Assembly: GCA_025656675.1 (NCBI GenBank)
Contig: JAHXHN010000001.1
Location: 525,501-589,500 of the forward strand
Source of the DNA: Candidatus Thiodiazotropha sp. (ex Codakia rugifera)
GTDB taxonomy: Bacteria; Pseudomonadota; Gammaproteobacteria; Chromatiales; Chromatiaceae
DNA: 64,000 nt
Reading direction: 5' to 3'
Both the position numbers and the translations under genes were made by a program. This document shows, one piece after another, positions 1 through 64,000 of this stretch (positions are counted from its first letter, which is position 1; the number at the start of each line of letters is the position of its first letter). The notes under the pieces were generated by a model. That model saw nothing but the letters and a program-made list of their open reading frames with translations. It was not told the DNA's origin and ran no database searches.

Positions 1-215
1 AGATTACTGATATCACCAAAATTCGGCACACTCCCATTCGCCAGCTTGATATCCCACGCATCCAGCTCTGCCTCAAGATAGATAAGCAGTTTACTGGAGC
101 AGCCCTGACAGGTGTCACCACACATCGCCTCTTCCGTCAGGTCAAACGGGATCTCACAGCGCACCTGTTCGATGAGTTGCCGCATCGCAGTTCGTGTATC
201 CGGTTTACGGCGCAT
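1..215 (-). CDS. Small Cys-containing protein of unknown function (partial)
   Basis: Reading frame open to the left window edge, starting ATG at 215. The visible 71 residues begin MRRKPDTRTAMRQLIEQ and contain a compact cysteine cluster CxxxCxxC (MCGDTCQGCSSKLL, about residues 41-54) followed by an acidic helix (YLEAELDAW). A CxxxCxxC cluster suggests metal or Fe-S binding, but I do not recognise a characterised family and give no function. It is divergent from the DUF47/PiT operon, and the Pho-box-like array at 353-381 lies about 140 bases upstream in the forward orientation for this gene. Confidence 0.6.
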   Translation of the reverse strand, partial: MRRKPDTRTAMRQLIEQVRCEIPFDLTEEAMCGDTCQGCSSKLLIYLEAELDAWDIKLANGSVPNFGDISN

Positions 216-352
216 GCTGCTGACCCTAGAAATTTAGGTTACTAAAAACTGACATCATCGCTGGACTTGTTGTACCCACAAGTTGAGTCCACTGCTTCAG
301 CAAGGGCAACTCCCGATCGCATGCCTGCCAGACACAAAAATTCCCTTAAAAC

Positions 353-381
353 ATGACACATTTAAGACAGTTTGATGACAA
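353..381 (-). promoter_or_regulatory. Pho-box-like PhoB binding array
   Basis: Three 7-mers, ATGACAC (353-359), AAGACAG (364-370) and ATGACAA (375-381), are separated by 4-base AT-rich spacers, so they repeat every 11 bases. Read on the minus strand they are close to the E. coli Pho half-site CTGTCAT. The forward orientation points to the left-edge gene, but the best -10-like sequence (TAGAAT, 400-405) lies on the DUF47/PiT side, so which gene is controlled is open. A similar array is at 10833-10861. Confidence 0.55.
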
Positions 382-398
382 GGATCAAGGCATTTCAT

Positions 399-421
399 TT
401 AGAATCATTATAGGATTCTAA
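399..421. promoter_or_regulatory. Perfect 8-base inverted repeat, possible operator/promoter
   Basis: Arms TTAGAATC (399-406) and GATTCTAA (414-421) flank a 7-base spacer. The left arm contains TAGAAT, a good -10 match on the plus strand. A dyad over a -10 element just downstream of a Pho-box-like array would suit a second regulator. This is inference from the symmetry only. Confidence 0.35.
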
Positions 422-479
422 TGTAAAAAAAACTGATCTCATCAAGCCACTATTTGGCTTTGAGGAGGAGCTTGTATTG

Positions 480-611
480 ATGGGGGTCATCTGCTTCCCA
501 ATGGAAGCCGATTATTTTTCGCAAACCCCAAAAAAGTCAGAAAAAAAGACTATACACATATTAGAGTCCCAGTTTCCTGGTAACTTTCGATTCTATCGGT
601 TTTTCCGGTGA
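480..611 (+). CDS. Possible small leader ORF (43 codons), doubtful
   Basis: ATG at 480 (or the in-frame TTG at 477) follows a strong Shine-Dalgarno-like GAGGAGGAG at 462-470. The ORF runs 43 codons to TGA at 609-611, about 70 bases before the DUF47 gene. The peptide starts MGVICFPMEADYF and is rich in Lys, Phe and Arg at its end. No homology is recognised. It could be a chance ORF or a leader peptide in the 5-prime region of the phosphate transporter operon. Confidence 0.2.
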   Translation: MGVICFPMEADYFSQTPKKSEKKTIHILESQFPGNFRFYRFFR

Positions 612-681
612 GGCAATGCTGTTGTGTTTACCGGTAAGGCGGTTCTTTCATACTAACTGACACAAAAAAGAGGAAGACTTT

Positions 682-1362
682 ATGCGACCATCCAATCCCA
701 TTGCCTCCCTTCTGGGAAGCTCCCCATTTAAACCCCTGCAGGTACATATGGGGATAGTCCAAGAGTGCATCGCCGAGGTTCCCGGTCTGTTTGAGGCGCT
801 TATCGCCGGGAATCAGGAACAGCTGAAGGCTGCCAAAGAGAAAATCTTCTCCCTTGAACACGATGCGGACCAAATCGAAAACGACATCCGGGCACGCCTC
901 CCGAAAAGTCTGTTTATGCCTGTCGACCGTCGAGATCTGCTGGAGCTGCTGGAGATGCAGGACAGCATCGCCGATACAGCTCAGGATATTGCAGGCCTGA
1001 TGATGGAGCGGGACATGTCTGTCCCTAAAGATATGAATGAGCCCCTGCAGGCCTTTGTTCAGCGTTGTGTAGACACCTGCAACCAAGCTGCCTCTATTAT
1101 CGAAGAACTGGACGAACTGATCGAAATGGGATTCAAGGGGAATCAGGCGAATAGAGTCGAAGAGATGGTTGAGGTACTCGGAAAGGTTGAGGATGAAACC
1201 GATGACATGGGCATGGCACTGGCTCGTAGCCTATTCGCTCAGGAAGAGTCCATGAATCCTGTCTCTGTGATGTTCTGGTATCAGATGATCCAATGGATCG
1301 GCGATCTTGCTGATTATGCAGAGAAGGTGGGTGACCGCATGCGTCTGCTGATTGCACGCTAA
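682..1362 (+). CDS. DUF47 / PhoU-like phosphate transport regulator (TIGR00153 family)
   Basis: 226 residues, all-helical. It matches the TIGR00153/DUF47 family, PhoU-related cytoplasmic proteins that usually precede a PiT transporter gene and are thought to modulate phosphate uptake. PhoU-type metal-binding acidic helices are visible: EHDADQIENDI at about residues 58-68 and DLADYAEKVGDRM near the C-terminus. The ATG at 682 has AGAGGAAG about 6 bases upstream. The PiT gene follows on the same strand after a 122-base gap, so the two probably form one operon. The upstream region carries a Pho-box-like array and an inverted repeat, suggesting phosphate-responsive control. Confidence 0.9.
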   Translation: MRPSNPIASLLGSSPFKPLQVHMGIVQECIAEVPGLFEALIAGNQEQLKAAKEKIFSLEHDADQIENDIRARLPKSLFMPVDRRDLLELLEMQDSIADTAQDIAGLMMERDMSVPKDMNEPLQAFVQRCVDTCNQAASIIEELDELIEMGFKGNQANRVEEMVEVLGKVEDETDDMGMALARSLFAQEESMNPVSVMFWYQMIQWIGDLADYAEKVGDRMRLLIAR

Positions 1363-1484
1363 AGAGAGAACCGGAGTGCCGTTAATCCGGAATTCTGATC
1401 ATGGGTCTCAAGAATCAACCAAACGTATGAGCGCCTAACTGTTTAGCGCGACTACGGACTAGAAAGAACAGCGAGGATTCCAAA

Positions 1485-2750
1485 GTGGAAATCATTAGTG
1501 AATGGGGTACAGTCTTTATTGCGTTGGCCATCATCTTCGGCCTCTATATGAGCTGGGGCATCGGTGCCAATGACGTGGCAAACGCCATGGGCACGTCGGT
1601 TGGCTCCGGCGCGATCACGGTTAAACAAGCGATTATTATCGCGGCTATCTTTGAATTTGCTGGCGCCTTTATCGCCGGTGGTTCGGTCACCAAAACGATT
1701 CGAAAGGGGATAATCGATCCCAGCAGCATCACCGGTAATCCGGAGCTGCTGATCTACGGTATGTTAGCGGCGCTGCTAGCCTCCGCAATCTGGTTGATGT
1801 TTGCTTCAACCCGCGGCTGGCCCGTCTCCACAACACACTCCATCGTAGGTGCCATTGTCGGCTTTGCCGTAGTCGGTATCGGTGTGGATGCCGTTAATTG
1901 GGGTAAAATCGCCAGTATCGTTGCCAGTTGGATCGTCTCTCCGTTGGTTGGCGGTGTGATTGCACTGCTGTTGATGATCAGTATTCGGAAGCTGATTCTA
2001 AACACGGACAGTCCCTTCACAAAAGCTAAAACCTGGGCTCCTTTGTATGTCTTCCTGGTGGGCTGGATCGTCTCCCTGGTTACCCTCTTCAAGGGTCTGA
2101 AGCACCTGAAGCTGGAACTCAACATGGTTGAAAGCCTGGTGGTTGCTACAGTATTCGGTATAGCCGTTGCCATCATCGGAAAGATGATGATCAATAAAGT
2201 CCAGGTCGATGATGAGGCCGACAAGGATTTCCACTATGCCAGCGTGGAGAAGGTTTTTACCCCACTGATGGTCTTTACTGCTTGCGCGATGGCCTTTGCC
2301 CATGGCTCCAATGACGTCGCCAACGGTATCGGCCCGATGGCAGCCGTTCTTTCGCTTGTCGAGAGTGGCGGCGAAGTGGGCCAGAAGGCCGGACTTCCGA
2401 TCTGGGTACTCTTTGTGGGTGGTGCAGGCATCGTTGTCGGTCTCGCTACAATGGGATACAAGGTCATGCAGACCATCGGCACAAAGATTACCGAATTGAC
2501 CCCGACCCGCGGCTACTGCGCCACCTTGGCTGCAGCTACCACAGTGGTTATTGCATCTAAAACCGGCCTACCGGTCTCCACCACCCAGATTGCAGTCGGC
2601 TGCGTCATGGGCGTGGGTCTGGCTCGCGGTGTGGGCGCCATTGATCTGCGTGTCATCGGCAATATTGTGGTTTCATGGTTGATCACGCTACCGGCAGGTG
2701 GCATCTTAGCTGCGATATTCTTCTTTATGCTGAAAGGTATTTTTAGCTGA
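1485..2750 (+). CDS. pit: PiT-family inorganic phosphate transporter
   Basis: 421-residue polytopic inner-membrane protein of the PHO4/PiT family, which moves phosphate (often as a metal-phosphate complex) with protons or sodium. The family's two duplicated signatures are visible: GANDVANAMGTSVGSGAIT near residues 28-46 and HGSNDVANGIGPMAAV near 272-287. Hydrophobic segments cover most of the rest, with a short charged loop (KVQVDDEADKDF) in the middle. The start is GTG at 1485 with GAGGAT upstream. A strong intrinsic terminator follows the stop at 2750, closing the DUF47-pit operon. Confidence 0.93.
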   Translation: MEIISEWGTVFIALAIIFGLYMSWGIGANDVANAMGTSVGSGAITVKQAIIIAAIFEFAGAFIAGGSVTKTIRKGIIDPSSITGNPELLIYGMLAALLASAIWLMFASTRGWPVSTTHSIVGAIVGFAVVGIGVDAVNWGKIASIVASWIVSPLVGGVIALLLMISIRKLILNTDSPFTKAKTWAPLYVFLVGWIVSLVTLFKGLKHLKLELNMVESLVVATVFGIAVAIIGKMMINKVQVDDEADKDFHYASVEKVFTPLMVFTACAMAFAHGSNDVANGIGPMAAVLSLVESGGEVGQKAGLPIWVLFVGGAGIVVGLATMGYKVMQTIGTKITELTPTRGYCATLAAATTVVIASKTGLPVSTTQIAVGCVMGVGLARGVGAIDLRVIGNIVVSWLITLPAGGILAAIFFFMLKGIFS

Positions 2751-2767
2751 TAGCGCATCGCATAGGC

Positions 2768-2802
2768 AAGGAAAAGCCCCCAAAAGGGGCTTTTCCTTTT
2801 TT
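2768..2802 (+). terminator. Intrinsic terminator after pit
   Basis: A G+C-rich stem made from AAGGAAAAGCCCC and GGGGCTTTTCCTT with a short CAAAA loop is followed by a run of T. It begins 18 bases after the pit stop codon. Confidence 0.88.
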
Positions 2803-2813
2803 AGACACCATGA

Positions 2814-2832
2814 ATTTACATCCTATGTAAAT
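2814..2832. promoter_or_regulatory. Palindrome upstream of kinase/phosphatase pair
   Basis: ATTTACATCCTATGTAAAT: perfect 8-base arms around CCT, ending 32 bases before the start codon of the P-loop gene at 2865. The geometry is typical of an operator for a dimeric repressor or activator; the regulator is unknown. Confidence 0.4.
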
Positions 2833-2864
2833 ACCAGGATTTACCCGATAAAAAAACAGATAAA

Positions 2865-3464
2865 ATGGACCAATTGAAAACACAACCCTTTGATGCACTG
2901 AAAAAAATCAAAGGCATAACATTTCCGGAATTCGTCTCATTCCGGCAATTGCTGATCACTGGACCCCCAGGAGCCGGCAAGAGCACAATGATACAAAATC
3001 TTGGTGGCTGGTCAGAAGAGGGTTATATCGACCTCTCTCTGAATAGATGGTGGACAGCCCAAAGCCTCTCACTACGCCCACGGGAGATTCATCTCGGCTT
3101 CCCTTTCAAAGGGAAAAAAAAAGCTTTGGCGGTGTTTGAGAAGGCCTGGATAGAGGCATCCCCGCCCCTTGAACTGGATCTTAGTCGCATTATCCTTCCA
3201 CCACCCAAGCGTTTCTTCTTCTCAGTCAATTGGAGGGAGCGATATATTTTCGAATTTGTTCTACCTCGCGCTGAATCTCTGCTTAGACAGCGGATCAAAA
3301 GAGCTGAGCTGGGTACCCACCATGTGGATGAAGCCGTCAACCTGGAGCGAATTGAACGACAGTTGTCAGTCTACAGGCAGATAGCGAGATACCTTCACCA
3401 ACAGGACATCCGTATCTATATCCGGGAAGGTACGGATGGCATCCCACTGCAGATTATCGATTAA
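2865..3464 (+). CDS. P-loop NTPase, kinase-like, paired with PPP phosphatase
   Basis: 199 residues. A Walker A motif GPPGAGKS lies at residues 33-40, preceded by a hydrophobic strand (RQLLIT), as in small P-loop kinases and related NTPases. The remainder is basic and helical, with a lid-like stretch LLRQRIKRAEL. I see no nucleotide-specificity motif that fixes the substrate. The stop is 12 bases before the phosphatase gene, so the two are surely co-transcribed. A P-loop kinase-like protein coupled to a PPP phosphatase recalls the two-enzyme layout of bacterial Pnkp, but the ligase and Hen1 partners are absent and this parallel is inference. A dyad operator lies just upstream. Confidence 0.6.
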   Translation: MDQLKTQPFDALKKIKGITFPEFVSFRQLLITGPPGAGKSTMIQNLGGWSEEGYIDLSLNRWWTAQSLSLRPREIHLGFPFKGKKKALAVFEKAWIEASPPLELDLSRIILPPPKRFFFSVNWRERYIFEFVLPRAESLLRQRIKRAELGTHHVDEAVNLERIERQLSVYRQIARYLHQQDIRIYIREGTDGIPLQIID

Positions 3465-3476
3465 GAGCGATAAAAC

Positions 3477-4937
3477 ATGAATCAAACGGGATTGAAAAGC
3501 AAAAAGAGCCTTATCAAGCTGATCAAGAGTGCATTCTCAGGTCTGTCCCAGTGCGAAGAGGTTGATCTCAAGGAGTCATACCACCTGCACGGATCAAAAG
3601 TTAAGGTACCGATTCATTGTTACCCTCTGCAGATCAATCTCCCACCTGATGGCAAGGCACTTCATCTCTATCCCGAAAGCCTGACCAATGCAATAGATAA
3701 TGACTGCACATCACGTAGTTTTATCGTATTTGATCCTGAACGCTACTATTCGGAGGTCAGTGGTTTTTTCCGGGTTGATGATGGTGAAAAACTGGTTATT
3801 GGCAGTCAGGACAAAATGCGTCAGAAGGATTTCCTGAAGATGCAGGCCAATTTCTCTGATTTTGTTTTTTCCATAAGCAATGAGGATGGCAATCTAATCT
3901 TTCGCGACTACTCACCTAATTCCGGAAGCTGCATGTCGCCGCTTCTGAAAGAGAAGAAGATGATGAAAGTTGCCACGTGGCGACGCAAAAAACTAAAACG
4001 CCTGGCCAAGCTTTACGGTGGAGAGATCAAAACCCTCTCGGATAAAAAGGCCCTGGCCCTGCTCCAGGATGTTAACAAAATCCTGCAAGATGAAGCCTTT
4101 CGCGAAAAGGACAAGGATGACAATCCAGGTGGGGTAATCAAACTGCCGAGTGAGATGAAACCATTCATCATCGGCGACCTCCACGGCAAGCTGGACAACC
4201 TGCTGGTTGTATTGAGCCAGAATGGTTTTCTTGAAGAATTGGAACAGGGTACAGCCTGCCTGATCATCCTCGGAGATGCCGTGCACAGTGAAGAGGAGGA
4301 CAGATACCACGAGATGGACAGTTCCATTTTGATCATGGATGTCATCTTGAAACTTAAACAACTCTTCCCACAACAGGTCTTCTATCTGCGCGGAAATCAT
4401 GATGGCTTTTCCGATGAGATCGCAAAAGGTGGTGTAGCACAGGGGCTGTTGTGGAAAAAAGCATTGAATAAGTCTCGAGGAAAGGAGTATCGCAAAGAGA
4501 TGGATCGGTTTTATGATTTACTTCCATATGTTGCCTATTCAGAAAAGATGATCTGCTGTCATGCGGCCCCCCCCACCTCAAAGATCAAGCTGGAGATGCT
4601 GGTCAATATTAAAAGAAATGGCGGGTTGATAAAGGAGCTAAACCAAAACCGTCTACAAAAAGCGAGTCGGCCTGGCGGTTACACGAAGGGTGATGTGAAA
4701 CGGTTTCGCAAAGTATTTGATCTACCTGCGGACACACCCATAATCGTAGGCCATACGCCGATTACCATGGATGATACGCTATGGATTAATGTCGCTGAAA
4801 TCGAAGACCACTATGTAGTCTATGGCGGAAATAATGACAGGATCGGAGTAATGACCCTGATTGGCAATAAAATGTACCCGCTGAAATACCCGGTAGAGCC
4901 ATTATTGGATTATGTCAATTCACTCTCTGAGCAATAG
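3477..4937 (+). CDS. PPP-family metallophosphatase with FHA-like N-terminal region
   Basis: 486 residues. The C-terminal half has the PPP metallophosphoesterase set in order: GDLHG (about 233), GDAVH (264; normally GDxVDRG), GNHDG (305), HAAP (about 361) and GHTP (about 424). These supply the two-metal site of Ser/Thr and related phosphatases. The N-terminal 150 residues hold a strand-rich stretch (LVIGSQD ... GNLIFRDYSPNSGSCM) resembling an FHA phosphopeptide-binding fold, which is tentative. It is co-transcribed with the P-loop gene. Its place between phosphate transporters suggests a signalling or nucleotide/phosphate-metabolism role, but the substrate cannot be read from the sequence. Confidence 0.75.
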   Translation: MNQTGLKSKKSLIKLIKSAFSGLSQCEEVDLKESYHLHGSKVKVPIHCYPLQINLPPDGKALHLYPESLTNAIDNDCTSRSFIVFDPERYYSEVSGFFRVDDGEKLVIGSQDKMRQKDFLKMQANFSDFVFSISNEDGNLIFRDYSPNSGSCMSPLLKEKKMMKVATWRRKKLKRLAKLYGGEIKTLSDKKALALLQDVNKILQDEAFREKDKDDNPGGVIKLPSEMKPFIIGDLHGKLDNLLVVLSQNGFLEELEQGTACLIILGDAVHSEEEDRYHEMDSSILIMDVILKLKQLFPQQVFYLRGNHDGFSDEIAKGGVAQGLLWKKALNKSRGKEYRKEMDRFYDLLPYVAYSEKMICCHAAPPTSKIKLEMLVNIKRNGGLIKELNQNRLQKASRPGGYTKGDVKRFRKVFDLPADTPIIVGHTPITMDDTLWINVAEIEDHYVVYGGNNDRIGVMTLIGNKMYPLKYPVEPLLDYVNSLSEQ

Positions 4938-4956
4938 CGGAGAAATCACTGGCGAC

Positions 4957-5235
4957 TCAGTAACTGCTCCCCGGCTTGTCACTTCCTTGCAGAAGTACCA
5001 GTTTATCTCTGCTTTTTCTCCCTTTTTTTAACTGGATCTCTACGATTGTCAGCTCCGCTTTTAATCTTTTACGCTTGCAACCGCGCTTCTCCTTCTCCAA
5101 GCGTCGTTTCAAATGCTGCTTTTTTCCTCTGAGCTGCAGCAGCAGCTCATCAATTTTATCAAGTTTTGTCTGGCTTTGCGCTTTACCTTTATTGAGATAT
5201 TTTCTTAATTTGTGTAGCAACTTCTCTAATTTCAT
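4957..5235 (-). CDS. Small basic helical protein, copy A (Na/Pi symporter-associated)
   Basis: 92 residues, extremely Lys/Arg-rich and almost wholly helical, with heptad-like leucines (KLEKLLHKLRKYL, LLLQLRGKKQHL) and a KRKRL core. It aligns without gaps over about 76 residues with the protein at 12865-13119 (about 29 identities by my hand count). Both genes lie directly downstream of a Na+/phosphate symporter gene on the same strand; here the gap is about 145 bases and holds a hairpin and a repeat. No known domain is recognised. A coiled-coil protein binding nucleic acid, polyphosphate or the transporter's PhoU-like tail is possible, but that is inference. Confidence 0.72.
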   Translation of the reverse strand: MKLEKLLHKLRKYLNKGKAQSQTKLDKIDELLLQLRGKKQHLKRRLEKEKRGCKRKRLKAELTIVEIQLKKGRKSRDKLVLLQGSDKPGSSY

Positions 5236-5309
5236 AGACTACAACTTATGCTGTCAGCAGCTTCCACAAATAGCATTTCCAGACTCTGCTAGCGATCGAT
5301 CAGATAGCC

Positions 5310-5337
5310 TAGGGCCTGCTAACACTAATCCAATCGG
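5310..5337. repeat. Dispersed repeat, copy 1
   Basis: A 28-base block starting TAGGGCCTGCTAACA matches 56824-56851 at 26 of 28 positions. This copy is a half-site: the inverted partner seen at 56857-56871 is missing, and an unrelated hairpin (5337-5370) follows instead. It lies in the gap between the Na+/Pi symporter and small basic protein genes. It is probably a genome-wide non-coding repeat. Confidence 0.6.
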
Positions 5338-5370
5338 CCATGCTGGGACTATTTTTTCGTCCAGCATGGC
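5337..5370 (-). terminator. Strong hairpin downstream of Na/Pi symporter 1
   Basis: GCCATGCTGGGAC (5337-5349) pairs with GTCCAGCATGGC (5359-5370) across a 9-base loop, with one bulge. It starts 11 bases beyond the symporter stop. No T run follows on the minus strand, so it may stabilise the upstream message or attenuate read-through into the small basic protein gene instead of terminating fully. Confidence 0.5.
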
Positions 5371-5380
5371 AACTCAAGCA

Positions 5381-7195
5381 TTATTCTTCATCGATCTCAT
5401 CTGCCGGAATCACACTCTTCGCCATTCGCTTCGCAAAATAGTAGATTCGCTTCTGCTTTTCGATGATATCCACCTCGGTCGTATAGGCTGCAATACGATT
5501 GGGCTCTTCAGCGACCAGTCGCGATGCCTGATGCACCGCAGCCGAATCAGCCATCTTATTGATTTCATTTTTCATGGCGATAACCGATTGTGCTACCTCT
5601 GAGTTGACTTGAGATACGGCTTGAACGGCACCATCCACGGACTTTCTTACAACCTTGTGAAATCCATTCAGAACATTTTTGGTGGGCTCGCTGATTGAAA
5701 AACCGTGATCAATACGCTCATGACCGAGTGCAACCATATTTGTTTCGATTGTGTCACCGATATTTTCCAGGTCACCGACCGCCTCCATCAGTCCCAGAAA
5801 CTCTGCTGTCTGACCATCGGTCATCGACTGTTTACTAATCTTGCCTAAATAGTCAATGATCTGTTCGTAGAGGATATCCACCTCATCATCGAGTTGGGCG
5901 ACACCATCCAGTGATTTCCGATCACCTGTCAGGATCGCAGGCATGATCTGACTCAACATATCCTGCACCTTTTCCCCCATATGCAACACTTCGAGTCGCA
6001 CCCTGTCCAATGCCAGAGAAGGTGTGGAGAGCAGCTCGTCATCAAGGTATTTGGCACTGACCGCCAATCCCTCTTCCTCCAAGAGGCGATCCGGAATCAA
6101 CCACTCCACCACACGGGCCAGCTGGGCAGTGAACCAGATAAAAAGAAAGGTGTTCGCTATATTGAAGATAGTATGCGCATTGGCGATCTGGCGCGGTGTC
6201 TCTGCACCCAATCGCTCTATCCCCGAGAGTTCAGGATGGCTGGGTGAAAACGATGTCACAAACTCAGCCAACTGAGGAATGAACATCAGCCAAACCAGTA
6301 CGCCTGCTATATTGAATATGACATGCACCATCGCCGCACGCACCGCTTCTCGCGGTTTGCCTATCGACGCAAGCATTGCTGTAACACAGGTACCGACATT
6401 GGCGCCAAATGCCAGTGCAATGCCTGCAGGAAGTGTAATAAAACCCTGACTGGCCATCACGATGACGATGCCCGTGGTGGCTGATGATGACTGTATAAGA
6501 CCTGTAAACCCGGCTGCCACCATAATACCAATCAATGGATTTTCCATACTGATCATCAAGTCCAGAAATGGCTGGTAGGTACGCAGTGGTTTCATCGCAT
6601 CACTCATGACGCTCATACCAAAAAAGACCAGCCCCAACCCCATTAACATGGCGCCATAGTGCTTGATCCGTTCCTGTTTGGACGCAAACAGCATGCTGAA
6701 ACCGACACCGATCATCAGCAGCGCCGCCTTGGTCACTTTGAAGGCAACGATCTGAGCAGTGATGGTGGTGCCGATATTGGCCCCCATAATGACGCCGATT
6801 GACTGGGAGAGAGACATCAGACCGGCGGTAATAAACCCAACCACCAGTACCGTAGTCACCGATGATGATTGAATGACAGCTGTTACGAAGGCACCCGTGG
6901 CAGCTCCCATGAAACGGTTACTGGTCAGCTTCGCCAGAATACCCTTCATGCGCTCACCTGCGACCGCTTTTAGAGCGTCTGCCATCTGCTCCATACCAAA
7001 CAGAAAAAGCGCAAGGCCACCGAACAGCTTCATGCCCATTACGCCCCATTCAATTCCCTTCTCAGTCCCACCATCGGCGAAAACGGGAAATACCAGGAGT
7101 GTTGCAATCAAACCCAGGATTAAAATCAGAATTTGTTTAGGATTGAAATCAGCATTTTTTATAAGTTTGTCGAGGAACATGGTATCATTTCTCAT
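5381..7195 (-). CDS. Na+/phosphate symporter with PhoU-like C-terminal domain (copy 1)
   Basis: About 604 residues from ATG 7195 (599 from ATG 7180); the longer frame up to 7258 lies inside the stress-protein gene and is unlikely. It belongs to the NptA/PF02690 family: a duplicated membrane domain with the sodium/phosphate motifs VIQSSSVTTVL and LIQSSSATTGI and many hydrophobic helices, then a cytoplasmic helical tail (about residues 370-604) like PhoU, with acidic pairs (DEVDILYEQI, GDLENIGDTI). It imports phosphate with sodium, the tail probably sensing or gating. The start overlaps the Usp stop by about 11 bases, so the two are translationally coupled. It is the last large gene of a CNNM-CNNM-Usp-symporter unit. 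Confidence 0.92.
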   Translation of the reverse strand: MRNDTMFLDKLIKNADFNPKQILILILGLIATLLVFPVFADGGTEKGIEWGVMGMKLFGGLALFLFGMEQMADALKAVAGERMKGILAKLTSNRFMGAATGAFVTAVIQSSSVTTVLVVGFITAGLMSLSQSIGVIMGANIGTTITAQIVAFKVTKAALLMIGVGFSMLFASKQERIKHYGAMLMGLGLVFFGMSVMSDAMKPLRTYQPFLDLMISMENPLIGIMVAAGFTGLIQSSSATTGIVIVMASQGFITLPAGIALAFGANVGTCVTAMLASIGKPREAVRAAMVHVIFNIAGVLVWLMFIPQLAEFVTSFSPSHPELSGIERLGAETPRQIANAHTIFNIANTFLFIWFTAQLARVVEWLIPDRLLEEEGLAVSAKYLDDELLSTPSLALDRVRLEVLHMGEKVQDMLSQIMPAILTGDRKSLDGVAQLDDEVDILYEQIIDYLGKISKQSMTDGQTAEFLGLMEAVGDLENIGDTIETNMVALGHERIDHGFSISEPTKNVLNGFHKVVRKSVDGAVQAVSQVNSEVAQSVIAMKNEINKMADSAAVHQASRLVAEEPNRIAAYTTEVDIIEKQKRIYYFAKRMAKSVIPADEIDEE

Positions 7196-7667
7196 TTTGG
7201 GATTTGGCCTTGACGACCATGACTGGCACAGGACAGATCTGTACCACTCGCTCGGCAACCGAACCCAACATTAAATGTTTGAGTCCTGTCTCTCCTTTAC
7301 TTCCCATTATAACCATGGTGGCATTGATTTTATTCGCCACCTGCAGGATCCGTGTCGCGGGCAGACCGATAACCAGCAATCGCTCTGCCTTCTTTAAAAC
7401 TTTTTTCCCTGAATGCCTTTTGCGAAAGGCATGTACAAATTCATCCAGCATCACCTTGGCAGCATCCTGCATCCTGCCAAATTTCTTCTTTTTCACCATG
7501 GCTGAATAGTAACCCGGCATTTCTCCGGGATCATGTACAACATGTAAAATCACTATAGGTACATTGAGACATTCGGCCAGATCACATGCCTTAAGCAAAG
7601 CGGCCTCTGATGCCGCTGAAAAATCGATCGGCACCAAGATCGGTTTTTTAGCTGTTTTATCAGCCAT
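7185..7667 (-). CDS. Universal stress protein (UspA family), ATP-binding type
   Basis: 160 residues from ATG 7667, chosen over GTG 7673 because AGGAG is 7 bases upstream. Single Usp domain: the N-terminal strand ILVPIDFSAASEAAL and the C-terminal ATP-binding pattern G-2x-G-9x-GS (GSKGETGLKHLMLGS) mark the nucleotide-binding Usp class. Cytoplasmic. It lies between two CNNM genes and a Na+/Pi symporter on the same strand and overlaps the symporter start. The close coupling suggests it tunes transport or responds to ATP/phosphate status; this is inference from context. Confidence 0.92.
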   Translation of the reverse strand: MADKTAKKPILVPIDFSAASEAALLKACDLAECLNVPIVILHVVHDPGEMPGYYSAMVKKKKFGRMQDAAKVMLDEFVHAFRKRHSGKKVLKKAERLLVIGLPATRILQVANKINATMVIMGSKGETGLKHLMLGSVAERVVQICPVPVMVVKAKSQNEK

Positions 7668-7713
7668 AACCACACTCCTCTACCAGATTATTAATATTCA
7701 AGAGTAGAAGAAA

Positions 7714-8979
7714 TCACCCCAATAGTCGCTCTATCCTCACTTTTACAACGGAACGTTCATCAGCTTCTATTACCGTTAAACGGTGACCCTGCTCCTCTAT
7801 TGCATCACCTTCCTTGGGTATATGCCGCAAACGACTGACAATCAGGCCGCCTACGGTCAACGCCTCCTCCACCGGAAATTCCACATGTATAATGTCATTT
7901 ATTTCAGAGATGGGTGTTCGTCCACTCGCCAAGTGCGTGTTTTCATCCTCATGCTCAATGTAGGAACGACGCTTTGGCTGGTACTCATCGAAATCGTAGC
8001 CCACATCGATCTCACCCACCACCTCTTCGAACACATCCTCCATGGTCAGAATGCCTATTGCTGAACCAAATTCATCCACCACCACAGCTAAATGATCCTT
8101 TCTAGCCTGCAACATCGGCAGGGCACGATCGATAGTCTGTCGCGGCGACAGATAGAGCACCGGGCTGACATAATCAGATATTGATTGATCTTCAAGGTCC
8201 GGCTGCATCAGATCCCAGGTATCCAAGGTCAGAATCCCTTTTACGTTGGTGATGTTGCCTCGGTAGACCGGTAATCGATTGTATCCATGTTTTATCACCA
8301 GGCGAACCGCCTCTTTCATATTCCGCACTTCATTGAAGCCCACCACATCCGGCAGTGGAATCATCGCTTCTCCAACGGTGGTATCGGCAAAGCGGATAAT
8401 CCGCCGGATTCGCTTACGATCGATGGTTTGTGGATCAGAGGTCGATTCCGACACGTCCAGCAGTACCCGCAGCTCCTCACGGGTAATAAACATATTTTGC
8501 GGTACCGTACCGCCACCCACAATCCGGGTCGCCAATCTCGCGACACGGCTGAAGATAAATATAACTGGATAAAAAACATAAGAGAAGAAACGCAGGATAT
8601 AGATTAATCGGCTGACCAGGCTGTCTGCTTCCTGCTGGAATACACTCTTCGGTACTACCTCTCCTAATATCAGCAGGATGGGGGTCAGGATGATCACCGA
8701 GATCAAGTCACCCGTTGCGCCAAACAGGTCGATGCAGACCAGTGCACCGAGGGTGGAGATGGTGACTGTAGCGATATTGGTCCCGACCAGGGTTGTACCC
8801 AGAATAACATCCGGTGTTTTAAACAATTTCAGAACCAGATTAGCACCCCGATTGCCAAGCTTTGCCTGATGTCGCAATTTAAGCTTGTCGGAATTGACCA
8901 TAGCGATCTCTGATCCGGAGAAGAAAGCCTTCAGCAGAATAAAAACAATGATAATCAGTAGCTCAACGCTCCAGTCCAT
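7714..8979 (-). CDS. CNNM/CorC-type CBS-domain membrane protein (copy 2)
   Basis: 421 residues. An N-terminal CNNM (DUF21) membrane domain of about 180 residues (LLKAFFSGSEIAMVNSDK, LILGEVVPKSVFQ) is followed by a tandem CBS pair (about 200-330; DEFGSAIGILTMEDVFEEV) and a C-terminal CorC_HlyC domain. The family is implicated in Mg2+/divalent cation efflux or its control. The ATG at 8979 overlaps the preceding CNNM gene by 17 bases and has a strong AGGAGG just upstream, so the two paralogues are co-translated and may form a heteromer. The Usp gene follows 46 bases later. Confidence 0.9.
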   Translation of the reverse strand: MDWSVELLIIIVFILLKAFFSGSEIAMVNSDKLKLRHQAKLGNRGANLVLKLFKTPDVILGTTLVGTNIATVTISTLGALVCIDLFGATGDLISVIILTPILLILGEVVPKSVFQQEADSLVSRLIYILRFFSYVFYPVIFIFSRVARLATRIVGGGTVPQNMFITREELRVLLDVSESTSDPQTIDRKRIRRIIRFADTTVGEAMIPLPDVVGFNEVRNMKEAVRLVIKHGYNRLPVYRGNITNVKGILTLDTWDLMQPDLEDQSISDYVSPVLYLSPRQTIDRALPMLQARKDHLAVVVDEFGSAIGILTMEDVFEEVVGEIDVGYDFDEYQPKRRSYIEHEDENTHLASGRTPISEINDIIHVEFPVEEALTVGGLIVSRLRHIPKEGDAIEEQGHRLTVIEADERSVVKVRIERLLG

Positions 8980-10435
8980 TCTCCGCCTCCTTTGATTGCG
9001 TCTCGTCTACAGGTCTCTTTTCCACTTCAGCCGTCTGTTTCGCTTTCGCATCAATAATCGCTTCCTCTCCCGTTATTTCAGTCTGTTCGTCGAGTTCCTC
9101 TTCGGTCAGTATAGGCTCCTCGTCACTGGCCAGGCTTTTTCGCACCTGCACCCTACTGATACGTAAACCCTTCACTTCCTTGACGATAAACTCATAACCC
9201 TCGTTTCTGATGACATCCCCTTCCTGAGGCAAACGGTCAAAAAGCCGAAACACCACCCCTCCAATGGTTGCCATCACCGGATCTTCAATATCGAAATTGG
9301 TGAGATTATAGAAATCAGTCAAACGCATATCACCTGGCACGATATAGCTGTTCTCGTCCTCTTCCTGGTAATACTCCAAACCCGCCATCTTCCCGCTGAT
9401 TTCCCCGAAGATGAAGGTCAATACATCCTTCATGGTAACGATACCGAGCACCTCGCCATACTCTCCCAACACGATTGCAATGCGCGTGTTATGGGCCTGG
9501 AAATAGTCAAACATCTCGTCCACCTTTTTAGTCGGCGGCACAAAATGGGCAGGTTTGATGATCATCTCCAAAGTCACCTGCTCCAGGTCACCTCCCCCCC
9601 TGACAAGACGCAGAATATCTTCGGAATGGATAAAACCAATGACATTGTCCCAATGTCCTTGATAGACAGGAATCCTAGGGTGACGATAGGATCGGAATGT
9701 CTCGATTAGTTCCGGCACGGGCAGATCCGCATCCAGAAAGAGAATGCGTGGCCCGGGGGTCATGATGCGCGATATATCGGTCTCGGAGGCCTCAAGCACA
9801 TTGTCGATCAATACCCGCTCAGTAGCCTCAATTACGCCGCTCTCTTCACCTTCCTCAAGGAGTGTGCGTAATTCATCGGCATGCAGGATATTCTCCCGAC
9901 TGACCGCCTCGCCCACTACCAGTGTGGTAATCCGGTCAGCCACGACCCTGACCGCTTCCCTCAGTGGGGTGATAAAAACAATCCATCTCGGTAGTATTCT
10001 CGCCGTCACCCGGGTGGCGAACTTCACCGGAAAGCTCACAGCAATCGTCTTTGGTGTCACCTCACCGATCAATAGCAACAACGGCACCATGATAAGGATA
10101 TTGAACCAACCCACATCCGCCTCGCCGAACACCAACAACAGGATTGCCGCCATATTGGCGGCGGAAGCGATATTCACCAGTTCATTGCCGCACAGGATCG
10201 AAATGATCAGGCGTCGGGGCTCATCCAGCATGGCGTGGATATTCTCTGAGTGCTTATCCCTACTGTGTCTTAGTTTCTGTAGATCGATCCGGCTGAGAGA
10301 GAAGAGTGCTGTCTCTGAGCCAGAGAAGACGGCGGATGAAGTAAGCAGAAACACCTGTAAGGCACCACGCAACAGCAATTCCCAGTTTACGTCTCCAAGC
10401 CCGAGGGAATCGAAAAGTGTTCTCAGCTCTTCCAT
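8963..10435 (-). CDS. CNNM/CorC-type CBS-domain membrane protein (copy 1)
   Basis: 490 residues from ATG 10435 (MEELRTLFD), preferred over the upstream ATG at 10474, which has no visible ribosome site. Same architecture as its neighbour: CNNM membrane domain (SSAVFSGSETALFSLSR; LLLIGEVTPKTIAVSFP), CBS pair (GEYGEVLGIVTMKDVLTFI), CorC_HlyC domain, then an acidic, low-complexity tail of about 60 residues (TEEELDEQTEITGEEA) absent in the second copy. It is first gene of the minus-strand unit that ends with the Na+/phosphate symporter. The Pho-box-like array at 10833-10861 lies about 400 bases upstream in forward orientation. Confidence 0.88.
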   Translation of the reverse strand: MEELRTLFDSLGLGDVNWELLLRGALQVFLLTSSAVFSGSETALFSLSRIDLQKLRHSRDKHSENIHAMLDEPRRLIISILCGNELVNIASAANMAAILLLVFGEADVGWFNILIMVPLLLLIGEVTPKTIAVSFPVKFATRVTARILPRWIVFITPLREAVRVVADRITTLVVGEAVSRENILHADELRTLLEEGEESGVIEATERVLIDNVLEASETDISRIMTPGPRILFLDADLPVPELIETFRSYRHPRIPVYQGHWDNVIGFIHSEDILRLVRGGGDLEQVTLEMIIKPAHFVPPTKKVDEMFDYFQAHNTRIAIVLGEYGEVLGIVTMKDVLTFIFGEISGKMAGLEYYQEEDENSYIVPGDMRLTDFYNLTNFDIEDPVMATIGGVVFRLFDRLPQEGDVIRNEGYEFIVKEVKGLRISRVQVRKSLASDEEPILTEEELDEQTEITGEEAIIDAKAKQTAEVEKRPVDETQSKEAENGLER

Positions 10436-10832
10436 CAAATATTCCGAATTGGTTTCTAGCGTAGCGCACAGCACTAGCAGCCACAGTGAAGGGGCTTACT
10501 GCTGAATTGATGAAGCTGCTCTGGTAGCCTGAAGTGCATTCCCCTGCATCATAGGCTAAAGACAGGGCTTGCAGTTAGGGAATTCACACCCAAACCCACC
10601 TGAAACAGAGATATCAACAAAAACCCATTTTCTTTTTTTAAATGACAGGGTTATAGAGGCCTCGCCGGAACCGAATTGGTTTGCATGACAGGGGCCTAAA
10701 GAACCCTTCCCGAAACACCCACCCTGGTATAAGACCCGTCCCGTTTAGGCGCTACAGTATACCCTACAATCGGTTCAGGTTGTTTGGTCCTACAGACTTA
10801 TTGGCCAAGAATACAGCGCATAGCGTATAATT

Positions 10833-10861
10833 GTTACAGCTTTATGACAGTTTGCTGACGG
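10833..10861 (-). promoter_or_regulatory. Pho-box-like PhoB binding array
   Basis: Three 7-mers GTTACAG (10833-10839), ATGACAG (10844-10850) and CTGACGG (10855-10861) with 4-base spacers CTTT and TTTG, again an exact 11-base repeat. Reverse complement: CCGTCAG, CTGTCAT, CTGTAAC. It shares the core GACAGTTTG(A/C)TGAC with the array at 353-381. The forward orientation points to the CNNM-Usp-symporter unit; on the other side TGTAAT lies 12 bases away toward the symporter at 11012. Confidence 0.55.
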
Positions 10862-10905
10862 CAGTCAACCCACTGTAATAAAAAACGACGAAAAATCACC
10901 TTCGC

Positions 10906-10958
10906 CCACCCTCAGGGAGTATGAAGTATTACTTCATTCATTATGAAGTAAAGGGTGG
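10906..10958. promoter_or_regulatory. Nested palindromes, possible switching hairpin in leader
   Basis: ATGAAGTA (10921-10928) and TACTTCAT (10930-10937) form a 17-base palindrome, and the same TACTTCAT can instead pair with a second ATGAAGTA (10943-10950). The latter hairpin is extended by outer arms CCACCCT (10906-10912) and AGGGTGG (10952-10958). Two mutually exclusive foldings 54 bases upstream of the symporter start codon suggest an operator or an RNA switch. Confidence 0.4.
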
Positions 10959-11011
10959 CTATTTTGCCCAATAATATTGTGGCTTCAATAAGCGGCTAGA
11001 GACGACCCAAA

Positions 11012-12844
11012 ATGATACGAAAAATACTACTTCCCAGCATGCTGATCATTCTCACCTATGGCTTTTGGATCAGCCCCGACTTTAAGGAGATTGCTGCAGG
11101 TGTTGCCATCTTTCTGTTCGGTATGCTCGCCCTTGAGGAGGGATTCAAGGCCTTCACAGGCGGTACATTGGAGCGCATCCTGCGCAATAGCACCAATCGA
11201 TACTGGAAGAGTTTGAGTTTTGGCATAGTCAGCACCACCGTGATGCAGTCCAGCTCTCTGGTTTCGGTCATCACCATTTCCTTTCTCAGCGCCGGACTGA
11301 TCTCCCTGGCTGCCGGTATCGGGATCATCTTTGGCGCAAACATCGGTACAACAACCGGTGCCTGGCTAATCGCCGGGCTTGGATTGAAGGTAAAAATCTC
11401 AGCCTATGCCATGCCAATGCTGGTGTTTGGCATCATTCTGGTATTCCAGAAATCCAACACATATAAAGGGTTTGGTTACATCCTCGCCGGCCTTGGCTTT
11501 CTATTTTTAGGCATTCACCACATGAAGGAGGGCTTTGAGGCATTTAAGTCCACCATCGATCTGACAGAATTTGCGGTTGCAGGATATCCGGGGCTGTTTC
11601 TCTTCGCCGGCATCGGCATCTTTGCCACAGTGGTGATGCAGTCAAGCCACGCCACCCTGGTATTGATTCTAACCGGTCTTGCAGCAGGCCAGGTCACTTA
11701 TGAAAACGCCCTGGCCCTGGCGATAGGGGCTAATGTGGGAACCTGTATCACAGCCATTCTCGGCTCCCTCAGCGCCAACGTGGAGGGTAAACGGCTGGCC
11801 GGTGCACATCTGATTTTCAACGTCACTACCGGCGTTATTGCGATTCTCTTTATTAAACAGTTCCTCTGGGGGGTGGAGGGTATCAGTGCCTTGGTCGGTA
11901 TTGCCGATGACGATTACACCCTGAAATTGGCTGTATTCCATACCCTGTTCAATATTACCGGCGTACTGGTTATGACGCCGTTGATCGGCAAGCTGGTCAC
12001 GACTCTGGAAAACACGCTACGGGCAAAAGAGGTTTCTGTGGTGGAGCCCAAGTACCTCTCCGAAGCAACCATGGAGTTTCCCGATACCGCGATGGAATCG
12101 GTACGAAAAGAGACCCTGCACCTCTACGACAACGCCCTGGAGATCATTGCTCACGGTGTCAGTCTGCATCGCCACGATATTTTCTCCAAAACTGACCTGG
12201 CAGCAGTGATACAGCAACCTCACAAGGTCATCGACATCGACATTGATGAAACCTACGGACGAAGCGTCAAGGTACTGTACGGCTCGATAGTTGGCTTTAT
12301 CTCAGAAGCGCAGACCCATATCACCTCCGATTATTCGGAAGACCTCTACTCATTGCGACTCGCCGGCCGCTACATTGTTGAAGCGCTGAAAGATGTGAAA
12401 CACTTGCGCAAGAACCTGGCAACCTATATGGTTTCCGATAATGAGCATATTCGCGCTGAATACAACAAGTTCAGGCTGCAAATCGGCAATATCCTGCGTG
12501 AGCTAGGGGATCTGCGGGTACAATCTGAAGATCCTGACAATATAACCATCCTCAATCTGGATGGCCTGAAAGCGGAGATCGAAGAGATCGATGTGGTAGC
12601 CAATGGCTCTCTCGACCATTTAATTCGTGAAAACCTGATTACCGAGGAGATGGCGACATCGATAATGAATGACAGTGCCTATACCTTCGACATATCCAAA
12701 AATCTGATCGATATGGCGGAGATCCTGTTTGCCGCTCGCGCGCTTGATCTCAGAGAGGCAGAACGGGATATCGCCCTGAACGAAGATGAGTTGGAAGAGA
12801 TCATCGAAGAGGTTGAGGCCGAAGAGAAGTCACGAGCAAAATAG
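11012..12844 (+). CDS. Na+/phosphate symporter with PhoU-like C-terminal domain (copy 2)
   Basis: 610 residues. The PF02690 duplicated membrane domain carries VMQSSSLVSVITISF and VMQSSHATLVLILTG in place of the usual QSSSATT, so the second motif has His instead of the third Ser. A long cytoplasmic helical tail (about residues 355-600) is PhoU-like, with the acidic helix INETYG-like DIDIDETYGRSV and a highly acidic end (EEIIEEVEAEEKSR). It imports phosphate with sodium. The ATG at 11012 has a weak GAGACG ribosome site. It is followed after 20 bases by the small basic helical protein, repeating the arrangement of the first symporter. A palindromic leader and a Pho-box-like array lie upstream. 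Confidence 0.9.
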   Translation: MIRKILLPSMLIILTYGFWISPDFKEIAAGVAIFLFGMLALEEGFKAFTGGTLERILRNSTNRYWKSLSFGIVSTTVMQSSSLVSVITISFLSAGLISLAAGIGIIFGANIGTTTGAWLIAGLGLKVKISAYAMPMLVFGIILVFQKSNTYKGFGYILAGLGFLFLGIHHMKEGFEAFKSTIDLTEFAVAGYPGLFLFAGIGIFATVVMQSSHATLVLILTGLAAGQVTYENALALAIGANVGTCITAILGSLSANVEGKRLAGAHLIFNVTTGVIAILFIKQFLWGVEGISALVGIADDDYTLKLAVFHTLFNITGVLVMTPLIGKLVTTLENTLRAKEVSVVEPKYLSEATMEFPDTAMESVRKETLHLYDNALEIIAHGVSLHRHDIFSKTDLAAVIQQPHKVIDIDIDETYGRSVKVLYGSIVGFISEAQTHITSDYSEDLYSLRLAGRYIVEALKDVKHLRKNLATYMVSDNEHIRAEYNKFRLQIGNILRELGDLRVQSEDPDNITILNLDGLKAEIEEIDVVANGSLDHLIRENLITEEMATSIMNDSAYTFDISKNLIDMAEILFAARALDLREAERDIALNEDELEEIIEEVEAEEKSRAK

Positions 12845-12864
12845 TTAACGAAGAGGTAGCTACC

Positions 12865-13119
12865 ATGCCCCCACCAGAGAAAATCGTAAAAAAACTCCTA
12901 AACCTGCTTGATGCAGGCAAGAAAAAAGATCGGGCTAAGTGCGATCGCATCTCAGACCTCTTAAAGCAATTGAAAAAGCAGGAAAGGATCGTTAAAGACA
13001 AGCTCGCCCATGAAAAAGATAGCGTTAAACGCAAGCGCCTTTCCACAGATGTGAAGATTATTCACACCCAGCGCAAGAAGGCGATAAAGCGTTTCAAAGA
13101 GTTGAAAAAGAAGTGCTAG
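12865..13119 (+). CDS. Small basic helical protein, copy B (Na/Pi symporter-associated)
   Basis: 84 residues with very high Lys/Arg content, predicted helical throughout (KIVKKLLNLLDAGKKK ... SDLLKQLKKQERIVK ... VKRKRL). Homologous to the product of 4957-5235. Conserved features in both are the GK near residue 18, a D-x-I-x-x-LLxQL segment, EK, and KRKRL. GAGGTAG precedes the ATG by 6 bases, and the gene starts 20 bases after the symporter stop, so it is co-transcribed. The symporter's C-terminus is strongly acidic while this protein is strongly basic, which would allow a direct electrostatic contact; that is inference. Confidence 0.75.
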   Translation: MPPPEKIVKKLLNLLDAGKKKDRAKCDRISDLLKQLKKQERIVKDKLAHEKDSVKRKRLSTDVKIIHTQRKKAIKRFKELKKKC

Positions 13120-13141
13120 AACAGTTCTTCGCAAAGTGAGA

Positions 13142-13174
13142 AATGACGGATTCTTCTAAAGAGAATCCGTCATT
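13142..13174 (+). terminator. Hairpin after small basic protein B
   Basis: Perfect 13-base stem: AATGACGGATTCT (13142-13154) and AGAATCCGTCATT (13162-13174), 7-base loop, 23 bases after the stop codon. There is no long T run, so it may act as a Rho-assisted or bidirectional terminator between convergent genes. The rest of the gap to 13362 shows nothing further. Confidence 0.6.
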
Positions 13175-13362
13175 CATCAAAACGCTGCACAGTACACTTC
13201 TATTCAACAAGTTGACTTATTCACCATTTCCATCCTTGTTCAATCCATCATATCCTTCATTTTTTTAAATATGATTCCCTATGGATTGAATGCTACCTGC
13301 AGGCAGTTCAACATAGGATGATGGATTCGGTTTTTCCTATTGATACCGGCTTGTCAGGCAAC

Positions 13363-14328
13363 TTATCGATAGACAGCCAACGCCGACTTTAGACGTTCCT
13401 GGATAGCCTGGCGAAGACCGGCAGGTGACACCACTTCCACCTCAGGTCCGTATTTCAAAAGATCCATCAACAATTCTGCCGGATTCCCATAGGGCAGGGT
13501 CAGCTCATAACGTCCATCCTCCAGCCAACGACTCTGCTGTTTAGGATGCCATATCTCAGTTGCTACCCAACGAGCCCTTTGCGGTGTAAAGCGTACCCTG
13601 GCCAAGTTTTCAGCCTTACCGGAAAAAATCCCATAAGCCACTGTATAGTGTTTTTCGAGAACAGCTTCACTCACCTCCCGCGCCGGGAGATCAAGCTGTA
13701 CAGCCTCACGAATGGCATCCAGTGCAAATGTTCGCAACCCCTTGCGCAGATGACACCAGGCATCCAGATACCAGTTATCGCGATAGTGGGTCAAACGTTG
13801 CGGAGAGACAATCCGCTCACTGACGCTGTCAGAGGATCGATTGTAATAGCTCAGATTAAGGCGATGCCTGCCAGCCAGGGCACCCGCAATATGGGTAAAA
13901 TGAGGGCCTGCAGGACGGGCTGCTGCACGCACTAAACGAATCCGATTGGAAATCGGTTCACCGCCTCTCTGCTGGCGAGTCAATAAAGCATCGATTTTGC
14001 GCTTCAGCGGCTGCAAATGACTATCCAGCAAACCAGGTTGCATCCCTTCGAGCAACTGCTGGACTGTCAGTAAAGCCTGCAGTTCCGAAGCACTGAACCA
14101 AAGCCCGGGAAGCTCATACATCTCCCCTTCGTTGCGGTCATAACAATAACCATTGAGCTTACGGTCATAAATAATAGGGGCATTGAGAAAGAGGCGCATC
14201 TCCTCAATGAGACGCTTTACAGTGGCACGAGAACACTCCAGCTCCTGCTCCAGTCTCTGCCGCGAAACCGGGTAGCGTGCTGACTGCAGGATACGATTGA
14301 GTTCAAATATCCGATCAAACCGATCCAT
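13363..14328 (-). CDS. WYL-domain transcriptional regulator
   Basis: 321 residues. An N-terminal winged HTH (about 1-60; SRQRLEQELECSRATVKRLIEEM) is followed by a WYL domain (about 140-230; LNLSYYNRSSDSVSERIVSPQRLTHYRDNWYLDAWC) and a C-terminal WCX extension. WYL proteins bind ligands or single-stranded nucleic acid and control DNA repair, defence or metabolism. It lies 8 bases downstream of rsfS on the same strand, so it is likely expressed with proA-nadD-rsfS. No defence genes are adjacent; target unknown. Confidence 0.88.
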   Translation of the reverse strand: MDRFDRIFELNRILQSARYPVSRQRLEQELECSRATVKRLIEEMRLFLNAPIIYDRKLNGYCYDRNEGEMYELPGLWFSASELQALLTVQQLLEGMQPGLLDSHLQPLKRKIDALLTRQQRGGEPISNRIRLVRAAARPAGPHFTHIAGALAGRHRLNLSYYNRSSDSVSERIVSPQRLTHYRDNWYLDAWCHLRKGLRTFALDAIREAVQLDLPAREVSEAVLEKHYTVAYGIFSGKAENLARVRFTPQRARWVATEIWHPKQQSRWLEDGRYELTLPYGNPAELLMDLLKYGPEVEVVSPAGLRQAIQERLKSALAVYR

Positions 14329-14336
14329 GCAACGAA

Positions 14337-14696
14337 TTAGATTGATTCAAGTTTGTGTTCAGTTACGGAGGGTTCGTCCATCGACCAGAGTCTTTCCAGG
14401 TGATAAAAGTCGCGGACCTTAGGTTGCATGACATGGACAACGACTCCATTCAGGTCCACTAACGCCCACTCTCCATCTTCCATACCCTCACTGCCGAGTG
14501 GTGCCTCCCCCGCCTGCTTTGCCTGAAAGGCTACTGTCTGTGCAATAGACTTTACATGTCGATCTGAGGTACCACTGGCGACGATCATAATGTCTGTAAT
14601 ACTGGTCTTTCCACGTACATCAAGTACCACCACATCCTTTGCTTTCATGTCGTCCAATGTCTTTAGAACGACGTCTCTAAGTTCTTCTGTCTGCAT
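14337..14696 (-). CDS. rsfS: Ribosomal silencing factor RsfS
   Basis: About 119 residues from ATG 14696 ([17 protein letters not shown]), which has CAGGA 6 bases upstream; an upstream ATG at 14738 would add an untypical extension. RsfS/YbeB/Iojap family: binds ribosomal protein L14 and blocks subunit joining in stationary phase or starvation. Family hallmarks are the early [25 protein letters not shown] and the C-terminal [17 protein letters not shown]. It lies downstream of nadD, as in many gammaproteobacteria. Confidence 0.95.
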
Positions 14697-14799
14697 TGAG
14701 TCCTGTGTCTGTTGCCAAGAGAATTGCGACCGGTTCACCGGTGAAGGGCGATTTTACCGAGTCTTATGCTCTAGCATAACCTATTGTGGAAAAAATATT

Positions 14800-15432
14800 T
14801 TAGCTCTTTCGATAGAGCTGATTATCCTCAATCACCTGCAGAACAGCATCTGGAACCAAGTAGCGTGGAGCCTGACCGTCGGCAAGCAGGGCACGTATTC
14901 GAGTCGCTGATATATCCAGCTGGGTAACTGTTTGCATCAAGATCGCGCCATTCGCCTGTTTGTGTAACCGGGTATGACTGAAACACTGCCGAGACTTGAG
15001 TAGCTCTCGCACACGTGGATCTGATGGATTCGCCTGCCCGGGTCGCTGCATTACAATCAGATGGGCCAACTCCAGGATCTCATCGGGGCGACGCCAATCG
15101 GCAAAACCGTTGAAGGCATCCATCCCCATCAGCAGACATAGGGTTCTCTCAGGCCATTGTCTGTGCAAGCTGGCAAGCGTATCAACGCTATAGGAATCTC
15201 CGCAACGCTGTAACTCCCTGTCATCAACAACAAATCCCTCTTGATCCTGAATCCCGGCCTGCACCATCTGCAACCTCAAGCGGGCAGAAACCTCCGGCTG
15301 GTCGCGATGTACTGCACCATGCAATGGAATGAACCGCACCTCCTCCAGTTCCACCGCCTGCATCACATCAAGCGCCGTACGTAAATGGCCGATATGAATC
15401 GGATCAAATGTGCCGCCAAAAATCCCTATCAT
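14800..15432 (-). CDS. nadD: Nicotinate-nucleotide adenylyltransferase
   Basis: 210 residues. NadD transfers AMP from ATP to nicotinate mononucleotide in NAD synthesis. The nucleotidyltransferase signature GGTFDPIHIGHLR lies at residues 5-17, the C-terminal ISATRIRALL motif near residue 174, and the middle segment LLMGMDAFNGFADWRRPDEI is characteristic. The gene starts 6 bases after proA and is followed by rsfS, a common arrangement. Confidence 0.96.
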   Translation of the reverse strand: MIGIFGGTFDPIHIGHLRTALDVMQAVELEEVRFIPLHGAVHRDQPEVSARLRLQMVQAGIQDQEGFVVDDRELQRCGDSYSVDTLASLHRQWPERTLCLLMGMDAFNGFADWRRPDEILELAHLIVMQRPGQANPSDPRVRELLKSRQCFSHTRLHKQANGAILMQTVTQLDISATRIRALLADGQAPRYLVPDAVLQVIEDNQLYRKS

Positions 15433-15438
15433 TATCGA

Positions 15439-16710
15439 TTATTTTCGGATGTGGCCATCGCCCAGAACAATAAATTTTACCGATGTAAGCCCCTCCAACC
15501 CTACCGGGCCACGGGCATGAAACTTGTCCGTAGAGATACCGATCTCCGCACCCAGACCATATTCAAAGCCATCGGCAAAACGGGTGGAGGCATTTACCAT
15601 CACCGAACTGGAATCAACCTCTGTGAGAAAACGGCGTGCTCGGGTAAAGTTTTCGGTCACAATGGCATCGGTATGCTGGGAGCTGTGGTTATTGATGTGC
15701 TCGATTGCCTGCTCCAGGCCGTTGACTACTTTAATGGAGAGAATCGGCGCCAGATACTCTGTATCCCAATCCGCATCTACGGCCTCAACACAACCATCAA
15801 TGATCTCACGGGTCCGCTCGCAGCCGCGAATTTCAACACCCTTTTCGATCAGTGCATCTGCCAGCCTCTTTAGCGCCTCTCTGGCGATCCCTTCCGCAAC
15901 CAGCAGGGTCTCCATGGTATTGCAGGTACCATAGCGCTGAGTCTTGGCATTCATCGCCACATCAAAGGCCTTGTCTAATGCGGCCTGGTCATCGATGTAG
16001 ACATGGCATATGCCGTCCAGGTGCTTGATAACCGGCACCCGGGCATCCTGGCTAATACGCTCGATCAACCCCTTACCGCCACGTGGGATGATCACATCAA
16101 TGGCATGGGGCATGGTGATCATTTGACCGACCGCTGATCGATCAGTCGTCGCTACCACCTGCACAGCAGCCTCTGGCAAGTCTGCTTTCTTCAGGCCGGC
16201 CCGTATGGACGAGGCGATCGCCTGATTGGAAAAGAAGGCTTCACTACCACCACGCAACACAGCCGCATTACCTGACTTCAAACAGAGCGCTGCTGCATCA
16301 GCCGTCACATTTGGGCGAGATTCATAAATGATCCCAACCACACCTAAAGGTACCCGCATACGACCAACCTGAATGCCGCTGGGGAGATATTTCATGTCGA
16401 ATATCTCACCGATCGGATCTGGGAGTGCAGCAATCTGGCGTAATCCTTCGATCATGCTGTCGATACGAGCGGGCGTCAGCTCCAGGCGATCTAAAAGGGC
16501 AGCCTCTAACCCCTTTTCCGCACCTGCCTGCAGATCCCGTTTGTTATCAGCCATCAACGGCTCCCTGGCTGCATCCAATTCATCTGCAATAGCCTCCAAT
16601 GCCTCGTTTTTCTGTGCAGTGCTCGCACTGGCAAGGCTACGTGAGGCCTGGCGTGCCTCCTGACCCAGTGTTTCCATATAGCCGGTGACATCGGAAATTT
16701 CTTTGAACAT
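15439..16710 (-). CDS. proA: Gamma-glutamyl phosphate reductase
   Basis: 423 residues, the normal ProA length. It is the second enzyme of proline synthesis, reducing gamma-glutamyl phosphate to the semialdehyde with NADPH. The aldehyde-dehydrogenase-type active cysteine lies in [11 protein letters not shown] (about residue 262), and [19 protein letters not shown] is typical. It is first gene of the proA-nadD-rsfS-WYL unit. The upstream 260 bases to the divergent protease gene are A+T-rich and probably hold both promoters, though I see no clear consensus. Confidence 0.96.
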
Positions 16711-16969
16711 GATCTTTTTTCTTGTCTCGGTTAAACCTGAATCAATTGGTCCAGGTTACAGGTGAATCAAGCTGCTAACTGTAGCAAATATCGAAAAAAA
16801 TGACTCCATTTGTCACATCCCGCCTCCTTACCGAAAGGGCCTGAAATACCTTCATTGACTTGCAATCGGGGAATTATTTGAACAATCGATACCCAAAATA
16901 TTTAAGTTCAGCCCAAATCGACCGATCTAATAGGTAGATGAACACCCATAATGAGCGCCGTAAATACTG

Positions 16970-17491
16970 ATGATCAAACCTCTTCTAGCCGCTGTAATGA
17001 TAGCCATTTATGCCGGACAGCTGTGGGCAGAACAGTTTGTTTTCGATGTCCCGATGCACTCAAAAGGGGCAAGTACCTTCTATATTTCGGGTAAGATCGG
17101 TGATATGCCAGCCACGGAATTCATGGTCGATACCGGTTCCAGCTATATGACCATCAATGAAACCACTCTGGCAGAATTGCAGGTGGCTGGAAACCCCCGC
17201 TATATCCGGAATCTGAAAGGAACACTAGCCAATGGCGCCGAAATGATGGTACCCGTTTATACAATCGCGAATGTACGAATTGGTGATGAGTGTCTTTTGG
17301 ATGAGGTCGATGTAGCGGTATTTCCTGGCAAGACCCGCCAGATTCTTGGACTCAGTGCACTCTTAAAAACAGCACCATTCATCTTTTCCAGTGAGCCGCC
17401 ACAGTTGCAATTAAGTAATTGCCATCTGGCTAAAGTAGAAGTAGCAACCGGCAGCCAGACTCAACTGGCTGCCGGCACAGCAACCCCATAG
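16970..17491 (+). CDS. Periplasmic retropepsin-like aspartic protease (clan AA)
   Basis: 173 residues. An N-terminal signal peptide (MIKPLLAAVMIAIYAGQLWA) is followed by a single retropepsin fold: catalytic triad FMVDTGSSYMTI near residues 54-65, then a typical GxxANGxxxxVPVYTIANVRIG segment and an ILGLSAL psi-loop. It matches the TIGR02281-type proteobacterial secreted or membrane aspartic proteases that act as dimers in the periplasm. Substrate unknown. It is divergent from proA and converges on the EF-hand gene; the last codons form a strong hairpin. Confidence 0.85.
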   Translation: MIKPLLAAVMIAIYAGQLWAEQFVFDVPMHSKGASTFYISGKIGDMPATEFMVDTGSSYMTINETTLAELQVAGNPRYIRNLKGTLANGAEMMVPVYTIANVRIGDECLLDEVDVAVFPGKTRQILGLSALLKTAPFIFSSEPPQLQLSNCHLAKVEVATGSQTQLAAGTATP

Positions 17492-17499
17492 CTGGGGTC
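17448..17499. terminator. Two hairpins at the convergent protease/EF-hand junction
   Basis: CCGGCAGCCAG (17448-17458) pairs with CTGGCTGCCGG (17465-17475) inside the last codons of the protease gene. A second small stem ACCCCA/TGGGGT overlaps its stop codon. No T run is present. The position between convergent genes suggests a bidirectional terminator or 3-prime end protector. Confidence 0.45.
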
Positions 17500-17515
17500 A
17501 CGCTCCTACCCGCAG

Positions 17516-17764
17516 TTATTTGCCTGTAGGCATGCTGGTCTCGAATGCACTGAATTCAGCGGCATCAACTTGACCATCCTGATTCGCATCAGCGGCTTCC
17601 CAACCCTTATACAGCGCTTCGTTTACAGTCGCCTCTTCAGAAGAGATAGCGCCGTCAGCGTTGCTGTCGAGTTTACTGAATGCATCCTCACCGGCAACCA
17701 CTGCGGTGAAGAATCCTGCTGCTACCAGAGCTGCTGCAGCTTGTTGTATGGTTTTCTTTTTCAT
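17516..17764 (-). CDS. Secreted EF-hand protein, copy 1
   Basis: 82 residues from ATG 17764, six bases after GGAG (ATG 17767 is the alternative). A signal peptide (AAAALVAAGFFTAVVA, cleavage before GED) is followed by two EF-hand loops, DSNADGAISSEE and DANQDGQVDAAEF. It is probably a periplasmic calcium-binding protein. It is a tandem paralogue of the next gene, with identical predicted length, shared GED junction and a shared leader sequence upstream. It lies between the protease and holA. Confidence 0.88.
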   Translation of the reverse strand: MKKKTIQQAAAALVAAGFFTAVVAGEDAFSKLDSNADGAISSEEATVNEALYKGWEAADANQDGQVDAAEFSAFETSMPTGK

Positions 17765-18029
17765 CATGTTCTCCTTAACGGATTTTTTAATAGTGTTTCG
17801 ATCCAAAAGCCCTTTTAAGGGGCCTCCGGTGTTTCATGAGACACCTACAGGAAAAGAAATGTGGTGAAATGAATCACAAAATCACAACTTTAATTCCCAG
17901 GTAATCAATGGCCTATTTAACCATCGCTCTTTTCTCGTCTCATGGCTGTACATAAATATGTGATTCTGTTGATCAGCGAATGCTGATCAACGACCTCTAC
18001 CCATCAGATTACTGACAGTGTCAATTCAG

Positions 18030-18278
18030 TTATTTACCCTTAGTACTGTTTACTTCAAATGCACTGAATTCAGCAGCATCAATCTTGCCATCATCGTTGG
18101 CATCCGTTGCTGACCAGGCTTGGTAGAGTTGCTCACTGACAACAGACTCCTCAGCAGAGATGTAACCGTCTGCATTTGCATCCAGCTTTGTGAACTGATC
18201 CTCACCCGCACAGGCAGCGGTAAAGAATCCGCCGGCGATCAAAGCTATAAGCACTTGTTTCATAGTCAATTTTTTCAT
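18030..18278 (-). CDS. Secreted EF-hand protein, copy 2
   Basis: 82 residues from ATG 18278, with the same AAGGAGAATATG context as copy 1. A signal peptide (LIALIAGGFFTAACA) precedes the mature start GEDQFTKLD. The EF-hand loops are DANADGYISAEE and DANDDGKIDAAEF; all calcium-coordinating positions are filled. The cysteine in FTAAC does not fit a lipobox, so a soluble periplasmic product is more likely than a lipoprotein. The 260 bases between the copies contain the copy-1 leader and an A+T-rich stretch; no other gene. Confidence 0.88.
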   Translation of the reverse strand: MKKLTMKQVLIALIAGGFFTAACAGEDQFTKLDANADGYISAEESVVSEQLYQAWSATDANDDGKIDAAEFSAFEVNSTKGK

Positions 18279-18438
18279 CATATTCTCCTTGTTGATAGTT
18301 TTAGATCCAAAGCCCTCTGAATGAGGTCTCTGGTGACAAATGAGACAACGATGGAACAATAAAATGGTTGAAGTGAGTCACAAATAGCAGGAATGCCATT
18401 CGTGGGTGATTAATTCCTACACAAGGGTGTGCAGCAGA

Positions 18439-19449
18439 TCACAGGATAGACAATCCAGCCATACCCCCGGCCAGGTTCTGCATAATCAACCAGGGATCGG
18501 CAGGGGATAGTCCTTTAATTGCTCTGTCTGTATCGGCGCATTCTGATAACAATCCGTACCAATGTCCCGCTCGTTGACCGAGTGCTTTACGCAGTATTGA
18601 CTTCCGTTTCTCCCAAACCCGATGAGCAGCCATGACCTGCTCCACACTGGCGCCGTGCTCTATGGCAGATGCCATTTCAGCAAGATTACGAATCTCTCTG
18701 CTCAAAGCCCATAAAACAACCGCTGGTGCGACGCCTTCCGCCTTCAGGCCCTGCAACATACGACTCCCTTTCGCTAGGTCACCGCTCAGCAACGTGTCGA
18801 CCAAACCAAAAATGTCAAACCTGGCGCTGTCAGCAACGGCTTCGGTGAGCCGCTCTGGATTGATGACGCCTTCACCATACAACAGCAATAATTTTTCAAT
18901 TTCCTGGCTGGCAGCGAGTAGATTACCTTCCACCCGATCTGCAAGCATTTCAACCACTCCGGTCTCTGGAATCAATCCCGCACGTCGCAGTCGTTGCTCA
19001 ATCCAGGGCACCAGACGACGTCCATCCACCGGCCAGATCTGTACAATGACGCCAACACCCTCGATCTTTTTTAGCCACTTGCTATTTGCTTGAGCCCTCT
19101 CCAATTTAGGCAGGGTAATCAAAAGCACTGTGTCTTCAGCCGGACGCTCACAATAGGTGCTCAGTGACTTACTGCCTTCAGTCCCGACCTTGGCACTGCC
19201 AAGACGTAGCTCAAGCAGTCTTCTATCACCAAAAAGAGAGAGACTTTCCGCCGCCGTTGTCAGCGCAGACCAGTCAAAGCCACTGCCCTGATCGAGTACT
19301 TCGCGTTCATTGTATCCTTGCCGACGCGATGCACTGCGTATTTCGTCTACGGCTTCCTGCATTTGCAACGGTTCATCGCCGCTCAACAGATAGATCGGCG
19401 CAAGATCACGTTGCAGGTGGGCATTTAATTGTTCGTTACGTAGGCGCAT
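18439..19449 (-). CDS. holA: DNA polymerase III delta subunit
   Basis: 336 residues, normal HolA length. It is the delta subunit of the clamp-loader complex, which opens the beta sliding clamp. Visible marks: the N-terminal LAPIYLLSGDEPLQMQEAVD, the beta-binding region SLSLFGDRRLLELRL, and LLAASQEIEKLLLLYGEG. ATG 19449 immediately follows the lptE stop, giving the conserved leuS-lptE-holA order. Confidence 0.96.
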   Translation of the reverse strand: MRLRNEQLNAHLQRDLAPIYLLSGDEPLQMQEAVDEIRSASRRQGYNEREVLDQGSGFDWSALTTAAESLSLFGDRRLLELRLGSAKVGTEGSKSLSTYCERPAEDTVLLITLPKLERAQANSKWLKKIEGVGVIVQIWPVDGRRLVPWIEQRLRRAGLIPETGVVEMLADRVEGNLLAASQEIEKLLLLYGEGVINPERLTEAVADSARFDIFGLVDTLLSGDLAKGSRMLQGLKAEGVAPAVVLWALSREIRNLAEMASAIEHGASVEQVMAAHRVWEKRKSILRKALGQRAGHWYGLLSECADTDRAIKGLSPADPWLIMQNLAGGMAGLSIL

Positions 19450-19962
19450 CTAGCGCAACTGGACTTCAAGACGACGGATGATCTGGGACGCCATATCGTT
19501 TCGCATATCGTTTTTCATCAATGCCGCCTCGTTTCTTTGGCCAAGTTCATCACTACCACTGAAACTGAGCTGACGCACAAGCTCCAGTTGCTGTTCCGCT
19601 GCTGTCTCATCGAGCTCTGCAGGGATTAAGCGAAAACTGACCACCAGACGTATTTCATTGTCGAGGGCCTTTCCGTTGGCATCCACGGACAATACCCGGC
19701 TTGAGAACTTCTCCTGAGTGACCAGCAAACTGAACCGGGCAGTCTCGGTATCAGATGCCATCGCCACGCCCCCGTTTTGCAGATCTCGTCTTAAAATAGA
19801 TGCCACACTATCCTGTAAATCGCTTTCCATGACATACAGTCCATTCAGTGCGGTAGAAGGCTGTTGATAGCCTTTCAGGTGAAATCCACACCCCACTAAC
19901 TGAGTCAATACCAGCAGTAACCAGAATGGCTGGAGGCGTGCCAGTCGAAAACTACTTAACAA
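19450..19962 (-). CDS. lptE: LPS assembly lipoprotein LptE
   Basis: 170 residues. The signal peptide ends in a lipobox LVGC, giving mature Cys-Gly-Phe-His-Leu-Lys-Gly, the classic LptE start. It is the outer-membrane plug of the LptD/E translocon that inserts lipopolysaccharide. The start overlaps the end of leuS by 11 bases and the stop abuts holA, as in other gammaproteobacteria. Confidence 0.95.
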
Positions 19963-22534
19963 CGATATTCACCAGCTTATTCGGTACAACAATCACCTTT
20001 CGTACTGTCCCCCCATCCATAAAACGCTGTACGTTCTCATTCTCCAACGCAATGGTTTCTGCAACCGATTTTTCAGCATCTGCAGGTACCTGGATGGTCG
20101 CTCTAACCTTACCATTAACCTGCACCACATAGGGCAGACTCTCCTGCTTCAAGGCGGTCTCATCAGGTTGAGGCCAATCGCTGTCGAGTATTTCATCGCC
20201 ATACTCCAACTCACGCCACAACTGATGGGTGATATGGGGTGCAATGGGAGCCAACAGCCGTAACACCAGGGATACACCCTCTATCAATACCTGCTGATCA
20301 GCCGTTGTTTTACCCAGTTTATAGAGGATATTTATCATCCCCATAGAAGCGGATACCACATTGTTGAAACGTTGTCGTTCGTAGTCGTAGAGGGCTTTTT
20401 TCAGCAATTCGTGCAGCTCACGCCGAGCTGTTTTCTGGGGCTCTGCAAGATCAACTGACTCTTTCCCAGGAGCCATAAACCCGGCCTGATGGGTTTCAGC
20501 CAAGGTCCACAACCGTTTCAGAAAACGGTGAGCGCCCTCCACACTCTCATCATTCCACTCCAGGGATTGGTCAGGCGGGGAGGTGAACATGGTATAGAGG
20601 CGCACCGTATCAGCACCATAGCGATCGATGAGGGTCTGAGGATCAATGCCATTGTTCTTGGACTTCGACATCTTCTCTATTCCACCAATGACCACCGGTT
20701 GACCATCTTCCTGCAGACGCGCAGAGAGTGGACGGCCTTTATCGTCACACGTCACCTCAACCTCAGCTGGGTTGTACCAATGTTTGGAACCGTCGCTCTG
20801 ATCCCTGTAGTAGGTATCGGCAACCACCATCCCCTGGGTTAAGAGACGGGTAAACGGCTCGTTACTCTTCACCAATCCAGCATCTCGCAGCAACTTGTGA
20901 TAGAAACGGGCATACAGCAGATGCAGCACCGCATGCTCAATACCGCCGACATAGTGATCTACCGGAAGCCAGTAATCCGCCCGTTCATCGAGCATGGTAT
21001 CGGCGCCAGGGCAAGTATAGCGTGCGTAGTACCAACTCGACTCCATGAAGGTATCGAAGGTGTCGGTTTCACGCTGCGCTTTGCTGCCGCATTGTGGGCA
21101 GAGACAGTCTGAAAATGCTGGATTGTTCTTGATCGGATTGATGGTATTTTCGTCGTAGACGATATCCTCAGGCAGGCGTACCGGTAAATCCTCCAGAGGA
21201 ACGGGGACCAAGTCGCAATTATCACAGTAGATCATGGGGATTGGAGTGCCCCAGTATCGCTGACGTGAAACACCCCAGTCGCGCAACCGATACTGCTTGG
21301 TTTTCTCACCCTTGCCTCGTTCCTGCAACCACTCGGCAATGGCGTCGAAGGCAGCGGCAGATGTCAGCCCATTGAATGGCCCTGAGTCCTGCAACACACC
21401 CTGCTCAGTATAGGCGGCTGTTTGAATATCCAAAGCAGAGCCATCTGCCGGATGGATCACTTGCTTGATGGCAATTCCGTATTGCCGCGCAAAGGCATGA
21501 TCGCGCTCATCATGACCGGGCACCGCCATCACGGCTCCCGTGCCATACCCCATCAGCACAAAATTTGCGGCATAGATAGGTACCTTTTCACCACTCACCG
21601 GATGGATGGCATGGATCCCAAGGGGTATACCCTTCTTTTCGATGGTCTCCAGTTCGGCCTCCGAAGTCCCTCCTTGGCGGCACTCATCAATGAATGCGGA
21701 CAGCTGATTATCCTCCGCAGCAGCCTTCAGGGCCAAGGGATGCTCAGCCGCTACCGCCACGTAGGTCACACCCATCAAGGTGTCTGGACGGGTCGTATAG
21801 ATGGTCAAGCGCTCATCTGAGCCCTCGATGCCAAATTCCATCTGTACGCCAAAGGAACGACCAATCCAGTTACGCTGCATTGTACGTACCTGATCGGGCC
21901 AGCCCACCAGATTGTCGATCTCATCGAGAAGCTCATCGGCATATTCGGTGATCTTTACAAACCACTGGGGTATCTCTCGACGCTCCACCAGAGCACCGGA
22001 ACGCCAACCCCGACCATCGATCACCTGTTCATTGGCCAACACCGTCTGATCCACAGGGTCCCAGTTAACCACCGCATTCTTACGATAGACCAGACCCTTC
22101 TTGAAGAGCTCGGTGAAGAGCCACTGCTCCCACTTGTAATAGTCCGGCTGGCAGGTGGCCAGCTCCCGTTGCCAGTCGTACCCAAAACCGAGTCGGATCA
22201 GCTGGCGCTTCATATAACCGATATTGTCATATGTCCAGCCTGCAGGAGCGACCCGGTTTTTCAGCGCCGCATTCTCCGCTGGTAGTCCAAATGCATCCCA
22301 GCCCATCGGCTGTAGCACATTTTTACCCAGCATGCGCTGGTAACGGGCAATTACGTCACCGATTGTATAGTTGCGTACATGTCCCATGTGCAGCTTACCG
22401 CTGGGATAGGGAAACATGGAGAGACAGTAAAACTTCTCCTGATCAGGATTTTCTGTAACCTCAAAGGTCTTCTCTTTTTCCCAATATGACTGAGCCGCCG
22501 CCTCGACGGCAGTGGGGTCGTAACTCTTCTGCAT
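19952..22534 (-). CDS. leuS: Leucyl-tRNA synthetase
   Basis: 860 residues, full length. Class I synthetase motifs: [16 protein letters not shown] (HIGH, about residues 42-57) and KMSKSKN (about 621). The editing domain is present ([16 protein letters not shown], and [15 protein letters not shown]), as is the Zn-like cysteine cluster [17 protein letters not shown]. It charges tRNA-Leu in the cytoplasm. It is first gene of the leuS-lptE-holA unit. Confidence 0.98.
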
Positions 22535-22669
22535 GATCTGGTCCGAATGGATTGTTGTTACGGCAATCGCGGAAGGATACCGCAGCTGGCGCGCAACAGA
22601 AAGAGACCTGGTGGTGAGATACTATTTCCTGACCCGTACAAAATCTGTTCCACTGATCAGATTTGAGGC

Positions 22670-23101
22670 CTAAGATGCCAGCTTCTTCGCATCATTCAAA
22701 GCTACAAACATACTATCGATAACCCGATCGATCACATCCAGCCAGGCCGCAAGGACCTGATCGCTGAACTCCTCGTCATAGAACTTCACGGCATCCAATA
22801 GGGCCTCTTCCCACATGGTGAAGTGTCGGCGTTGCACATTCAGGCGATGATGTATTCTTCCAAGCATCTCGATATAGAGTCCAAGTCCCGGTCGACCTTC
22901 AGCCGACTCCGCAAGCATATGCAGCGTCTCACGTAGCTTTTTCTTCAGTTGCGGCATATCCCTGTTTTGAAAAAAAGCAGCGATCTCCTCTGACTCGCTG
23001 ATAAAATTATCATAAAAGCGATCAAAAAAGGCCTCGGAGGCTGTCACCCTCTGAAGGCTCTGGCGGAATATTTCAAGATGGTTTTTTTGTATTACTGGCA
23101 T
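22670..23101 (-). CDS. Single-domain globin-like protein
   Basis: 143 residues, helical, matching the bacterial globin fold: RFYDNFISESEEIAAFF for the B-C-D region, and a proximal His candidate at H84 or H85 in MLGRIHHRLNV (F helix), then FTMWEEALLDAV. Heme-binding oxygen or nitric oxide handling is the family role; residues for enzymatic chemistry cannot be assigned by eye. It is a monocistronic gene between leuS and the polysaccharide locus. Confidence 0.78.
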   Translation of the reverse strand: MPVIQKNHLEIFRQSLQRVTASEAFFDRFYDNFISESEEIAAFFQNRDMPQLKKKLRETLHMLAESAEGRPGLGLYIEMLGRIHHRLNVQRRHFTMWEEALLDAVKFYDEEFSDQVLAAWLDVIDRVIDSMFVALNDAKKLAS

Positions 23102-23259
23102 ACCGATTACCCATTATCTCCCTATACTTATCGGCCAGGACTACCCAGACATTAAGGGAAATGCACCGCTGAGTATTCAAGAGATGGTATATTACCCTGA
23201 TAAACGCTAAATAAGAGGCCTTATTCGTTAACTTTTTTAAATATCACCCTTTGTAAATA

Positions 23260-23334
23260 ATGAGCGAAACAAGCCTGATACTGGAAGAAAAACATGCCGT
23301 CATGGAAGAGATCCTGCGAGTGCTGATGCGATGA
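23260..23334 (+). CDS. Possible 24-codon ORF overlapping GT2 start
   Basis: ATG at 23260, 24 codons (MSETSLILEEKHAVMEEILR to VLMR), TGA at 23332-23334 overlapping the glycosyltransferase ATG (23331) as ATGA. The overlap would couple translation. No good ribosome site precedes the ATG. It could be a leader peptide, a chance ORF, or the remnant of an upstream gene. Confidence 0.25.
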   Translation: MSETSLILEEKHAVMEEILRVLMR

Positions 23335-24284
23335 AGCTGATAATACAGATCCCCTGCTATAACGAAGAAAAAACCCTGGCGCTTGCTCTGGCGGAACTTC
23401 CCAGAGAGGTTCCCGGGTTCGAGCAGGTGGAATGGCTGGTCATTGATGATGGCAGCACCGATGAAACCCGGAAAGTTGCCCGTGAACAAGGGGTCGATCA
23501 CATTGTGGGCTACACACGAAACCAGGGATTGGCTAGAGGGTTTATGTTAGGTTTGGATGCCTGTGTTCGGCAAGGTGCAGATGTGATTGTCAACACCGAT
23601 GCTGACAATCAGTATGATGCCAGCTACATACCCAACCTCACACAGCCGATTCTTGATGGTAAAGCTGACATGGTCATTGGCGCCAGACCCATTCAGATGA
23701 TCGAGCACTTTTCATTCAGTAAAAAGATACTACAACGCCTGGGAAGCAGCGTTGTTCGCAAGATCAGCCACACCAACATTCCCGATGCACCCAGCGGATT
23801 TCGTGCGTTCAGCCGAGATGCCGCCATGAAATTGAATGTTTTCAACGAATATACCTACACCCTTGAAACCATCATCCAGGCCGGTATGAAGCAGATGGCC
23901 GTCACCTCGGTACCTGTCGAGGTCAACGATGATCTCAGGCCATCAAAACTGGTTAAAAGCATCAGCAGCTATATCAAGAAATCGATCATTACCATGCTGC
24001 GGATCTTTGTGGTCTACAAACCATTCCGCTTTTTTCTAGCCATAGGCCTGGCGCTGTTCAGCATGGGTCTGATACTGGGCTTAAGATTCCTCTATTTTTA
24101 CCTGTTTGGTGATGGACAGGGACATATCCAGTCAGTGGTGCTTGCCGGTGTCATGATGGGCATAGGTTTCCAAACATTCTTGGTGGCTTTCGTTGCCGAC
24201 CTGCTGAGTGTCAACCGCAAGCTGCTGGAAGAGGTCCAGTACAGGTTGAGAAAACTGGAATCACAACCTGATCAAGGTGAGTAG
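23331..24284 (+). CDS. GT2 glycosyltransferase, dolichyl/polyprenyl-phosphate sugar synthase type
   Basis: 317 residues. A GT-A domain of about 230 residues (IQIPCYNEEKTL, LVIDDGSTDETR, metal-binding VNTDADNQYD) is followed by two C-terminal transmembrane helices (FFLAIGLALFSMGLILGLRF and a second near 270-290). The layout matches DPM1-like enzymes that load a sugar from a nucleotide donor onto undecaprenyl phosphate at the inner membrane. It faces the convergent WecA-like gene 6 bases away, at the left end of the polysaccharide locus. Confidence 0.88.
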   Translation: MKLIIQIPCYNEEKTLALALAELPREVPGFEQVEWLVIDDGSTDETRKVAREQGVDHIVGYTRNQGLARGFMLGLDACVRQGADVIVNTDADNQYDASYIPNLTQPILDGKADMVIGARPIQMIEHFSFSKKILQRLGSSVVRKISHTNIPDAPSGFRAFSRDAAMKLNVFNEYTYTLETIIQAGMKQMAVTSVPVEVNDDLRPSKLVKSISSYIKKSIITMLRIFVVYKPFRFFLAIGLALFSMGLILGLRFLYFYLFGDGQGHIQSVVLAGVMMGIGFQTFLVAFVADLLSVNRKLLEEVQYRLRKLESQPDQGE

Positions 24285-24290
24285 CCACGA

Positions 24291-25352
24291 TCAATCCAAC
24301 CCGGCACCTACTCGCCTGACCAGAAACAGCAAGGGCAGAAAGGCCACAAAAGTCAGCAACAATCCATAGCCCGGCTTCACCGATGCCAACCATGCCAAGG
24401 GAAGCAGCCAGCATAGGTTTATCAGAAAACTCCGTATAACAACCCATCTATGCGCTTCGGTACGGGCTTGCTCAGTGGACATACCGGCACGGCTGTAGAG
24501 CGCATAGCGTTGGCGGGCCAGAATCTGATAAGCATGTTTGGCATGTGGTTCGTACCATCTCTCACCCCTCAGGATCCTCACCCCCAGAGTCCAGCTCGCA
24601 TCAACCACGAACAGGCCGAGAAGGATCAACCAGCTCCATACGGAAATAGTAAAAAACTGGGTTGTGTAGAGTGCGAAAACACCCAGGGAAAAGCCAAGAA
24701 AACCACTTGCCGCATCCCCCATGAAAATCTTAGCCGGTGGCCAGTTCCAAAGCAGAAAACCAGTTATGCTCAATGCCAGCATAAGCAACCAGATAGTCAC
24801 CTCCTGGCCGGACTGGTTCAGCAACAGAATAATCACAGCCCCGCACAGTACGGATATCGCCTGGAGGCTGGCGATGCCGTCTATACCATCCATGAAGTTG
24901 TAGAGATTCAATAACCATACAAGGGCGATGACAAACAGGGCGTTCAACCACCAACCATCCGTTAACAAACCTATTCCAAGATCGACAGGCGGCACTCCCA
25001 GCAACCACACGACAACAGCCGCTGCCAATATGTGAACAAGAAAGCGCAGCCAAATGGGAACATGTCGATGGTCATCGATAAACCCAATCAAGGCTACCAG
25101 ACCGCCGCCCAGAAGAAGAGAGATGAATAATTTATCGGCAAGGTATGTACCTGAGGCAGGATAAACAAATGACCATACCAATACAGCAAGATAGACAAGG
25201 ACGAATGCCACACCACCACCACGTGGAGTTTCGATGTTATGGGAGCTGCGACTGTTGGGCCGGTCCATCAAACCTCGTCGTAGGGCATAGGCACGTGCCA
25301 CTCCCGTCAAGCCGGCTGATAGGATAAAAACCAGGCCAGTCAGCCAAAGCAA
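24291..25352 (-). CDS. Polyprenyl-phosphate sugar-1-phosphate transferase (MraY/WecA family)
   Basis: 353 residues, about ten membrane helices. Family marks: DRPNSRSSHNIETPRGGG after the first helix, YNFMDGIDGIASLQ (catalytic Asp/Mg) and FMGDAASGFLGFSLG. It transfers a HexNAc-1-phosphate-type sugar to undecaprenyl phosphate to prime O-antigen or other glycan synthesis. This version, with RSSH/PRGGG, resembles WbpL/WbcO types. The start is TTG at 25352, supported by GAGG 8 bases upstream. It lies downstream of the epimerase gene on the same strand; such an epimerase often supplies the sugar. Confidence 0.9.
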   Translation of the reverse strand: MLWLTGLVFILSAGLTGVARAYALRRGLMDRPNSRSSHNIETPRGGGVAFVLVYLAVLVWSFVYPASGTYLADKLFISLLLGGGLVALIGFIDDHRHVPIWLRFLVHILAAAVVVWLLGVPPVDLGIGLLTDGWWLNALFVIALVWLLNLYNFMDGIDGIASLQAISVLCGAVIILLLNQSGQEVTIWLLMLALSITGFLLWNWPPAKIFMGDAASGFLGFSLGVFALYTTQFFTISVWSWLILLGLFVVDASWTLGVRILRGERWYEPHAKHAYQILARQRYALYSRAGMSTEQARTEAHRWVVIRSFLINLCWLLPLAWLASVKPGYGLLLTFVAFLPLLFLVRRVGAGLD

Positions 25353-25517
25353 GGCGGCATCCTCTGATACAAAGATTCACACACTTTCATCCTAGAATCC
25401 GTTGTTGAACATGGATTTTTTGCAAAATCATGTAGCGTCCCACAATTCGTCCAATGGGTGCGGGAAAAACCCAGTAATTGATTCATCATTACATTAGCTT
25501 ACGTCAGATAACAGCAG

Positions 25518-26471
25518 TCAACTGCGGGATCCAGGATCATCATTTACCATTGCCGCCAGGGCGCTATCCACATCGATAACCGGCTTCCACCCCAGCAACT
25601 TTTTATTTTTTTCGATATCCACCTGCAGGTCACCGGTGAGTCTTTCAATGATTCCAGAGCGTCCTGTCATCCTCCCCGCAAACCGCAACATTCCCACCGG
25701 CACATGAACCAGTCGGGCAGACAGTCCCATTCCTGCTGCCAACTTGCGGATAAGCTGAGGTGTCGACAGATCATGGCCATCCGAGACTAAAAACACCTCA
25801 CCCGCTGCTGCAGGATGGTCAATACAGCAACGTAGAAAATCGGTTAAGTTATCGATACTCACCAGACTACGATGATTGTTCACACTTGCCAGCGGCAAAG
25901 GTAAACGCCGCCGGATCAAACCGGTTAATCGTTGTAGATTACCTTTCACGCCACTGCCATAGATGAGTACCGGGCGAATAATCACACATTCCAGGCCTGT
26001 CTCATCTGCAATTTCTTGTAGTGCCTGCTCCGCCTCCCACTTTGATTGACCATAAGGGTCTTCAGGCAACGCGGCATCGTCTGCATGAAAAGGTGTCCCA
26101 CAGGTTTTTTCACCATTCACCTTGATACTGCTTATATAAATCAGACGTCTCACTCCGGCCATAGCTGCCTGCCTGGCAAGGGCACAACTGCCTGCCACAT
26201 TCACATGACGAAATGCATTGATGGGGTCGGCCTCAGACTCCTGCATCACATGGACTCTAGCCGCAAGATGAATTACTGTATCCATACCCTCCAAAGCGCT
26301 GTGCCAATCGGTATCATTATCGATAGTCCCAACCTCAACCTGATCACACACCGCCCATCCCCGCTTGTAAGTGCGCATTGCCGCACGCACCCTGTAACCC
26401 TGAGATACAAGATAGCGACAAAGGTGCTGACCGACAAAACCGCTAGCACCGGTAACAATCACACTGCTCAC
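25518..26471 (-). CDS. NAD-dependent sugar epimerase/reductase (extended SDR)
   Basis: 317 residues. An N-terminal Rossmann motif TGASGFVGQHL (residues 7-17) and the SDR active site YGQSKWEAE (Tyr-x3-Lys, about residue 143) place it with UDP-hexose 4-epimerases and WbpK/Gne-like reductases. It likely converts a UDP-HexNAc for the WecA-like transferase downstream. The start is GTG at 26471, overlapping the upstream glycosyltransferase stop by GTGA, so the two are coupled. Confidence 0.88.
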   Translation of the reverse strand: MSSVIVTGASGFVGQHLCRYLVSQGYRVRAAMRTYKRGWAVCDQVEVGTIDNDTDWHSALEGMDTVIHLAARVHVMQESEADPINAFRHVNVAGSCALARQAAMAGVRRLIYISSIKVNGEKTCGTPFHADDAALPEDPYGQSKWEAEQALQEIADETGLECVIIRPVLIYGSGVKGNLQRLTGLIRRRLPLPLASVNNHRSLVSIDNLTDFLRCCIDHPAAAGEVFLVSDGHDLSTPQLIRKLAAGMGLSARLVHVPVGMLRFAGRMTGRSGIIERLTGDLQVDIEKNKKLLGWKPVIDVDSALAAMVNDDPGSRS

Positions 26472-27613
26472 GCGTTGAATGCCCGCTGATAGATAGCCAT
26501 ATGACGCTCAACCACTTGCTGTATTGAAAATTCCGTTTCTGCCATAACCCTTGCTTTCTGTCCCATTGATAGACGTACTTCAGGACTGTTGATGAGGTGG
26601 CTCAATGCATCGGCCAGAGGTTTACTTTGCCTAGCAGGCACCAGTAAGCCATTCTCCCCATCTATAACCACTTCCCTGCAACCCGGTACATCAGTAGTGA
26701 CAATAGGTCGACCGGACGCCGCCGCCTCAAGTAGAACTTTTGGTAATCCCTCTCGATAGGAGGGTAAACAGATAATATGTGAGCGACTGAAAATAGCTGG
26801 CATATCCTGTCGATTACCCCACCACTCCACATCGCCCTGCCGAGCCCACTCAGCCAATCGACCTGCCGGTACAGATTCCGGGTTATTGGTATCAATACCA
26901 CCTACCAGGGCAAACCGGGCCTTGACCCCCAATCGATGCAGCTGTTGTGCCGCCTCGACGAATTCACCAACTCCCTTGTCCCAAAGCATGCGGGCGGGTA
27001 GTATCACTAGCGGCTCGGTATCCAATTCCGGACGCATGACAAAGTGCCCGGTATCAACCCCAGAGCCACGAATCAACTCAATCTTTTCCTGGCTCAGGCA
27101 CGCTTGATCCAATAGGTAGTCATAATCATCCCTGTTCTGCACGATGACCCACAGCCGCTTACGGGAAAACAACCAGCGATAACTTGTCAGTACGGCAGAT
27201 CGTGCAATCGAACTGAATCGTCCCTGTGCCAGAAAAACAAAACCGAGACCTGAGATGGCATTGACCACTGCCGAAACATTTGCCAAACGTGCAGCCAAGG
27301 TACCATACAGCACAGGCTTAATGGTCACATGATGGACCAGCATTGGCCGTAACTCTCGATACAGCTTGTAGAGTCCCCAGATGGTCATTAACTCAGCAAA
27401 GGGATTAGCGCCGCTCCTGCTCAATGCGACCATACGGTAGCTCAACCCTTCTGCCTTGATCTGCTCAACACCATCGCCCGGGGGCGTGGCAACACAGACT
27501 TCATAGCCTCGATCCCGCGCAGCAATAGCCAGTGGCAGTCGATGAGAGAGAAAGAACCCAGCGTCATTAACAACAAACAGAATCAGACGATCATTTGTCT
27601 GGTTACTAGGCAT
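26468..27613 (-). CDS. GT4-family glycosyltransferase
   Basis: 381 residues, GT-B fold. The N-terminal half (LILFVVNDAGFFLSHRLPLA) and C-terminal nucleotide-sugar site (SYREGLPKVLLEAAASGRP, then VTTDVPGCREVV) are typical of GT4 enzymes acting on lipid-linked glycans in the cytoplasm. Donor and linkage are unknown. It probably adds the second sugar after the WecA-like priming enzyme, given its coupling with the epimerase and the downstream transferase. Confidence 0.9.
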   Translation of the reverse strand: MPSNQTNDRLILFVVNDAGFFLSHRLPLAIAARDRGYEVCVATPPGDGVEQIKAEGLSYRMVALSRSGANPFAELMTIWGLYKLYRELRPMLVHHVTIKPVLYGTLAARLANVSAVVNAISGLGFVFLAQGRFSSIARSAVLTSYRWLFSRKRLWVIVQNRDDYDYLLDQACLSQEKIELIRGSGVDTGHFVMRPELDTEPLVILPARMLWDKGVGEFVEAAQQLHRLGVKARFALVGGIDTNNPESVPAGRLAEWARQGDVEWWGNRQDMPAIFSRSHIICLPSYREGLPKVLLEAAASGRPIVTTDVPGCREVVIDGENGLLVPARQSKPLADALSHLINSPEVRLSMGQKARVMAETEFSIQQVVERHMAIYQRAFNA

Positions 27614-27675
27614 TTAGTGAAGTACCAGGATACAGACATGAAAAGTTAGGGTAATCCCCATAAGTTTCACCTCAT

Positions 27676-28491
27676 TCAAGCCCAGCGCCAACCATGCTTG
27701 TGGTAAAATACAAATGCGGACTTTGCAAACATGATGATGTGCTTGAGGCCTTTTTTCGATGCGTTACCACCACCATGAACAATTCGAACTTCAGGCACAT
27801 AGGCTATATTTGACCGCTTACCAATTCTGATGGAGAGATCAAAATCTTCAAAATAGACAAAGAAATCTGGTGAAAAACCTTTTACTTTGTCTAGCACACT
27901 ATGTCGCACAAACATAAAACAACCACTGGCCATAACCTCTTTACTGAGTGCCTTCTCCTTTAAATCCCACCGCATTTCGTATTCCTGCAATCGCTCCGAA
28001 AAGTATTGCTTTACAAATCGTGGAGCAAAGCCTCGTAGAAATAGATCCAGGACAGCCGGATAGCGCTTGCACAAATACTGTTTATAACCGTCCGGATCTT
28101 CTGAATAGGGTGACAGCAAACCAATCTCAGGGTTTTGCTGCATATATTCGATTGCCTTTGAGAAGGCATCCTCAAGTACTTCGACATCCGGATTGATGAC
28201 CAGATGGTAGTCACTCTGCTCATTTAGAATCACCAGATTATGTGCAGCACCATATCCAATATTGCCACCAGTACCAAGCACCATCCATTCATGATGACTG
28301 GTGCCCACAACCTGTGATACCAGGTTTTTAACCTGAGTCAGAATCCCACCATTATCAACTACAACCACTTTTGTGCTGAGAGACTGAGATTCAGCAGTCG
28401 CATAATCGAGAGCTTTTACTATGCTGACGAGGGTCTCCTTGAGAATGGATAAACCACTATCATAGTAGACGATGGAGATAACCAGTTTCAT
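27676..28491 (-). CDS. GT2 family glycosyltransferase (rhamnosyltransferase-like)
   Basis: 271 residues, single GT-A domain without membrane segments. Motifs: VISIVYYDSG at the N-terminus, VVVDNGG for donor binding, NPDVEVLEDAF as the DxD-like acidic site, and ASGCFMFVRHSVLDKVKGF with FVYFEDFDLSIRIGKR, typical of WbbL-type enzymes. It probably adds a deoxysugar during O-antigen-like assembly. Separated by 62 bases from the GT4 gene downstream. Confidence 0.87.
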   Translation of the reverse strand: MKLVISIVYYDSGLSILKETLVSIVKALDYATAESQSLSTKVVVVDNGGILTQVKNLVSQVVGTSHHEWMVLGTGGNIGYGAAHNLVILNEQSDYHLVINPDVEVLEDAFSKAIEYMQQNPEIGLLSPYSEDPDGYKQYLCKRYPAVLDLFLRGFAPRFVKQYFSERLQEYEMRWDLKEKALSKEVMASGCFMFVRHSVLDKVKGFSPDFFVYFEDFDLSIRIGKRSNIAYVPEVRIVHGGGNASKKGLKHIIMFAKSAFVFYHKHGWRWA

Positions 28492-28541
28492 TATTATTCA
28501 AGGTTGGACTTGTGTGATAATAATCGCTGTGATGCTAACTA

Positions 28542-28832
28542 TTATTCGTTTGGCTGGCCCTTTCCATCATTTTCAACTACACGCTTTTTTATCTCTTGAA
28601 TATTTGATACCTGTGCACGATAGGCATCTACCAGCCGATCAACTCCACCTTGTTTAAGATAACCCTGATTTCCGGCCGCAGCATAAGTGCCATACGTAGC
28701 AGAAGCGGACATTAAAGCTGCATTGACTAATGCGAGTGGTTTTCCTTCATTCTTAATCTCATTGGCCAAGGCAATGAAGCGCTCAGCCAATTCTGTAAAC
28801 TCAGCTAGTTTTGCTGCGTTATCTGTCATCAT
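28542..28832 (-). CDS. Small DUF3144-like protein
   Basis: About 96 residues from ATG 28832 (28829 also possible); starts inside the last codons of the 1000-residue glycosyltransferase gene and lies 50 bases before the next GT2 gene. Helical, soluble. The pattern FTELAERFIALANEI ... VNAALMSASATYGTYAAAG resembles DUF3144, a small proteobacterial family of unknown function (FYxxADxFIxLAN, AAxMYAxARFNA). The assignment is from memory of the family pattern and is moderate. Its placement between glycosyltransferases is odd for that family. Confidence 0.55.
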   Translation of the reverse strand: MMTDNAAKLAEFTELAERFIALANEIKNEGKPLALVNAALMSASATYGTYAAAGNQGYLKQGGVDRLVDAYRAQVSNIQEIKKRVVENDGKGQPNE

Positions 28833-31821
28833 TATTCCCCTCTTCAATACCCTTCCAATTCAGAGAAAAGTCTTCTACACATCGAGTTAAGTTTGGATTG
28901 TAAGCTGGATCACGTTCCAGAAATGGGCCATATTTCTCGAGCATGTACTCTGCTTCACCATTGAAGCGGAGCTGCTTTTCCGGTGTATCTTCAGCACCGC
29001 GAGATGCGGATTCATGATGATAAAGTTCTGCATAAGGGGTCCAAAGATTATAATAACCGTGCTGATAAATGCGAATGCAGAAGTCGACATCATTGAAGGC
29101 TACGGCCAGATGGTCGCTATCGAAACCAGATACCACATCAAATACTTCCCGACGCACTAAGAGACAGGCTGCTGTAACTGCCGTGTAGTTCTGGATAAGC
29201 ACCGAGCGCCCCATGTATCCTTTGTCATCTTTAGCAGAATATTTCATCGCATGGCCAGCCACACCACCCAGCCCCAACACAACTCCACCATGCTGCAAAC
29301 GATCATCAGGGTACCATAATCTTGCACCTACAGCGCCGATCTCCTGCCTGATTCCATGGCTCACCATTTCACCCAGCCAGTCAGGCGAAATCACTTCTAT
29401 ATCGTCATTCATAAAGCAGAGTAGATCACCCTTGGCATGTTCTACTGCATAATTATTAATTGATGAAAAGTTGAAGGGATGATTATAACGCAACACCCTG
29501 ATATCAACCTCTTCATCCAGTTCTTTAAGATAAGCAAGTGTTGCCTGGTCATCACTTTGATTATCCACAACAATAATTTCATAAGCTGCATACAGGGTGC
29601 GATCACGGATACTATCTATACATTGCTGCAACAACCTTTTGCCATTACGCGTCGGAATAATAATCGATACTAGCGGCAACTTTTCCGGTAATCGGTAGCG
29701 TACCCTGATCATCCCCTCGATCAATTCCGATTCAGCAACATCTGCACTAACGCCCCGCACGCTAAGGTCGTCCTCAACAGCATGTATTGCAGCATCAATT
29801 GCATATGCTTTCGCATCTCCCCCGGATGCAGTACTTTCAGGGATTGCCCGCCAATGGTACAGCACCCAGGGAATATGACGCACCTGTTCACGTGGTTCAA
29901 TTTCCCGCAGGCAACGCAATGCTAAATCATAATCCTGTGCCCCTTCATACCCCTCTCTTATACCACCAACTTTTTCCAGCAGCGAACGCCGATACACACC
30001 AAAGTGACAAATCATATTGTGCGCACGCATCAACTCAGGATTGAAGTCAGGCTTGAAATAATGGTCACAACGAATGCCTTCATCATTCAGCTTATCTTCA
30101 TCCGAATAGATCAGTTCGGCTTGAGGGTTAAGCACTATTTCCTGGGCTACAAAAAAGAGTGCATAGGGCGCTAATTTATCATCGTGATCCATCAGCCCCA
30201 CATAATCGCCTGTCGCAAGCGTAAGTGCTGAATTGGTTGCCGCGGAAATATGTCCGTTCTCTTCACGATAGATAACCTTGATCTGCTTGTAACGGCGCTC
30301 ATACTCCATCAGTATTCTTTTGACATGAGGAAGGGTAGAGGCGTCATCAGCAATACAAAGCTCCCAATCCAGGTAACTTTGACCAAGCACAGAATCGATT
30401 GCAACACGTAACCAGGACTCCTCTACATTGAACACTGGCATCACAATAGAGATAAGTGGCCTGTCCCTCCTAACATTGAGTGCTTCGATTACCTCAGGTG
30501 ATGGCAGGCCGACCGGCTCTACATCTCTGATCCACTGAGAATAGTTATAGGTAGGGGTTAACTCGGTCGTTACATGTTCACGTAATGCAGATATACCTCC
30601 GCGCTTCCACAATCTATTAGCCTTCCTACTCCAGTCAAGCAATAGGCGTGGATTTCCCAACACTTCCTTCAGATTAGGGGAAAACCTACGCCAAATCCGT
30701 AATGGCAGCATTAGAGCCATATAGCCGCGCCAACCCCTGCTGTTCAGTACATCATGAAGTCGCCGTTTTTTATTCTGCAATGCAATTTTAAGCAGCGCAC
30801 GGTCATGATTAATAGAAAGTGCATTGCTTTCCAGCATTCGTACCTGATTTTCAAGTTCACTGCGTATCCTACTCACTTCAGCCAGTGCACTTTGGGATTC
30901 CTGCAATGCCTTGTTTAACGCCTCCCCTTGCGCAGTCAACTCATCTCGTTGTGCATGAAAAGCCAGTAGGTGTTGGTGCTGCTCATCCAGCAGGCGGTCT
31001 CTCTCTTCAACCATCTCCAGTCGTGTTGCAGCCGTTGTACCTGTCTGATGCAACTCTTCAAAGAGATTTCGATAGACCTCTATGGATGACTCCATCGGCT
31101 TATCTGTTAGGGCAGGAAAATCATCTGCAGAAACATTCCCATCCGGTGTGGCAGACACAATAAACTGGAATGCTGCTGCGTCCGGCGTATGGAACTGTGC
31201 CAGACCTCGTTCAGTAACCTGCAGACCGAGCCGCTCAAGCCGCTTACTAATCTCCGAATCGGCCATATCATGGAATGTATAAGAGAGCTCATCTACTCTA
31301 AACCCAGCCCGGCAGAATAACTCACGCAGCGAGTGGTAGGTAAAGAGATGCAGGTGGGTGCGGTCAAGCAGGCCAGTATCTTCGTAGGTGAACCGCCCTT
31401 CAAGTAGCTCAAGACGCAGAGCGGCGTGTGCACCATTTGGCACAGAGGCCAGCAGACGGCCACTTTCATTCAATAACTTGGGAAGGGAGTTCAGTAAACG
31501 GGTCGGATCGCGTAAATGCTCCAGGATATCTGCGCAAGTGATAATATCAAAGCGCTCCTCCCCCAGACTTTTAAGCCAGTGACCCTTTTGCACATCGCCC
31601 ACGATGACACGATCACAGTGCGCTTCCGCTTTACGCGCCATACCACGGTCGATCTCGACACCCACCACGTAGCACCCCAACTCACTACGTAGATAGTCTG
31701 ACATATAGCCCGTAGCACAACCCAACTCAAGCACCCGACTACCTGACGCAATACGCCTTACTAATTGGGTGTGCGAATTATTCTCGACACCCAAGTCGAG
31801 TTTAAAATCGTATTCCGCCAC
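28819..31821 (-). CDS. Methyltransferase-coiled coil-GT2-GT2 multidomain protein
   Basis: 1000 residues. Domains in order: class I SAM methyltransferase (about 25-200; VLELGCATGYMSDYL, then FDIITCADILEHL); coiled coil (about 245-350; LVEERDRLLDEQHQHLLAFH and onward); first GT2 (about 460-690; ISIVMPVFNVEESW, LMDHDDKLAP); second GT2 (about 715-960; VSIIIPTRNGKRLL, FMNDDIEVISPDW). Chain-elongating polysaccharide synthases that cap or measure length by a coiled coil joined to a methyltransferase are known in Wzm/Wzt pathways (WbdA/WbdD), and a Wzm/Wzt pair lies nearby. This protein may fuse both jobs; that is inference. Confidence 0.88.
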   Translation of the reverse strand: MAEYDFKLDLGVENNSHTQLVRRIASGSRVLELGCATGYMSDYLRSELGCYVVGVEIDRGMARKAEAHCDRVIVGDVQKGHWLKSLGEERFDIITCADILEHLRDPTRLLNSLPKLLNESGRLLASVPNGAHAALRLELLEGRFTYEDTGLLDRTHLHLFTYHSLRELFCRAGFRVDELSYTFHDMADSEISKRLERLGLQVTERGLAQFHTPDAAAFQFIVSATPDGNVSADDFPALTDKPMESSIEVYRNLFEELHQTGTTAATRLEMVEERDRLLDEQHQHLLAFHAQRDELTAQGEALNKALQESQSALAEVSRIRSELENQVRMLESNALSINHDRALLKIALQNKKRRLHDVLNSRGWRGYMALMLPLRIWRRFSPNLKEVLGNPRLLLDWSRKANRLWKRGGISALREHVTTELTPTYNYSQWIRDVEPVGLPSPEVIEALNVRRDRPLISIVMPVFNVEESWLRVAIDSVLGQSYLDWELCIADDASTLPHVKRILMEYERRYKQIKVIYREENGHISAATNSALTLATGDYVGLMDHDDKLAPYALFFVAQEIVLNPQAELIYSDEDKLNDEGIRCDHYFKPDFNPELMRAHNMICHFGVYRRSLLEKVGGIREGYEGAQDYDLALRCLREIEPREQVRHIPWVLYHWRAIPESTASGGDAKAYAIDAAIHAVEDDLSVRGVSADVAESELIEGMIRVRYRLPEKLPLVSIIIPTRNGKRLLQQCIDSIRDRTLYAAYEIIVVDNQSDDQATLAYLKELDEEVDIRVLRYNHPFNFSSINNYAVEHAKGDLLCFMNDDIEVISPDWLGEMVSHGIRQEIGAVGARLWYPDDRLQHGGVVLGLGGVAGHAMKYSAKDDKGYMGRSVLIQNYTAVTAACLLVRREVFDVVSGFDSDHLAVAFNDVDFCIRIYQHGYYNLWTPYAELYHHESASRGAEDTPEKQLRFNGEAEYMLEKYGPFLERDPAYNPNLTRCVEDFSLNWKGIEEGNNDDR

Positions 31822-31845
31822 AGACAGGTTATTCCAGATTATTTA

Positions 31846-31861
31846 ACGCTGCAATCAGCGT
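31846..31861 (-). promoter_or_regulatory. Short hairpin upstream of multidomain glycosyltransferase
   Basis: ACGCTG-CAAT-CAGCGT, a perfect 6-base stem with a 4-base loop, 25 bases before the start codon. TATTCCAG occurs on both sides. It could affect ribosome access; weak evidence. Confidence 0.25.
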
Positions 31862-31981
31862 ATTCCAGCCAATTCTCACTATTAAGCTGACCGAAATTCA
31901 ATAATAAACATTTCGTAACTGCCAACTTAATTATCGTCAGTGAATAATGCCAACAATTACTTGATCCCGTATAGGGGTCGG

Positions 31982-32881
31982 CTACTTTGACGCCGGCTTG
32001 AGTCGCTCTTCAGCATACTTTTCAACCAGGTCTTCATAGATGCTGGCTTTATTCTTTTTCAGCAATGCGTCAAAATAAGTATCGCGTCTTTTCTGAATAA
32101 AATCACTTTTCAGCTTTTCAACAATCTTATCCTTAACATGCTTATACTCTAACTTCTGTGCAGGGTAGTGACCTTCCAGTTTGATAATATGATAACCAAA
32201 CGGACTCTCCACGATATCACTGATTTGACCCGGCTTGTGCAAAGCAAAAACAGCTTTATCGAAGGGCTCCACCATAACACCACGCTTAAACAACCCCAGT
32301 GACCCCCGGTTCTTGCTCGTAACGGGATCCTCAGAATAGGCAGTGGCCAGATCTTCAAATGATCGACCGCCATCGATTTCAGACTTCACTTTTTTTACGA
32401 TCTCAAGTGCCTCATCCTTCGAATGATATTTGGGCAGTCTGTCCGTTGTAGAGATCAGGATGTGCCTTGCATCGACACGCTCCGGTATGGTGTAGGCTTC
32501 TGGATTTCCCAGGTATTGCTCCTTTGCAGCCTGCTCAAACTCGGGTAAAGGTTCAGCGTCCAACTGCTTCAGGCGCTCAAGATAGAGCATCTTCTCCCTC
32601 TGACGACGCAGCCTGGCCTTAAACAACTCAGAATCCCCTAATCCTTGCTCAGTGGCCTCAATGGATAGTGCCCGAATAAGGTAAATCTGTCGCAGTAGCT
32701 GATGCAGCTGTTTCTGGCTACTGATAACGTCACTCTTTGCCTTATCCGGCCCACCTGACAGCAGGGCATCCAGATCAACTTCTTCAACTTCAATGCCTCC
32801 CCCGAACATGAGCACATCTCCTGCAACGGACAATGCAGGCGTCAGGAAACAGATCAGCAGGACTATCAAACAGCTTCTCAT
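31982..32881 (-). CDS. Secreted parvulin-type peptidyl-prolyl isomerase
   Basis: 299 residues from ATG 32881, with GAGG 7 bases upstream; an upstream frame start at 32947 lacks a signal-peptide-like N-terminus. The signal peptide is MRSCLIVLLICFLTPALSVAG. A SurA-N-like helical arm (to about residue 105) is followed by a parvulin rotamase domain (VDARHILIST ... FEDLATAYSEDPVTSKNRGSLG ... PFGYHIIKLE). A periplasmic folding helper resembling EpsD/PrsA-type isomerases of polysaccharide loci. It lies downstream of the large secreted protein and may serve its folding or that of envelope proteins made here. Confidence 0.88.
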   Translation of the reverse strand: MRSCLIVLLICFLTPALSVAGDVLMFGGGIEVEEVDLDALLSGGPDKAKSDVISSQKQLHQLLRQIYLIRALSIEATEQGLGDSELFKARLRRQREKMLYLERLKQLDAEPLPEFEQAAKEQYLGNPEAYTIPERVDARHILISTTDRLPKYHSKDEALEIVKKVKSEIDGGRSFEDLATAYSEDPVTSKNRGSLGLFKRGVMVEPFDKAVFALHKPGQISDIVESPFGYHIIKLEGHYPAQKLEYKHVKDKIVEKLKSDFIQKRRDTYFDALLKKNKASIYEDLVEKYAEERLKPASK

Positions 32882-33114
32882 TGAATACCTCAAAAAAATC
32901 AAACTGATAATAAATAAACGATACCTAGGGTCTATTTTCAGAACCACGCCTCTATAGACGCTCCCTTGTGCATGTAGTTCGCAGGAAATTAAAACTTAAC
33001 TCATTTGTAAAACTTCAGAAGAGATCTCATCAAGCAGGTTGGATCATCTATAAACCAGATCTCGACCCACTACTTACCAGAAACCATCCAAGGACGCTTA
33101 TACAATAATTTACA

Positions 33115-33148
33115 TCATAAAAAAAGGCAGGCCTTTCGGCCTGCCTTC
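33115..33148 (-). terminator. Intrinsic terminator after large secreted protein
   Basis: AAGGCAGGCC-TTTC-GGCCTGCCTT (33124-33147), a 10-base G+C-rich stem. On the minus strand it is followed by a T run (complement of 33119-33125). It begins 25 bases beyond the stop codon of the gene at 33173. Confidence 0.9.
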
Positions 33149-33172
33149 CACAGTTCGCTTACGCGATTGTGA

Positions 33173-34960
33173 TTAGAGGCGATTAACGCTACGGATCAGG
33201 TCAACTGTCTCACCCAACTGGGCAGGACCGACATCACCCGCCATGGCGGAGAAACCGATCACTGGAACACCAGTCCAGTTAGCAGCACCTACACCACCAA
33301 CAGTTTCAATCAGAGCCTGGATACTAAGATTGGTATTGTAGTCATACTGCGCAGGGTTAGTAGAGATGGTTACCCAACCAGCCTCAAAACCTGCATCCAG
33401 GGTCCAGTTGAAGACGTTGGCTGCCGGTGTTCCGAGAACAGACTGGTTGCCACCAGCGTTACGGTTGACGGAAACAACGTTGACTTCACGCTCCAGCGCA
33501 ACAATGGTAGGTGCGTTGACCGGTACAGGTGAGAAGTCATCACTACCAGGTGCTACAGTAGCAGTCTGCTCTTCGTAGTCGTAGTAGGTCAGGCCCACTT
33601 CCACATCAGGCGTCGCATTTGGTGCGAAACCAGCGTTGAGACACATTGCACCAAGACCATCATCTGGATAGTCATTGGCCGGTGTACCCAGGGTAGGCAG
33701 GTTGACGGTTGCGCCATCATCGACACCATCGTCGAGAGTACCCGTACAAGCTGCCAGTGGACCAACTCCATCCAGATCAAGAGTCAGTGTACCGCTGTTG
33801 TAGATACCGTGCTTGCGCATTGGGTAGGTTACAACGATATCTGTCTCGCCACTGATGTTGGCCTCAACAAAGTAAGGTGCTGAGACAGCATCTGCACTCA
33901 GGACAGCAGCCATCGGGAATGGGTTTGAGCCCATTGGGATCGATGGGTTAGGAGCGATGTCATTGACCGCACCGGTATCAAACTCGGTAAGAGGCATGGC
34001 AAGCGCTTTCACACCAAGGCCAGTAGCATCTAGCATGCTGGCAACCTGGTTATCACCTGAGGACAGTGAAGGCAACAGATAGTTGGAAGCATCGTTGGAA
34101 CGATAGTGCTGTGCAACAGTGGCGTAGTCATTGACATGAGTACCCTGCTCAACAAAGGCAGCACCGGAACCCACGTTAATCATGATTGCATAGGCGTTCA
34201 AACCACCAGTAGGCTCAACAAGACCTGCATTCATGGTATCTGCATAGGGTGCAGCTGGGCCACCAGCATCCTGAGCCACACCTTCAGTGGTCATTGCACC
34301 AGGCTCAAAGCCATTGATATTTGCAGCAGAAGCAGCACCAGCGTTCCATGCATCACTGATAACAGAACAGTCAGCAGGCATGCCAGTAGCGTCATGCAGG
34401 ACACCAGCAGGGATTGAACGGTCACCAGCAACAACGTTAATAGCGCCGTCAGCGATACCAGAAGCATCGATCTCTGCCTCGTCACCGCCGTCCAGAGCAG
34501 GACCTGCACCATCAGCGATAACACCCATTTCGATGATCTCGACATAACCTTCTGTCAGATCTTCATTGGTGGTGGCGGTATAGATGTTACGAAAATCTAC
34601 GCCAGCCTGCAGCAGTGCCTTACCAGGAAAGGTGCAAGACTCATCTTCAGTGATGATGTTGGCAACACCGGCGCCGGCATTCAGACGAATGGTGCCGTTC
34701 CAGACATCAAAAGGTGACATGTAGATATTGAAATCGAGCACGTCAGCAGAGATGCGTGACTCACGAAATCTTACCTTAACAACCTTGTAGAGGTCGGTGG
34801 TATTGGTGATGTTGATGTTGGTGATAAAATTGTTGTTTACGTTGTAGTACGGCAGCAGCGCAACTTGACCATGTCCGTCTGAATTGACGTAGGCCGCATT
34901 GACTCCGGCAGTAGCGGTAGCCATCAGAATGGCTGCAGCGATCTTAGATTTCTTCAACAC
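33173..34960 (-). CDS. Large secreted protein of unknown function (surface-protein-like)
   Basis: 595 residues from GTG 34960, chosen because AGGAG lies 8 bases upstream; the ATG at 34993 has no such site and would spoil the signal peptide. The signal peptide is VLKKSKIAAAILMATATAG. The N-terminal part (GQVALLPYYNVNNNF, then VRFRESRISADVLDFNIYMS) matches a secreted family common in marine and sulfur-oxidizing gammaproteobacteria for which I know no function. Rich in Gly, Ala, Asp, Asn and poor in Lys and Cys, as in surface-layer or matrix proteins. No PEP-CTERM or LPXTG tail. It has its own terminator and a long upstream region, suggesting strong independent expression. Confidence 0.75.
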   Translation of the reverse strand: MLKKSKIAAAILMATATAGVNAAYVNSDGHGQVALLPYYNVNNNFITNINITNTTDLYKVVKVRFRESRISADVLDFNIYMSPFDVWNGTIRLNAGAGVANIITEDESCTFPGKALLQAGVDFRNIYTATTNEDLTEGYVEIIEMGVIADGAGPALDGGDEAEIDASGIADGAINVVAGDRSIPAGVLHDATGMPADCSVISDAWNAGAASAANINGFEPGAMTTEGVAQDAGGPAAPYADTMNAGLVEPTGGLNAYAIMINVGSGAAFVEQGTHVNDYATVAQHYRSNDASNYLLPSLSSGDNQVASMLDATGLGVKALAMPLTEFDTGAVNDIAPNPSIPMGSNPFPMAAVLSADAVSAPYFVEANISGETDIVVTYPMRKHGIYNSGTLTLDLDGVGPLAACTGTLDDGVDDGATVNLPTLGTPANDYPDDGLGAMCLNAGFAPNATPDVEVGLTYYDYEEQTATVAPGSDDFSPVPVNAPTIVALEREVNVVSVNRNAGGNQSVLGTPAANVFNWTLDAGFEAGWVTISTNPAQYDYNTNLSIQALIETVGGVGAANWTGVPVIGFSAMAGDVGPAQLGETVDLIRSVNRL

Positions 34961-35458
34961 AGTTGTGTCTCCTATATCTTCTCGTGTTAACACTAAAAAA
35001 ATAACTGAGCCTGTTTGTGCGGCCAGCTAAAAGCCTTGAGTCCAGGCACTTCGCGTGAATTATCGACCCAAACCCAAGACCTTGCAAGGGAATGATCATT
35101 CCTTTTGTGAGGTGGGTCTCAGCGCATAGAGATCCTGTAATCCCCATCTCACGCCAGGAAGTCTACCATAAATACTCAAGCTAACAAGCGGAATTGTAGC
35201 AAAAAATAGAAAAAATGTTGTAAATTTACCAAAAATATATTTATCTAGTTGAAATTATTATAAAAACCTTTTTATGCCAGCGACACGCACCCCCTCTATT
35301 ACTCGCTCACCGGATATAGATTATCGCCTAATTATTCAAGCAAACAGTGGCTTTAATGTCAGATAGTAGAGAAACTGGCAGCATATATTCATAATTAGTT
35401 GATTTGTATAATAATTTGCAATTATGTATCAAAAAAACAACAACTAAACTTGAAATTA
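34961..35458. other. Long A+T-rich upstream region of the secreted protein gene
   Basis: 498 bases. It contains a palindrome (35089-35102) about 130 bases upstream of the start codon and a very A+T-rich tract from about 35190 to 35460. No convincing ORF was found. A promoter for the secreted protein gene is expected here, but I cannot single out -35/-10 boxes. Confidence 0.5.
35089..35102. promoter_or_regulatory. 14-base perfect palindrome
   Basis: GGAATGATCATTCC, extended with one mismatch to about 19 bases (AGGGAATGATCATTCCTTT). It has the symmetry of a dimeric regulator site and lies upstream of the large secreted protein gene. Confidence 0.4.
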
Positions 35459-35878
35459 CTATTTCACTGTGGGAAGAAAACCCCAAAAGCCATCCTGGTC
35501 CTTTAACCATCGCTCTTGCAACGTATTACCCGTCTTGATCGGCGCCCTCATCATGGGATGGAGAACCTCCATTCTGATGTTGACATCAACCAGGCACACT
35601 TCCGCCTCGCATACAACCTTTTCAACCTGGGCTGATTTCCACAAGCCTACACCCCTTACCTTCTTTCGGTAATGGGGGAATGGTGTCACCTGACGGTAGC
35701 CGGTAGCCAGATATTCATAGGCAGATTCCAACCTGCCCTCAATCAGCAGACCCCATCTTTCCTGGGCTCGCTTGGCTACATGCTCCTGATCAGACAGGAC
35801 ATCATCCATTGGACCCACAGCACATCCACCTAGCAACAGACTTACCCCTATTACAACTATCCAGTTCAACTGACCCAC
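35459..35878 (-). CDS. Small outer-membrane-type lipoprotein, unknown function
   Basis: 139 residues from GTG 35878 (GAGG 8 bases upstream). The signal peptide IVVIGVSLLLGGC ends in a lipobox LGGC. The mature part (about 115 residues) has a helix followed by a compact strand-rich domain: YEYLATGYRQVTPFPHYR, VCEAEVCLVDVNIRMEVL and a C-terminal ERWLKDQDGFWGFLP. The CEAEVC pair could form a disulfide. No function recognised. It may start a unit read after the acyltransferase gene 90 bases upstream. Confidence 0.75.
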   Translation of the reverse strand: MGQLNWIVVIGVSLLLGGCAVGPMDDVLSDQEHVAKRAQERWGLLIEGRLESAYEYLATGYRQVTPFPHYRKKVRGVGLWKSAQVEKVVCEAEVCLVDVNIRMEVLHPMMRAPIKTGNTLQERWLKDQDGFWGFLPTVK

Positions 35879-35969
35879 GGAAATCACCTCATTGGCTCTA
35901 AGGCCATAAATACACAAAGAGGGTGGATTCTACGAGAGCCCACCAGATGCTTCAATCCCATCCACCGAC

Positions 35970-36887
35970 TCAGACTTCACCCCAAAACATCGGCAGAGCC
36001 TGCCACTGCCACCACCTGCCCGGATTTAGTCGAATACGATGTTCAATATCACCCACCATCAGGGCAAGTAATTCCTCACTTGATTTGTCCGTCGCCTCGT
36101 AGACCGGCAAGAATCGGAGCGTCAACCTCTGACGATCCTCTTCAACACAGAAGGGTTGGAGCAAGGCACCTGCCTTTTTTGCGATCTTGACAGCACCATC
36201 CGGAAAATAGGCTTCACGACCAAAAAACGGTATCCCAACCAGGCCCGGACTACCTCGGGTATACGGAACATCGAGCAGGATAGCCACAGGATTAGTCTGT
36301 AGTGCTTGAAACAAAGGACGCATATTCGCTGCACCCGGCATTATAAAATCACTTCGATAACACTGTCGCAATCGGGAGAGCTTCAGCTTTCTATAAATAA
36401 ATTCAGGCTCCGGTAAGCCCCATGAATTATTTTCCTCATCATCTCTGGCCAAGGCACTTGTGGGAACACCATAAGCTGCTGCAGTAACACCCAACATCCA
36501 GAAACGACCCAGGTGCGCCCCTGCGAATATCAGCGGTTGCCCCTCTCTACGTGCAGCCAGAACCTGCTCGAAATTCTCAACTTGAATCGCTTGACCCACC
36601 TGTTCTGCTGTCTTCAAGCGCGGATAGTACCAGGTATCCAGAATCTCCCTCTGCTGGAGACTGTAGAAATAACGTGTCCATTCCCGGTATTTCTCCTCAG
36701 GAAGCCCTGGTATGGCGCGGCTCATTTGATGAGCAATCTGGGTAGCTAATGCCTCGTCTCTTCTATACTCGCCTCTACCATAAAGACTGGCCAGTCGATA
36801 GGATGCTTTGCGAGGCATATGTGATAATGCTGGAAAAAGCAGTCTGTACTTAAACTGGAGATCCAAGCGTTCAAACCGACTCCCCAT
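35970..36887 (-). CDS. LpxL/HtrB-like acyltransferase with altered catalytic motif
   Basis: 305 residues, matching the lipid A/lysophospholipid acyltransferase family (PF03279): central PLIFAGAHLGRFWMLG, AILLDVPYTRG, FFGREAYFPDGAVKIAKKAGA and C-terminal RIRLNPGRWWQWQALPMFW. The family needs His-x4-Glu/Asp; here the His is followed by Leu-Gly-Arg-Phe-Trp, so the acid is missing. No clear membrane anchor. Its place between a lipoprotein gene and the Wzt/Wzm exporter suggests a role with envelope lipids. It could be inactive, use another acid, or have changed chemistry. Confidence 0.8.
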   Translation of the reverse strand: MGSRFERLDLQFKYRLLFPALSHMPRKASYRLASLYGRGEYRRDEALATQIAHQMSRAIPGLPEEKYREWTRYFYSLQQREILDTWYYPRLKTAEQVGQAIQVENFEQVLAARREGQPLIFAGAHLGRFWMLGVTAAAYGVPTSALARDDEENNSWGLPEPEFIYRKLKLSRLRQCYRSDFIMPGAANMRPLFQALQTNPVAILLDVPYTRGSPGLVGIPFFGREAYFPDGAVKIAKKAGALLQPFCVEEDRQRLTLRFLPVYEATDKSSEELLALMVGDIEHRIRLNPGRWWQWQALPMFWGEV

Positions 36888-36970
36888 CTATACCACCCCG
36901 TGCATAAACTTTTTGTATCATCGTCAAGAAATACATTAATTCCGAATCGCCTGGCTGATTGGTCAACAGT

Positions 36971-38170
36971 CTAAGCAACCGGTTCCCACTGATGTGCCAT
37001 TTTAACCAGCCCCACCTCGCTGGACTCATGACGAACCCTGAACTGGCAACATATAGGACGCGAATCATAGACATGCAAACCACTTCGATCCAGCAGCCAA
37101 GCCTCCAAAGCATAATCGCCAGACATCAGCATGAGGGGATCGAAAACCAATCGCACACCATGGGTTGTCCCTTCAATAGGGAGCAGATTACATTGATCAA
37201 TCAAGGTCGACACCCCATAGACTTGTAGACCATCGTTTCTTATCAAGATCAGTCCGATATGGACATCCTCAACGGGGCGTGATCCAATTTCCGCTCGAAC
37301 CTTGATCGCAAAGGGGTCTCCAAATCGAAACAGCGGGACACCTTCAGCAGTATCGATGCCGCCTTCAAGTGAGACCTCGTGCAAGTAGACATCGCTGACA
37401 GCATCCATTTCCGGGGTCACTCTTTGGCTATTCGGTCTGGCACTCTGTCTGGCTCGTACATAATCCTGATAATCGTCGACGACTGTCGCCGAATCACCTT
37501 GCGCCTTCACCACCCCCGCCTCAAGCCAAATCGCCTGTTCACATAACTCCTTGACCTGATAGAGATTGTGAGAGCAAAACACCAGGGTTCGCTGTTCATC
37601 ACGAAACCGCATCATTCGGTCCATGCTTTTTTTCTGAAACAGCGCATCCCCAACCGATAAAGCCTCATCCACGATCAATACATCCGGTTCAATTGAAGTC
37701 ACCACAGAAAATGCAAGGCGTACAAACATCCCTGACGAGTAGGACTTTACCGGCCGGTGAACTGCATCACCAAGCTCTGAGAAAGCAATAATATCAGGCA
37801 TCCGCTGACTGGTTTCCGCAGCAGAAAGCCCGAGCACAGAACAGGCCAAACGAATATTTTCCAGGCCTGAAAACTCAGGATGAAAACCGGAGCCCAACTC
37901 AAGAATAGCCGATTTCCGACCCTCGATTTGCAGGGTACCCGTAGAAGGCGGCAGGGTACCTGCCAACAGTTTTAACAGGGTGGATTTACCCGCCCCGTTA
38001 TCTCCAATAACACCGAATGTCGCACCCTTCTCTATATTCAGGTCGATGGGTGCGAGGGCTTTGACTTCAGCATGAAAAGGTCGCCTCAATAGCCACTCTT
38101 TGAAGAGATCCAACGGCCTGGCATACTGCCGGTAGTGTTTAGATAGGTGACGGGCCTGGATTGCGTTCAC
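36971..38170 (-). CDS. wzt: ABC exporter ATPase with Wzt carbohydrate-binding C-terminal domain
   Basis: 399 residues. The nucleotide-binding domain holds Walker A GDNGAGKST (about 56-64), ABC signature YSSGMFVRLAFSV and Walker B VLIVDEALSVGDALF. The C-terminal 150 residues form a Wzt_C-like beta-sandwich (KVRAEIGSRPVEDVHIGLIL) that in homologues reads the polymer's terminal cap before export. The start is GTG at 38170, overlapping the permease stop by GTGA. Gives ABC-dependent O-antigen-type export with the permease upstream. Confidence 0.92.
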   Translation of the reverse strand: MNAIQARHLSKHYRQYARPLDLFKEWLLRRPFHAEVKALAPIDLNIEKGATFGVIGDNGAGKSTLLKLLAGTLPPSTGTLQIEGRKSAILELGSGFHPEFSGLENIRLACSVLGLSAAETSQRMPDIIAFSELGDAVHRPVKSYSSGMFVRLAFSVVTSIEPDVLIVDEALSVGDALFQKKSMDRMMRFRDEQRTLVFCSHNLYQVKELCEQAIWLEAGVVKAQGDSATVVDDYQDYVRARQSARPNSQRVTPEMDAVSDVYLHEVSLEGGIDTAEGVPLFRFGDPFAIKVRAEIGSRPVEDVHIGLILIRNDGLQVYGVSTLIDQCNLLPIEGTTHGVRLVFDPLMLMSGDYALEAWLLDRSGLHVYDSRPICCQFRVRHESSEVGLVKMAHQWEPVA

Positions 38171-39003
38171 AGAAAATCCTTCGCACGGTGTTGCAGACGC
38201 ATGAATAACATACCCGTCGCCCCCAACAACACCAGACAGGCCGCACCTAGGACCAACAGGTTATCGACGGGCCACTGGCTTTCGAGAATGATCGAACGAT
38301 AGGCTTGAACAAGCCATGTCATCGGGTTGCTTTCGATGATAGGGCGGTAGTCTGCTGGAATCATCTCCAGCGGATAGATGATCGGTGTGGTGAAGAATAG
38401 CGCCAACATCAACATTGGAATCACCTGGCCTACATCTTTAACGAACACCGATAAAATCGCTACCACCGGTGCCAAAGCGAATGTCAACAGCAACCTCAGA
38501 CCGATCATTACCGGCAACAAAAACAGCGTAATACCAGGGACATACCCCATGACCCAAGCCGCCATAATCAGTATAAAAAGGCCGATAAGCTCCTGTACCA
38601 GAGTGCTAATCGCTGCGACCGCCGGAAATACGATGGCCGGCATCTGTGTCTTCAATAACAGATCGCGATTCTCCATTAAACTGGAACTGGCGCGCTGCAA
38701 TCCATCCTGGAGTGCACTGAAAGGCACCAGGGCAGCAAACAGGTAGAGTGCGAAGTCACCGCTGCCTCCATCCGGACGAAAGCTGATCTTCATGATCCCC
38801 GAGAAAACAAAGCTATAGACAAGCAGAAGAAACAACGGTTGTGCCAGCAGCCATAGCGGCCCAAGCAGGGTACCTTTGATTCTCAGCAGGGTATCCCGCC
38901 GCGCCATTAAGAATAAGCTTTGGCGATGATGATAGAGATCGAGGTAGAGCTTAAACAATCGCTTAATGAATCCTGTCCGGATAGGTGGAGGAGCATAATA
39001 CAT
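38167..39003 (-). CDS. wzm: ABC-2 polysaccharide exporter permease
   Basis: 278 residues from ATG 39003 (MYYAPPPIRTGF), with AAGGAG 9 bases upstream; the longer frame to 39144 lacks a ribosome site. Six membrane helices of the ABC2 permease type: RRDTLLRIKGTLLGPLWLLAQPL at the start, and the FFTTPIIYPLEMIPADYR loop typical of Wzm/TagG. Moves undecaprenyl-linked polysaccharide across the inner membrane with Wzt. It is divergent from the Gtr-type set at 39211; the shared promoter region is only about 200 bases. Confidence 0.92.
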   Translation of the reverse strand: MYYAPPPIRTGFIKRLFKLYLDLYHHRQSLFLMARRDTLLRIKGTLLGPLWLLAQPLFLLLVYSFVFSGIMKISFRPDGGSGDFALYLFAALVPFSALQDGLQRASSSLMENRDLLLKTQMPAIVFPAVAAISTLVQELIGLFILIMAAWVMGYVPGITLFLLPVMIGLRLLLTFALAPVVAILSVFVKDVGQVIPMLMLALFFTTPIIYPLEMIPADYRPIIESNPMTWLVQAYRSIILESQWPVDNLLVLGAACLVLLGATGMLFMRLQHRAKDFL

Positions 39004-39210
39004 CAGTTGCTTCTCCTTGCCGAGTGAGTCCCAGCCAGGTCTCCTTCCATCACCATCAACCCACCGGCAGAGAGTCGCCTTGAATCTCAATTTCATGGTA
39101 ACGTCTAATGAGAAATAAGAGTAGACATATCCCAGCGAAAGCATTGATTTTAAGGACAGTCACATCGAAAGACACCCCACAAACACGTTATAAAGTAACT
39201 CAGGCCACTT

Positions 39211-40992
39211 GTGACATTACACCCCTACGCAAAGACGCCAGCCTACCTGATCGGTTTGCTGGCATTGTCCTTTCTCATCCACCAAGATGCGCTATCCGGT
39301 TATTGGCGATTTGATGATGGCTGGCTACTGGACTTTTCAAGCCGATTCTCACCCTGGGACTATTTCCTGAACCCAGCAATAACCCGCGGTTATTCACTCA
39401 ACAACCTGACGCCGTTCAATCCTTTCATCTATGACCTGAATCTTTGGCTATTCGGTCTCTCACCCAAGGGTTTCTATTTTCAGCACCTAGCAACCCTGAC
39501 AGGCTGCGCCATTGCCAGCTTCTTTTTACTACGTCTTTGGATACCCCCATTATTCGCCTTCCTGGGTGCCGCAGCCTTCCTGGTTGGGGCACCCACCCTT
39601 TTTGTCGCCCAGCAACTCATGGTTGGGCACTATATTGCCGGTCTGTTTTTTTCCATTCTTGCTATCTACACCTATCTGATCGGACTGGACAGACAGAACT
39701 GGTGGCTAGTCGCTCTGGCAACCCTTTTTTACCTCCTTGCAACCACATGCAAGGAGATCTATTTTCCTTTGCCTTTTGTGTTGCTGTTCTTCCAGCGAGG
39801 CAGTTTGACTACCCGCCTCTATCACATTATCCCTATGATCAGCTGGTCAGTCTGCTATCTCTTCTGGCGTCTCATCGCACTTGGCTCATTTGTAGGCGGG
39901 TATGATTCGGGTGGTCAAGCGTTTTCGATAGTGACCTCCCTAGAGGTATTCTCAACCATTCCCTTCCTGCTCTTTGGTGAGGGTTACCGTGGTCTGGCAG
40001 CAACCCTGTTCTTCCTCGCCCTGCTCGGGTATGCGGCAAAAAACCGGGGTGTTAATTTACCTTTACTCACGGTTGGGCTACTTGCTGTGGTGCTACCCCT
40101 TGTACCATTGAGCAACTATCCGGGAATCACTCAACCAAACCGTTATTTACTGCTTCCCTGGTGGCTCATATCTATGACCCTGGCTGTCGTTTTAGCACGC
40201 ATCCCGGTGCTCAACCTATGGGTAAAACCAATCGCAGGCTCACTCTTCATTGCGGCCGCAGCAGTACATGGCTTGCAAGAACAAAATAATTTACGCCCCA
40301 AGCTTGACCAATTTGATGCAACCTATAATCTCTTTCTGAAATCAACACCTGAGGCTATTTTCTATTCCGAAGCGATCAAGGATGCCTACTATCTGGATAC
40401 GGTGTTGAATGGGGCCAGAAACACTCAGGCAAGGCTGGGTGGCAAGAAAGCCGAACATATTGGGATTATCGTACATAAGAGTAGTTTGCCTTTAGTGGAC
40501 ACCGCACAACACACCGTCTGGTCGTACGATGGCACTTGTCGTTGTATGCGTGATATCTCGGAAACAGTGTCAGCATCAATACCTCAGAGCAATACCAGAA
40601 AACCAAACATTCTCATCGTCGCCATCAAACCACCCTACCCACCTTTGTTTGAATTTGGCGAAGGTAGATCAAAGCTCACTCAATTTCCTGGTGCTGAACT
40701 GCACATCGAGGGCCAGGTTATACTTCCAGCCGGAGACCTTGAGCATGAATTGATACTGATTACACCTGAAAGACCCAAGCGTTATAGTATTACAGCGCTC
40801 TCTCACCGGGATGAGGATTCAGATTCATCCTCATTTGAGTTTCAATTGTCGCTCCACTACTCAGACCAGCCATCTTCCCGATATGCTGCAGAACAATCCT
40901 GCCTGCTGATACGCTCAGCCCTGACCCCATTGCAAATCCTTTCAAGTGACAATCAATCTGCGTGCAAAGGATTATCATCCACCAGCCAATGA
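39211..40992 (+). CDS. Polytopic GT-C-like membrane glycosyltransferase
   Basis: 593 residues from GTG 39211 (weak ribosome site). About ten N-terminal membrane helices, with an acidic first periplasmic loop SGYWRFDDGWLL, the position where GT-C enzymes hold catalytic acids, then a periplasmic C-terminal domain of about 200 residues. No family name is certain. It is translationally coupled (ATGA) to gtrA and then gtrB, so it probably plays the GtrC role: adding a sugar from undecaprenyl phosphate to the exported glycan in the periplasm. Confidence 0.68.
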   Translation: MTLHPYAKTPAYLIGLLALSFLIHQDALSGYWRFDDGWLLDFSSRFSPWDYFLNPAITRGYSLNNLTPFNPFIYDLNLWLFGLSPKGFYFQHLATLTGCAIASFFLLRLWIPPLFAFLGAAAFLVGAPTLFVAQQLMVGHYIAGLFFSILAIYTYLIGLDRQNWWLVALATLFYLLATTCKEIYFPLPFVLLFFQRGSLTTRLYHIIPMISWSVCYLFWRLIALGSFVGGYDSGGQAFSIVTSLEVFSTIPFLLFGEGYRGLAATLFFLALLGYAAKNRGVNLPLLTVGLLAVVLPLVPLSNYPGITQPNRYLLLPWWLISMTLAVVLARIPVLNLWVKPIAGSLFIAAAAVHGLQEQNNLRPKLDQFDATYNLFLKSTPEAIFYSEAIKDAYYLDTVLNGARNTQARLGGKKAEHIGIIVHKSSLPLVDTAQHTVWSYDGTCRCMRDISETVSASIPQSNTRKPNILIVAIKPPYPPLFEFGEGRSKLTQFPGAELHIEGQVILPAGDLEHELILITPERPKRYSITALSHRDEDSDSSSFEFQLSLHYSDQPSSRYAAEQSCLLIRSALTPLQILSSDNQSACKGLSSTSQ

Positions 40993-41405
40993 ATCTCCTG
41001 ACACTAGCCTCCTTGAGGAAAAAATTAGTCTCTCGCCAATTTTTACGATATCTTTTGGTGGGTGCTATCGCCTGGGTGGTCGATTTTGCAATCTTCATCG
41101 CACTCTACCCAGTGACCGGCATTGTTGGCGCGCAAACACTCGCCAGGATTGCCGGGGCATTAGTCTCATTTACCGGACACAAAGTGTTTGTCTTTGATGA
41201 TAGGCAGTTCAGTCAGGGTAAGGTTTGGCGCCAGGCATTTCAGTATTCGTTGCTTTGGCTGTTTTCATATGCCCTTAGTGTCGGCTGTATCCTCTTTTTT
41301 GTTGATTTTTTCATGCTTCACCCAGTTGCATCTAAACTGATCACGGAAGTGATCATTATCATTATTAATTTTGTTACGATGAGGCGATTCATCTTTTCCT
41401 CATGA
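40989..41405 (+). CDS. gtrA: GtrA-family membrane protein
   Basis: 138 residues from ATG 40989, overlapping the preceding stop as ATGA. Four membrane helices with the PF04138 pattern: QFLRYLLVGAIAWVVDFAIF, then RIAGALVSFTGHKVFVF and a C-terminal IINFVTMRRFIF. GtrA proteins are thought to flip undecaprenyl-phosphate-sugar or assist GtrB. It lies between the GT-C protein and GtrB, a complete Gtr set. Confidence 0.9.
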   Translation: MNLLTLASLRKKLVSRQFLRYLLVGAIAWVVDFAIFIALYPVTGIVGAQTLARIAGALVSFTGHKVFVFDDRQFSQGKVWRQAFQYSLLWLFSYALSVGCILFFVDFFMLHPVASKLITEVIIIIINFVTMRRFIFSS

Positions 41406-41418
41406 GCTGGAGTTTTTC

Positions 41419-42369
41419 ATGCTTATTTCATTAATCATTCCGATCTACAATGAGCAATCCGGCCTAGGGCAATTCTGGCAGGCACTGAATATCGTTCTCT
41501 GCAGCAGTCAATATAACTTTGAAGTCATTTTAGTGGATGATGGTTCGACAGACAGCTCCTGGCAATCAATATCGGCAATAACCACAAGCAGTAGTGAAGA
41601 TATTCAAGTACAGGGTTTACGCCTCAGCAGAAACTTTGGCAAAGAAGCCGCCATACTGGCCGGTCTGCGCCAGGCATTGGGAAGTGCGACAATTGTTTTG
41701 GATGCAGATCTTCAACACCCGCCAGCTCTCATTCCTCAAATGCTATCACTCTGGGATGGTGGCAAGGTTAAAATAGTCGAAGCAGTCAAACGAAAACGCC
41801 AGGATGAGTCACTTTTAAGGGGAGTCGGCGCAAAACTCTACTATCGTGCATTCAGACTCTCCAGCGGATTGAATATGGACGGTTCCAGCGACTTTAAACT
41901 GCTTGATCGCCAGGTAGTAGATCAATACATCGCACTTCCTGAAGTGGGTCGCTTTTTCCGTGGCTTGACTACATGGCTCGGTTTCAGTTCAGTCGCGATA
42001 GAGTTCGACCCCCCACAAAGACAAACCGGTAGAAGCAGCTGGAGCGTCAACAATTTATTAAATCTGGCACGATCCACAATTATCAGCTTTTCCTCACTTC
42101 CATTGAGAGCTGTCACCTGGCTTGGAGGTCTTGGCGTTCTATTCAGCATTGGACTTACCCTACAAACACTCTGGTATCAGTGGCAGGGCCTTGCTGAAGA
42201 GGGATTCCCTACCGTCATTCTGCTTATACTCGGCATGGGTAGTATGATTCTGCTCGGCCTGGGATTGATTGGAGAGTACATCGCTGAAATCTACTGGGAA
42301 GTTAAGCGTAGACCAACTTATGTCATTGCCGAATCATCTTCACCACCGGTTCAGAGCAACCCGAACTGA
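41419..42369 (+). CDS. gtrB: GtrB-like undecaprenyl-phosphate glycosyltransferase
   Basis: 316 residues. The GT2 domain (SLIIPIYNEQSGLGQF, VDDGSTDSSW, LDADLQHPP, RNFGKEAAILAGL) and two C-terminal membrane helices (VTWLGGLGVLFSIGLTLQTL; VILLILGMGSMILLGLGLIG) followed by the IGEYIAEIYWEVKRRPTYVI signature are exact marks of GtrB/bactoprenol glucosyltransferases. It makes undecaprenyl-phosphate-sugar for the GT-C partner. 13 bases after gtrA. Confidence 0.94.
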   Translation: MLISLIIPIYNEQSGLGQFWQALNIVLCSSQYNFEVILVDDGSTDSSWQSISAITTSSSEDIQVQGLRLSRNFGKEAAILAGLRQALGSATIVLDADLQHPPALIPQMLSLWDGGKVKIVEAVKRKRQDESLLRGVGAKLYYRAFRLSSGLNMDGSSDFKLLDRQVVDQYIALPEVGRFFRGLTTWLGFSSVAIEFDPPQRQTGRSSWSVNNLLNLARSTIISFSSLPLRAVTWLGGLGVLFSIGLTLQTLWYQWQGLAEEGFPTVILLILGMGSMILLGLGLIGEYIAEIYWEVKRRPTYVIAESSSPPVQSNPN

Positions 42370-42460
42370 ACCATTCGTGAATATGGCCGATCTAACTCAC
42401 TTTTTCGATATACACCCAAAATAATTTAAACAGACTCTCCAGAGAGGTAAATTCTATATT

Positions 42461-43153
42461 ATGAAATTCAGCAAGCTTACACTATCTACTCTATTTCTAC
42501 TCTTGTCTCACAATTGTTTTGCAATTGATTTATCAACACAAAAACAGAAATACAGTTACGCTGTCGGTATACAGTTTGGACAAATGCTACGCGCACAAGA
42601 TATTACCGACCTGGATATTGATGTATTCTCAGCAGCAATTGCTGACTATCTAAGTAATACAACCCCTCAACTCTCACAGCCACAGATGCGTGAAAGCTTA
42701 AAGCTGCACTATCAGCAACGACAAATTGAACGTACGAAAACCGCGACTGAAAACAATACAAAAGGCGCTCTTTTCAGGAAGAAAAATGGTCAACGAGATA
42801 ATGTTACTACCCTTGATAACGGCTTACAATTAGAAGTACTGAAGGCCGGTGACGGTCCCTCACCAACAGCCAAAGACAAAGTAGCAGTTCACTACCAAGG
42901 CACACTAATTGACGGAAGTGTCTTCGACAGTTCTTACTCACGGGGTAAGCCGATACAGTTTAATCTGAATAATGTCGTAGCAGGTTTCAGAGAAGCTATA
43001 GTACGAATGAAACCGGGTGCGAAATGGCGCGTCGTCATGCCCCCTGAAATGGCATATGGAGAAACAGGTGCCGGTAAAAAAATAGGTCCCAATGAGACCT
43101 TAGTCTTCGAAATTGAATATATTGGACTTGCAGCCGATCCTGCCATGAAATAG
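42461..43153 (+). CDS. Periplasmic FKBP-type peptidyl-prolyl isomerase (Mip/FkpA-like)
   Basis: 230 residues. Signal peptide (TLSTLFLLLSHNCFA); N-terminal dimerization domain (KYSYAVGIQFGQMLRAQ, about 25-90); C-terminal FKBP domain with VAVHYQGTLIDGSVFDSSYSR, VAGFREAI and a final ETLVFEIEYIGL. The aromatic-pocket residues of active FKBPs (Tyr, Phe, Asp, Trp in GAKWRVVMP) are all present. A folding helper in the periplasm, separate from the parvulin at 31982. Followed by a terminator hairpin. Confidence 0.93.
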   Translation: MKFSKLTLSTLFLLLSHNCFAIDLSTQKQKYSYAVGIQFGQMLRAQDITDLDIDVFSAAIADYLSNTTPQLSQPQMRESLKLHYQQRQIERTKTATENNTKGALFRKKNGQRDNVTTLDNGLQLEVLKAGDGPSPTAKDKVAVHYQGTLIDGSVFDSSYSRGKPIQFNLNNVVAGFREAIVRMKPGAKWRVVMPPEMAYGETGAGKKIGPNETLVFEIEYIGLAADPAMK

Positions 43154-43177
43154 GTCAATATCAAACTCAACTTCCAC

Positions 43178-43230
43178 CCTCACTGATCTATTCAAATTAT
43201 GGTTAGATCAGTGAGGCGACACATTTTTTT
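43178..43230 (+). terminator. Terminator after FKBP gene
   Basis: CCTCACTGATCTA (43178-43190) and TAGATCAGTGAGG (43204-43216), perfect 13-base stem with 13-base loop, followed by CGACACA and seven T. The rest of the gap to 43416 is A+T-rich with no other gene seen. Confidence 0.78.
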
Positions 43231-43416
43231 ACATTTATCTTTTTTGTTTATTCTCAATTAATACTTTCTATTACTCTATAATACAGATTACCAGCATTAA
43301 TGAGCAATTGGCTTCGATCTTTTTTATAATTCAAGATCAGACTTGAAACCAACTTGAGCATTTTGGCTCGTAAGCACATACTTTTTTGAATACAATATGT
43401 TTGGGTCGAATCTGTT

Positions 43417-44703
43417 TTGTCTTACAGCGTTCTCAATATACAAACTCTAGCCAATCGCCAAATTCTGGGCTTCCATCTGGATACTCCCTCACAGGATCTA
43501 ACTGATTCAAGCGATCAACTTCTCTTAACTGGCTGGGTAGCCAGCCCAAATGACCCTATTTCATATCTTGAAATCAGGGATAGTCACGACAATGCCTCAT
43601 GTTGTCTCCATACATTTTCTCTGAACGTTGAAAGACCCGATGTAGTTAATCATCTATCCAACTGTACGATTAATCGGAGATGTGGCTTTACCACCTATCT
43701 CACTGTACTGGGATTAGCAGACAACAGTGTGCTGTTATTAAACGCTCATATGGTTTCCGGAGAGAAGGTTACACTCTGTAAGATAACATTAAACCGCACA
43801 CCCACCAGCACCCACTTCAACCCCAAGTTACATCCCATCATTATTACAACCATAGGTAGAACTGGATCAACCTTGCTCATGCAACTGTTGGCAAAGCACC
43901 CCTCCATCATCGCTTCGAACCAACATCCTTATGAAACCTTTGCACTGGAGTATTGGCTGCATTTAGTCAACCACCAGCTCCATTCACCACATACTTTTCT
44001 ATCCCCCATTGACCAACAGCGTTTCGAACGTGATTTCATGTCAAATGAACAACAACGCAACTGGTTCCAAGAAAAGTATTACAAAAAGGGGTTGTATTTT
44101 TGTCAACAAGCAATCGAGGATTATTATCACCAGATAGGTGTACAGCAAGATAAAAATAATATGAGTTATTTTGCTGAGAAAATCCCCTATTTTGCCGGCG
44201 CTGAAACCACCACATGGCGTCAACTCAGCTTAGTCGTTCGTGAACTCTATCCATATGCCAGAGAAATTATACTAGTACGTGATTTTCGAGATATGGTGCT
44301 TTCTGCACTACACTTTGGTGCAAGAGATAACGCCACAATAGATTTAGAAAGCGAAAAACCAACAGCCTATCTTAATGTAACAAATGAAGTCAGTGAATTC
44401 AGTCAATACTACAAATGCTACCAAAAAAACGCGCTATTAGTACGTTATGAAGATCTGCTACTCGATACAACATCTACCCTCAGAGAAATATTTACCTATC
44501 TTTCTATCTCTGCTAGTGATGAGAGTGTAGATGCTATATCTTGCCATATACCCCAAGTCGATCAATCCCACCAACAACACATTACCAGTAAATCGGTTTC
44601 ACATTCCATACAGCGTTGGAAAAGAGAGCTGATACCACAACTGCAATACAAGTATACAAATGCTTTTAGGGATAACTTAAATCTGTTCGGCTACGACGCT
44701 TGA
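43417..44703 (+). CDS. Sulfotransferase-family protein with N-terminal accessory domain
   Basis: 428 residues. The C-terminal 290 residues carry the sulfotransferase PAPS-binding loop IGRTGSTLLMQLL (about 143-155), an EIILVRDFRDMVLSAL motif as the 3-prime phosphate site (about 285-300), and a LVRYEDLLLDTTSTL region. The first 120 residues look like a beta-sandwich (LLLTGWVASPNDPISYLEIRD) of unknown role. The only upstream start in frame is TTG at 43417; no Met occurs before about residue 108. The gene is visibly more A+T-rich than neighbours, suggesting transfer. It probably sulfates a surface glycan. Confidence 0.78.
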   Translation: MSYSVLNIQTLANRQILGFHLDTPSQDLTDSSDQLLLTGWVASPNDPISYLEIRDSHDNASCCLHTFSLNVERPDVVNHLSNCTINRRCGFTTYLTVLGLADNSVLLLNAHMVSGEKVTLCKITLNRTPTSTHFNPKLHPIIITTIGRTGSTLLMQLLAKHPSIIASNQHPYETFALEYWLHLVNHQLHSPHTFLSPIDQQRFERDFMSNEQQRNWFQEKYYKKGLYFCQQAIEDYYHQIGVQQDKNNMSYFAEKIPYFAGAETTTWRQLSLVVRELYPYAREIILVRDFRDMVLSALHFGARDNATIDLESEKPTAYLNVTNEVSEFSQYYKCYQKNALLVRYEDLLLDTTSTLREIFTYLSISASDESVDAISCHIPQVDQSHQQHITSKSVSHSIQRWKRELIPQLQYKYTNAFRDNLNLFGYDA

Positions 44704-44736
44704 GTAACTTAGTTGACCCTAACCCCGTTAAATCAT

Positions 44737-47553
44737 TCAGATGTAATCATTCAGACGCTTTTCGACACGCTTTTTCAGATTTAGCAAGTCTACAGTAGCC
44801 AATCCCTGCAGAGATTGAAATCCACTTAACCGAATAGAGGTGAGGTAGATGGGATATTTCACATCTCCCTGGCGAACATTATGAATATACTCAGCTGCAG
44901 CACGATACAAGTCCATACTATACTCCAGTCGGGTAAACTCTGTTTCACCACAGATTAATGAAACAGGCTCAGCATAAGCTTCCGTACACTCACTCACTAA
45001 AATCAACTCTAAATAATCATCATTACTCATGAGAGGCACTCTTCGGCGCCTTGAAATATACTGTCCATCCTGATCGATGATAAGCTCGTGAAATTCCGGT
45101 TCGAGCAATAGATCATTTTCTCCACCCAATACAAGATTTCGCAGTTGCTGCAGGCTGTTGAGAAACCGCCTCTGCTGAAGCATCAGAAAGCGGGGGCTAT
45201 CTGTTGCAAGTGTCTGCTGAAACAGGGCACCTTGCTCATCAAGCAGATAGATATTGGTTTTCTGCTTTTTTACATGAAAGAAGAGCTGTATAACATCCGC
45301 CTTATTAGCTTTGAAGAGGGCAGGATAGGGACTATTGACAAGTATCTCCGGGTCAAACTCCAGAGCACGATAGACTGGCTGTGGTGCCATCAATTCATCT
45401 AGCAGACTATCCAGTGATTCCAATCCACGCCAGGTAAACCCCTTTTCCAGTTGCTGCTGAATGATGAAAAATGCCTTTCCCATGCGGAAAACATAACGGC
45501 CATTACTCAGCTCACCACTACGAAATCGTTGGATAACATGATTGAACAGCTCGGTGACTCTGAGTGCAATCTGGCTACCCCGCACACAGGAGTAGCTGTA
45601 TGCATAGATCTTGGTTGGTGGAAGATTATGCACAGGCTGTAGGTTGAGGATGTTACAAAGCAAATCCATCAACCCTTCGGCACCTTCATGCTGCGAGACC
45701 TGCAACTCTCCCCAGCTCGTCTGGTGTATTGATTCCAGTGTGACCGCCAGATTCGTGCGTGCAGAAGCGAAACTGAGTGGATCGTGTCGCTCGCTGGTCA
45801 GCTGCATACCCTCTTTGGTCAACCGCTCCAAAGGATCCGTGCCAATATTGATAAATAACGCAACCATTACGGCACTTGCTGATTGAGCGAGGGTGCTCAT
45901 GCCTGCAGATGGTGGCATATAGGATGGAAACAGCCGGACAACACTTCGTTGAAGGGATATCAGCTCTCTTCGTGGCAGACCCGTTTCACCCGCATAAAGC
46001 GTGATCCTTGTATGCCTCCCCCAGACTTGATTGATATGACTCCAGAGGAGTATTTCAATCAGGTTGGCGGTGATCTTTATAGGGCGCTGCTCAATCAGAT
46101 CTGTCTCATCTATTTTTCCTCGATAGAGCATCCATGCCAGCTCTCCATCCCTTGTCGGCTTATGGTAGAGCGTCAGCTGTTCTTCTGATAGGTTTTTGGA
46201 AATACCCGGGTTGATATGGTCGATCTTGCCAGGACGATGGTCGAGAGCGGTATAGAGTTTTCGGCCCAACAGATTAAGTTCATGTGGGTCAATATGACTC
46301 TCTTTAGCGTATTTACGGGCAAAATCTGTCAGTAGCCTATAGCTGCGCGTCAATACACCCACCAGTGCATTTCGCTCCTTGATGACGCGGTCAATCTTCC
46401 ATTCCAAACGGGTATCGAGCATCTGCAATTGAATCTGTCCCCAACCCCATTGACGGGTCAGCCTGAGCATAGCCTGTATACGCCAACTCTCACTGTCTCT
46501 CGTCTGAGTGAGTTGTTCACCGACCTTGAAATAGAAACAGCGACGAGCCAATTCAAGCCGATCATCATCCTCATTATCTAACAGATACTCCTCAACCCTC
46601 TGGTAAAGCAGGATATAGGCATCGAGCTTATCGATATCGTTCTCTCCAGCATAGATCGACTGCTTTGCCTGTTGTGCCAGCCACTGCGGATGAGGATAGT
46701 TACGGCTGTATGCCTCCATCAGAAAGATCTTCAGGATAGATTTGTAGGGGGAATCTATCCCTTTATATAGCTGCCACAAGGCAGCACCGAAAAATTCCCC
46801 TGCCTGGACATGATCAAGTCCTCCGAGATCAAAAATCTCAGCGGCTTTGATAAAGCGGTTGGACAGGAGATTATCAGCATACGACCGATAGTCATCCTCA
46901 TGTTCAGGCGGAACCAACCACCATAGAGGGTAACGACCTGCCAGCAGAACTGCGCTGCGATAGAACTCCTCAAGCAATAGATTGTGTTGTGTAGTACCGC
47001 TGCTCTCATGAGATAGCTTGGATTTTTCTCCTTTTCGGAAACGTTCCGGGTCAACGAGAAAGATGTGTAACTCCAGATCCAGTTCCATAGCGCTTTTCTC
47101 AATCCCTGCCACCTTTTGCTGCATCAGCTGACGTTGCGCTTGCTTAAGGGTGGGATCGTGAATGAGCCACAAATCGAAATCACTGCCGAATGATTGACCT
47201 ATCGTGCCAGTGCTACCCATCAGGTAAAGTCCGTGGATACGATATACACGTTGAGCACGCTTCTTATACTCAAAGCTGCGACTGAGCTTTTTTGCCCCAT
47301 CCAGGGCCTGCCTGGATGGACTGTAATCTGAGATACCGGTTGGTGTTTCGCTACTCACAAACCCCGGCAGCATGGGATGATTGATATGGAACAGCAAAGG
47401 AAGCAGTGCAAGGAACTCCTGCTGGCTTGGTCGCAACTCTGCCTGGATGCGCCTTAAACGTTCACGATGCAGACCCATGAAACGTTGACGTACAGCGTTC
47501 AACTCCTTACGGCTTATACCCTCGTCAAAGCTGATGACTTGCGAGTCAGGCAT
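44737..47553 (-). CDS. cyaA: Class I adenylate cyclase
   Basis: 938 residues, near the length of Pseudomonas-type CyaA. The N-terminal catalytic half has the nucleotidyltransferase motif GSTGTIGQSFGSDFDLWLIH (about 112-131), and the C-terminal half has the long regulatory region. It makes cAMP from ATP in the cytoplasm for Crp-type signalling. It starts just downstream of a degenerate GGDEF gene on the same strand (208-base gap) and converges on the sulfotransferase gene. Confidence 0.95.
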   Translation of the reverse strand: MPDSQVISFDEGISRKELNAVRQRFMGLHRERLRRIQAELRPSQQEFLALLPLLFHINHPMLPGFVSSETPTGISDYSPSRQALDGAKKLSRSFEYKKRAQRVYRIHGLYLMGSTGTIGQSFGSDFDLWLIHDPTLKQAQRQLMQQKVAGIEKSAMELDLELHIFLVDPERFRKGEKSKLSHESSGTTQHNLLLEEFYRSAVLLAGRYPLWWLVPPEHEDDYRSYADNLLSNRFIKAAEIFDLGGLDHVQAGEFFGAALWQLYKGIDSPYKSILKIFLMEAYSRNYPHPQWLAQQAKQSIYAGENDIDKLDAYILLYQRVEEYLLDNEDDDRLELARRCFYFKVGEQLTQTRDSESWRIQAMLRLTRQWGWGQIQLQMLDTRLEWKIDRVIKERNALVGVLTRSYRLLTDFARKYAKESHIDPHELNLLGRKLYTALDHRPGKIDHINPGISKNLSEEQLTLYHKPTRDGELAWMLYRGKIDETDLIEQRPIKITANLIEILLWSHINQVWGRHTRITLYAGETGLPRRELISLQRSVVRLFPSYMPPSAGMSTLAQSASAVMVALFINIGTDPLERLTKEGMQLTSERHDPLSFASARTNLAVTLESIHQTSWGELQVSQHEGAEGLMDLLCNILNLQPVHNLPPTKIYAYSYSCVRGSQIALRVTELFNHVIQRFRSGELSNGRYVFRMGKAFFIIQQQLEKGFTWRGLESLDSLLDELMAPQPVYRALEFDPEILVNSPYPALFKANKADVIQLFFHVKKQKTNIYLLDEQGALFQQTLATDSPRFLMLQQRRFLNSLQQLRNLVLGGENDLLLEPEFHELIIDQDGQYISRRRRVPLMSNDDYLELILVSECTEAYAEPVSLICGETEFTRLEYSMDLYRAAAEYIHNVRQGDVKYPIYLTSIRLSGFQSLQGLATVDLLNLKKRVEKRLNDYI

Positions 47554-47761
47554 AAATCTAATACCGGTCGTTAACCGCTTTGCAGAGGCTACATAGAGCT
47601 GAATGAAAATTGTTCATAGGTTTATCCAAGCCTATCTGCCTGCCTGCCGGTAATCTGCTTCAGGGAATGAGCATACCTGTAACAACGAAGACAGAGCATA
47701 CAATGATCTGCCTCAGCATGGCGGAATCTCACTGTCGGGCTTTTGGTTTCAATGCCATCAA

Positions 47762-48559
47762 TCAGAGTGATTCGAGTGTTCGACCAATCAGTCGTTGCGG
47801 ATCATCACCTTTCGCCCAACCTGCCACACTGATCTGCAGATCAGGCACCGGATGCTCACCAAGCTCCTGCAGGGCACCGTCACGACACTCATCCACAATC
47901 TGTTGCAACAGCCTCTCCCCATCCTCTTCACTCGTCTCCGGCATCAGCAGCAGAAAAAGTTGCTCTTCATATCGACCGATAACATCGGCCCAGCGTAATC
48001 GTTCACGCAGATATTGAGCCATTACCAGAATAGAGTTATCTGGCAAAGATTTTTCCGCTTGGCCCGGGTGACTGAGCCGCATTGCACCCAGGGTCAGTAG
48101 ATTTCCATAACGACGACTGCGGGTTACCTGTGCATTCAGTGCTTGAATAGTAGCGCGTCGATTGGCCATACCGGTCAGCTCATCGGTGATGGTGAGATCC
48201 TCAACCTGCTTGCGCAAATGATCGCTTTCCCGCTGTGCCAGAATCAACGGGCTGATATCCTGATAGAAATGCAGACGTAGATGGGTATTCTCTCCATCCG
48301 CCACTTCACACACTTCCCGTTGCAGCCATCGTTCACCGTCACCATTCAATGACAGATGCAGCATATCGGTCTCGTCAAACAAGGCATGTAGACCCTCAGG
48401 TAGTGAACGTTTGTCTTTACCAACGATTTCATCACCTGGCAGATCGAGCATTGCCTCAAGGGCTGGATTTATCCATCGAATACAAACATCACTATCGATA
48501 GCCAGCATACCTGTGGGACAGACATCAAAGAGTTGTTGGTTGAAACTGATTTCGGCCAT
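47762..48559 (-). CDS. PAS-GGDEF protein with degenerate active site
   Basis: 265 residues. A PAS domain (about 1-115; FDVCPTGMLAIDSDVCIRWINPALEAML) and a GGDEF domain (about 120-265; TITDELTGMANRRATI, RWADVIGRYEEQLFLLLMPET). The signature GGDEF is replaced by EEQLF, so diguanylate cyclase activity is very unlikely; it may bind GTP or c-di-GMP or act by protein contact. It is upstream of cyaA on the same strand, raising a possible link between c-di-GMP and cAMP signalling. Confidence 0.88.
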   Translation of the reverse strand: MAEISFNQQLFDVCPTGMLAIDSDVCIRWINPALEAMLDLPGDEIVGKDKRSLPEGLHALFDETDMLHLSLNGDGERWLQREVCEVADGENTHLRLHFYQDISPLILAQRESDHLRKQVEDLTITDELTGMANRRATIQALNAQVTRSRRYGNLLTLGAMRLSHPGQAEKSLPDNSILVMAQYLRERLRWADVIGRYEEQLFLLLMPETSEEDGERLLQQIVDECRDGALQELGEHPVPDLQISVAGWAKGDDPQRLIGRTLESL

Positions 48560-48823
48560 GATTCGATTCTCTCACTATCATCCTTACTGCAGCCGCTAGG
48601 GCTACCTGTTTTTCATAATGCAGCACACTGACTCAACAGCGCTCCACCTCACAATAGATGAGCGGCCGGTCAGGTTATTTCTTTAGCCCAATCAGTGTGT
48701 AAGCCAACCCATGAATTGGTGGCTAAATGGACTCAATAAAATTGTGCTAACCATATGAATATAATCATATAATCTGGAAACACTCATCCAGGGCGAAATG
48801 AAGGGGAGGTTCGATTCTAATGA

Positions 48824-49294
48824 TCAGTTATAGACAGCTGTAATACGCCAATGCGTACCCTGCAGGCTGAGATGGGCATGAACCGGGTTATTATCCCAGT
48901 CGCCGATGCGTAGTAAAAGCCTATCCGGTCCATCAAAAAAGGCGTATGTCATGTGATCGAAAAAACCTCCCTGTTCAGGATTTCGATTGTGTACCCGTAA
49001 CTGTGTAACTATCCACCTGATATCGACCATCTGCTCGACGGCATCACCACCCAGGCGTTGTATTCCGCTTTGCAGCCAGTCGATGAAGCCGTTAGAGACA
49101 TCTCCGATGGAGCTTTTGACATTCTTGTTGAGCTTACGTTTGATCTGTTCCCTCACTGCCGCTACGTCAATCAGCTCAGCGAGGGCCTGCTGATCATTCT
49201 GTTGTAGCGCCTGATCAAGTCGATAGACAGTCGTATAGGGCCAGATCAAAAAGGCCATGGCGATAAGTATGGTTACTGCAAAGAAGGCTTTCAT
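48824..49294 (-). CDS. DUF2939 membrane-anchored protein
   Basis: 156 residues. One N-terminal membrane helix (AVTILIAMAFLIWPY) followed by a periplasmic-looking domain: TVYRLDQALQQNDQQALAELIDVAAVREQIKR matches the DUF2939 pattern, and the rest is amphipathic (WLQSGIQRLGG). Family function unknown. The gap upstream to 48560 holds no gene I recognise. Confidence 0.8.
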   Translation of the reverse strand: MKAFFAVTILIAMAFLIWPYTTVYRLDQALQQNDQQALAELIDVAAVREQIKRKLNKNVKSSIGDVSNGFIDWLQSGIQRLGGDAVEQMVDIRWIVTQLRVHNRNPEQGGFFDHMTYAFFDGPDRLLLRIGDWDNNPVHAHLSLQGTHWRITAVYN

Positions 49295-49390
49295 ATCAAT
49301 ATAGGGGACTGTCCTGAATAAAATCAGGCAATACAGACAGTAAAAAAATCAGCTGGGATTGTACATTACCACAATCCCAATAATACTCAT

Positions 49391-49666
49391 TCAGTCTCTT
49401 GATCTGCGCGGTGGACGCTCTTCACGAGGCTTGGCCTCATTGACACGCAGGTTTCGGCCTTCAATCTCTTTCTCATTCAAGGACTCGATTGCGGTCTCAG
49501 CAGCACTTGTATCAGCCATCTCGACAAAACCGAATCCCCGTGATCGGCCGGAAAATTTATCCATGATGACATTGGCGTTGGAGACTTCTCCGAACTCAGC
49601 AAACAATTGACGCAACTCGTCATCCTTAACGCTCCAGGGTAGATTTCCTACATAGATATTCATCAT
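49391..49666 (-). CDS. RRM-domain RNA-binding protein
   Basis: 91 residues. A single RNA recognition motif: RNP2 IYVGNL at residues 4-9 and RNP1 SRGFGFVEM near residue 43, both complete, then an Arg/Pro-rich basic tail (REERPPRRSRD). Such small bacterial RRM proteins are often cold- or stress-induced and bind single-stranded RNA. Lies alone between a DUF2939 gene and the ABC-F gene. Confidence 0.93.
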   Translation of the reverse strand: MMNIYVGNLPWSVKDDELRQLFAEFGEVSNANVIMDKFSGRSRGFGFVEMADTSAAETAIESLNEKEIEGRNLRVNEAKPREERPPRRSRD

Positions 49667-49817
49667 CAGTTCTCAACATAACGTGCGTGTACCAGTTTCA
49701 CGCGATCGAATAACCCACTGCACAAATCATTCGAAAGCGAATTCCAAACGCTGATTCCACAACCAGGAGGATGGAACCGAGATTGGAATCTACAAAATGA
49801 CTCCTTGAGGTGACACT

Positions 49818-51737
49818 TTAGCCTGTTTCATCGCTTTGTACAGCCTCGAGTTGTTCACTGACCTCCAACCAGCGTTGTTCACAATCATCCAGTTGGCGAT
49901 CGATATCAGCCTTTTCACTAAGCTGCTGTTTCAACTCTTGTTTACGTGAGGGTTCATAAAGCGCATTATCGCCCAGTATCTGTTCGATTTCCTGCTGTCT
50001 GTGTTGTAATTTTTCCATCTTTCGTTCAAATTTCACCAGCTCATTCCGCAATGGCTGCAAGCGCTTGCGCCATGCTGCCTGCTGGCGTTTTCTGTCCTTT
50101 CTGGCTGTTGCGGTATGCATACCCTGAGGTTGACTCAAAGCGGTATCACTTTCACCGTTTGGATTACGCCGTTGCCCTGCAAGCCAAACCGGATACTCAT
50201 CCAGTGAGCCGGGAAACGGCTCAACCTTTCGGTCATACACTAACCAAAAATCGTCAGTGGTAATACGTAGTAGGTGGCGGTCGTGAGAGACAATAACCAT
50301 CGCTCCCTGGAAATCCTGCAGGGCCTGGCCTACGGCATAACGCATCTCGAGATCAAGATGATTGGTCGGCTCATCAAGAAGCAACAGATTGGGACGCTGG
50401 TACACCAACAATGCAAGCACCAACCTGGCCTTTTCTCCACCGGAGAAGGGGGCCACAGGTTGCAGTGTCTGATCTGCATGAAAACCAAAGCCTCCCAGAT
50501 AGTTACGCAGGGATTGTTCGCTCGCCTGACTATCCAGACGTTGTAGATGAAGCAGGGGTGTTGCATGTGGATCAAGCTGTTCCAGCTGATGTTGTGCAAA
50601 GTAGCCAACGCGCAGCTCCTGAGCGGGGACACATCGACCGCTTAGGGGCTCGATTTCACCGGCCAGCAACTTGATCAGGGTCGATTTACCCGCACCGTTT
50701 GGACCAAGCAGACCGATCCGGTCTCCCGGTTCAAGGTTGAAACGGATATTTTCAACGACAGCCTGTCCATCATAACCGACAGCAATTTCATCGAGTTGCA
50801 GCAGTGGATGCGGATTCTTCTCCGGCTCAGGAAAGCTAAAATGGAAGGGGGAGTCCACATGAGCAGGACCGATCAGCTCCATCCGCTGCAATGCCTTCAG
50901 GCGGCTCTGTGCCTGGCGTGCTTTGGTGGCCTTGGCACGAAAGCGATCCACATAACTGCGAATGTGGGCTATTTCACGTTGCTGTTTTTCATATTCGACC
51001 TGCTGATTGGCTAATCGGGCAGCACGGATCTGTTCAAAGCTGGCGTAGTTGCCGGAGTAGAGTTTGGCTTGCTGTTGCTCCAGGTGGACAATGTGATCGG
51101 TGACCTGATCAAGAAAATCCCGGTCATGTGAGATCATCAATAGGGTGCCGGCATAGTTACGTAACCAGGACTCCAGCCAGATCACTGCGTCCAGGTCGAG
51201 ATGGTTGGTCGGCTCATCGAGTAGCAGTAGATCGGAGCGACACATCAATGCCTGGGCCAGATTGAGACGTATCCGCCAACCACCCGAAAAATGGCTCACC
51301 GGTCTCAATTCATCCTCAGCGGAAAAGCCCAGCCCATGCATGAGTTCGCCAGCTCGGGCATTGACTGTATAGCCATCAGCGTTATGCAACGCTTCATGTA
51401 ACCGGGCCTGGGCTGCCCCGTCGCCGCAAGTCTCGGCTTCAGCCAACGCTGCTTCAATCTGTCGCAGTGCATGATCGCCGTCAATCACATAGTCGATCGC
51501 TGGCCGTGATAGTGCTGGGGTCTCCTGGGCGACATGAGCAATCTCAACCCTTGGAGGCAGAACCAGATGCCCTTCATCGGACTGCAGTTCTCCCAATATC
51601 AGACTAAAAAGACTCGATTTCCCGCTTCCATTGCCACCGGTTATACCAATCTTCCATCCTGCATGCAGGATAAAGTCTGCCTCCTGAAAGAGGAGCTTAC
51701 TGCCTCGTCGAAGTGAAAGATGTTCAAAGTGAAGCAT
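49818..51737 (-). CDS. ABC-F family ATPase (YheS-like)
   Basis: 639 residues, two ABC cassettes and no membrane helices. Walker A GGNGSGKSS (about 33) and GPNGAGKST (about 344); signatures HFSGGWRIRLNLA and PFSGGEKARLVLA; Walker B LLLLDEPTNHLDL in both. A charged linker lies between them, and the C-terminal 90 residues are coiled coil (KLQHRQQEIEQILGD). ABC-F proteins bind the ribosomal E site and ease stalled or resistant translation. The start is 8 bases after the GspC-like gene, so it may be read from the secretion operon. Confidence 0.93.
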   Translation of the reverse strand: MLHFEHLSLRRGSKLLFQEADFILHAGWKIGITGGNGSGKSSLFSLILGELQSDEGHLVLPPRVEIAHVAQETPALSRPAIDYVIDGDHALRQIEAALAEAETCGDGAAQARLHEALHNADGYTVNARAGELMHGLGFSAEDELRPVSHFSGGWRIRLNLAQALMCRSDLLLLDEPTNHLDLDAVIWLESWLRNYAGTLLMISHDRDFLDQVTDHIVHLEQQQAKLYSGNYASFEQIRAARLANQQVEYEKQQREIAHIRSYVDRFRAKATKARQAQSRLKALQRMELIGPAHVDSPFHFSFPEPEKNPHPLLQLDEIAVGYDGQAVVENIRFNLEPGDRIGLLGPNGAGKSTLIKLLAGEIEPLSGRCVPAQELRVGYFAQHQLEQLDPHATPLLHLQRLDSQASEQSLRNYLGGFGFHADQTLQPVAPFSGGEKARLVLALLVYQRPNLLLLDEPTNHLDLEMRYAVGQALQDFQGAMVIVSHDRHLLRITTDDFWLVYDRKVEPFPGSLDEYPVWLAGQRRNPNGESDTALSQPQGMHTATARKDRKRQQAAWRKRLQPLRNELVKFERKMEKLQHRQQEIEQILGDNALYEPSRKQELKQQLSEKADIDRQLDDCEQRWLEVSEQLEAVQSDETG

Positions 51738-51744
51738 GCCAGGG

Positions 51745-52221
51745 TCAGAAATTTCGCAGCGCTATCTTTTCGATCTGGCCTTGCCGGCCCAGCACGATAT
51801 ATTCCGGGTTTATATCCTGTAACGTCCAACTACCCACTGAATCGCCGATATGCAGGGTCTGACTCTCCTTTATTTGCTCATTGTAGATGAGTGCTGATGG
51901 TTCGAGATGGTCAGTCAGAACAATACCCAGCAAACGAAACTTCGATAACTGTTGGTTGGTGCCTGCTGCATCAGGATCCTTCATCTCGTGTTTATATCCC
52001 TGTCGATCCTCCCTGAAGAGGGTGGAATCTGCAATGGTCTGATAGGTCTGCTGCTCTTTAAGCAAATTCGATTGATTAATCCGTGATCGATTCTCTGGTG
52101 CCACCTTTCGAGGTTCACTTGTGATCAGCAGGGCCTGGTTGTATCGCTCAGGCCAGGTCATCCACTCCAGCATAACGATTGCCATCAACAAAAGCAGCAG
52201 CGTGATGAGGAGTGCTTTCAT
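51745..52221 (-). CDS. gspC: GspC-like type II secretion protein
   Basis: 158 residues from ATG 52221, overlapping the gspM stop (ATGA); the longer frame from 52236 is unneeded. One N-terminal membrane helix (ALLITLLLLLMAIVMLEW) and a periplasmic HR-like domain: FRLLGIVLTDHLEPSALIYN, QTLHIGDSVGSWTLQDI and IVLGRQGQIEKIAL, the arrangement of GspC. It normally joins the inner-membrane platform to the secretin. Placement last in the operon and absence of a PDZ domain are unusual; the HR domain ends the protein. Confidence 0.72.
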   Translation of the reverse strand: MKALLITLLLLLMAIVMLEWMTWPERYNQALLITSEPRKVAPENRSRINQSNLLKEQQTYQTIADSTLFREDRQGYKHEMKDPDAAGTNQQLSKFRLLGIVLTDHLEPSALIYNEQIKESQTLHIGDSVGSWTLQDINPEYIVLGRQGQIEKIALRNF

Positions 52222-52793
52222 ACCCGCTCTTTCCAAAAGTAGGCATAAATATCAAAACGTATATCAAGACGCTCCTCCATCTCAGGTTTGAGTCTGGTTG
52301 GCGCATTGATGGTCAATTTATCGAAGAACAGCAACGGCTTTTTCACCTCGAGTGCATGCACAATTTTTTGTAGCACGTAACTATCCCCATTCATTCGAAC
52401 CCGGACAATAATTTTTTCCGTAGCCAGTTCCTGGTCCTGTGGTTCCTGCACTAACTGGGTACTTAAGGCAACCCCTCCGGCCGATTCAATGACCTCTTTG
52501 ATCTGCTGCTGCAAACCGGCATAGGCCACACCGGGCGCCTCTCCAGTCAAGTAGTGCTGTTTGATAAATTCATTCAGTTTTGGTGATACCAGTGCCGCCT
52601 GGAGATGCTCTTCCCGTTGGGTGGCACGAAGATAGAGGGCGGTGCGATGCCGAGCCTGCTCTGCAGCCTCTATGTAGCCATTGATCAGCTTCAGCCAGAT
52701 CCCCGTTACTAAGAGTACAAGCACCAGTACGCTACTGAATAACCCGAGCAGCACCCGGTTACAGCGTTTTTTTGTCCATACAGGTGCATTCAC
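52218..52793 (-). CDS. gspM: Type II secretion protein GspM
   Basis: 191 residues. The N-terminal membrane helix (LLGLFSSVLVLVLLVTGIWL) is followed by a coiled segment (YIEAAEQARHRTALYLRATQ) and a ferredoxin-like domain. The start is GTG at 52793, overlapping the gspL stop as GTGA. It is an inner-membrane platform protein that pairs with GspL and GspE. Identity rests mostly on position after GspL and on topology. Confidence 0.78.
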   Translation of the reverse strand: MNAPVWTKKRCNRVLLGLFSSVLVLVLLVTGIWLKLINGYIEAAEQARHRTALYLRATQREEHLQAALVSPKLNEFIKQHYLTGEAPGVAYAGLQQQIKEVIESAGGVALSTQLVQEPQDQELATEKIIVRVRMNGDSYVLQKIVHALEVKKPLLFFDKLTINAPTRLKPEMEERLDIRFDIYAYFWKERV

Positions 52794-53845
52794 TCAACAC
52801 GCTCCCGTGTCAACTGCATGGTGAGATCGAAGACCTCCTTACCGTTACGCCTGCTCTGAACAACCGGCGATTTGAAGCGAACCGCCTCAAACAGGGTGGA
52901 ATGCTCAAGCAGAGTAATCAACTCTGCTGCCTGATCAGACTCACCCGTTACGTTAACCTGTTCCGGGGAGAGGATAACCCGACGAGTCCAACTCCCCACA
53001 GGTATCACACGCGTCAATTCCAGCAGGGCTTCCGACATTGCCAGATAAGATTCTCGCTCACTCGATACCATCCCCACCGCATCACGACGTTGAGCGAGTT
53101 GTTCCTGCAACTGCATAACATCAGCAGCCTTTTTCTGTGCTCGCCGCATTGTGTTTTCAAGATCGATAGCAATCTGCCGCTGTTGCCAGACAGGTGTCGC
53201 CAATGCCACCACAAGCAACACCATCAAACACACAGCCATCAAGGTATTCAACTTACCTCCCATGATACCTGAGCTTTTACCGTTACGAGGTTTTAGAGTC
53301 AATGGAGAAGCATCTCCAACCAGGGTTACCGATTCAATTTCAACGGCTAGCTGATTAAGCAATGCGTACCAAGGATCCAACCTGCATTTTTGGGCAACGA
53401 TGAGACGACCTTTTATCCAACCTCTTTTATCATCCTGATCGAGGGGCTTGAAATGAAAATAGACCTGTTCACTATTAAATGGTGACAGCCGATCCATCTC
53501 ATACAAAAGGACATTGTGCAGATTCTTCTTTGCGGGCAGTGGCAATCTTATATCACGTATCATGAGCAGTTGCGGATCAAGCTCAATCCGTATACGACGC
53601 CGGTCTTTTGCAGAACAGTTATGCAGGTAGGGTTTAAGCCGGGTCAGATCGGTATCGGCTGATGGTAATTCAATACCCTTTTGGTCCAAGGCAGTGTGAA
53701 AAGTCCCCGATGTGGGCGTAATTGTCAGACGACAACCGCTATCACTTGACTGGCCTAAATGACTGGCAAGGCAAGCCATGACAGGATCGATCAACCGATC
53801 CCGCAGCAACCTACCTATCTCTTGTCCTGCCATGCTATCCAGCAC
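52790..53845 (-). CDS. gspL: Type II secretion protein GspL (PilN-like C-terminus)
   Basis: 351 residues from GTG 53845 (GAGG 7 bases upstream). A shortened cytoplasmic actin-like domain (about 1-170), a membrane helix (LNTLMAVCLMVLLVVALATP, about 195-215), and a periplasmic PilN/ferredoxin-like domain with a leading coiled coil. It recruits GspE to the platform. The cytoplasmic part is shorter than in the classical, roughly 400-residue GspL. Three bases after gspK. Confidence 0.82.
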   Translation of the reverse strand: MLDSMAGQEIGRLLRDRLIDPVMACLASHLGQSSDSGCRLTITPTSGTFHTALDQKGIELPSADTDLTRLKPYLHNCSAKDRRRIRIELDPQLLMIRDIRLPLPAKKNLHNVLLYEMDRLSPFNSEQVYFHFKPLDQDDKRGWIKGRLIVAQKCRLDPWYALLNQLAVEIESVTLVGDASPLTLKPRNGKSSGIMGGKLNTLMAVCLMVLLVVALATPVWQQRQIAIDLENTMRRAQKKAADVMQLQEQLAQRRDAVGMVSSERESYLAMSEALLELTRVIPVGSWTRRVILSPEQVNVTGESDQAAELITLLEHSTLFEAVRFKSPVVQSRRNGKEVFDLTMQLTRERVE

Positions 53846-53847
53846 TG

Positions 53848-54648
53848 CTAATCCTCTTCAAATACAGGCCATCTGTTTGGCGAAACGCCGTAGTTTACAG
53901 AAACAAGCCGCAACCTGCTGTTCGACCGGATAACCACTGCTTCGGCCAGGTAGTGACCTTGCTTCTCAATGATCTCAACCAGCACTCGAATGCCATTTTT
54001 AATGATAGTTGTTCCGGAACCATCACCAAATCCGCCGGGGAGTAAATATGGGTTACTCGCATCACTTCCAACACTGGCATGGAGGGTCAGATAGGGTAAT
54101 AGTCGCTGCTGTATTTGAGACGTTATTCCCAAAACCAATCCGATTTCATCGAGGGTCGTGAAAGAGCCGTCTTTTGCCCCATAAGCCTTGCCGGCCTGAC
54201 GATAGTCTTCATCTTCGGCACCGTTCAGTCGATGCAGTGAATCGCGATCACGCCAGTCGAGTATGGCGCCAACCAATCGATCACGAATTTCATCGTCAAC
54301 CTCAATGGACAACAGCAATTGATCCAGCTGTTGAGCTGTCGCCTGGTTGAGATCGAGACGATCCTGTTCCTTCTGTAATTTGATCACTATTTCCCGCCCG
54401 CCGAATCGCCAACTGTAGGGTTGACCATTTGCCTTCCAGGCCAGATCGGCATCAGGATCGAAGGCACGAGCTGCGCCATAATGGAAGGCTGCCTCGGCTA
54501 ACGCCCTGAAACGGGTCTGATCCATCTGATGGTGAGTAAGGGTGGATTGGGTATGTGCAGACGATGACACAGCGGATACGATGACCATTAAAAGGACCAG
54601 GGTCCAGAGTACCAGTACCAGCACTATCCCTTGCTGCTCCCGTTTCAT
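53848..54648 (-). CDS. gspK: Type II secretion minor pseudopilin GspK
   Basis: 266 residues from ATG 54648, overlapping the gspJ stop (ATGA); a frame extending to 54750 is not the true start. Prepilin-like leader QQG followed by IVLVLVLWTLVLLMVIVS, and the large globular domain of GspK (LDLNQATAQQLDQLL, then AILDWRDRDSLHRLNGAEDE with the family Asp-rich insert). It caps the pseudopilus tip with GspI and GspJ. It lacks the +5 Glu, as is normal for GspK. Confidence 0.9.
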   Translation of the reverse strand: MKREQQGIVLVLVLWTLVLLMVIVSAVSSSAHTQSTLTHHQMDQTRFRALAEAAFHYGAARAFDPDADLAWKANGQPYSWRFGGREIVIKLQKEQDRLDLNQATAQQLDQLLLSIEVDDEIRDRLVGAILDWRDRDSLHRLNGAEDEDYRQAGKAYGAKDGSFTTLDEIGLVLGITSQIQQRLLPYLTLHASVGSDASNPYLLPGGFGDGSGTTIIKNGIRVLVEIIEKQGHYLAEAVVIRSNSRLRLVSVNYGVSPNRWPVFEED

Positions 54649-55340
54649 CCCTGTCGCCTTGTCATCGCGACTACCAGTGGCGGTGTAATACGATCCGCAT
54701 AGTGCAAACGCAACCGAATCAGCCGGGGTAGTTTCTTTAGCGCCTTCCACTCAGTTTGCCATTCGGCTGGTATACCCCGTTGTTGCGATCCATAGTAATC
54801 CAATTCAATATCAGTCACGCCACTTAGCAACTGATGCACACTATAGGGTAGTCCCGAATCATGCTCATTCTCAGATCGCCAATCCACACCTAGAGGGTCA
54901 CGCCAATCTTTACCCTCGACAGACGCCTGTTCCAGGATCTCAGGATGGTAAAGCCAACGCCTGAGTAACAAGAACTTCTCTTCACCATCGCCCACCAGTT
55001 CGAGACGAAATAGAGATGCTCCCCCCACACCCGCCTGAGAAGCGGTGGGCCCAACCCAACGCAGTGAGTGGTGGGTCCCGGAAAACAGGGATTCTCTGTC
55101 CGCTCCTTCACCGATGTGCCGGTTGAACATGCCACTCAAGGTACGACGCAGATAATCAAAGGTCAGTTGTTCACCGGACATACGTCCAGCCTTTTCCACG
55201 CTCTTCTGCCAACTGCGGCTTCCCAGGTCTAATCCGGAAAACAGCAACAAAAGGATTAGGCTCATCAGCACCAGTGAAATCATCAGCTCCAGTAGCGTGA
55301 AGCCGCTTGCACTAGAGATTGCGTAACGTTGATAAGACAT
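54645..55340 (-). CDS. gspJ: Type II secretion minor pseudopilin GspJ
   Basis: 231 residues from ATG 55340 (MSYQRYAISSASG). Type IV prepilin cleavage region SASG then FTLLELMISLVLMSLILLLL, with Glu5. The globular domain includes LTFDYLRRTLSGMFN and LLRRWLYHPEIL typical of GspJ. It begins inside the end of gspI and ends overlapping gspK. Confidence 0.88.
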   Translation of the reverse strand: MSYQRYAISSASGFTLLELMISLVLMSLILLLLFSGLDLGSRSWQKSVEKAGRMSGEQLTFDYLRRTLSGMFNRHIGEGADRESLFSGTHHSLRWVGPTASQAGVGGASLFRLELVGDGEEKFLLLRRWLYHPEILEQASVEGKDWRDPLGVDWRSENEHDSGLPYSVHQLLSGVTDIELDYYGSQQRGIPAEWQTEWKALKKLPRLIRLRLHYADRITPPLVVAMTRRQG

Positions 55341-55704
55341 ATTGTTTACTGGAACGACCTTCACCCCATGTGACAACGACTGAAATCAGAAATGAGGCCT
55401 CTTTCAAATATCCTGTCTCGTGTGGATTGGTTTCAATCTTGAGCCGCCATCGGAATGTATCCCCACTATCACCCTCAAAGCTGGCGACCTCAAGGGGATA
55501 GACCAGACCGACTTCTGCCAGCTTGGAACCGGCAATCGTCGCTGCATCGGCATGTTGAGTAGCAATCGATAGCCCCCGAGTATTGCTGGACAAGGCCTGC
55601 ATAACAACGCCGAGAGAGATCGCCAGGACAGTAAATGCGACCAGTACCTCCAGCAGGGAGAACCCACCTTGCCTCCTTGCAACAGGTTTTCGATCAATCT
55701 GCAA
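55312..55704 (-). CDS. gspI: Type II secretion minor pseudopilin GspI
   Basis: 130 residues. Prepilin leader ARRQGG then FSLLEVLVAFTVLAISLGVV (Glu5 present), followed by TRGLSIATQHADAATIAGSKLAEVG, characteristic of GspI. The start is TTG at 55704, inside the end of gspH, with AGGG 6 bases upstream. It nucleates the pseudopilus tip with GspJ and GspK. Confidence 0.88.
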   Translation of the reverse strand: MQIDRKPVARRQGGFSLLEVLVAFTVLAISLGVVMQALSSNTRGLSIATQHADAATIAGSKLAEVGLVYPLEVASFEGDSGDTFRWRLKIETNPHETGYLKEASFLISVVVTWGEGRSSKQYVLSTLRNL

Positions 55705-56206
55705 CAGTAACCCTGCCGGTCAACCAATCGACATCTATTCGATAGCGCTTCCCTGAGCCCTGCAGAATGATGCGCCCGCCGCTGGAACTGCCATCGGGAA
55801 AAAAACGAATACCTCCCTGCCCAATACCCTGCTGCTCATCATCAGCAAACACCAGGGTCGTTTCGCTACTCTCCGGTAGTTCATATGTGCGTTTTCGGGG
55901 TGAGATTGTATAGTGCTTCTGTTGCAGGTCGAGGGTAAACAGACCTTCGTCACCTTGTGCAATCGACCAGCTCCGAACAAACCGCATCGCATCCGCCATC
56001 TCTTGACCGGCTGCTTTGATCTTCAGACCTGGGAGTAGACGATCCATTGCAGGGGGAACCAGCGCCACCAATGCGCCAGCAATCGTCAGGACAACTATCA
56101 ACTCCAGCAGGGTGAACCCTGTTGAACCCAGCATCCTCATTTGACCACTATGCATAGGACCAAGCAGATTATAAATACTGGTATTTTGCGTACAAGGCAC
56201 ATTCAC
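55694..56206 (-). CDS. gspH: Type II secretion minor pseudopilin GspH
   Basis: Up to 170 residues; starts at 56155 or 56140 are as likely as 56206 because no clear ribosome site separates them. Prepilin cleavage region GSTG then FTLLELIVVLTIAGALVALV with Glu5, and GspH-like AGQEMADAMRFVRSWSIAQ followed by a beta-rich C-terminus. It links the tip complex to the GspG shaft. Fifty bases after gspG. Confidence 0.85.
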   Translation of the reverse strand: MNVPCTQNTSIYNLLGPMHSGQMRMLGSTGFTLLELIVVLTIAGALVALVPPAMDRLLPGLKIKAAGQEMADAMRFVRSWSIAQGDEGLFTLDLQQKHYTISPRKRTYELPESSETTLVFADDEQQGIGQGGIRFFPDGSSSGGRIILQGSGKRYRIDVDWLTGRVTVAD

Positions 56207-56250
56207 AGTTTAAGTGTCATCACTACACCACGAATGGAGCACTTGCCGAT

Positions 56251-56688
56251 TCACTCCCATCCATTAATATCCCTGGCCTCACCCTCGCCACCCTCAGTAC
56301 CATCGGCACCAAGCGAGTAGAGGTCGTAGTCTCCATGCTCACCTGGAAAGCGATAAATATAGTCGACACCCCAAGGATCTTTCGGCAACCTGGGCTTTTT
56401 CAAATAGGGGCCATTCCAGTTTTCCGCTGCATCAGGCCTCTGTACCAAGGCCTGCAGTCCTTGTGTGCCACGTGGGTAGTTGCCCGTATCCAGGCGATAG
56501 ATATCAAGCGCTGCAGAAAGCTCTTCTAACTGTACCCTGGCAGTCTTACTCTTCGATTCACCCAGTGCATTCATTACCTTGGGGCCCACCAGACCGGCCA
56601 ACATAGCCAGGATCGCCATCACCACCAACAGCTCAATCAAGGTAAAACCGCGATGGCTGGTATTATATAGTTTCAGATTCAGATTCAT
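56251..56688 (-). CDS. gspG: Type II secretion major pseudopilin GspG
   Basis: 145 residues, typical GspG length. Short leader ending HRG then FTLIELLVVMAILAMLAGLV (Glu5). The C-terminal calcium-binding loop DGTEGGEGEARDINGWE is exact for GspG. It forms the pseudopilus shaft. It is separated from gspF by 194 bases that contain the dispersed repeat, so expression of the operon may be punctuated there. Confidence 0.95.
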   Translation of the reverse strand: MNLNLKLYNTSHRGFTLIELLVVMAILAMLAGLVGPKVMNALGESKSKTARVQLEELSAALDIYRLDTGNYPRGTQGLQALVQRPDAAENWNGPYLKKPRLPKDPWGVDYIYRFPGEHGDYDLYSLGADGTEGGEGEARDINGWE

Positions 56689-56823
56689 TTTCAGTTTCTC
56701 TTAATTACAGAGGGATTTAGAGCTACCTGCTCCATCCAGTTTGTTGGTGTCCGCCCACAAGCCGGCTTGCAGCCAGTCGTAAGGTGCCCAGATAATATGT
56801 CGTGTTTCCGGAAGGACGCTCAA

Positions 56824-56871
56824 TAGGGCCTGCTAACAATAATCCCATCGGGTCAGTGTTAGCAGGCCCTA
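56824..56871. repeat. Dispersed repeat, copy 2 (palindromic)
   Basis: Perfect 15-base arms TAGGGCCTGCTAACA (56824-56838) and TGTTAGCAGGCCCTA (56857-56871) around an 18-base loop. Beyond a 3-base and a 1-base gap, flanking GACGCT (56815-56820) and AGCGTC (56873-56878) extend the pairing. The first 28 bases match 5310-5337 at 26 positions. It sits between gspF and gspG. It is likely a REP-like or miniature mobile repeat. Confidence 0.7.
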
Positions 56872-56882
56872 AAGCGTCAGCA

Positions 56883-58100
56883 TTAGAAAGCCAGATCATT
56901 AACACTCAACATTGCCAGCAAAATTGAGATGATTATACCAGCAATAATCAATCCAAGACCCACTATCAGTACCGGCTCTACCAGGGTAAGCAGACGCTGA
57001 ACCGTCTCCCTCACCTCCCGGTCGTAGACATCAGCCACATCCGCAAGCATGGTGCCGATATCACCGGACTCCTCACCAACCTGAAGCATACGAATGGCCA
57101 ATTCAGGCAGCACCCTCTGCTCAATGAGCGGTGCAGAAAGCCCTTTGCCCTGTTTAAGCTTCTGTGCTGCCTGGTCGATGGCCCTGGCAATATAACGATT
57201 GTTGAGCACCTCTTGCGACAGGGTGACAGCATTCAACAGGGTCAAGCCATTGTGTAGCAGAGAGGAAAGCGTGCGTGACAGTCTCGCTGTCTCTACCTTC
57301 AATAAAAGATCACCTACTAACGGCATCTTCAGTAGCCATTGGTCCCAACGATACCGGTTTTCCTCCTTCTCAATCCAGGTTCGGAAAAGCACAACGCCAA
57401 GCAAGAGAAAAGCCAGCAACAGCCACCAGTAGTGCTTCAAAAAATCACCTGCCGCGAGTACGACCTGGGTAGGCAGAGGAAGTTCCCGCCCCATATCCTG
57501 AAACATCTGGCTGAACTGCGGGACCACAAAGATCAATAAAACCATCACCGAAATCGCGGCAACAACCAATAGAATGGTTGGATAGATCAGAGCTGAACGG
57601 ACACTCTCTCTCAGTGCCTGTGAGCGTTCCATGTAATCTGTAATGCGGTCCAGGGCCTGACCGAGCATGCCACCCGCCTCACCCGCCTTGATCATGCTGA
57701 TAAACAGCCGCGGGAAAATATCCTTGTGTTTTTCAAGTGCCCGGGAGAAGGTGTTGCCACCCTTGATCGACTCATTCAATGAGTCGATCACCTCACTCAT
57801 GGCTTCATCGCTGCTCAACCTCGCCATTAGTGACAACGCCCCTTCCAGTGGCAGCCCAGCTTTCAATAAAGTCGCCAACTCCTTGGCAAAAGACAAAACC
57901 TGTTTGTGGCCGATTTTTTTACCCTGGGAACCCACCCCATAGCGTAACAAGCCTCTCAAACCGGTAATCCGTTTCACCTGCAACGGGATCAGCTGATCCC
58001 GTTGCAGCTCAATAATCACCTGGCGAGTGTCTTCCGCCTCCATCTCCCCCTGCTGTAGTTCGCCACTCCCATTACTTGCCTTATACTGAAACAGGGCCAT
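56883..58100 (-). CDS. gspF: Type II secretion inner-membrane platform protein GspF
   Basis: 405 residues, standard GspF length. Two repeated T2SSF domains (about 70-195 and 275-395), three membrane helices (around 168, 222 and 378-398). The KELATLLKAGLPLEGALSLM and LSSLLHNGLTLLNAVTL stretches are typical. The ATG overlaps the last base of gspE. The core platform protein around which the pseudopilus assembles. Confidence 0.95.
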   Translation of the reverse strand: MALFQYKASNGSGELQQGEMEAEDTRQVIIELQRDQLIPLQVKRITGLRGLLRYGVGSQGKKIGHKQVLSFAKELATLLKAGLPLEGALSLMARLSSDEAMSEVIDSLNESIKGGNTFSRALEKHKDIFPRLFISMIKAGEAGGMLGQALDRITDYMERSQALRESVRSALIYPTILLVVAAISVMVLLIFVVPQFSQMFQDMGRELPLPTQVVLAAGDFLKHYWWLLLAFLLLGVVLFRTWIEKEENRYRWDQWLLKMPLVGDLLLKVETARLSRTLSSLLHNGLTLLNAVTLSQEVLNNRYIARAIDQAAQKLKQGKGLSAPLIEQRVLPELAIRMLQVGEESGDIGTMLADVADVYDREVRETVQRLLTLVEPVLIVGLGLIIAGIIISILLAMLSVNDLAF

Positions 58101-59827
58101 TACTCATCCTCTTCACTGACCCGCATCAGCTCTTCAAACGAGGTATGCCCTTTCAACACCTTGGCAAGGCCATCTTGAAACATGGTGTCCATTCCTTCCT
58201 GAACAGCAAGCTGCTGGATTGTCGATGATGGGGCATGCTGTATCACCTGCTGACGCACGGCTTCCGATATCAACATCACCTCAGCAATATTCATACGTCC
58301 GCTGTAGCCCGTGTCTGAGCAGGCCTCACAACCGTTCGGCTGGTAGAGCTTTACCGGTTCATGGTCAGCGACAAGACCCGCATGACGAAAACGTCGTGCA
58401 AGCCCCTCATCTGCCATATAGGCTTGCTTACACTCTGAGCACAAGCGCCGCGCCAATCGTTGTGCGACGATGGCATTGACAGTTGAGGCCAGCAGATAGG
58501 GTTCGACCCCCATATCCAGGAGACGACTGACCGTTCCCGCCGCATCATTGGTGTGCAGCGTAGAAAGCACCAAATGGCCGGTCAAGGCTGCCTGCACGGC
58601 AATCCGTACTGTCTCCGCATCACGCATCTCGCCCACCATGATGATATCGGGATCCTGGCGCACGATGGCACGCAGGGCATTGGCGAAATTCATACCGACT
58701 TGTGGCTTAACCTGAATCTGGTTGATCCCCTCCAACTTGTATTCGACCGGGTCTTCGACTGTGATAATTTTGACCCCGGGTTTATTGAGTTGGCTGAGGG
58801 CCGTATACAGGGTCGTACTTTTACCGCTGCCGGTTGGGCCGGTTACCAGAATAATACCGTTGGGTTGTTGCAGCGACTGCTGCATCCGTGCCAGGGAGAT
58901 ATCCCCAAATCCCAGGCTATCGAATTCGAAGCTGATACTCTTCTTATTCAACAGACGGACGACCACGCTCTCACCGTACAAGGTTGGTACAGTCGAGACC
59001 CGCAATTCAAGCTCGTTACCCTGGATCTTCACCGAAATTCGGCCATCCTGGGGCACCCGTTGCTCCGCAATGTTGAGCTTTGCCATGATCTTGATTCTGG
59101 AGATAATCGCCGCTGTGGAGTGTGAGGGTGGAGACTCCGATTCGGTCAGAATGCCGTCGATGCGATAACGCACCATCAGATGCTCTTCAAAGGGTTCAAT
59201 GTGGATATCGGAGGCCTCGACCTCCACCGCCCGTTGCAGGATATGGTTGACCAGACGAATAATCGGTGCCTCGCTTGCCAGATCTTTCAGATGCTCGATA
59301 CTCTCTTCCGTCTCCTCCTCACCATCGAGCCCATCGACGATCTCCCCCATCACACTCCTTCCCGCACCGTAGACCCGCTCCAGGGCAGATTCTATCTCTG
59401 ACAGCCGCCCAATTTTGAGGCTGACCGGCATATCGGTAACCAAGCGGATGGCATCGGCAACGAAATCCTGCCCCGGATCAGCAACCGCCACCACCAAGCG
59501 ATTCGCATCCACTGCCAGGGGAATGGCCTTCATCTCCTTAAGAAAACGCAATGAAATCGCCTCTGGATGGACCGGTTCCTGCGGGTATTCATCCCTGTTA
59601 TCGATCAGCGGGAGGCCATAAAGTTCTGACAGAGCCTTGATTAAATCAGGTTCAGAAACCAGTCCCAGATGTACCAGGGTTTCAACTTCACCTTCACCGG
59701 TATCCCGTACAAAACCTTCAACCCGGGTATGATCATGGGAGGAAAGGAGACTATTCTCCTGCAGGAATGCGAGTATGCCCATTTGCAGGGTTGGATTTGA
59801 GGTCTGGGTCAGGTCAAAATGCTGCAT
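58100..59827 (-). CDS. gspE: Type II secretion ATPase GspE
   Basis: 575 residues. An N-terminal T2SSE_N domain (about 20-160) is followed by the ATPase domain with Walker A GPTGSGKSTTLY (about 327), Asp box and Walker B region (VRQDPDIIMVGEMRDAETV), and a four-Cys zinc site (CSEC near 462, CEAC near 499). It powers pseudopilus assembly from the cytoplasm. First gene of the secretion operon, divergent from the dehydratase gene. Confidence 0.96.
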   Translation of the reverse strand: MQHFDLTQTSNPTLQMGILAFLQENSLLSSHDHTRVEGFVRDTGEGEVETLVHLGLVSEPDLIKALSELYGLPLIDNRDEYPQEPVHPEAISLRFLKEMKAIPLAVDANRLVVAVADPGQDFVADAIRLVTDMPVSLKIGRLSEIESALERVYGAGRSVMGEIVDGLDGEEETEESIEHLKDLASEAPIIRLVNHILQRAVEVEASDIHIEPFEEHLMVRYRIDGILTESESPPSHSTAAIISRIKIMAKLNIAEQRVPQDGRISVKIQGNELELRVSTVPTLYGESVVVRLLNKKSISFEFDSLGFGDISLARMQQSLQQPNGIILVTGPTGSGKSTTLYTALSQLNKPGVKIITVEDPVEYKLEGINQIQVKPQVGMNFANALRAIVRQDPDIIMVGEMRDAETVRIAVQAALTGHLVLSTLHTNDAAGTVSRLLDMGVEPYLLASTVNAIVAQRLARRLCSECKQAYMADEGLARRFRHAGLVADHEPVKLYQPNGCEACSDTGYSGRMNIAEVMLISEAVRQQVIQHAPSSTIQQLAVQEGMDTMFQDGLAKVLKGHTSFEELMRVSEEDE

Positions 59828-60368
59828 GTTTCTGAAATCAATTTTTGTGTGTCACGTTGGCTGTCAGACAGCACTCTACAAGCTTCAGTCGTAAATCCAC
59901 ACCCACCAGGACGAACCGGATCACTACTCACTCGAACCCAGGATAGTATGTCCGTCGGATGAGCAAAAAGAGCGGCCAGTATAACGCACAGCAACAATCA
60001 AGGGGGGAGACTATCCGAAAACTTGCTGAATCCACTCCAATCTCAACAACTCAACGCTGCCCAAACCATACAATGGGGTAGAATAGCCAGCCACCAGCCG
60101 TCCATAATGCAACACAGGGATACCAGGAGTGCTTTAACCCAGATTCCGCAGTTGACCGCTGATATCTAACCCAAGGTAATGATATGCCGAATCAAATATT
60201 GCGTTTTTCTCTCACACATCAGGTGAATTGTGGAACGCTAGATGAATTTGTGAAAAATCCAAATGCACCCTGCTGCGCTGTCGTTCTTGCTAAGGGAATA
60301 GCCATTCACGGCGAAGGACACCTTGCCGGACACGACTGGATTTCCCATGGATCCATCTCTGGCTACGG
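59828..60368. other. Divergent intergenic region between gspE and dehydratase gene
   Basis: 541 bases. It has a small palindrome GCTGTC-A-GACAGC near 59851-59863 close to the gspE start, and a possible 65-codon ORF (60184-60381). No -35/-10 pair could be assigned with confidence; promoters for both flanking operons are expected here. Confidence 0.4.
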
Positions 60369-60381
60369 ATGCTGGATTTGA
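60184..60381 (+). CDS. Possible 65-codon ORF, doubtful
   Basis: ATG 60184, with AAGG 7 bases upstream; runs to TGA at 60379-60381, overlapping the start of the dehydratase gene in another frame. The peptide has a CC pair and a Gly/His-rich end (GKGIAIHGEG-like). No family recognised. It may be a coupled leader or a chance ORF. Confidence 0.22.
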   Translation: MPNQILRFSLTHQVNCGTLDEFVKNPNAPCCAVVLAKGIAIHGEGHLAGHDWISHGSISGYGCWI

Positions 60382-62258
60382 TGAGCAAACAAGTCATACC
60401 ACACCATTTGCGTTCACAGGCAGTAGCGCTGGCCCATGATCTGCTGATGGTGCCTATTGCCTGGTTTCTGGCATTCTGGTTCCGTTACAATCTTGAGGTA
60501 CTACCCGCCGCCTATTACCAGGACGCACTGGTGGGACTGCTGTTTGTATTGCCGATTCAGCTCACCGCCTTTCTTCTTTTCGGCCTCTATCGCGGTATCT
60601 GGCGATATGCATCCCTTCCGGACATCATACGTATCCTCAAGGCGGTATTCGTGGGTGCCATTGTCAGTGTAGCGCTGCTGTTTGTCTTCACCCGCGCTGG
60701 AGGGATTCCCCGCTCGGTTCCCGTGATTTACGCCATTCTGCTGGTGATGCTGCTGAGCGGGCCACGACTTATCTACCGTTTACTCAAAGATCACCATCTT
60801 GACCTCAAGCCAGGCCAACGGGTCCTGATCGTGGGTTCTGGGCAAGCAGGCGAAATGCTGGCCAGGGATATTCTGCGCAATCGGCGCGGTGACTACCGAC
60901 CGGTGGCCTTTGTGGATGATAAATTGCGTCGCCAGGGCCGGGAAATTCATGGTGTTCCTGTGGCAGGCACCTGTGAAAAGATTCCGCAATTGTGTGAAGA
61001 ACTTGCCATAGACATCATCATGCTGGCAATCCCCTCTGCCTCCTCGGTACAGATGCGGCGATTGGTCGAGTTATGTGAAGAGGCAGGCGTCCCTTTCAGA
61101 TCCGTACCGCAGCTCAATGACCTGATGTCAGGTAACGTACAGATCAATAACCTGCGTACTGTTTCTATCGAGGATCTACTGGGCCGTGATCCTATATTAC
61201 TCGACTGGCCCGCCATTGATGCCGCATTATCTGACAAAAACATTCTCGTCACCGGTGCCGGCGGTTCGATTGGCTCTGAACTTTGCCGTCAAATAGCCAA
61301 ATTAAAACCTGCCCGCCTGGTACTGCTTGAGATCAATGAGTTCAATCTCTACACCATCGAAATGGAGTTACTCAAGTCTTTTCCAGATCTAATCCTCGAT
61401 TGCCATCTCGGCGATATTATTGATCAACCTTTCGTCGAGAACCTGTTTGCCCAGATTAAACCAGACATGGTCTTTCATGCCGCTGCCTACAAGCATGTGC
61501 CGATGCTGGAAAACCGGCTGCGTCAGGCAATCCGCAACAATATCCTGGGTACTCGCAATCTGGCCCAGATTGCGGATCGTTCCGGATGCAGTGTATTCGT
61601 TTTGGTTTCCACCGACAAAGCAGTCAATCCGGCCAATGTGATGGGGGCAAGCAAACGAGGTGCAGAGATTTTCTGTCAAAACCTGAACGCCCACTCCAAC
61701 ACTAAGTTCATCACTGTGCGTTTCGGTAATGTACTGGGTTCTGCAGGGAGCGTTATCCCCCTGTTTCAAAAACAGATCGAGGCGGGAGGTCCTGTAACGG
61801 TAACCGATCCTCGTATGGAACGCTATTTCATGACCATCCCTGAGGCATGTCAACTGATCATGCAGACTGTGGTTCTGGGTAAAGGCGGTGAGATTTTCGT
61901 ACTCGACATGGGCGAACCTATCAAGATCAGCTATCTCGCCGAGCAGATGATCCATCTCTCGGGCAGGACGCCAGGAACCGATATTGAGATTGAGTATATC
62001 GGCCTACGGCCTGGTGAAAAGCTATACGAAGAGCTGTTTCACGAAATGGAGCAACTTGAAAAAACGGCACATGATAAGGTGTTTCTTGCCCACCATCGAC
62101 AAGTGGAGTGGACCTGGCTCATGGCTGGTCTGGAGAAGATGAACCAGGCCTGTGAGACTATAGATACCGAAGCATTGAAATTACTCCTCAATCAGTTAGT
62201 CCCAGAACACAAAGAATCACAAGAAGCATCACGAAATTCAGAACAGGCCTCGGCCTGA
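60369..62258 (+). CDS. Membrane-bound nucleotide-sugar 4,6-dehydratase (FlaA1/CapD/PglF/WbpM family)
   Basis: 629 residues (625 from ATG 60381, equally plausible). Four N-terminal membrane helices (about 15-125), a CoA-binding-like Rossmann region (VLIVGSGQAGEMLARDIL), then the catalytic SDR domain (VTGAGGSIGSELC, about 290; VSTDKAVNPANVMGASKR with the Met-x3-Lys that replaces Tyr in this family). Makes UDP-4-keto-6-deoxy-HexNAc for QuiNAc/Bac-type sugars. It starts the polysaccharide locus at the right edge. Confidence 0.94.
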   Translation: MLDLMSKQVIPHHLRSQAVALAHDLLMVPIAWFLAFWFRYNLEVLPAAYYQDALVGLLFVLPIQLTAFLLFGLYRGIWRYASLPDIIRILKAVFVGAIVSVALLFVFTRAGGIPRSVPVIYAILLVMLLSGPRLIYRLLKDHHLDLKPGQRVLIVGSGQAGEMLARDILRNRRGDYRPVAFVDDKLRRQGREIHGVPVAGTCEKIPQLCEELAIDIIMLAIPSASSVQMRRLVELCEEAGVPFRSVPQLNDLMSGNVQINNLRTVSIEDLLGRDPILLDWPAIDAALSDKNILVTGAGGSIGSELCRQIAKLKPARLVLLEINEFNLYTIEMELLKSFPDLILDCHLGDIIDQPFVENLFAQIKPDMVFHAAAYKHVPMLENRLRQAIRNNILGTRNLAQIADRSGCSVFVLVSTDKAVNPANVMGASKRGAEIFCQNLNAHSNTKFITVRFGNVLGSAGSVIPLFQKQIEAGGPVTVTDPRMERYFMTIPEACQLIMQTVVLGKGGEIFVLDMGEPIKISYLAEQMIHLSGRTPGTDIEIEYIGLRPGEKLYEELFHEMEQLEKTAHDKVFLAHHRQVEWTWLMAGLEKMNQACETIDTEALKLLLNQLVPEHKESQEASRNSEQASA

Positions 62259-62742
62259 GTGAGCACTTAAAAGGCATTGCCAAATGGGAAACACCATACG
62301 GCTTGAGTTTTCTCTCCTCAAACTGACCATGGGTAAAAACGATCGAATGCACCCATACCTGCCTCAGCAACATCGGGTAATGCCTTTAGGTGAAGCACAA
62401 GATAGAACCCGGCAGGTGCGAAGATATGTCCATCCTCGCTTTGATTCTTCACCGACTTTTCCAATACACACACAGGTTGGCCGAGGTTTGTGGATTATTT
62501 TTGCTGTACATTATCCACCATGCACATGACACAACTTGATCTCAAGCCGGTCCGCTTCATCATTGACAGCTTAAACCCTTTAATCTTCTGTTAGTTAGAC
62601 ACCCTGGAAGAAAGGTCTTGCTTTTAGGTACAATGAATTCGCCCCACCACACTCGTGCCCCATCCGGCCTGGTTTGTTTGTATGCTAAGATTGCGTCCCT
62701 CAATCTAGTCTCAGATGCCGACCTATAGGCCACTACTCAATA
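62259..62742. other. Intergenic region, no clear gene
   Basis: 484 bases. A distant pair of arms, AAAGGCATTGCC (62270-62281) and GGTAATGCCTTT (about 62379-62390), could bring the two ends of a stretch of about 120 bases together; one position is a G-T pair. Nothing else supports a gene or RNA. Confidence 0.35.
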
Positions 62743-63852
62743 ATGCTCAACCAGTTAACTGACAGGCTGCTTCAAAAAAAATGGTCTGATAAACAGATCA
62801 GTACGCTAGTGGGTGCTTATAGTGCGCTATACCATGCCTACGCGTCTGATCCGGCTGTACGCATTAATGCCGCATCCGGGGGTATTGGATCAGCACTTTT
62901 GATCAGAATGCTCGAACGTGGGGATATAGAGGGTGCGTTGATCTGCAAAGCAGGCATTGAGTCAGGTAAGGTCAGAGCACATTTTGCCATTGCCACAACA
63001 ACAACAGAGATTCTTGCAGCTCAAGGTAGTAAATACGTCGAAACCGCATTCATGAAAGAAGCACTACCATTAATTCGCGATTTCGATGGGCATGTTGCTG
63101 TTGTTGGATTACCCTGTGATATCTCCAATCTGACACGTTGGATAGAAAAAGACCCGCGCTTGGAAGGAAAGGTACGACTAAAAATTGCTCTAGTTTGCGG
63201 ACATAATTCCAGAACCACACTGATTGATGCGATAACAGACAAACTTGAAAAAGAGGCCGGAAGTTCCATTCAAAGCTACTGTTTTCGTAGAGGGCATTGG
63301 CGAGGACAACTCGAAGCGAAGTTTAAAAATGGAATCACTGTTAAAAAGCCTTTCTCCTATTTCAGTCTTTATCAAAATTTGTTCTTCCACTCAGAAAAAA
63401 AATGTTTGGTTTGCCACGACCATTTTGGTTATGACGCAGATATATCACTGGGTGATGTTTGGGCTTATCGCTTTAAGCAAGACCCTATCAAAAAGTCTGG
63501 CGTCATCGTACGTACAGAAACAGGTTCTCACATCTGGGATAGAGCGATGGATGGTGATGGGATTATCGCTTCACCGCTTGAAGTAACAGACATCCTAGAT
63601 GGTCAGGCACGCGCGGCACCCTATCACTATAATGTCAGCGCTAGAAGTCGTGTTGCATCGCTTGTGGGATACAAGATTCCGGATAATCTCAAAGTTCCAG
63701 TTTCATGGCATGAGTGGTTGACTGCGCTGATGGCGCTGTTCAACATGCGCTGGAGTGAGAACAGTCGTTGGAATGGCCTGATTTTCAAGCTACCACGGCC
63801 ACTACTGAAGGCTTACCTTTATTTAAGAAAAGGACTTGAATCTCTGAAATGA
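62743..63852 (+). CDS. FrhB/F420 hydrogenase beta-subunit-like protein in polysaccharide locus
   Basis: 369 residues. Family patterns: INAASGGIGSALL near residue 42, AVVGLPCDISNL (with the conserved PC) and CLVCHDHFGYDADISLGDVW (CxxC, then DxSxGDxW). FrhB_FdhB-like proteins are common next to polysaccharide pyruvyl transferases, where they may supply reductive or redox chemistry; the exact reaction is not known to me. The stop overlaps the pyruvyl transferase ATG (ATGA). ATG 62743. Confidence 0.85.
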   Translation: MLNQLTDRLLQKKWSDKQISTLVGAYSALYHAYASDPAVRINAASGGIGSALLIRMLERGDIEGALICKAGIESGKVRAHFAIATTTTEILAAQGSKYVETAFMKEALPLIRDFDGHVAVVGLPCDISNLTRWIEKDPRLEGKVRLKIALVCGHNSRTTLIDAITDKLEKEAGSSIQSYCFRRGHWRGQLEAKFKNGITVKKPFSYFSLYQNLFFHSEKKCLVCHDHFGYDADISLGDVWAYRFKQDPIKKSGVIVRTETGSHIWDRAMDGDGIIASPLEVTDILDGQARAAPYHYNVSARSRVASLVGYKIPDNLKVPVSWHEWLTALMALFNMRWSENSRWNGLIFKLPRPLLKAYLYLRKGLESLK

Positions 63853-64000
63853 AGACTATTTCTATCATTGCTGCCACGATTAGTGGAAATCGCGGTGCTG
63901 AAGCGATGCTTACAACGACCATTGGACGAATTAGAGATCACTATCCTGATGCTCGATTCAATATATATTCCTACTACCCAGACATCGACAGTAAGCTGGT
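63849..64000 (+). CDS. Polysaccharide pyruvyl transferase family protein (5-prime part only)
   Basis: Starts ATG 63849 and runs off the right edge (50 codons seen). The N-terminus, MKTISIIAATISGNRGAEAM, matches the PS_pyruv_trans family (GNxGAEAML motif). It would transfer a pyruvyl ketal or act as a glycosyltransferase-like enzyme on surface glycans. Coupled with the FrhB-like gene. Confidence 0.8.
   Translation, partial: MKTISIIAATISGNRGAEAMLTTTIGRIRDHYPDARFNIYSYYPDIDSKL

Follow-up and report, generated by a model that had tools for sequence, protein, structure and literature searches.

Small basic proteins encoded next to Na/Pi symporters in a clam symbiont and its relatives: probable accessory subunits of phosphate uptake

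The CydX subunit of cytochrome bd is a single membrane helix. This small subunit has a length of 37 aa (PMC4325964). For phosphate import, accessories that are specific to an importer and go beyond classical PhoU have been described in recent work, and a small protein, SCO1846, encoded beside pitA, is annotated as a membrane protein of about one-third the size of PhoU (PMC13170248). The small-protein (SP) family described below bears on the question of how phosphate sufficiency is sensed by bacteria from its import. The bacteria concerned are marine clam symbionts and relatives of these, and the stretch of DNA analyzed (64,000 nucleotides in total, hereafter the window) is from Candidatus Thiodiazotropha sp. 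(ex Codakia rugifera).

Two genes for Na/Pi symporters, NP1 (positions 5381-7258 with a predicted start, minus strand; PF02690, E 5e-64) and NP2 (11012-12844, plus strand; PF02690, E 1e-48), are located in the window, and these are the sole PF02690 genes found in the genome. Each contains two Na_Pi_cotrans stretches (214.8 bits for NP1 and 165 bits for NP2, with the curated cut-off at 29.1). The next gene 3' of each symporter on the same strand, as the initial annotation had noted, encodes a small basic protein: SP1 (4957-5235, minus strand; 92 aa, pI 10.5) starts 145 bases past the end of NP1, and SP2 (12865-13119, plus strand; 84 aa, pI 10.4) starts 20 bases past the end of NP2. Convergent with SP1 is a gene for a calcineurin-like phosphoesterase (3477-4937, plus strand; PF00149, E 9e-10), preceded by genes on the same strand for a DUF47 (PhoU_div/PitR-like) protein (682-1362, named by similarity to scanned relatives in locus L179), the Pit-type phosphate transporter beside it (1485-2750, named by similarity to relatives in L179 and L103 scanned as PF01384), and a P-loop protein of 199 aa within this phosphate gene cluster (2865-3464, with weak P-loop matches only). 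A universal stress protein gene (7185-7673, minus strand; PF00582, E 6e-30) lies upstream of NP1. In L103, genes for a Pit transporter and an SP lie next to a relative of the phosphoesterase, and one related cluster also has PPK2, Pit, DUF47, and PhoU genes.

SP1 and SP2 are true homologues. BLASTP with composition adjustment gave an ungapped alignment of 69 residues with 27 identical and 43 positive (E 6e-12), and in a fixed ungapped register 28 identities were counted in the first 76 columns, close to the 29 or so that had been counted by hand over about 76 residues. In 20,000 plain shuffles the Smith-Waterman score of the pair, 129, was never reached (highest score 86), nor was it in 20,000 shuffles preserving the seven-residue register (highest score 84). 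Against a profile built from SP sequences outside the genus of the window, SP2 scored 71.6 bits and SP1 59.0 bits, and among 8,000 shuffled copies used as control the highest score was 17.6 bits. Because of these shuffle controls and of the profile built without the genus, the similarity is not compositional. In addition, dN/dS for SP2 is 0.05-0.10; purifying selection acts on this gene, and no match to it was found among plasmid records.

The SP family consists of proteins of about 82 aa with pI 9.5-11.7, a conserved QRxKG motif (Q69, R70, and K72 are conserved positions) and a predicted helical hairpin; in the AlphaFold model of SP2, helices are located at residues 4-16, 23-49, and 53-82. 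The proteins are predicted to be soluble and cytosolic, and their median net charge is +18.5 among 90 ORFs. The family is unnamed and lies outside the described families in Pfam, NCBIfam, and PDB sequences: the best E-values for SP1 and SP2 were 0.043 in Pfam and 0.16 in NCBIfam, no Pfam family was matched by more than one of 38 SP members (best E 8e-4), the best match of the family among PDB sequences was to a designed protein (E 0.067), with no convincing relative, and Foldseek with the SP2 model gave a best E of 0.59 in the PDB, with none at 0.001. Neither the PhoU domain PF01895 nor PitR/DUF47 PF01865 was detected in SP1 and SP2 by Pfam scans, including the scan of 38 members for the latter, and the SP profile gave E 0.58 against the profile of the NP1 tail and PhoU. 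The high basic content, together with the KRKR core, might suggest a nucleic acid-binding regulator of phosphate genes, but this role is very improbable, as no nucleic acid-binding family was matched in Pfam or NCBIfam, conservation is mainly in the hydrophobic helical core with few invariant basic residues, and the one natural fusion partner (see below) is a membrane transporter.

Six weak hits of the SP profile also fell within long frames; five of these frames have about 1,400 aa (E about 5e-4) and one has 421 aa. The frames of about 1,400 aa probably represent the coil of RNA polymerase beta'; this protein was considered as an SP relative and was dropped as coiled-coil noise on the basis of frame length and an E-value of about 0.09 in the PDB. 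Helical bias can therefore score with this profile, which is the one point in line with a merely compositional likeness of SP1 and SP2 and a chance pairing with symporters. That explanation is refuted by the shuffle controls, the purifying selection, and the recurrent adjacency (128 of 157 genes) that follows.

Among the total of 157 SP ORFs tallied in the fetched loci, 128 from 17 taxonomic families have a symporter immediately 5' on the same strand and two are located directly upstream of one. Start overlaps are common in the NP2-SP pairs, with a gap of -4 in seven, and in locus L187, from one assembly, symporter and SP form a single frame of 698 aa. The proposal that each pair forms a functional module is well supported by this following of symporters, by the two genes preceding one, and by the in-frame fusion. 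The remaining 27 consist of five at pst/phoU genes, nine where the symporter is missing, two at contig edges, and 11 others with no recognized transporter neighbour; in the case of the pst-linked SP copy, PhoU itself is adjacent. As expected of an importer accessory, SP genes are thus found beside phosphate importers across lineages (128 plus two at symporters and five at pst, of 157). The description of SP as a symporter partner applies to most members, but is too narrow because pst-linked and orphan copies exist, and a strict one-to-one dependence of SP and symporter was ruled out by these same copies. In 369 genomes of the class, SP and the NP2-type tail co-occurred in 19, SP only in three, and the tail only in seven (p 3e-23); in this class set, SP is missing for five NP2-type symporters of full length.

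A third SP paralogue in the genome of the window adjoins genes for a sigma-54 activator and a CHASE/PAS sensor kinase. In locus L171 a regulator 70% identical to this activator is encoded two genes upstream of an NP2 without SP. Together with the retention of SP2 in nine genomes where NP2 is missing from the site, these arrangements could be understood if SP were a signalling adaptor between phosphate transporters and a sensor kinase; its adjacency to transporters would then result from common regulation and not from its being a subunit. Such an adaptor role is rather improbable, since kinase linkage was noticed for few copies (L157, and L129 as read from sequence), SP1 and SP2 have no kinase or activator neighbours in the window, and the natural fusion is to a transporter.

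The tails of the two symporters differ. The tail of NP1 carries a C-terminal PhoU domain detectable by Pfam (PF01895, E 8e-18), as had been proposed for the symporters, but NP2 gave no such match, and at E 0.01 the domain was found in none of 20 NP2-type tails. Profile comparison between the NP2 tail and the NP1 tail/PhoU gave a probability of 90% with a pairwise E of 1.7e-6 over 127 columns, suggesting a remote relation to PhoU; no relation to DUF47 was detected. The structure model of NP2, based on five close sequences, had a mean pLDDT of 32.6, and therefore no fold is claimed for the tail. NP2 ends in an acidic C-terminal motif, AERDIALNEDELEEIIEEV. The pattern IALxxDE[LI], picked after the tails had been inspected, is present in 69 of the 90 NP2 tails linked to SP, compared with a rate of 0.10 in shuffled tails; it sits 34 residues past a conserved anchor, and an alternative pattern for the acidic motif was found in fewer of these tails (58 of 90). 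The same IALxxDE[LI] pattern is present in two of six NP2 tails without SP and in two of 43 NP1 tails overall. Median net charge of the last 30 residues is -6 in 90 SP-linked NP2-type symporters and 0 in 29 SP-linked NP1-type symporters. The contact with an acidic tail suggested initially is thus plausible for NP2, but it cannot be the whole story because of the neutral NP1-type tails, and docking on NP1 must differ since the SP-linked NP1 tails are without the motif (2 of 29).

Established for the family are the homology, the purifying selection, the recurrent adjacency, one natural in-frame fusion, and the co-occurrence with the acidic motif. SP1 and SP2 probably serve as small accessory subunits with a part in controlling the uptake of phosphate, and we lean toward SP proteins in general being accessory subunits dedicated to phosphate importers. 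Encoded together with its transporter, the small protein would bind to the cytoplasmic PhoU-related tail, and in NP2-type symporters the basic hairpin would probably dock on the acidic C-terminal motif; once docked, it may adjust import, or the import signal relayed by PhoU-type domains.

Two PPK2 genes adjoin NP2-SP pairs in locus L179, and PPK2 genes were also recognized, from the sequence, in L181 and L187. With these genes, the net charge given above, and the conserved basic positions, SP might bind polyphosphate by its lysine-rich surface and serve as a local buffer or sensor beside the importer, with no specific docking on the tail. This is unlikely: PPK2 was seen in the cluster of one clade only, no known polyphosphate-binding Pfam domain was matched, and SP adjoins transporters, the fusion and the tail motif suggesting a protein partner.

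Phosphate regulation at the promoter level is indicated by no more than a hint. Single PHO-box matches in the window (16 against 12.1 expected) were not above chance. Arrays of three heptamers were identified at 353-381 (score 18) and, as a weak candidate on the minus strand, at 10833-10861 (score 17), between NP2 and the divergent operon ending in NP1-SP1; 60 random sequences gave a single score of 17 and none above it, and the three arrays in the window scoring at least 15 are close to the random mean of 1.95. On the reverse strand of the upstream stretches of about 420 bases, arrays were present in 14 of 119 rows labelled NP2, which include some low-scoring cross-matches, and in 22 of 2,845 control stretches; ten of these 14 are from two genera, and the arrays point away from NP2. 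No array was found upstream of NP1 (0 of 24).

If the accessory-subunit reading holds, SP would be an additional subunit in a large family of transporters, many of whose groups are without known function, and the module offers a concrete handle in the form of one conserved, occasionally fused small gene and one short acidic motif. A wider proposal, to which we give a little less than an even chance, is that SP represents a further kind of phosphate-importer accessory in addition to PhoU, PitR, and the PhoU domain of NptA: a tiny basic hairpin that attaches to the acidic motif at the C-terminus of NptA-like symporters, works in other lineages with PhoU/Pst, and tunes import or phosphate sensing in several classes of one bacterial phylum, having been overlooked because it is so small.

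SP resembles the PhoU-type accessories, of which there is one per importer type, supplied by an adjoining gene or as a C-terminal domain and acting in phosphate homeostasis. PhoU-type domains are, unlike SP, far larger helical bundles, and SP occurs together with PhoU-related tails instead of replacing them; no relationship between SP and the PhoU profile was detected. CydX is similar in that a short gene, easily missed in annotation, lies immediately 3' of that of a large membrane partner, but differs in being a membrane helix of 37 aa, whereas SP has about 82 aa and is soluble by prediction. SCO1846, compared by description only, is likewise a small protein noted for its position by a phosphate transporter; it is annotated as a membrane protein and found with Pit, whereas SP is a predicted soluble hairpin found with Na/Pi symporters.

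The two small open reading frames were confirmed at 4957-5235 on the minus strand (SP1) and 12865-13119 on the plus strand (SP2), and the gapless alignment proposed between their products was reproduced by BLASTP with composition adjustment (27/69 identities; E 6e-12). The likeness goes beyond composition, its score being reached by 0 of 20,000 plain and 0 of 20,000 register-keeping shuffles. A profile of this family (SP) made from other genera only gave 71.6 bits for SP2 and 59.0 for SP1, as against a maximum of 17.6 over 8,000 shuffles, and in the window's own genome SP1 was the next match of the SP2 query (E 3e-6).

A total of five named contigs carried SP2, four from Candidatus Thiodiazotropha and one from a 'gamma proteobacterium symbiont of Ctena orbiculata'; their bearers are presumably gill symbionts of lucinid clams. 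Among the 147 genomes of the order, 57 were matched by the SP2 query and 48 by the SP1 query at E 0.01. The symporter domain PF02690 was found in 106 of the 147, including 56/57 SP2-query-positive and 50/90 negative genomes (Fisher p 8e-10; lists matched up by eye), and in the sole exception, G102, the SP copy lies 287 bases from a contig end. At class level, a 38-row SP profile matched 26/369 genomes, or 22 after dropping G256, G339, G372, and G484, matched solely within long frames. At phylum level, a 47-row profile matched 26/398 genomes, of which 23 belong to other classes; an additional genome (G712) was rejected, its match lying solely within a 1,403-aa frame. The 90 order-level SP frames passing the filters (length 55-110, E <= 1e-4) have lengths of 58-107 (median 82.5) and pI of 9.5-11.7. 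Conserved across the family are a hydrophobic helical core and, over 47 rows, Q69 (42), R70 (37), K72 (45), and G73 (39 G and 8 A). An AlphaFold model of SP2, based on seven close sequences, predicts a short helix leading into a long hairpin (mean pLDDT 84.3). The dN/dS ratio was 0.05-0.10 in 5/6 SP2 pairs (synonymous change saturated in three of the five; the sixth not computable) and 0.17-0.33 in three SP1 pairs, two more being not computable.

For analysis of gene neighbours, loci were fetched for every order match and for every class and phylum match except six rows within long frames, together with 20 further loci at symporters seemingly without a small gene. With the first 18 kb of the window, these gave 157 SP rows at E 1e-3, which are non-independent, one genus supplying many. 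The pairing with Na/Pi symporters, claimed in the initial annotation from the two cases of the window (NP1, 5381-7258 minus, upstream of SP1; NP2, 11012-12844 plus, upstream of SP2), proved to be recurrent: 128 of the 157 rows are located directly downstream of a symporter gene on the same strand, in 17 taxonomic families by kinship labels. The scripted tally gave 124, consisting of 95 NP2-type and 29 NP1-type pairs (types assigned by BLAST to the window's two symporters), and to these were added L179, L180, L181, and L183, where NP2 is present as a tandem pair, SP following the first copy, and which the script misplaced because two symporter matches had been merged. The upstream symporter is partial in four of the 128, as remnants at L103 and L118 and at contig ends at L139 and L174. 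In L103 (4415-5002) and L118 (4055-4845), the intact small gene adjoins a symporter shrunk to a tail fragment, that of L118 lying beside an apparent IS30-type transposase, named from sequence. In L119 and L123, the symporter open frame overlaps the small gene by about 200 bases in a different frame, representing either overlapping genes or a misread stop.

Of the remaining 29 rows, two (L172, L177) have SP immediately before an NP1-type gene, and five are linked to pst genes (one row each for L190, L191, and L192, and an overlapping pair for L197). A further two border a contig end (L086, L098). In nine rows from the window's genus (L060-L068), NP2 is missing and SP2 is retained with unchanged flanking genes. 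For the last eleven, no adjacent transporter was recognised (L117, L128, L129, L131, L132, L138, L148, L153, L156, L157, L195); among these, L148 has a phosphonate-binding-type gene close to SP. In the nine NP2-missing genomes, purifying selection on SP2 persists (dN/dS 0.05-0.15 in 12/13 pairs; one not computable), and four of them encode, at a different locus, an NP2-type symporter paired with an SP of its own (L078, L082, L093, L097).

In the window's genome, NP1 and NP2 were the only PF02690 genes found. An NP2-tail query matched 26/369 class genomes in 33 rows, and comparison of coordinates with the 38-row SP-profile matches placed SP beside 22 of these. Of the other eleven, two reach a contig edge (G350, G443), four are fragmentary (a pair in G180 plus single ones in G155 and G461), and the five full-length NP2-type symporters (G199, G203, G307, G339, G435; L200-L204) have no SP at E 1e-3. 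Both SP and the NP2 tail were present in 19 of the 369 genomes, SP only in three and the tail only in seven (p 3e-23). Within the order, five NP2-type symporters had no SP-query match on site; profile search revealed SP at L160, L168, L169, and L170, and again none at L171. By the same search, nine NP1-type loci chosen as SP-less (L158, L159, L161-L167) had no SP, and the same holds for NP1 in L055, L059, and L160. These results together indicate that SP usually accompanies NP2-type symporters and occasionally NP1-type ones. A midpoint-rooted SP tree built from 151 sequences placed all 29 NP1-linked copies together (support 0.83) and the two upstream copies in a separate group; the NP1 pairing thus probably arose about twice, as far as the weak trees of such short sequences suggest.

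The PhoU-like tail ascribed to the symporters was recognised by Pfam in NP1 but not in NP2, and at E 0.01 Pfam PhoU matched 0/20 NP2 tails; profile comparison nevertheless suggests that the NP2 tail body is a remote PhoU relative (probability 90%, pairwise E 1.7e-6). Over the final 30 residues, net charge had a median of -6 in SP-linked NP2 (range -11 to 0, n=90), -2 in SP-less NP2 (n=11, some with artefact ends), and 0 in both SP-linked NP1 (n=29) and other NP1 (n=14). A strict acidic motif, its pattern picked after inspection of the tails, was counted within the final 75 residues and detected in 69/90 SP-linked NP2 (62/83 dereplicated; shuffled-tail rate 0.10), 2/6 SP-less NP2, 2/29 SP-linked NP1, and 0/14 other NP1; a second pattern gave 58/90, 1/6, 2/29, and 0/14, respectively. 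From the SP-less NP2 group were excluded L136, L196, L119, and L123 (SP present; broken or overrunning frames) and L199 (contig edge). The motif starts at a median of 19 residues from the end and 34 past a conserved anchor, itself present in 84/90.

In a single assembly, G543, an NP2-type symporter and SP share a 698-aa frame (L187, 2272-4368), a putative natural in-frame fusion; its symporter part matches PF02690, and the SP profile covers residues 617-695 (E 1.5e-13). In genomes related to G543, the two are separate genes in a corresponding cluster. The fusion, if real, would place SP on the side of the C-terminal tail, touching it. The L187 cluster also holds two PPK2-like genes, DUF47, and Pit. 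In L179, which represents this separate-gene arrangement, the gene order is PPK2, PPK2, NP2, SP, NP2, SP, DUF47, Pit, with PhoU, an ABC ATPase, and a permease end on the opposite strand (the last two named from sequence only).

SP copies are also located at other genes. In G528, SP follows pstC, pstA, pstB, and phoU (L192; the four backed by Pfam), and an SP end on a different contig (L197) precedes a pstS-like gene; the two may be parts of a single gene interrupted where the contig ends. In L190 and L191, a pstS-like gene comes directly after the small gene. The window's genome has a third paralogue (L157, 5978-6220; contig C2, about 188,016-188,201), matched only by the profile (E 8.6e-8) and convergent with a gene pair for a CHASE/PAS sensor kinase and a sigma-54 activator (response regulator), and a regulator 70% identical to this activator is encoded two genes upstream of the SP-less NP2 of L171. 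The pst-linked and kinase-linked copies suggest that the part played by SP in phosphate handling extends beyond a single symporter type.

Within the window, PHO-box-like arrays of three heptamers each are present in the intergenic regions before DUF47-Pit (353-381) and between NP2 and a divergent operon (10833-10861), oriented opposite to DUF47 and to NP2, respectively. The phosphate cluster also encodes a 199-aa P-loop protein and a 486-aa calcineurin-like phosphoesterase (2865-4937); in L085-L092, weakly matching P-loop relatives precede the SP genes by about 3.8 kb, and a phosphoesterase relative adjoins Pit and SP in L103.

A PhoU-related domain would be the simplest factor common to the NP1, NP2, and Pst contexts of SP, and the small protein may bind this domain or the surrounding tail. 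In the NP2 branch, the acidic C-terminal motif would serve as a docking peptide for SP. A search of the mostly openly accessible literature led to no recognised description of such an SP-like small protein. Bound SP might adjust import or an import-derived signal, a regulatory effect proposed by analogy with the transporter-paired regulators of Staphylococcus aureus described in PMC13170248. That source places SCO1846, a small protein, next to pitA, giving a precedent for small transporter-paired accessories (PMC13170248).
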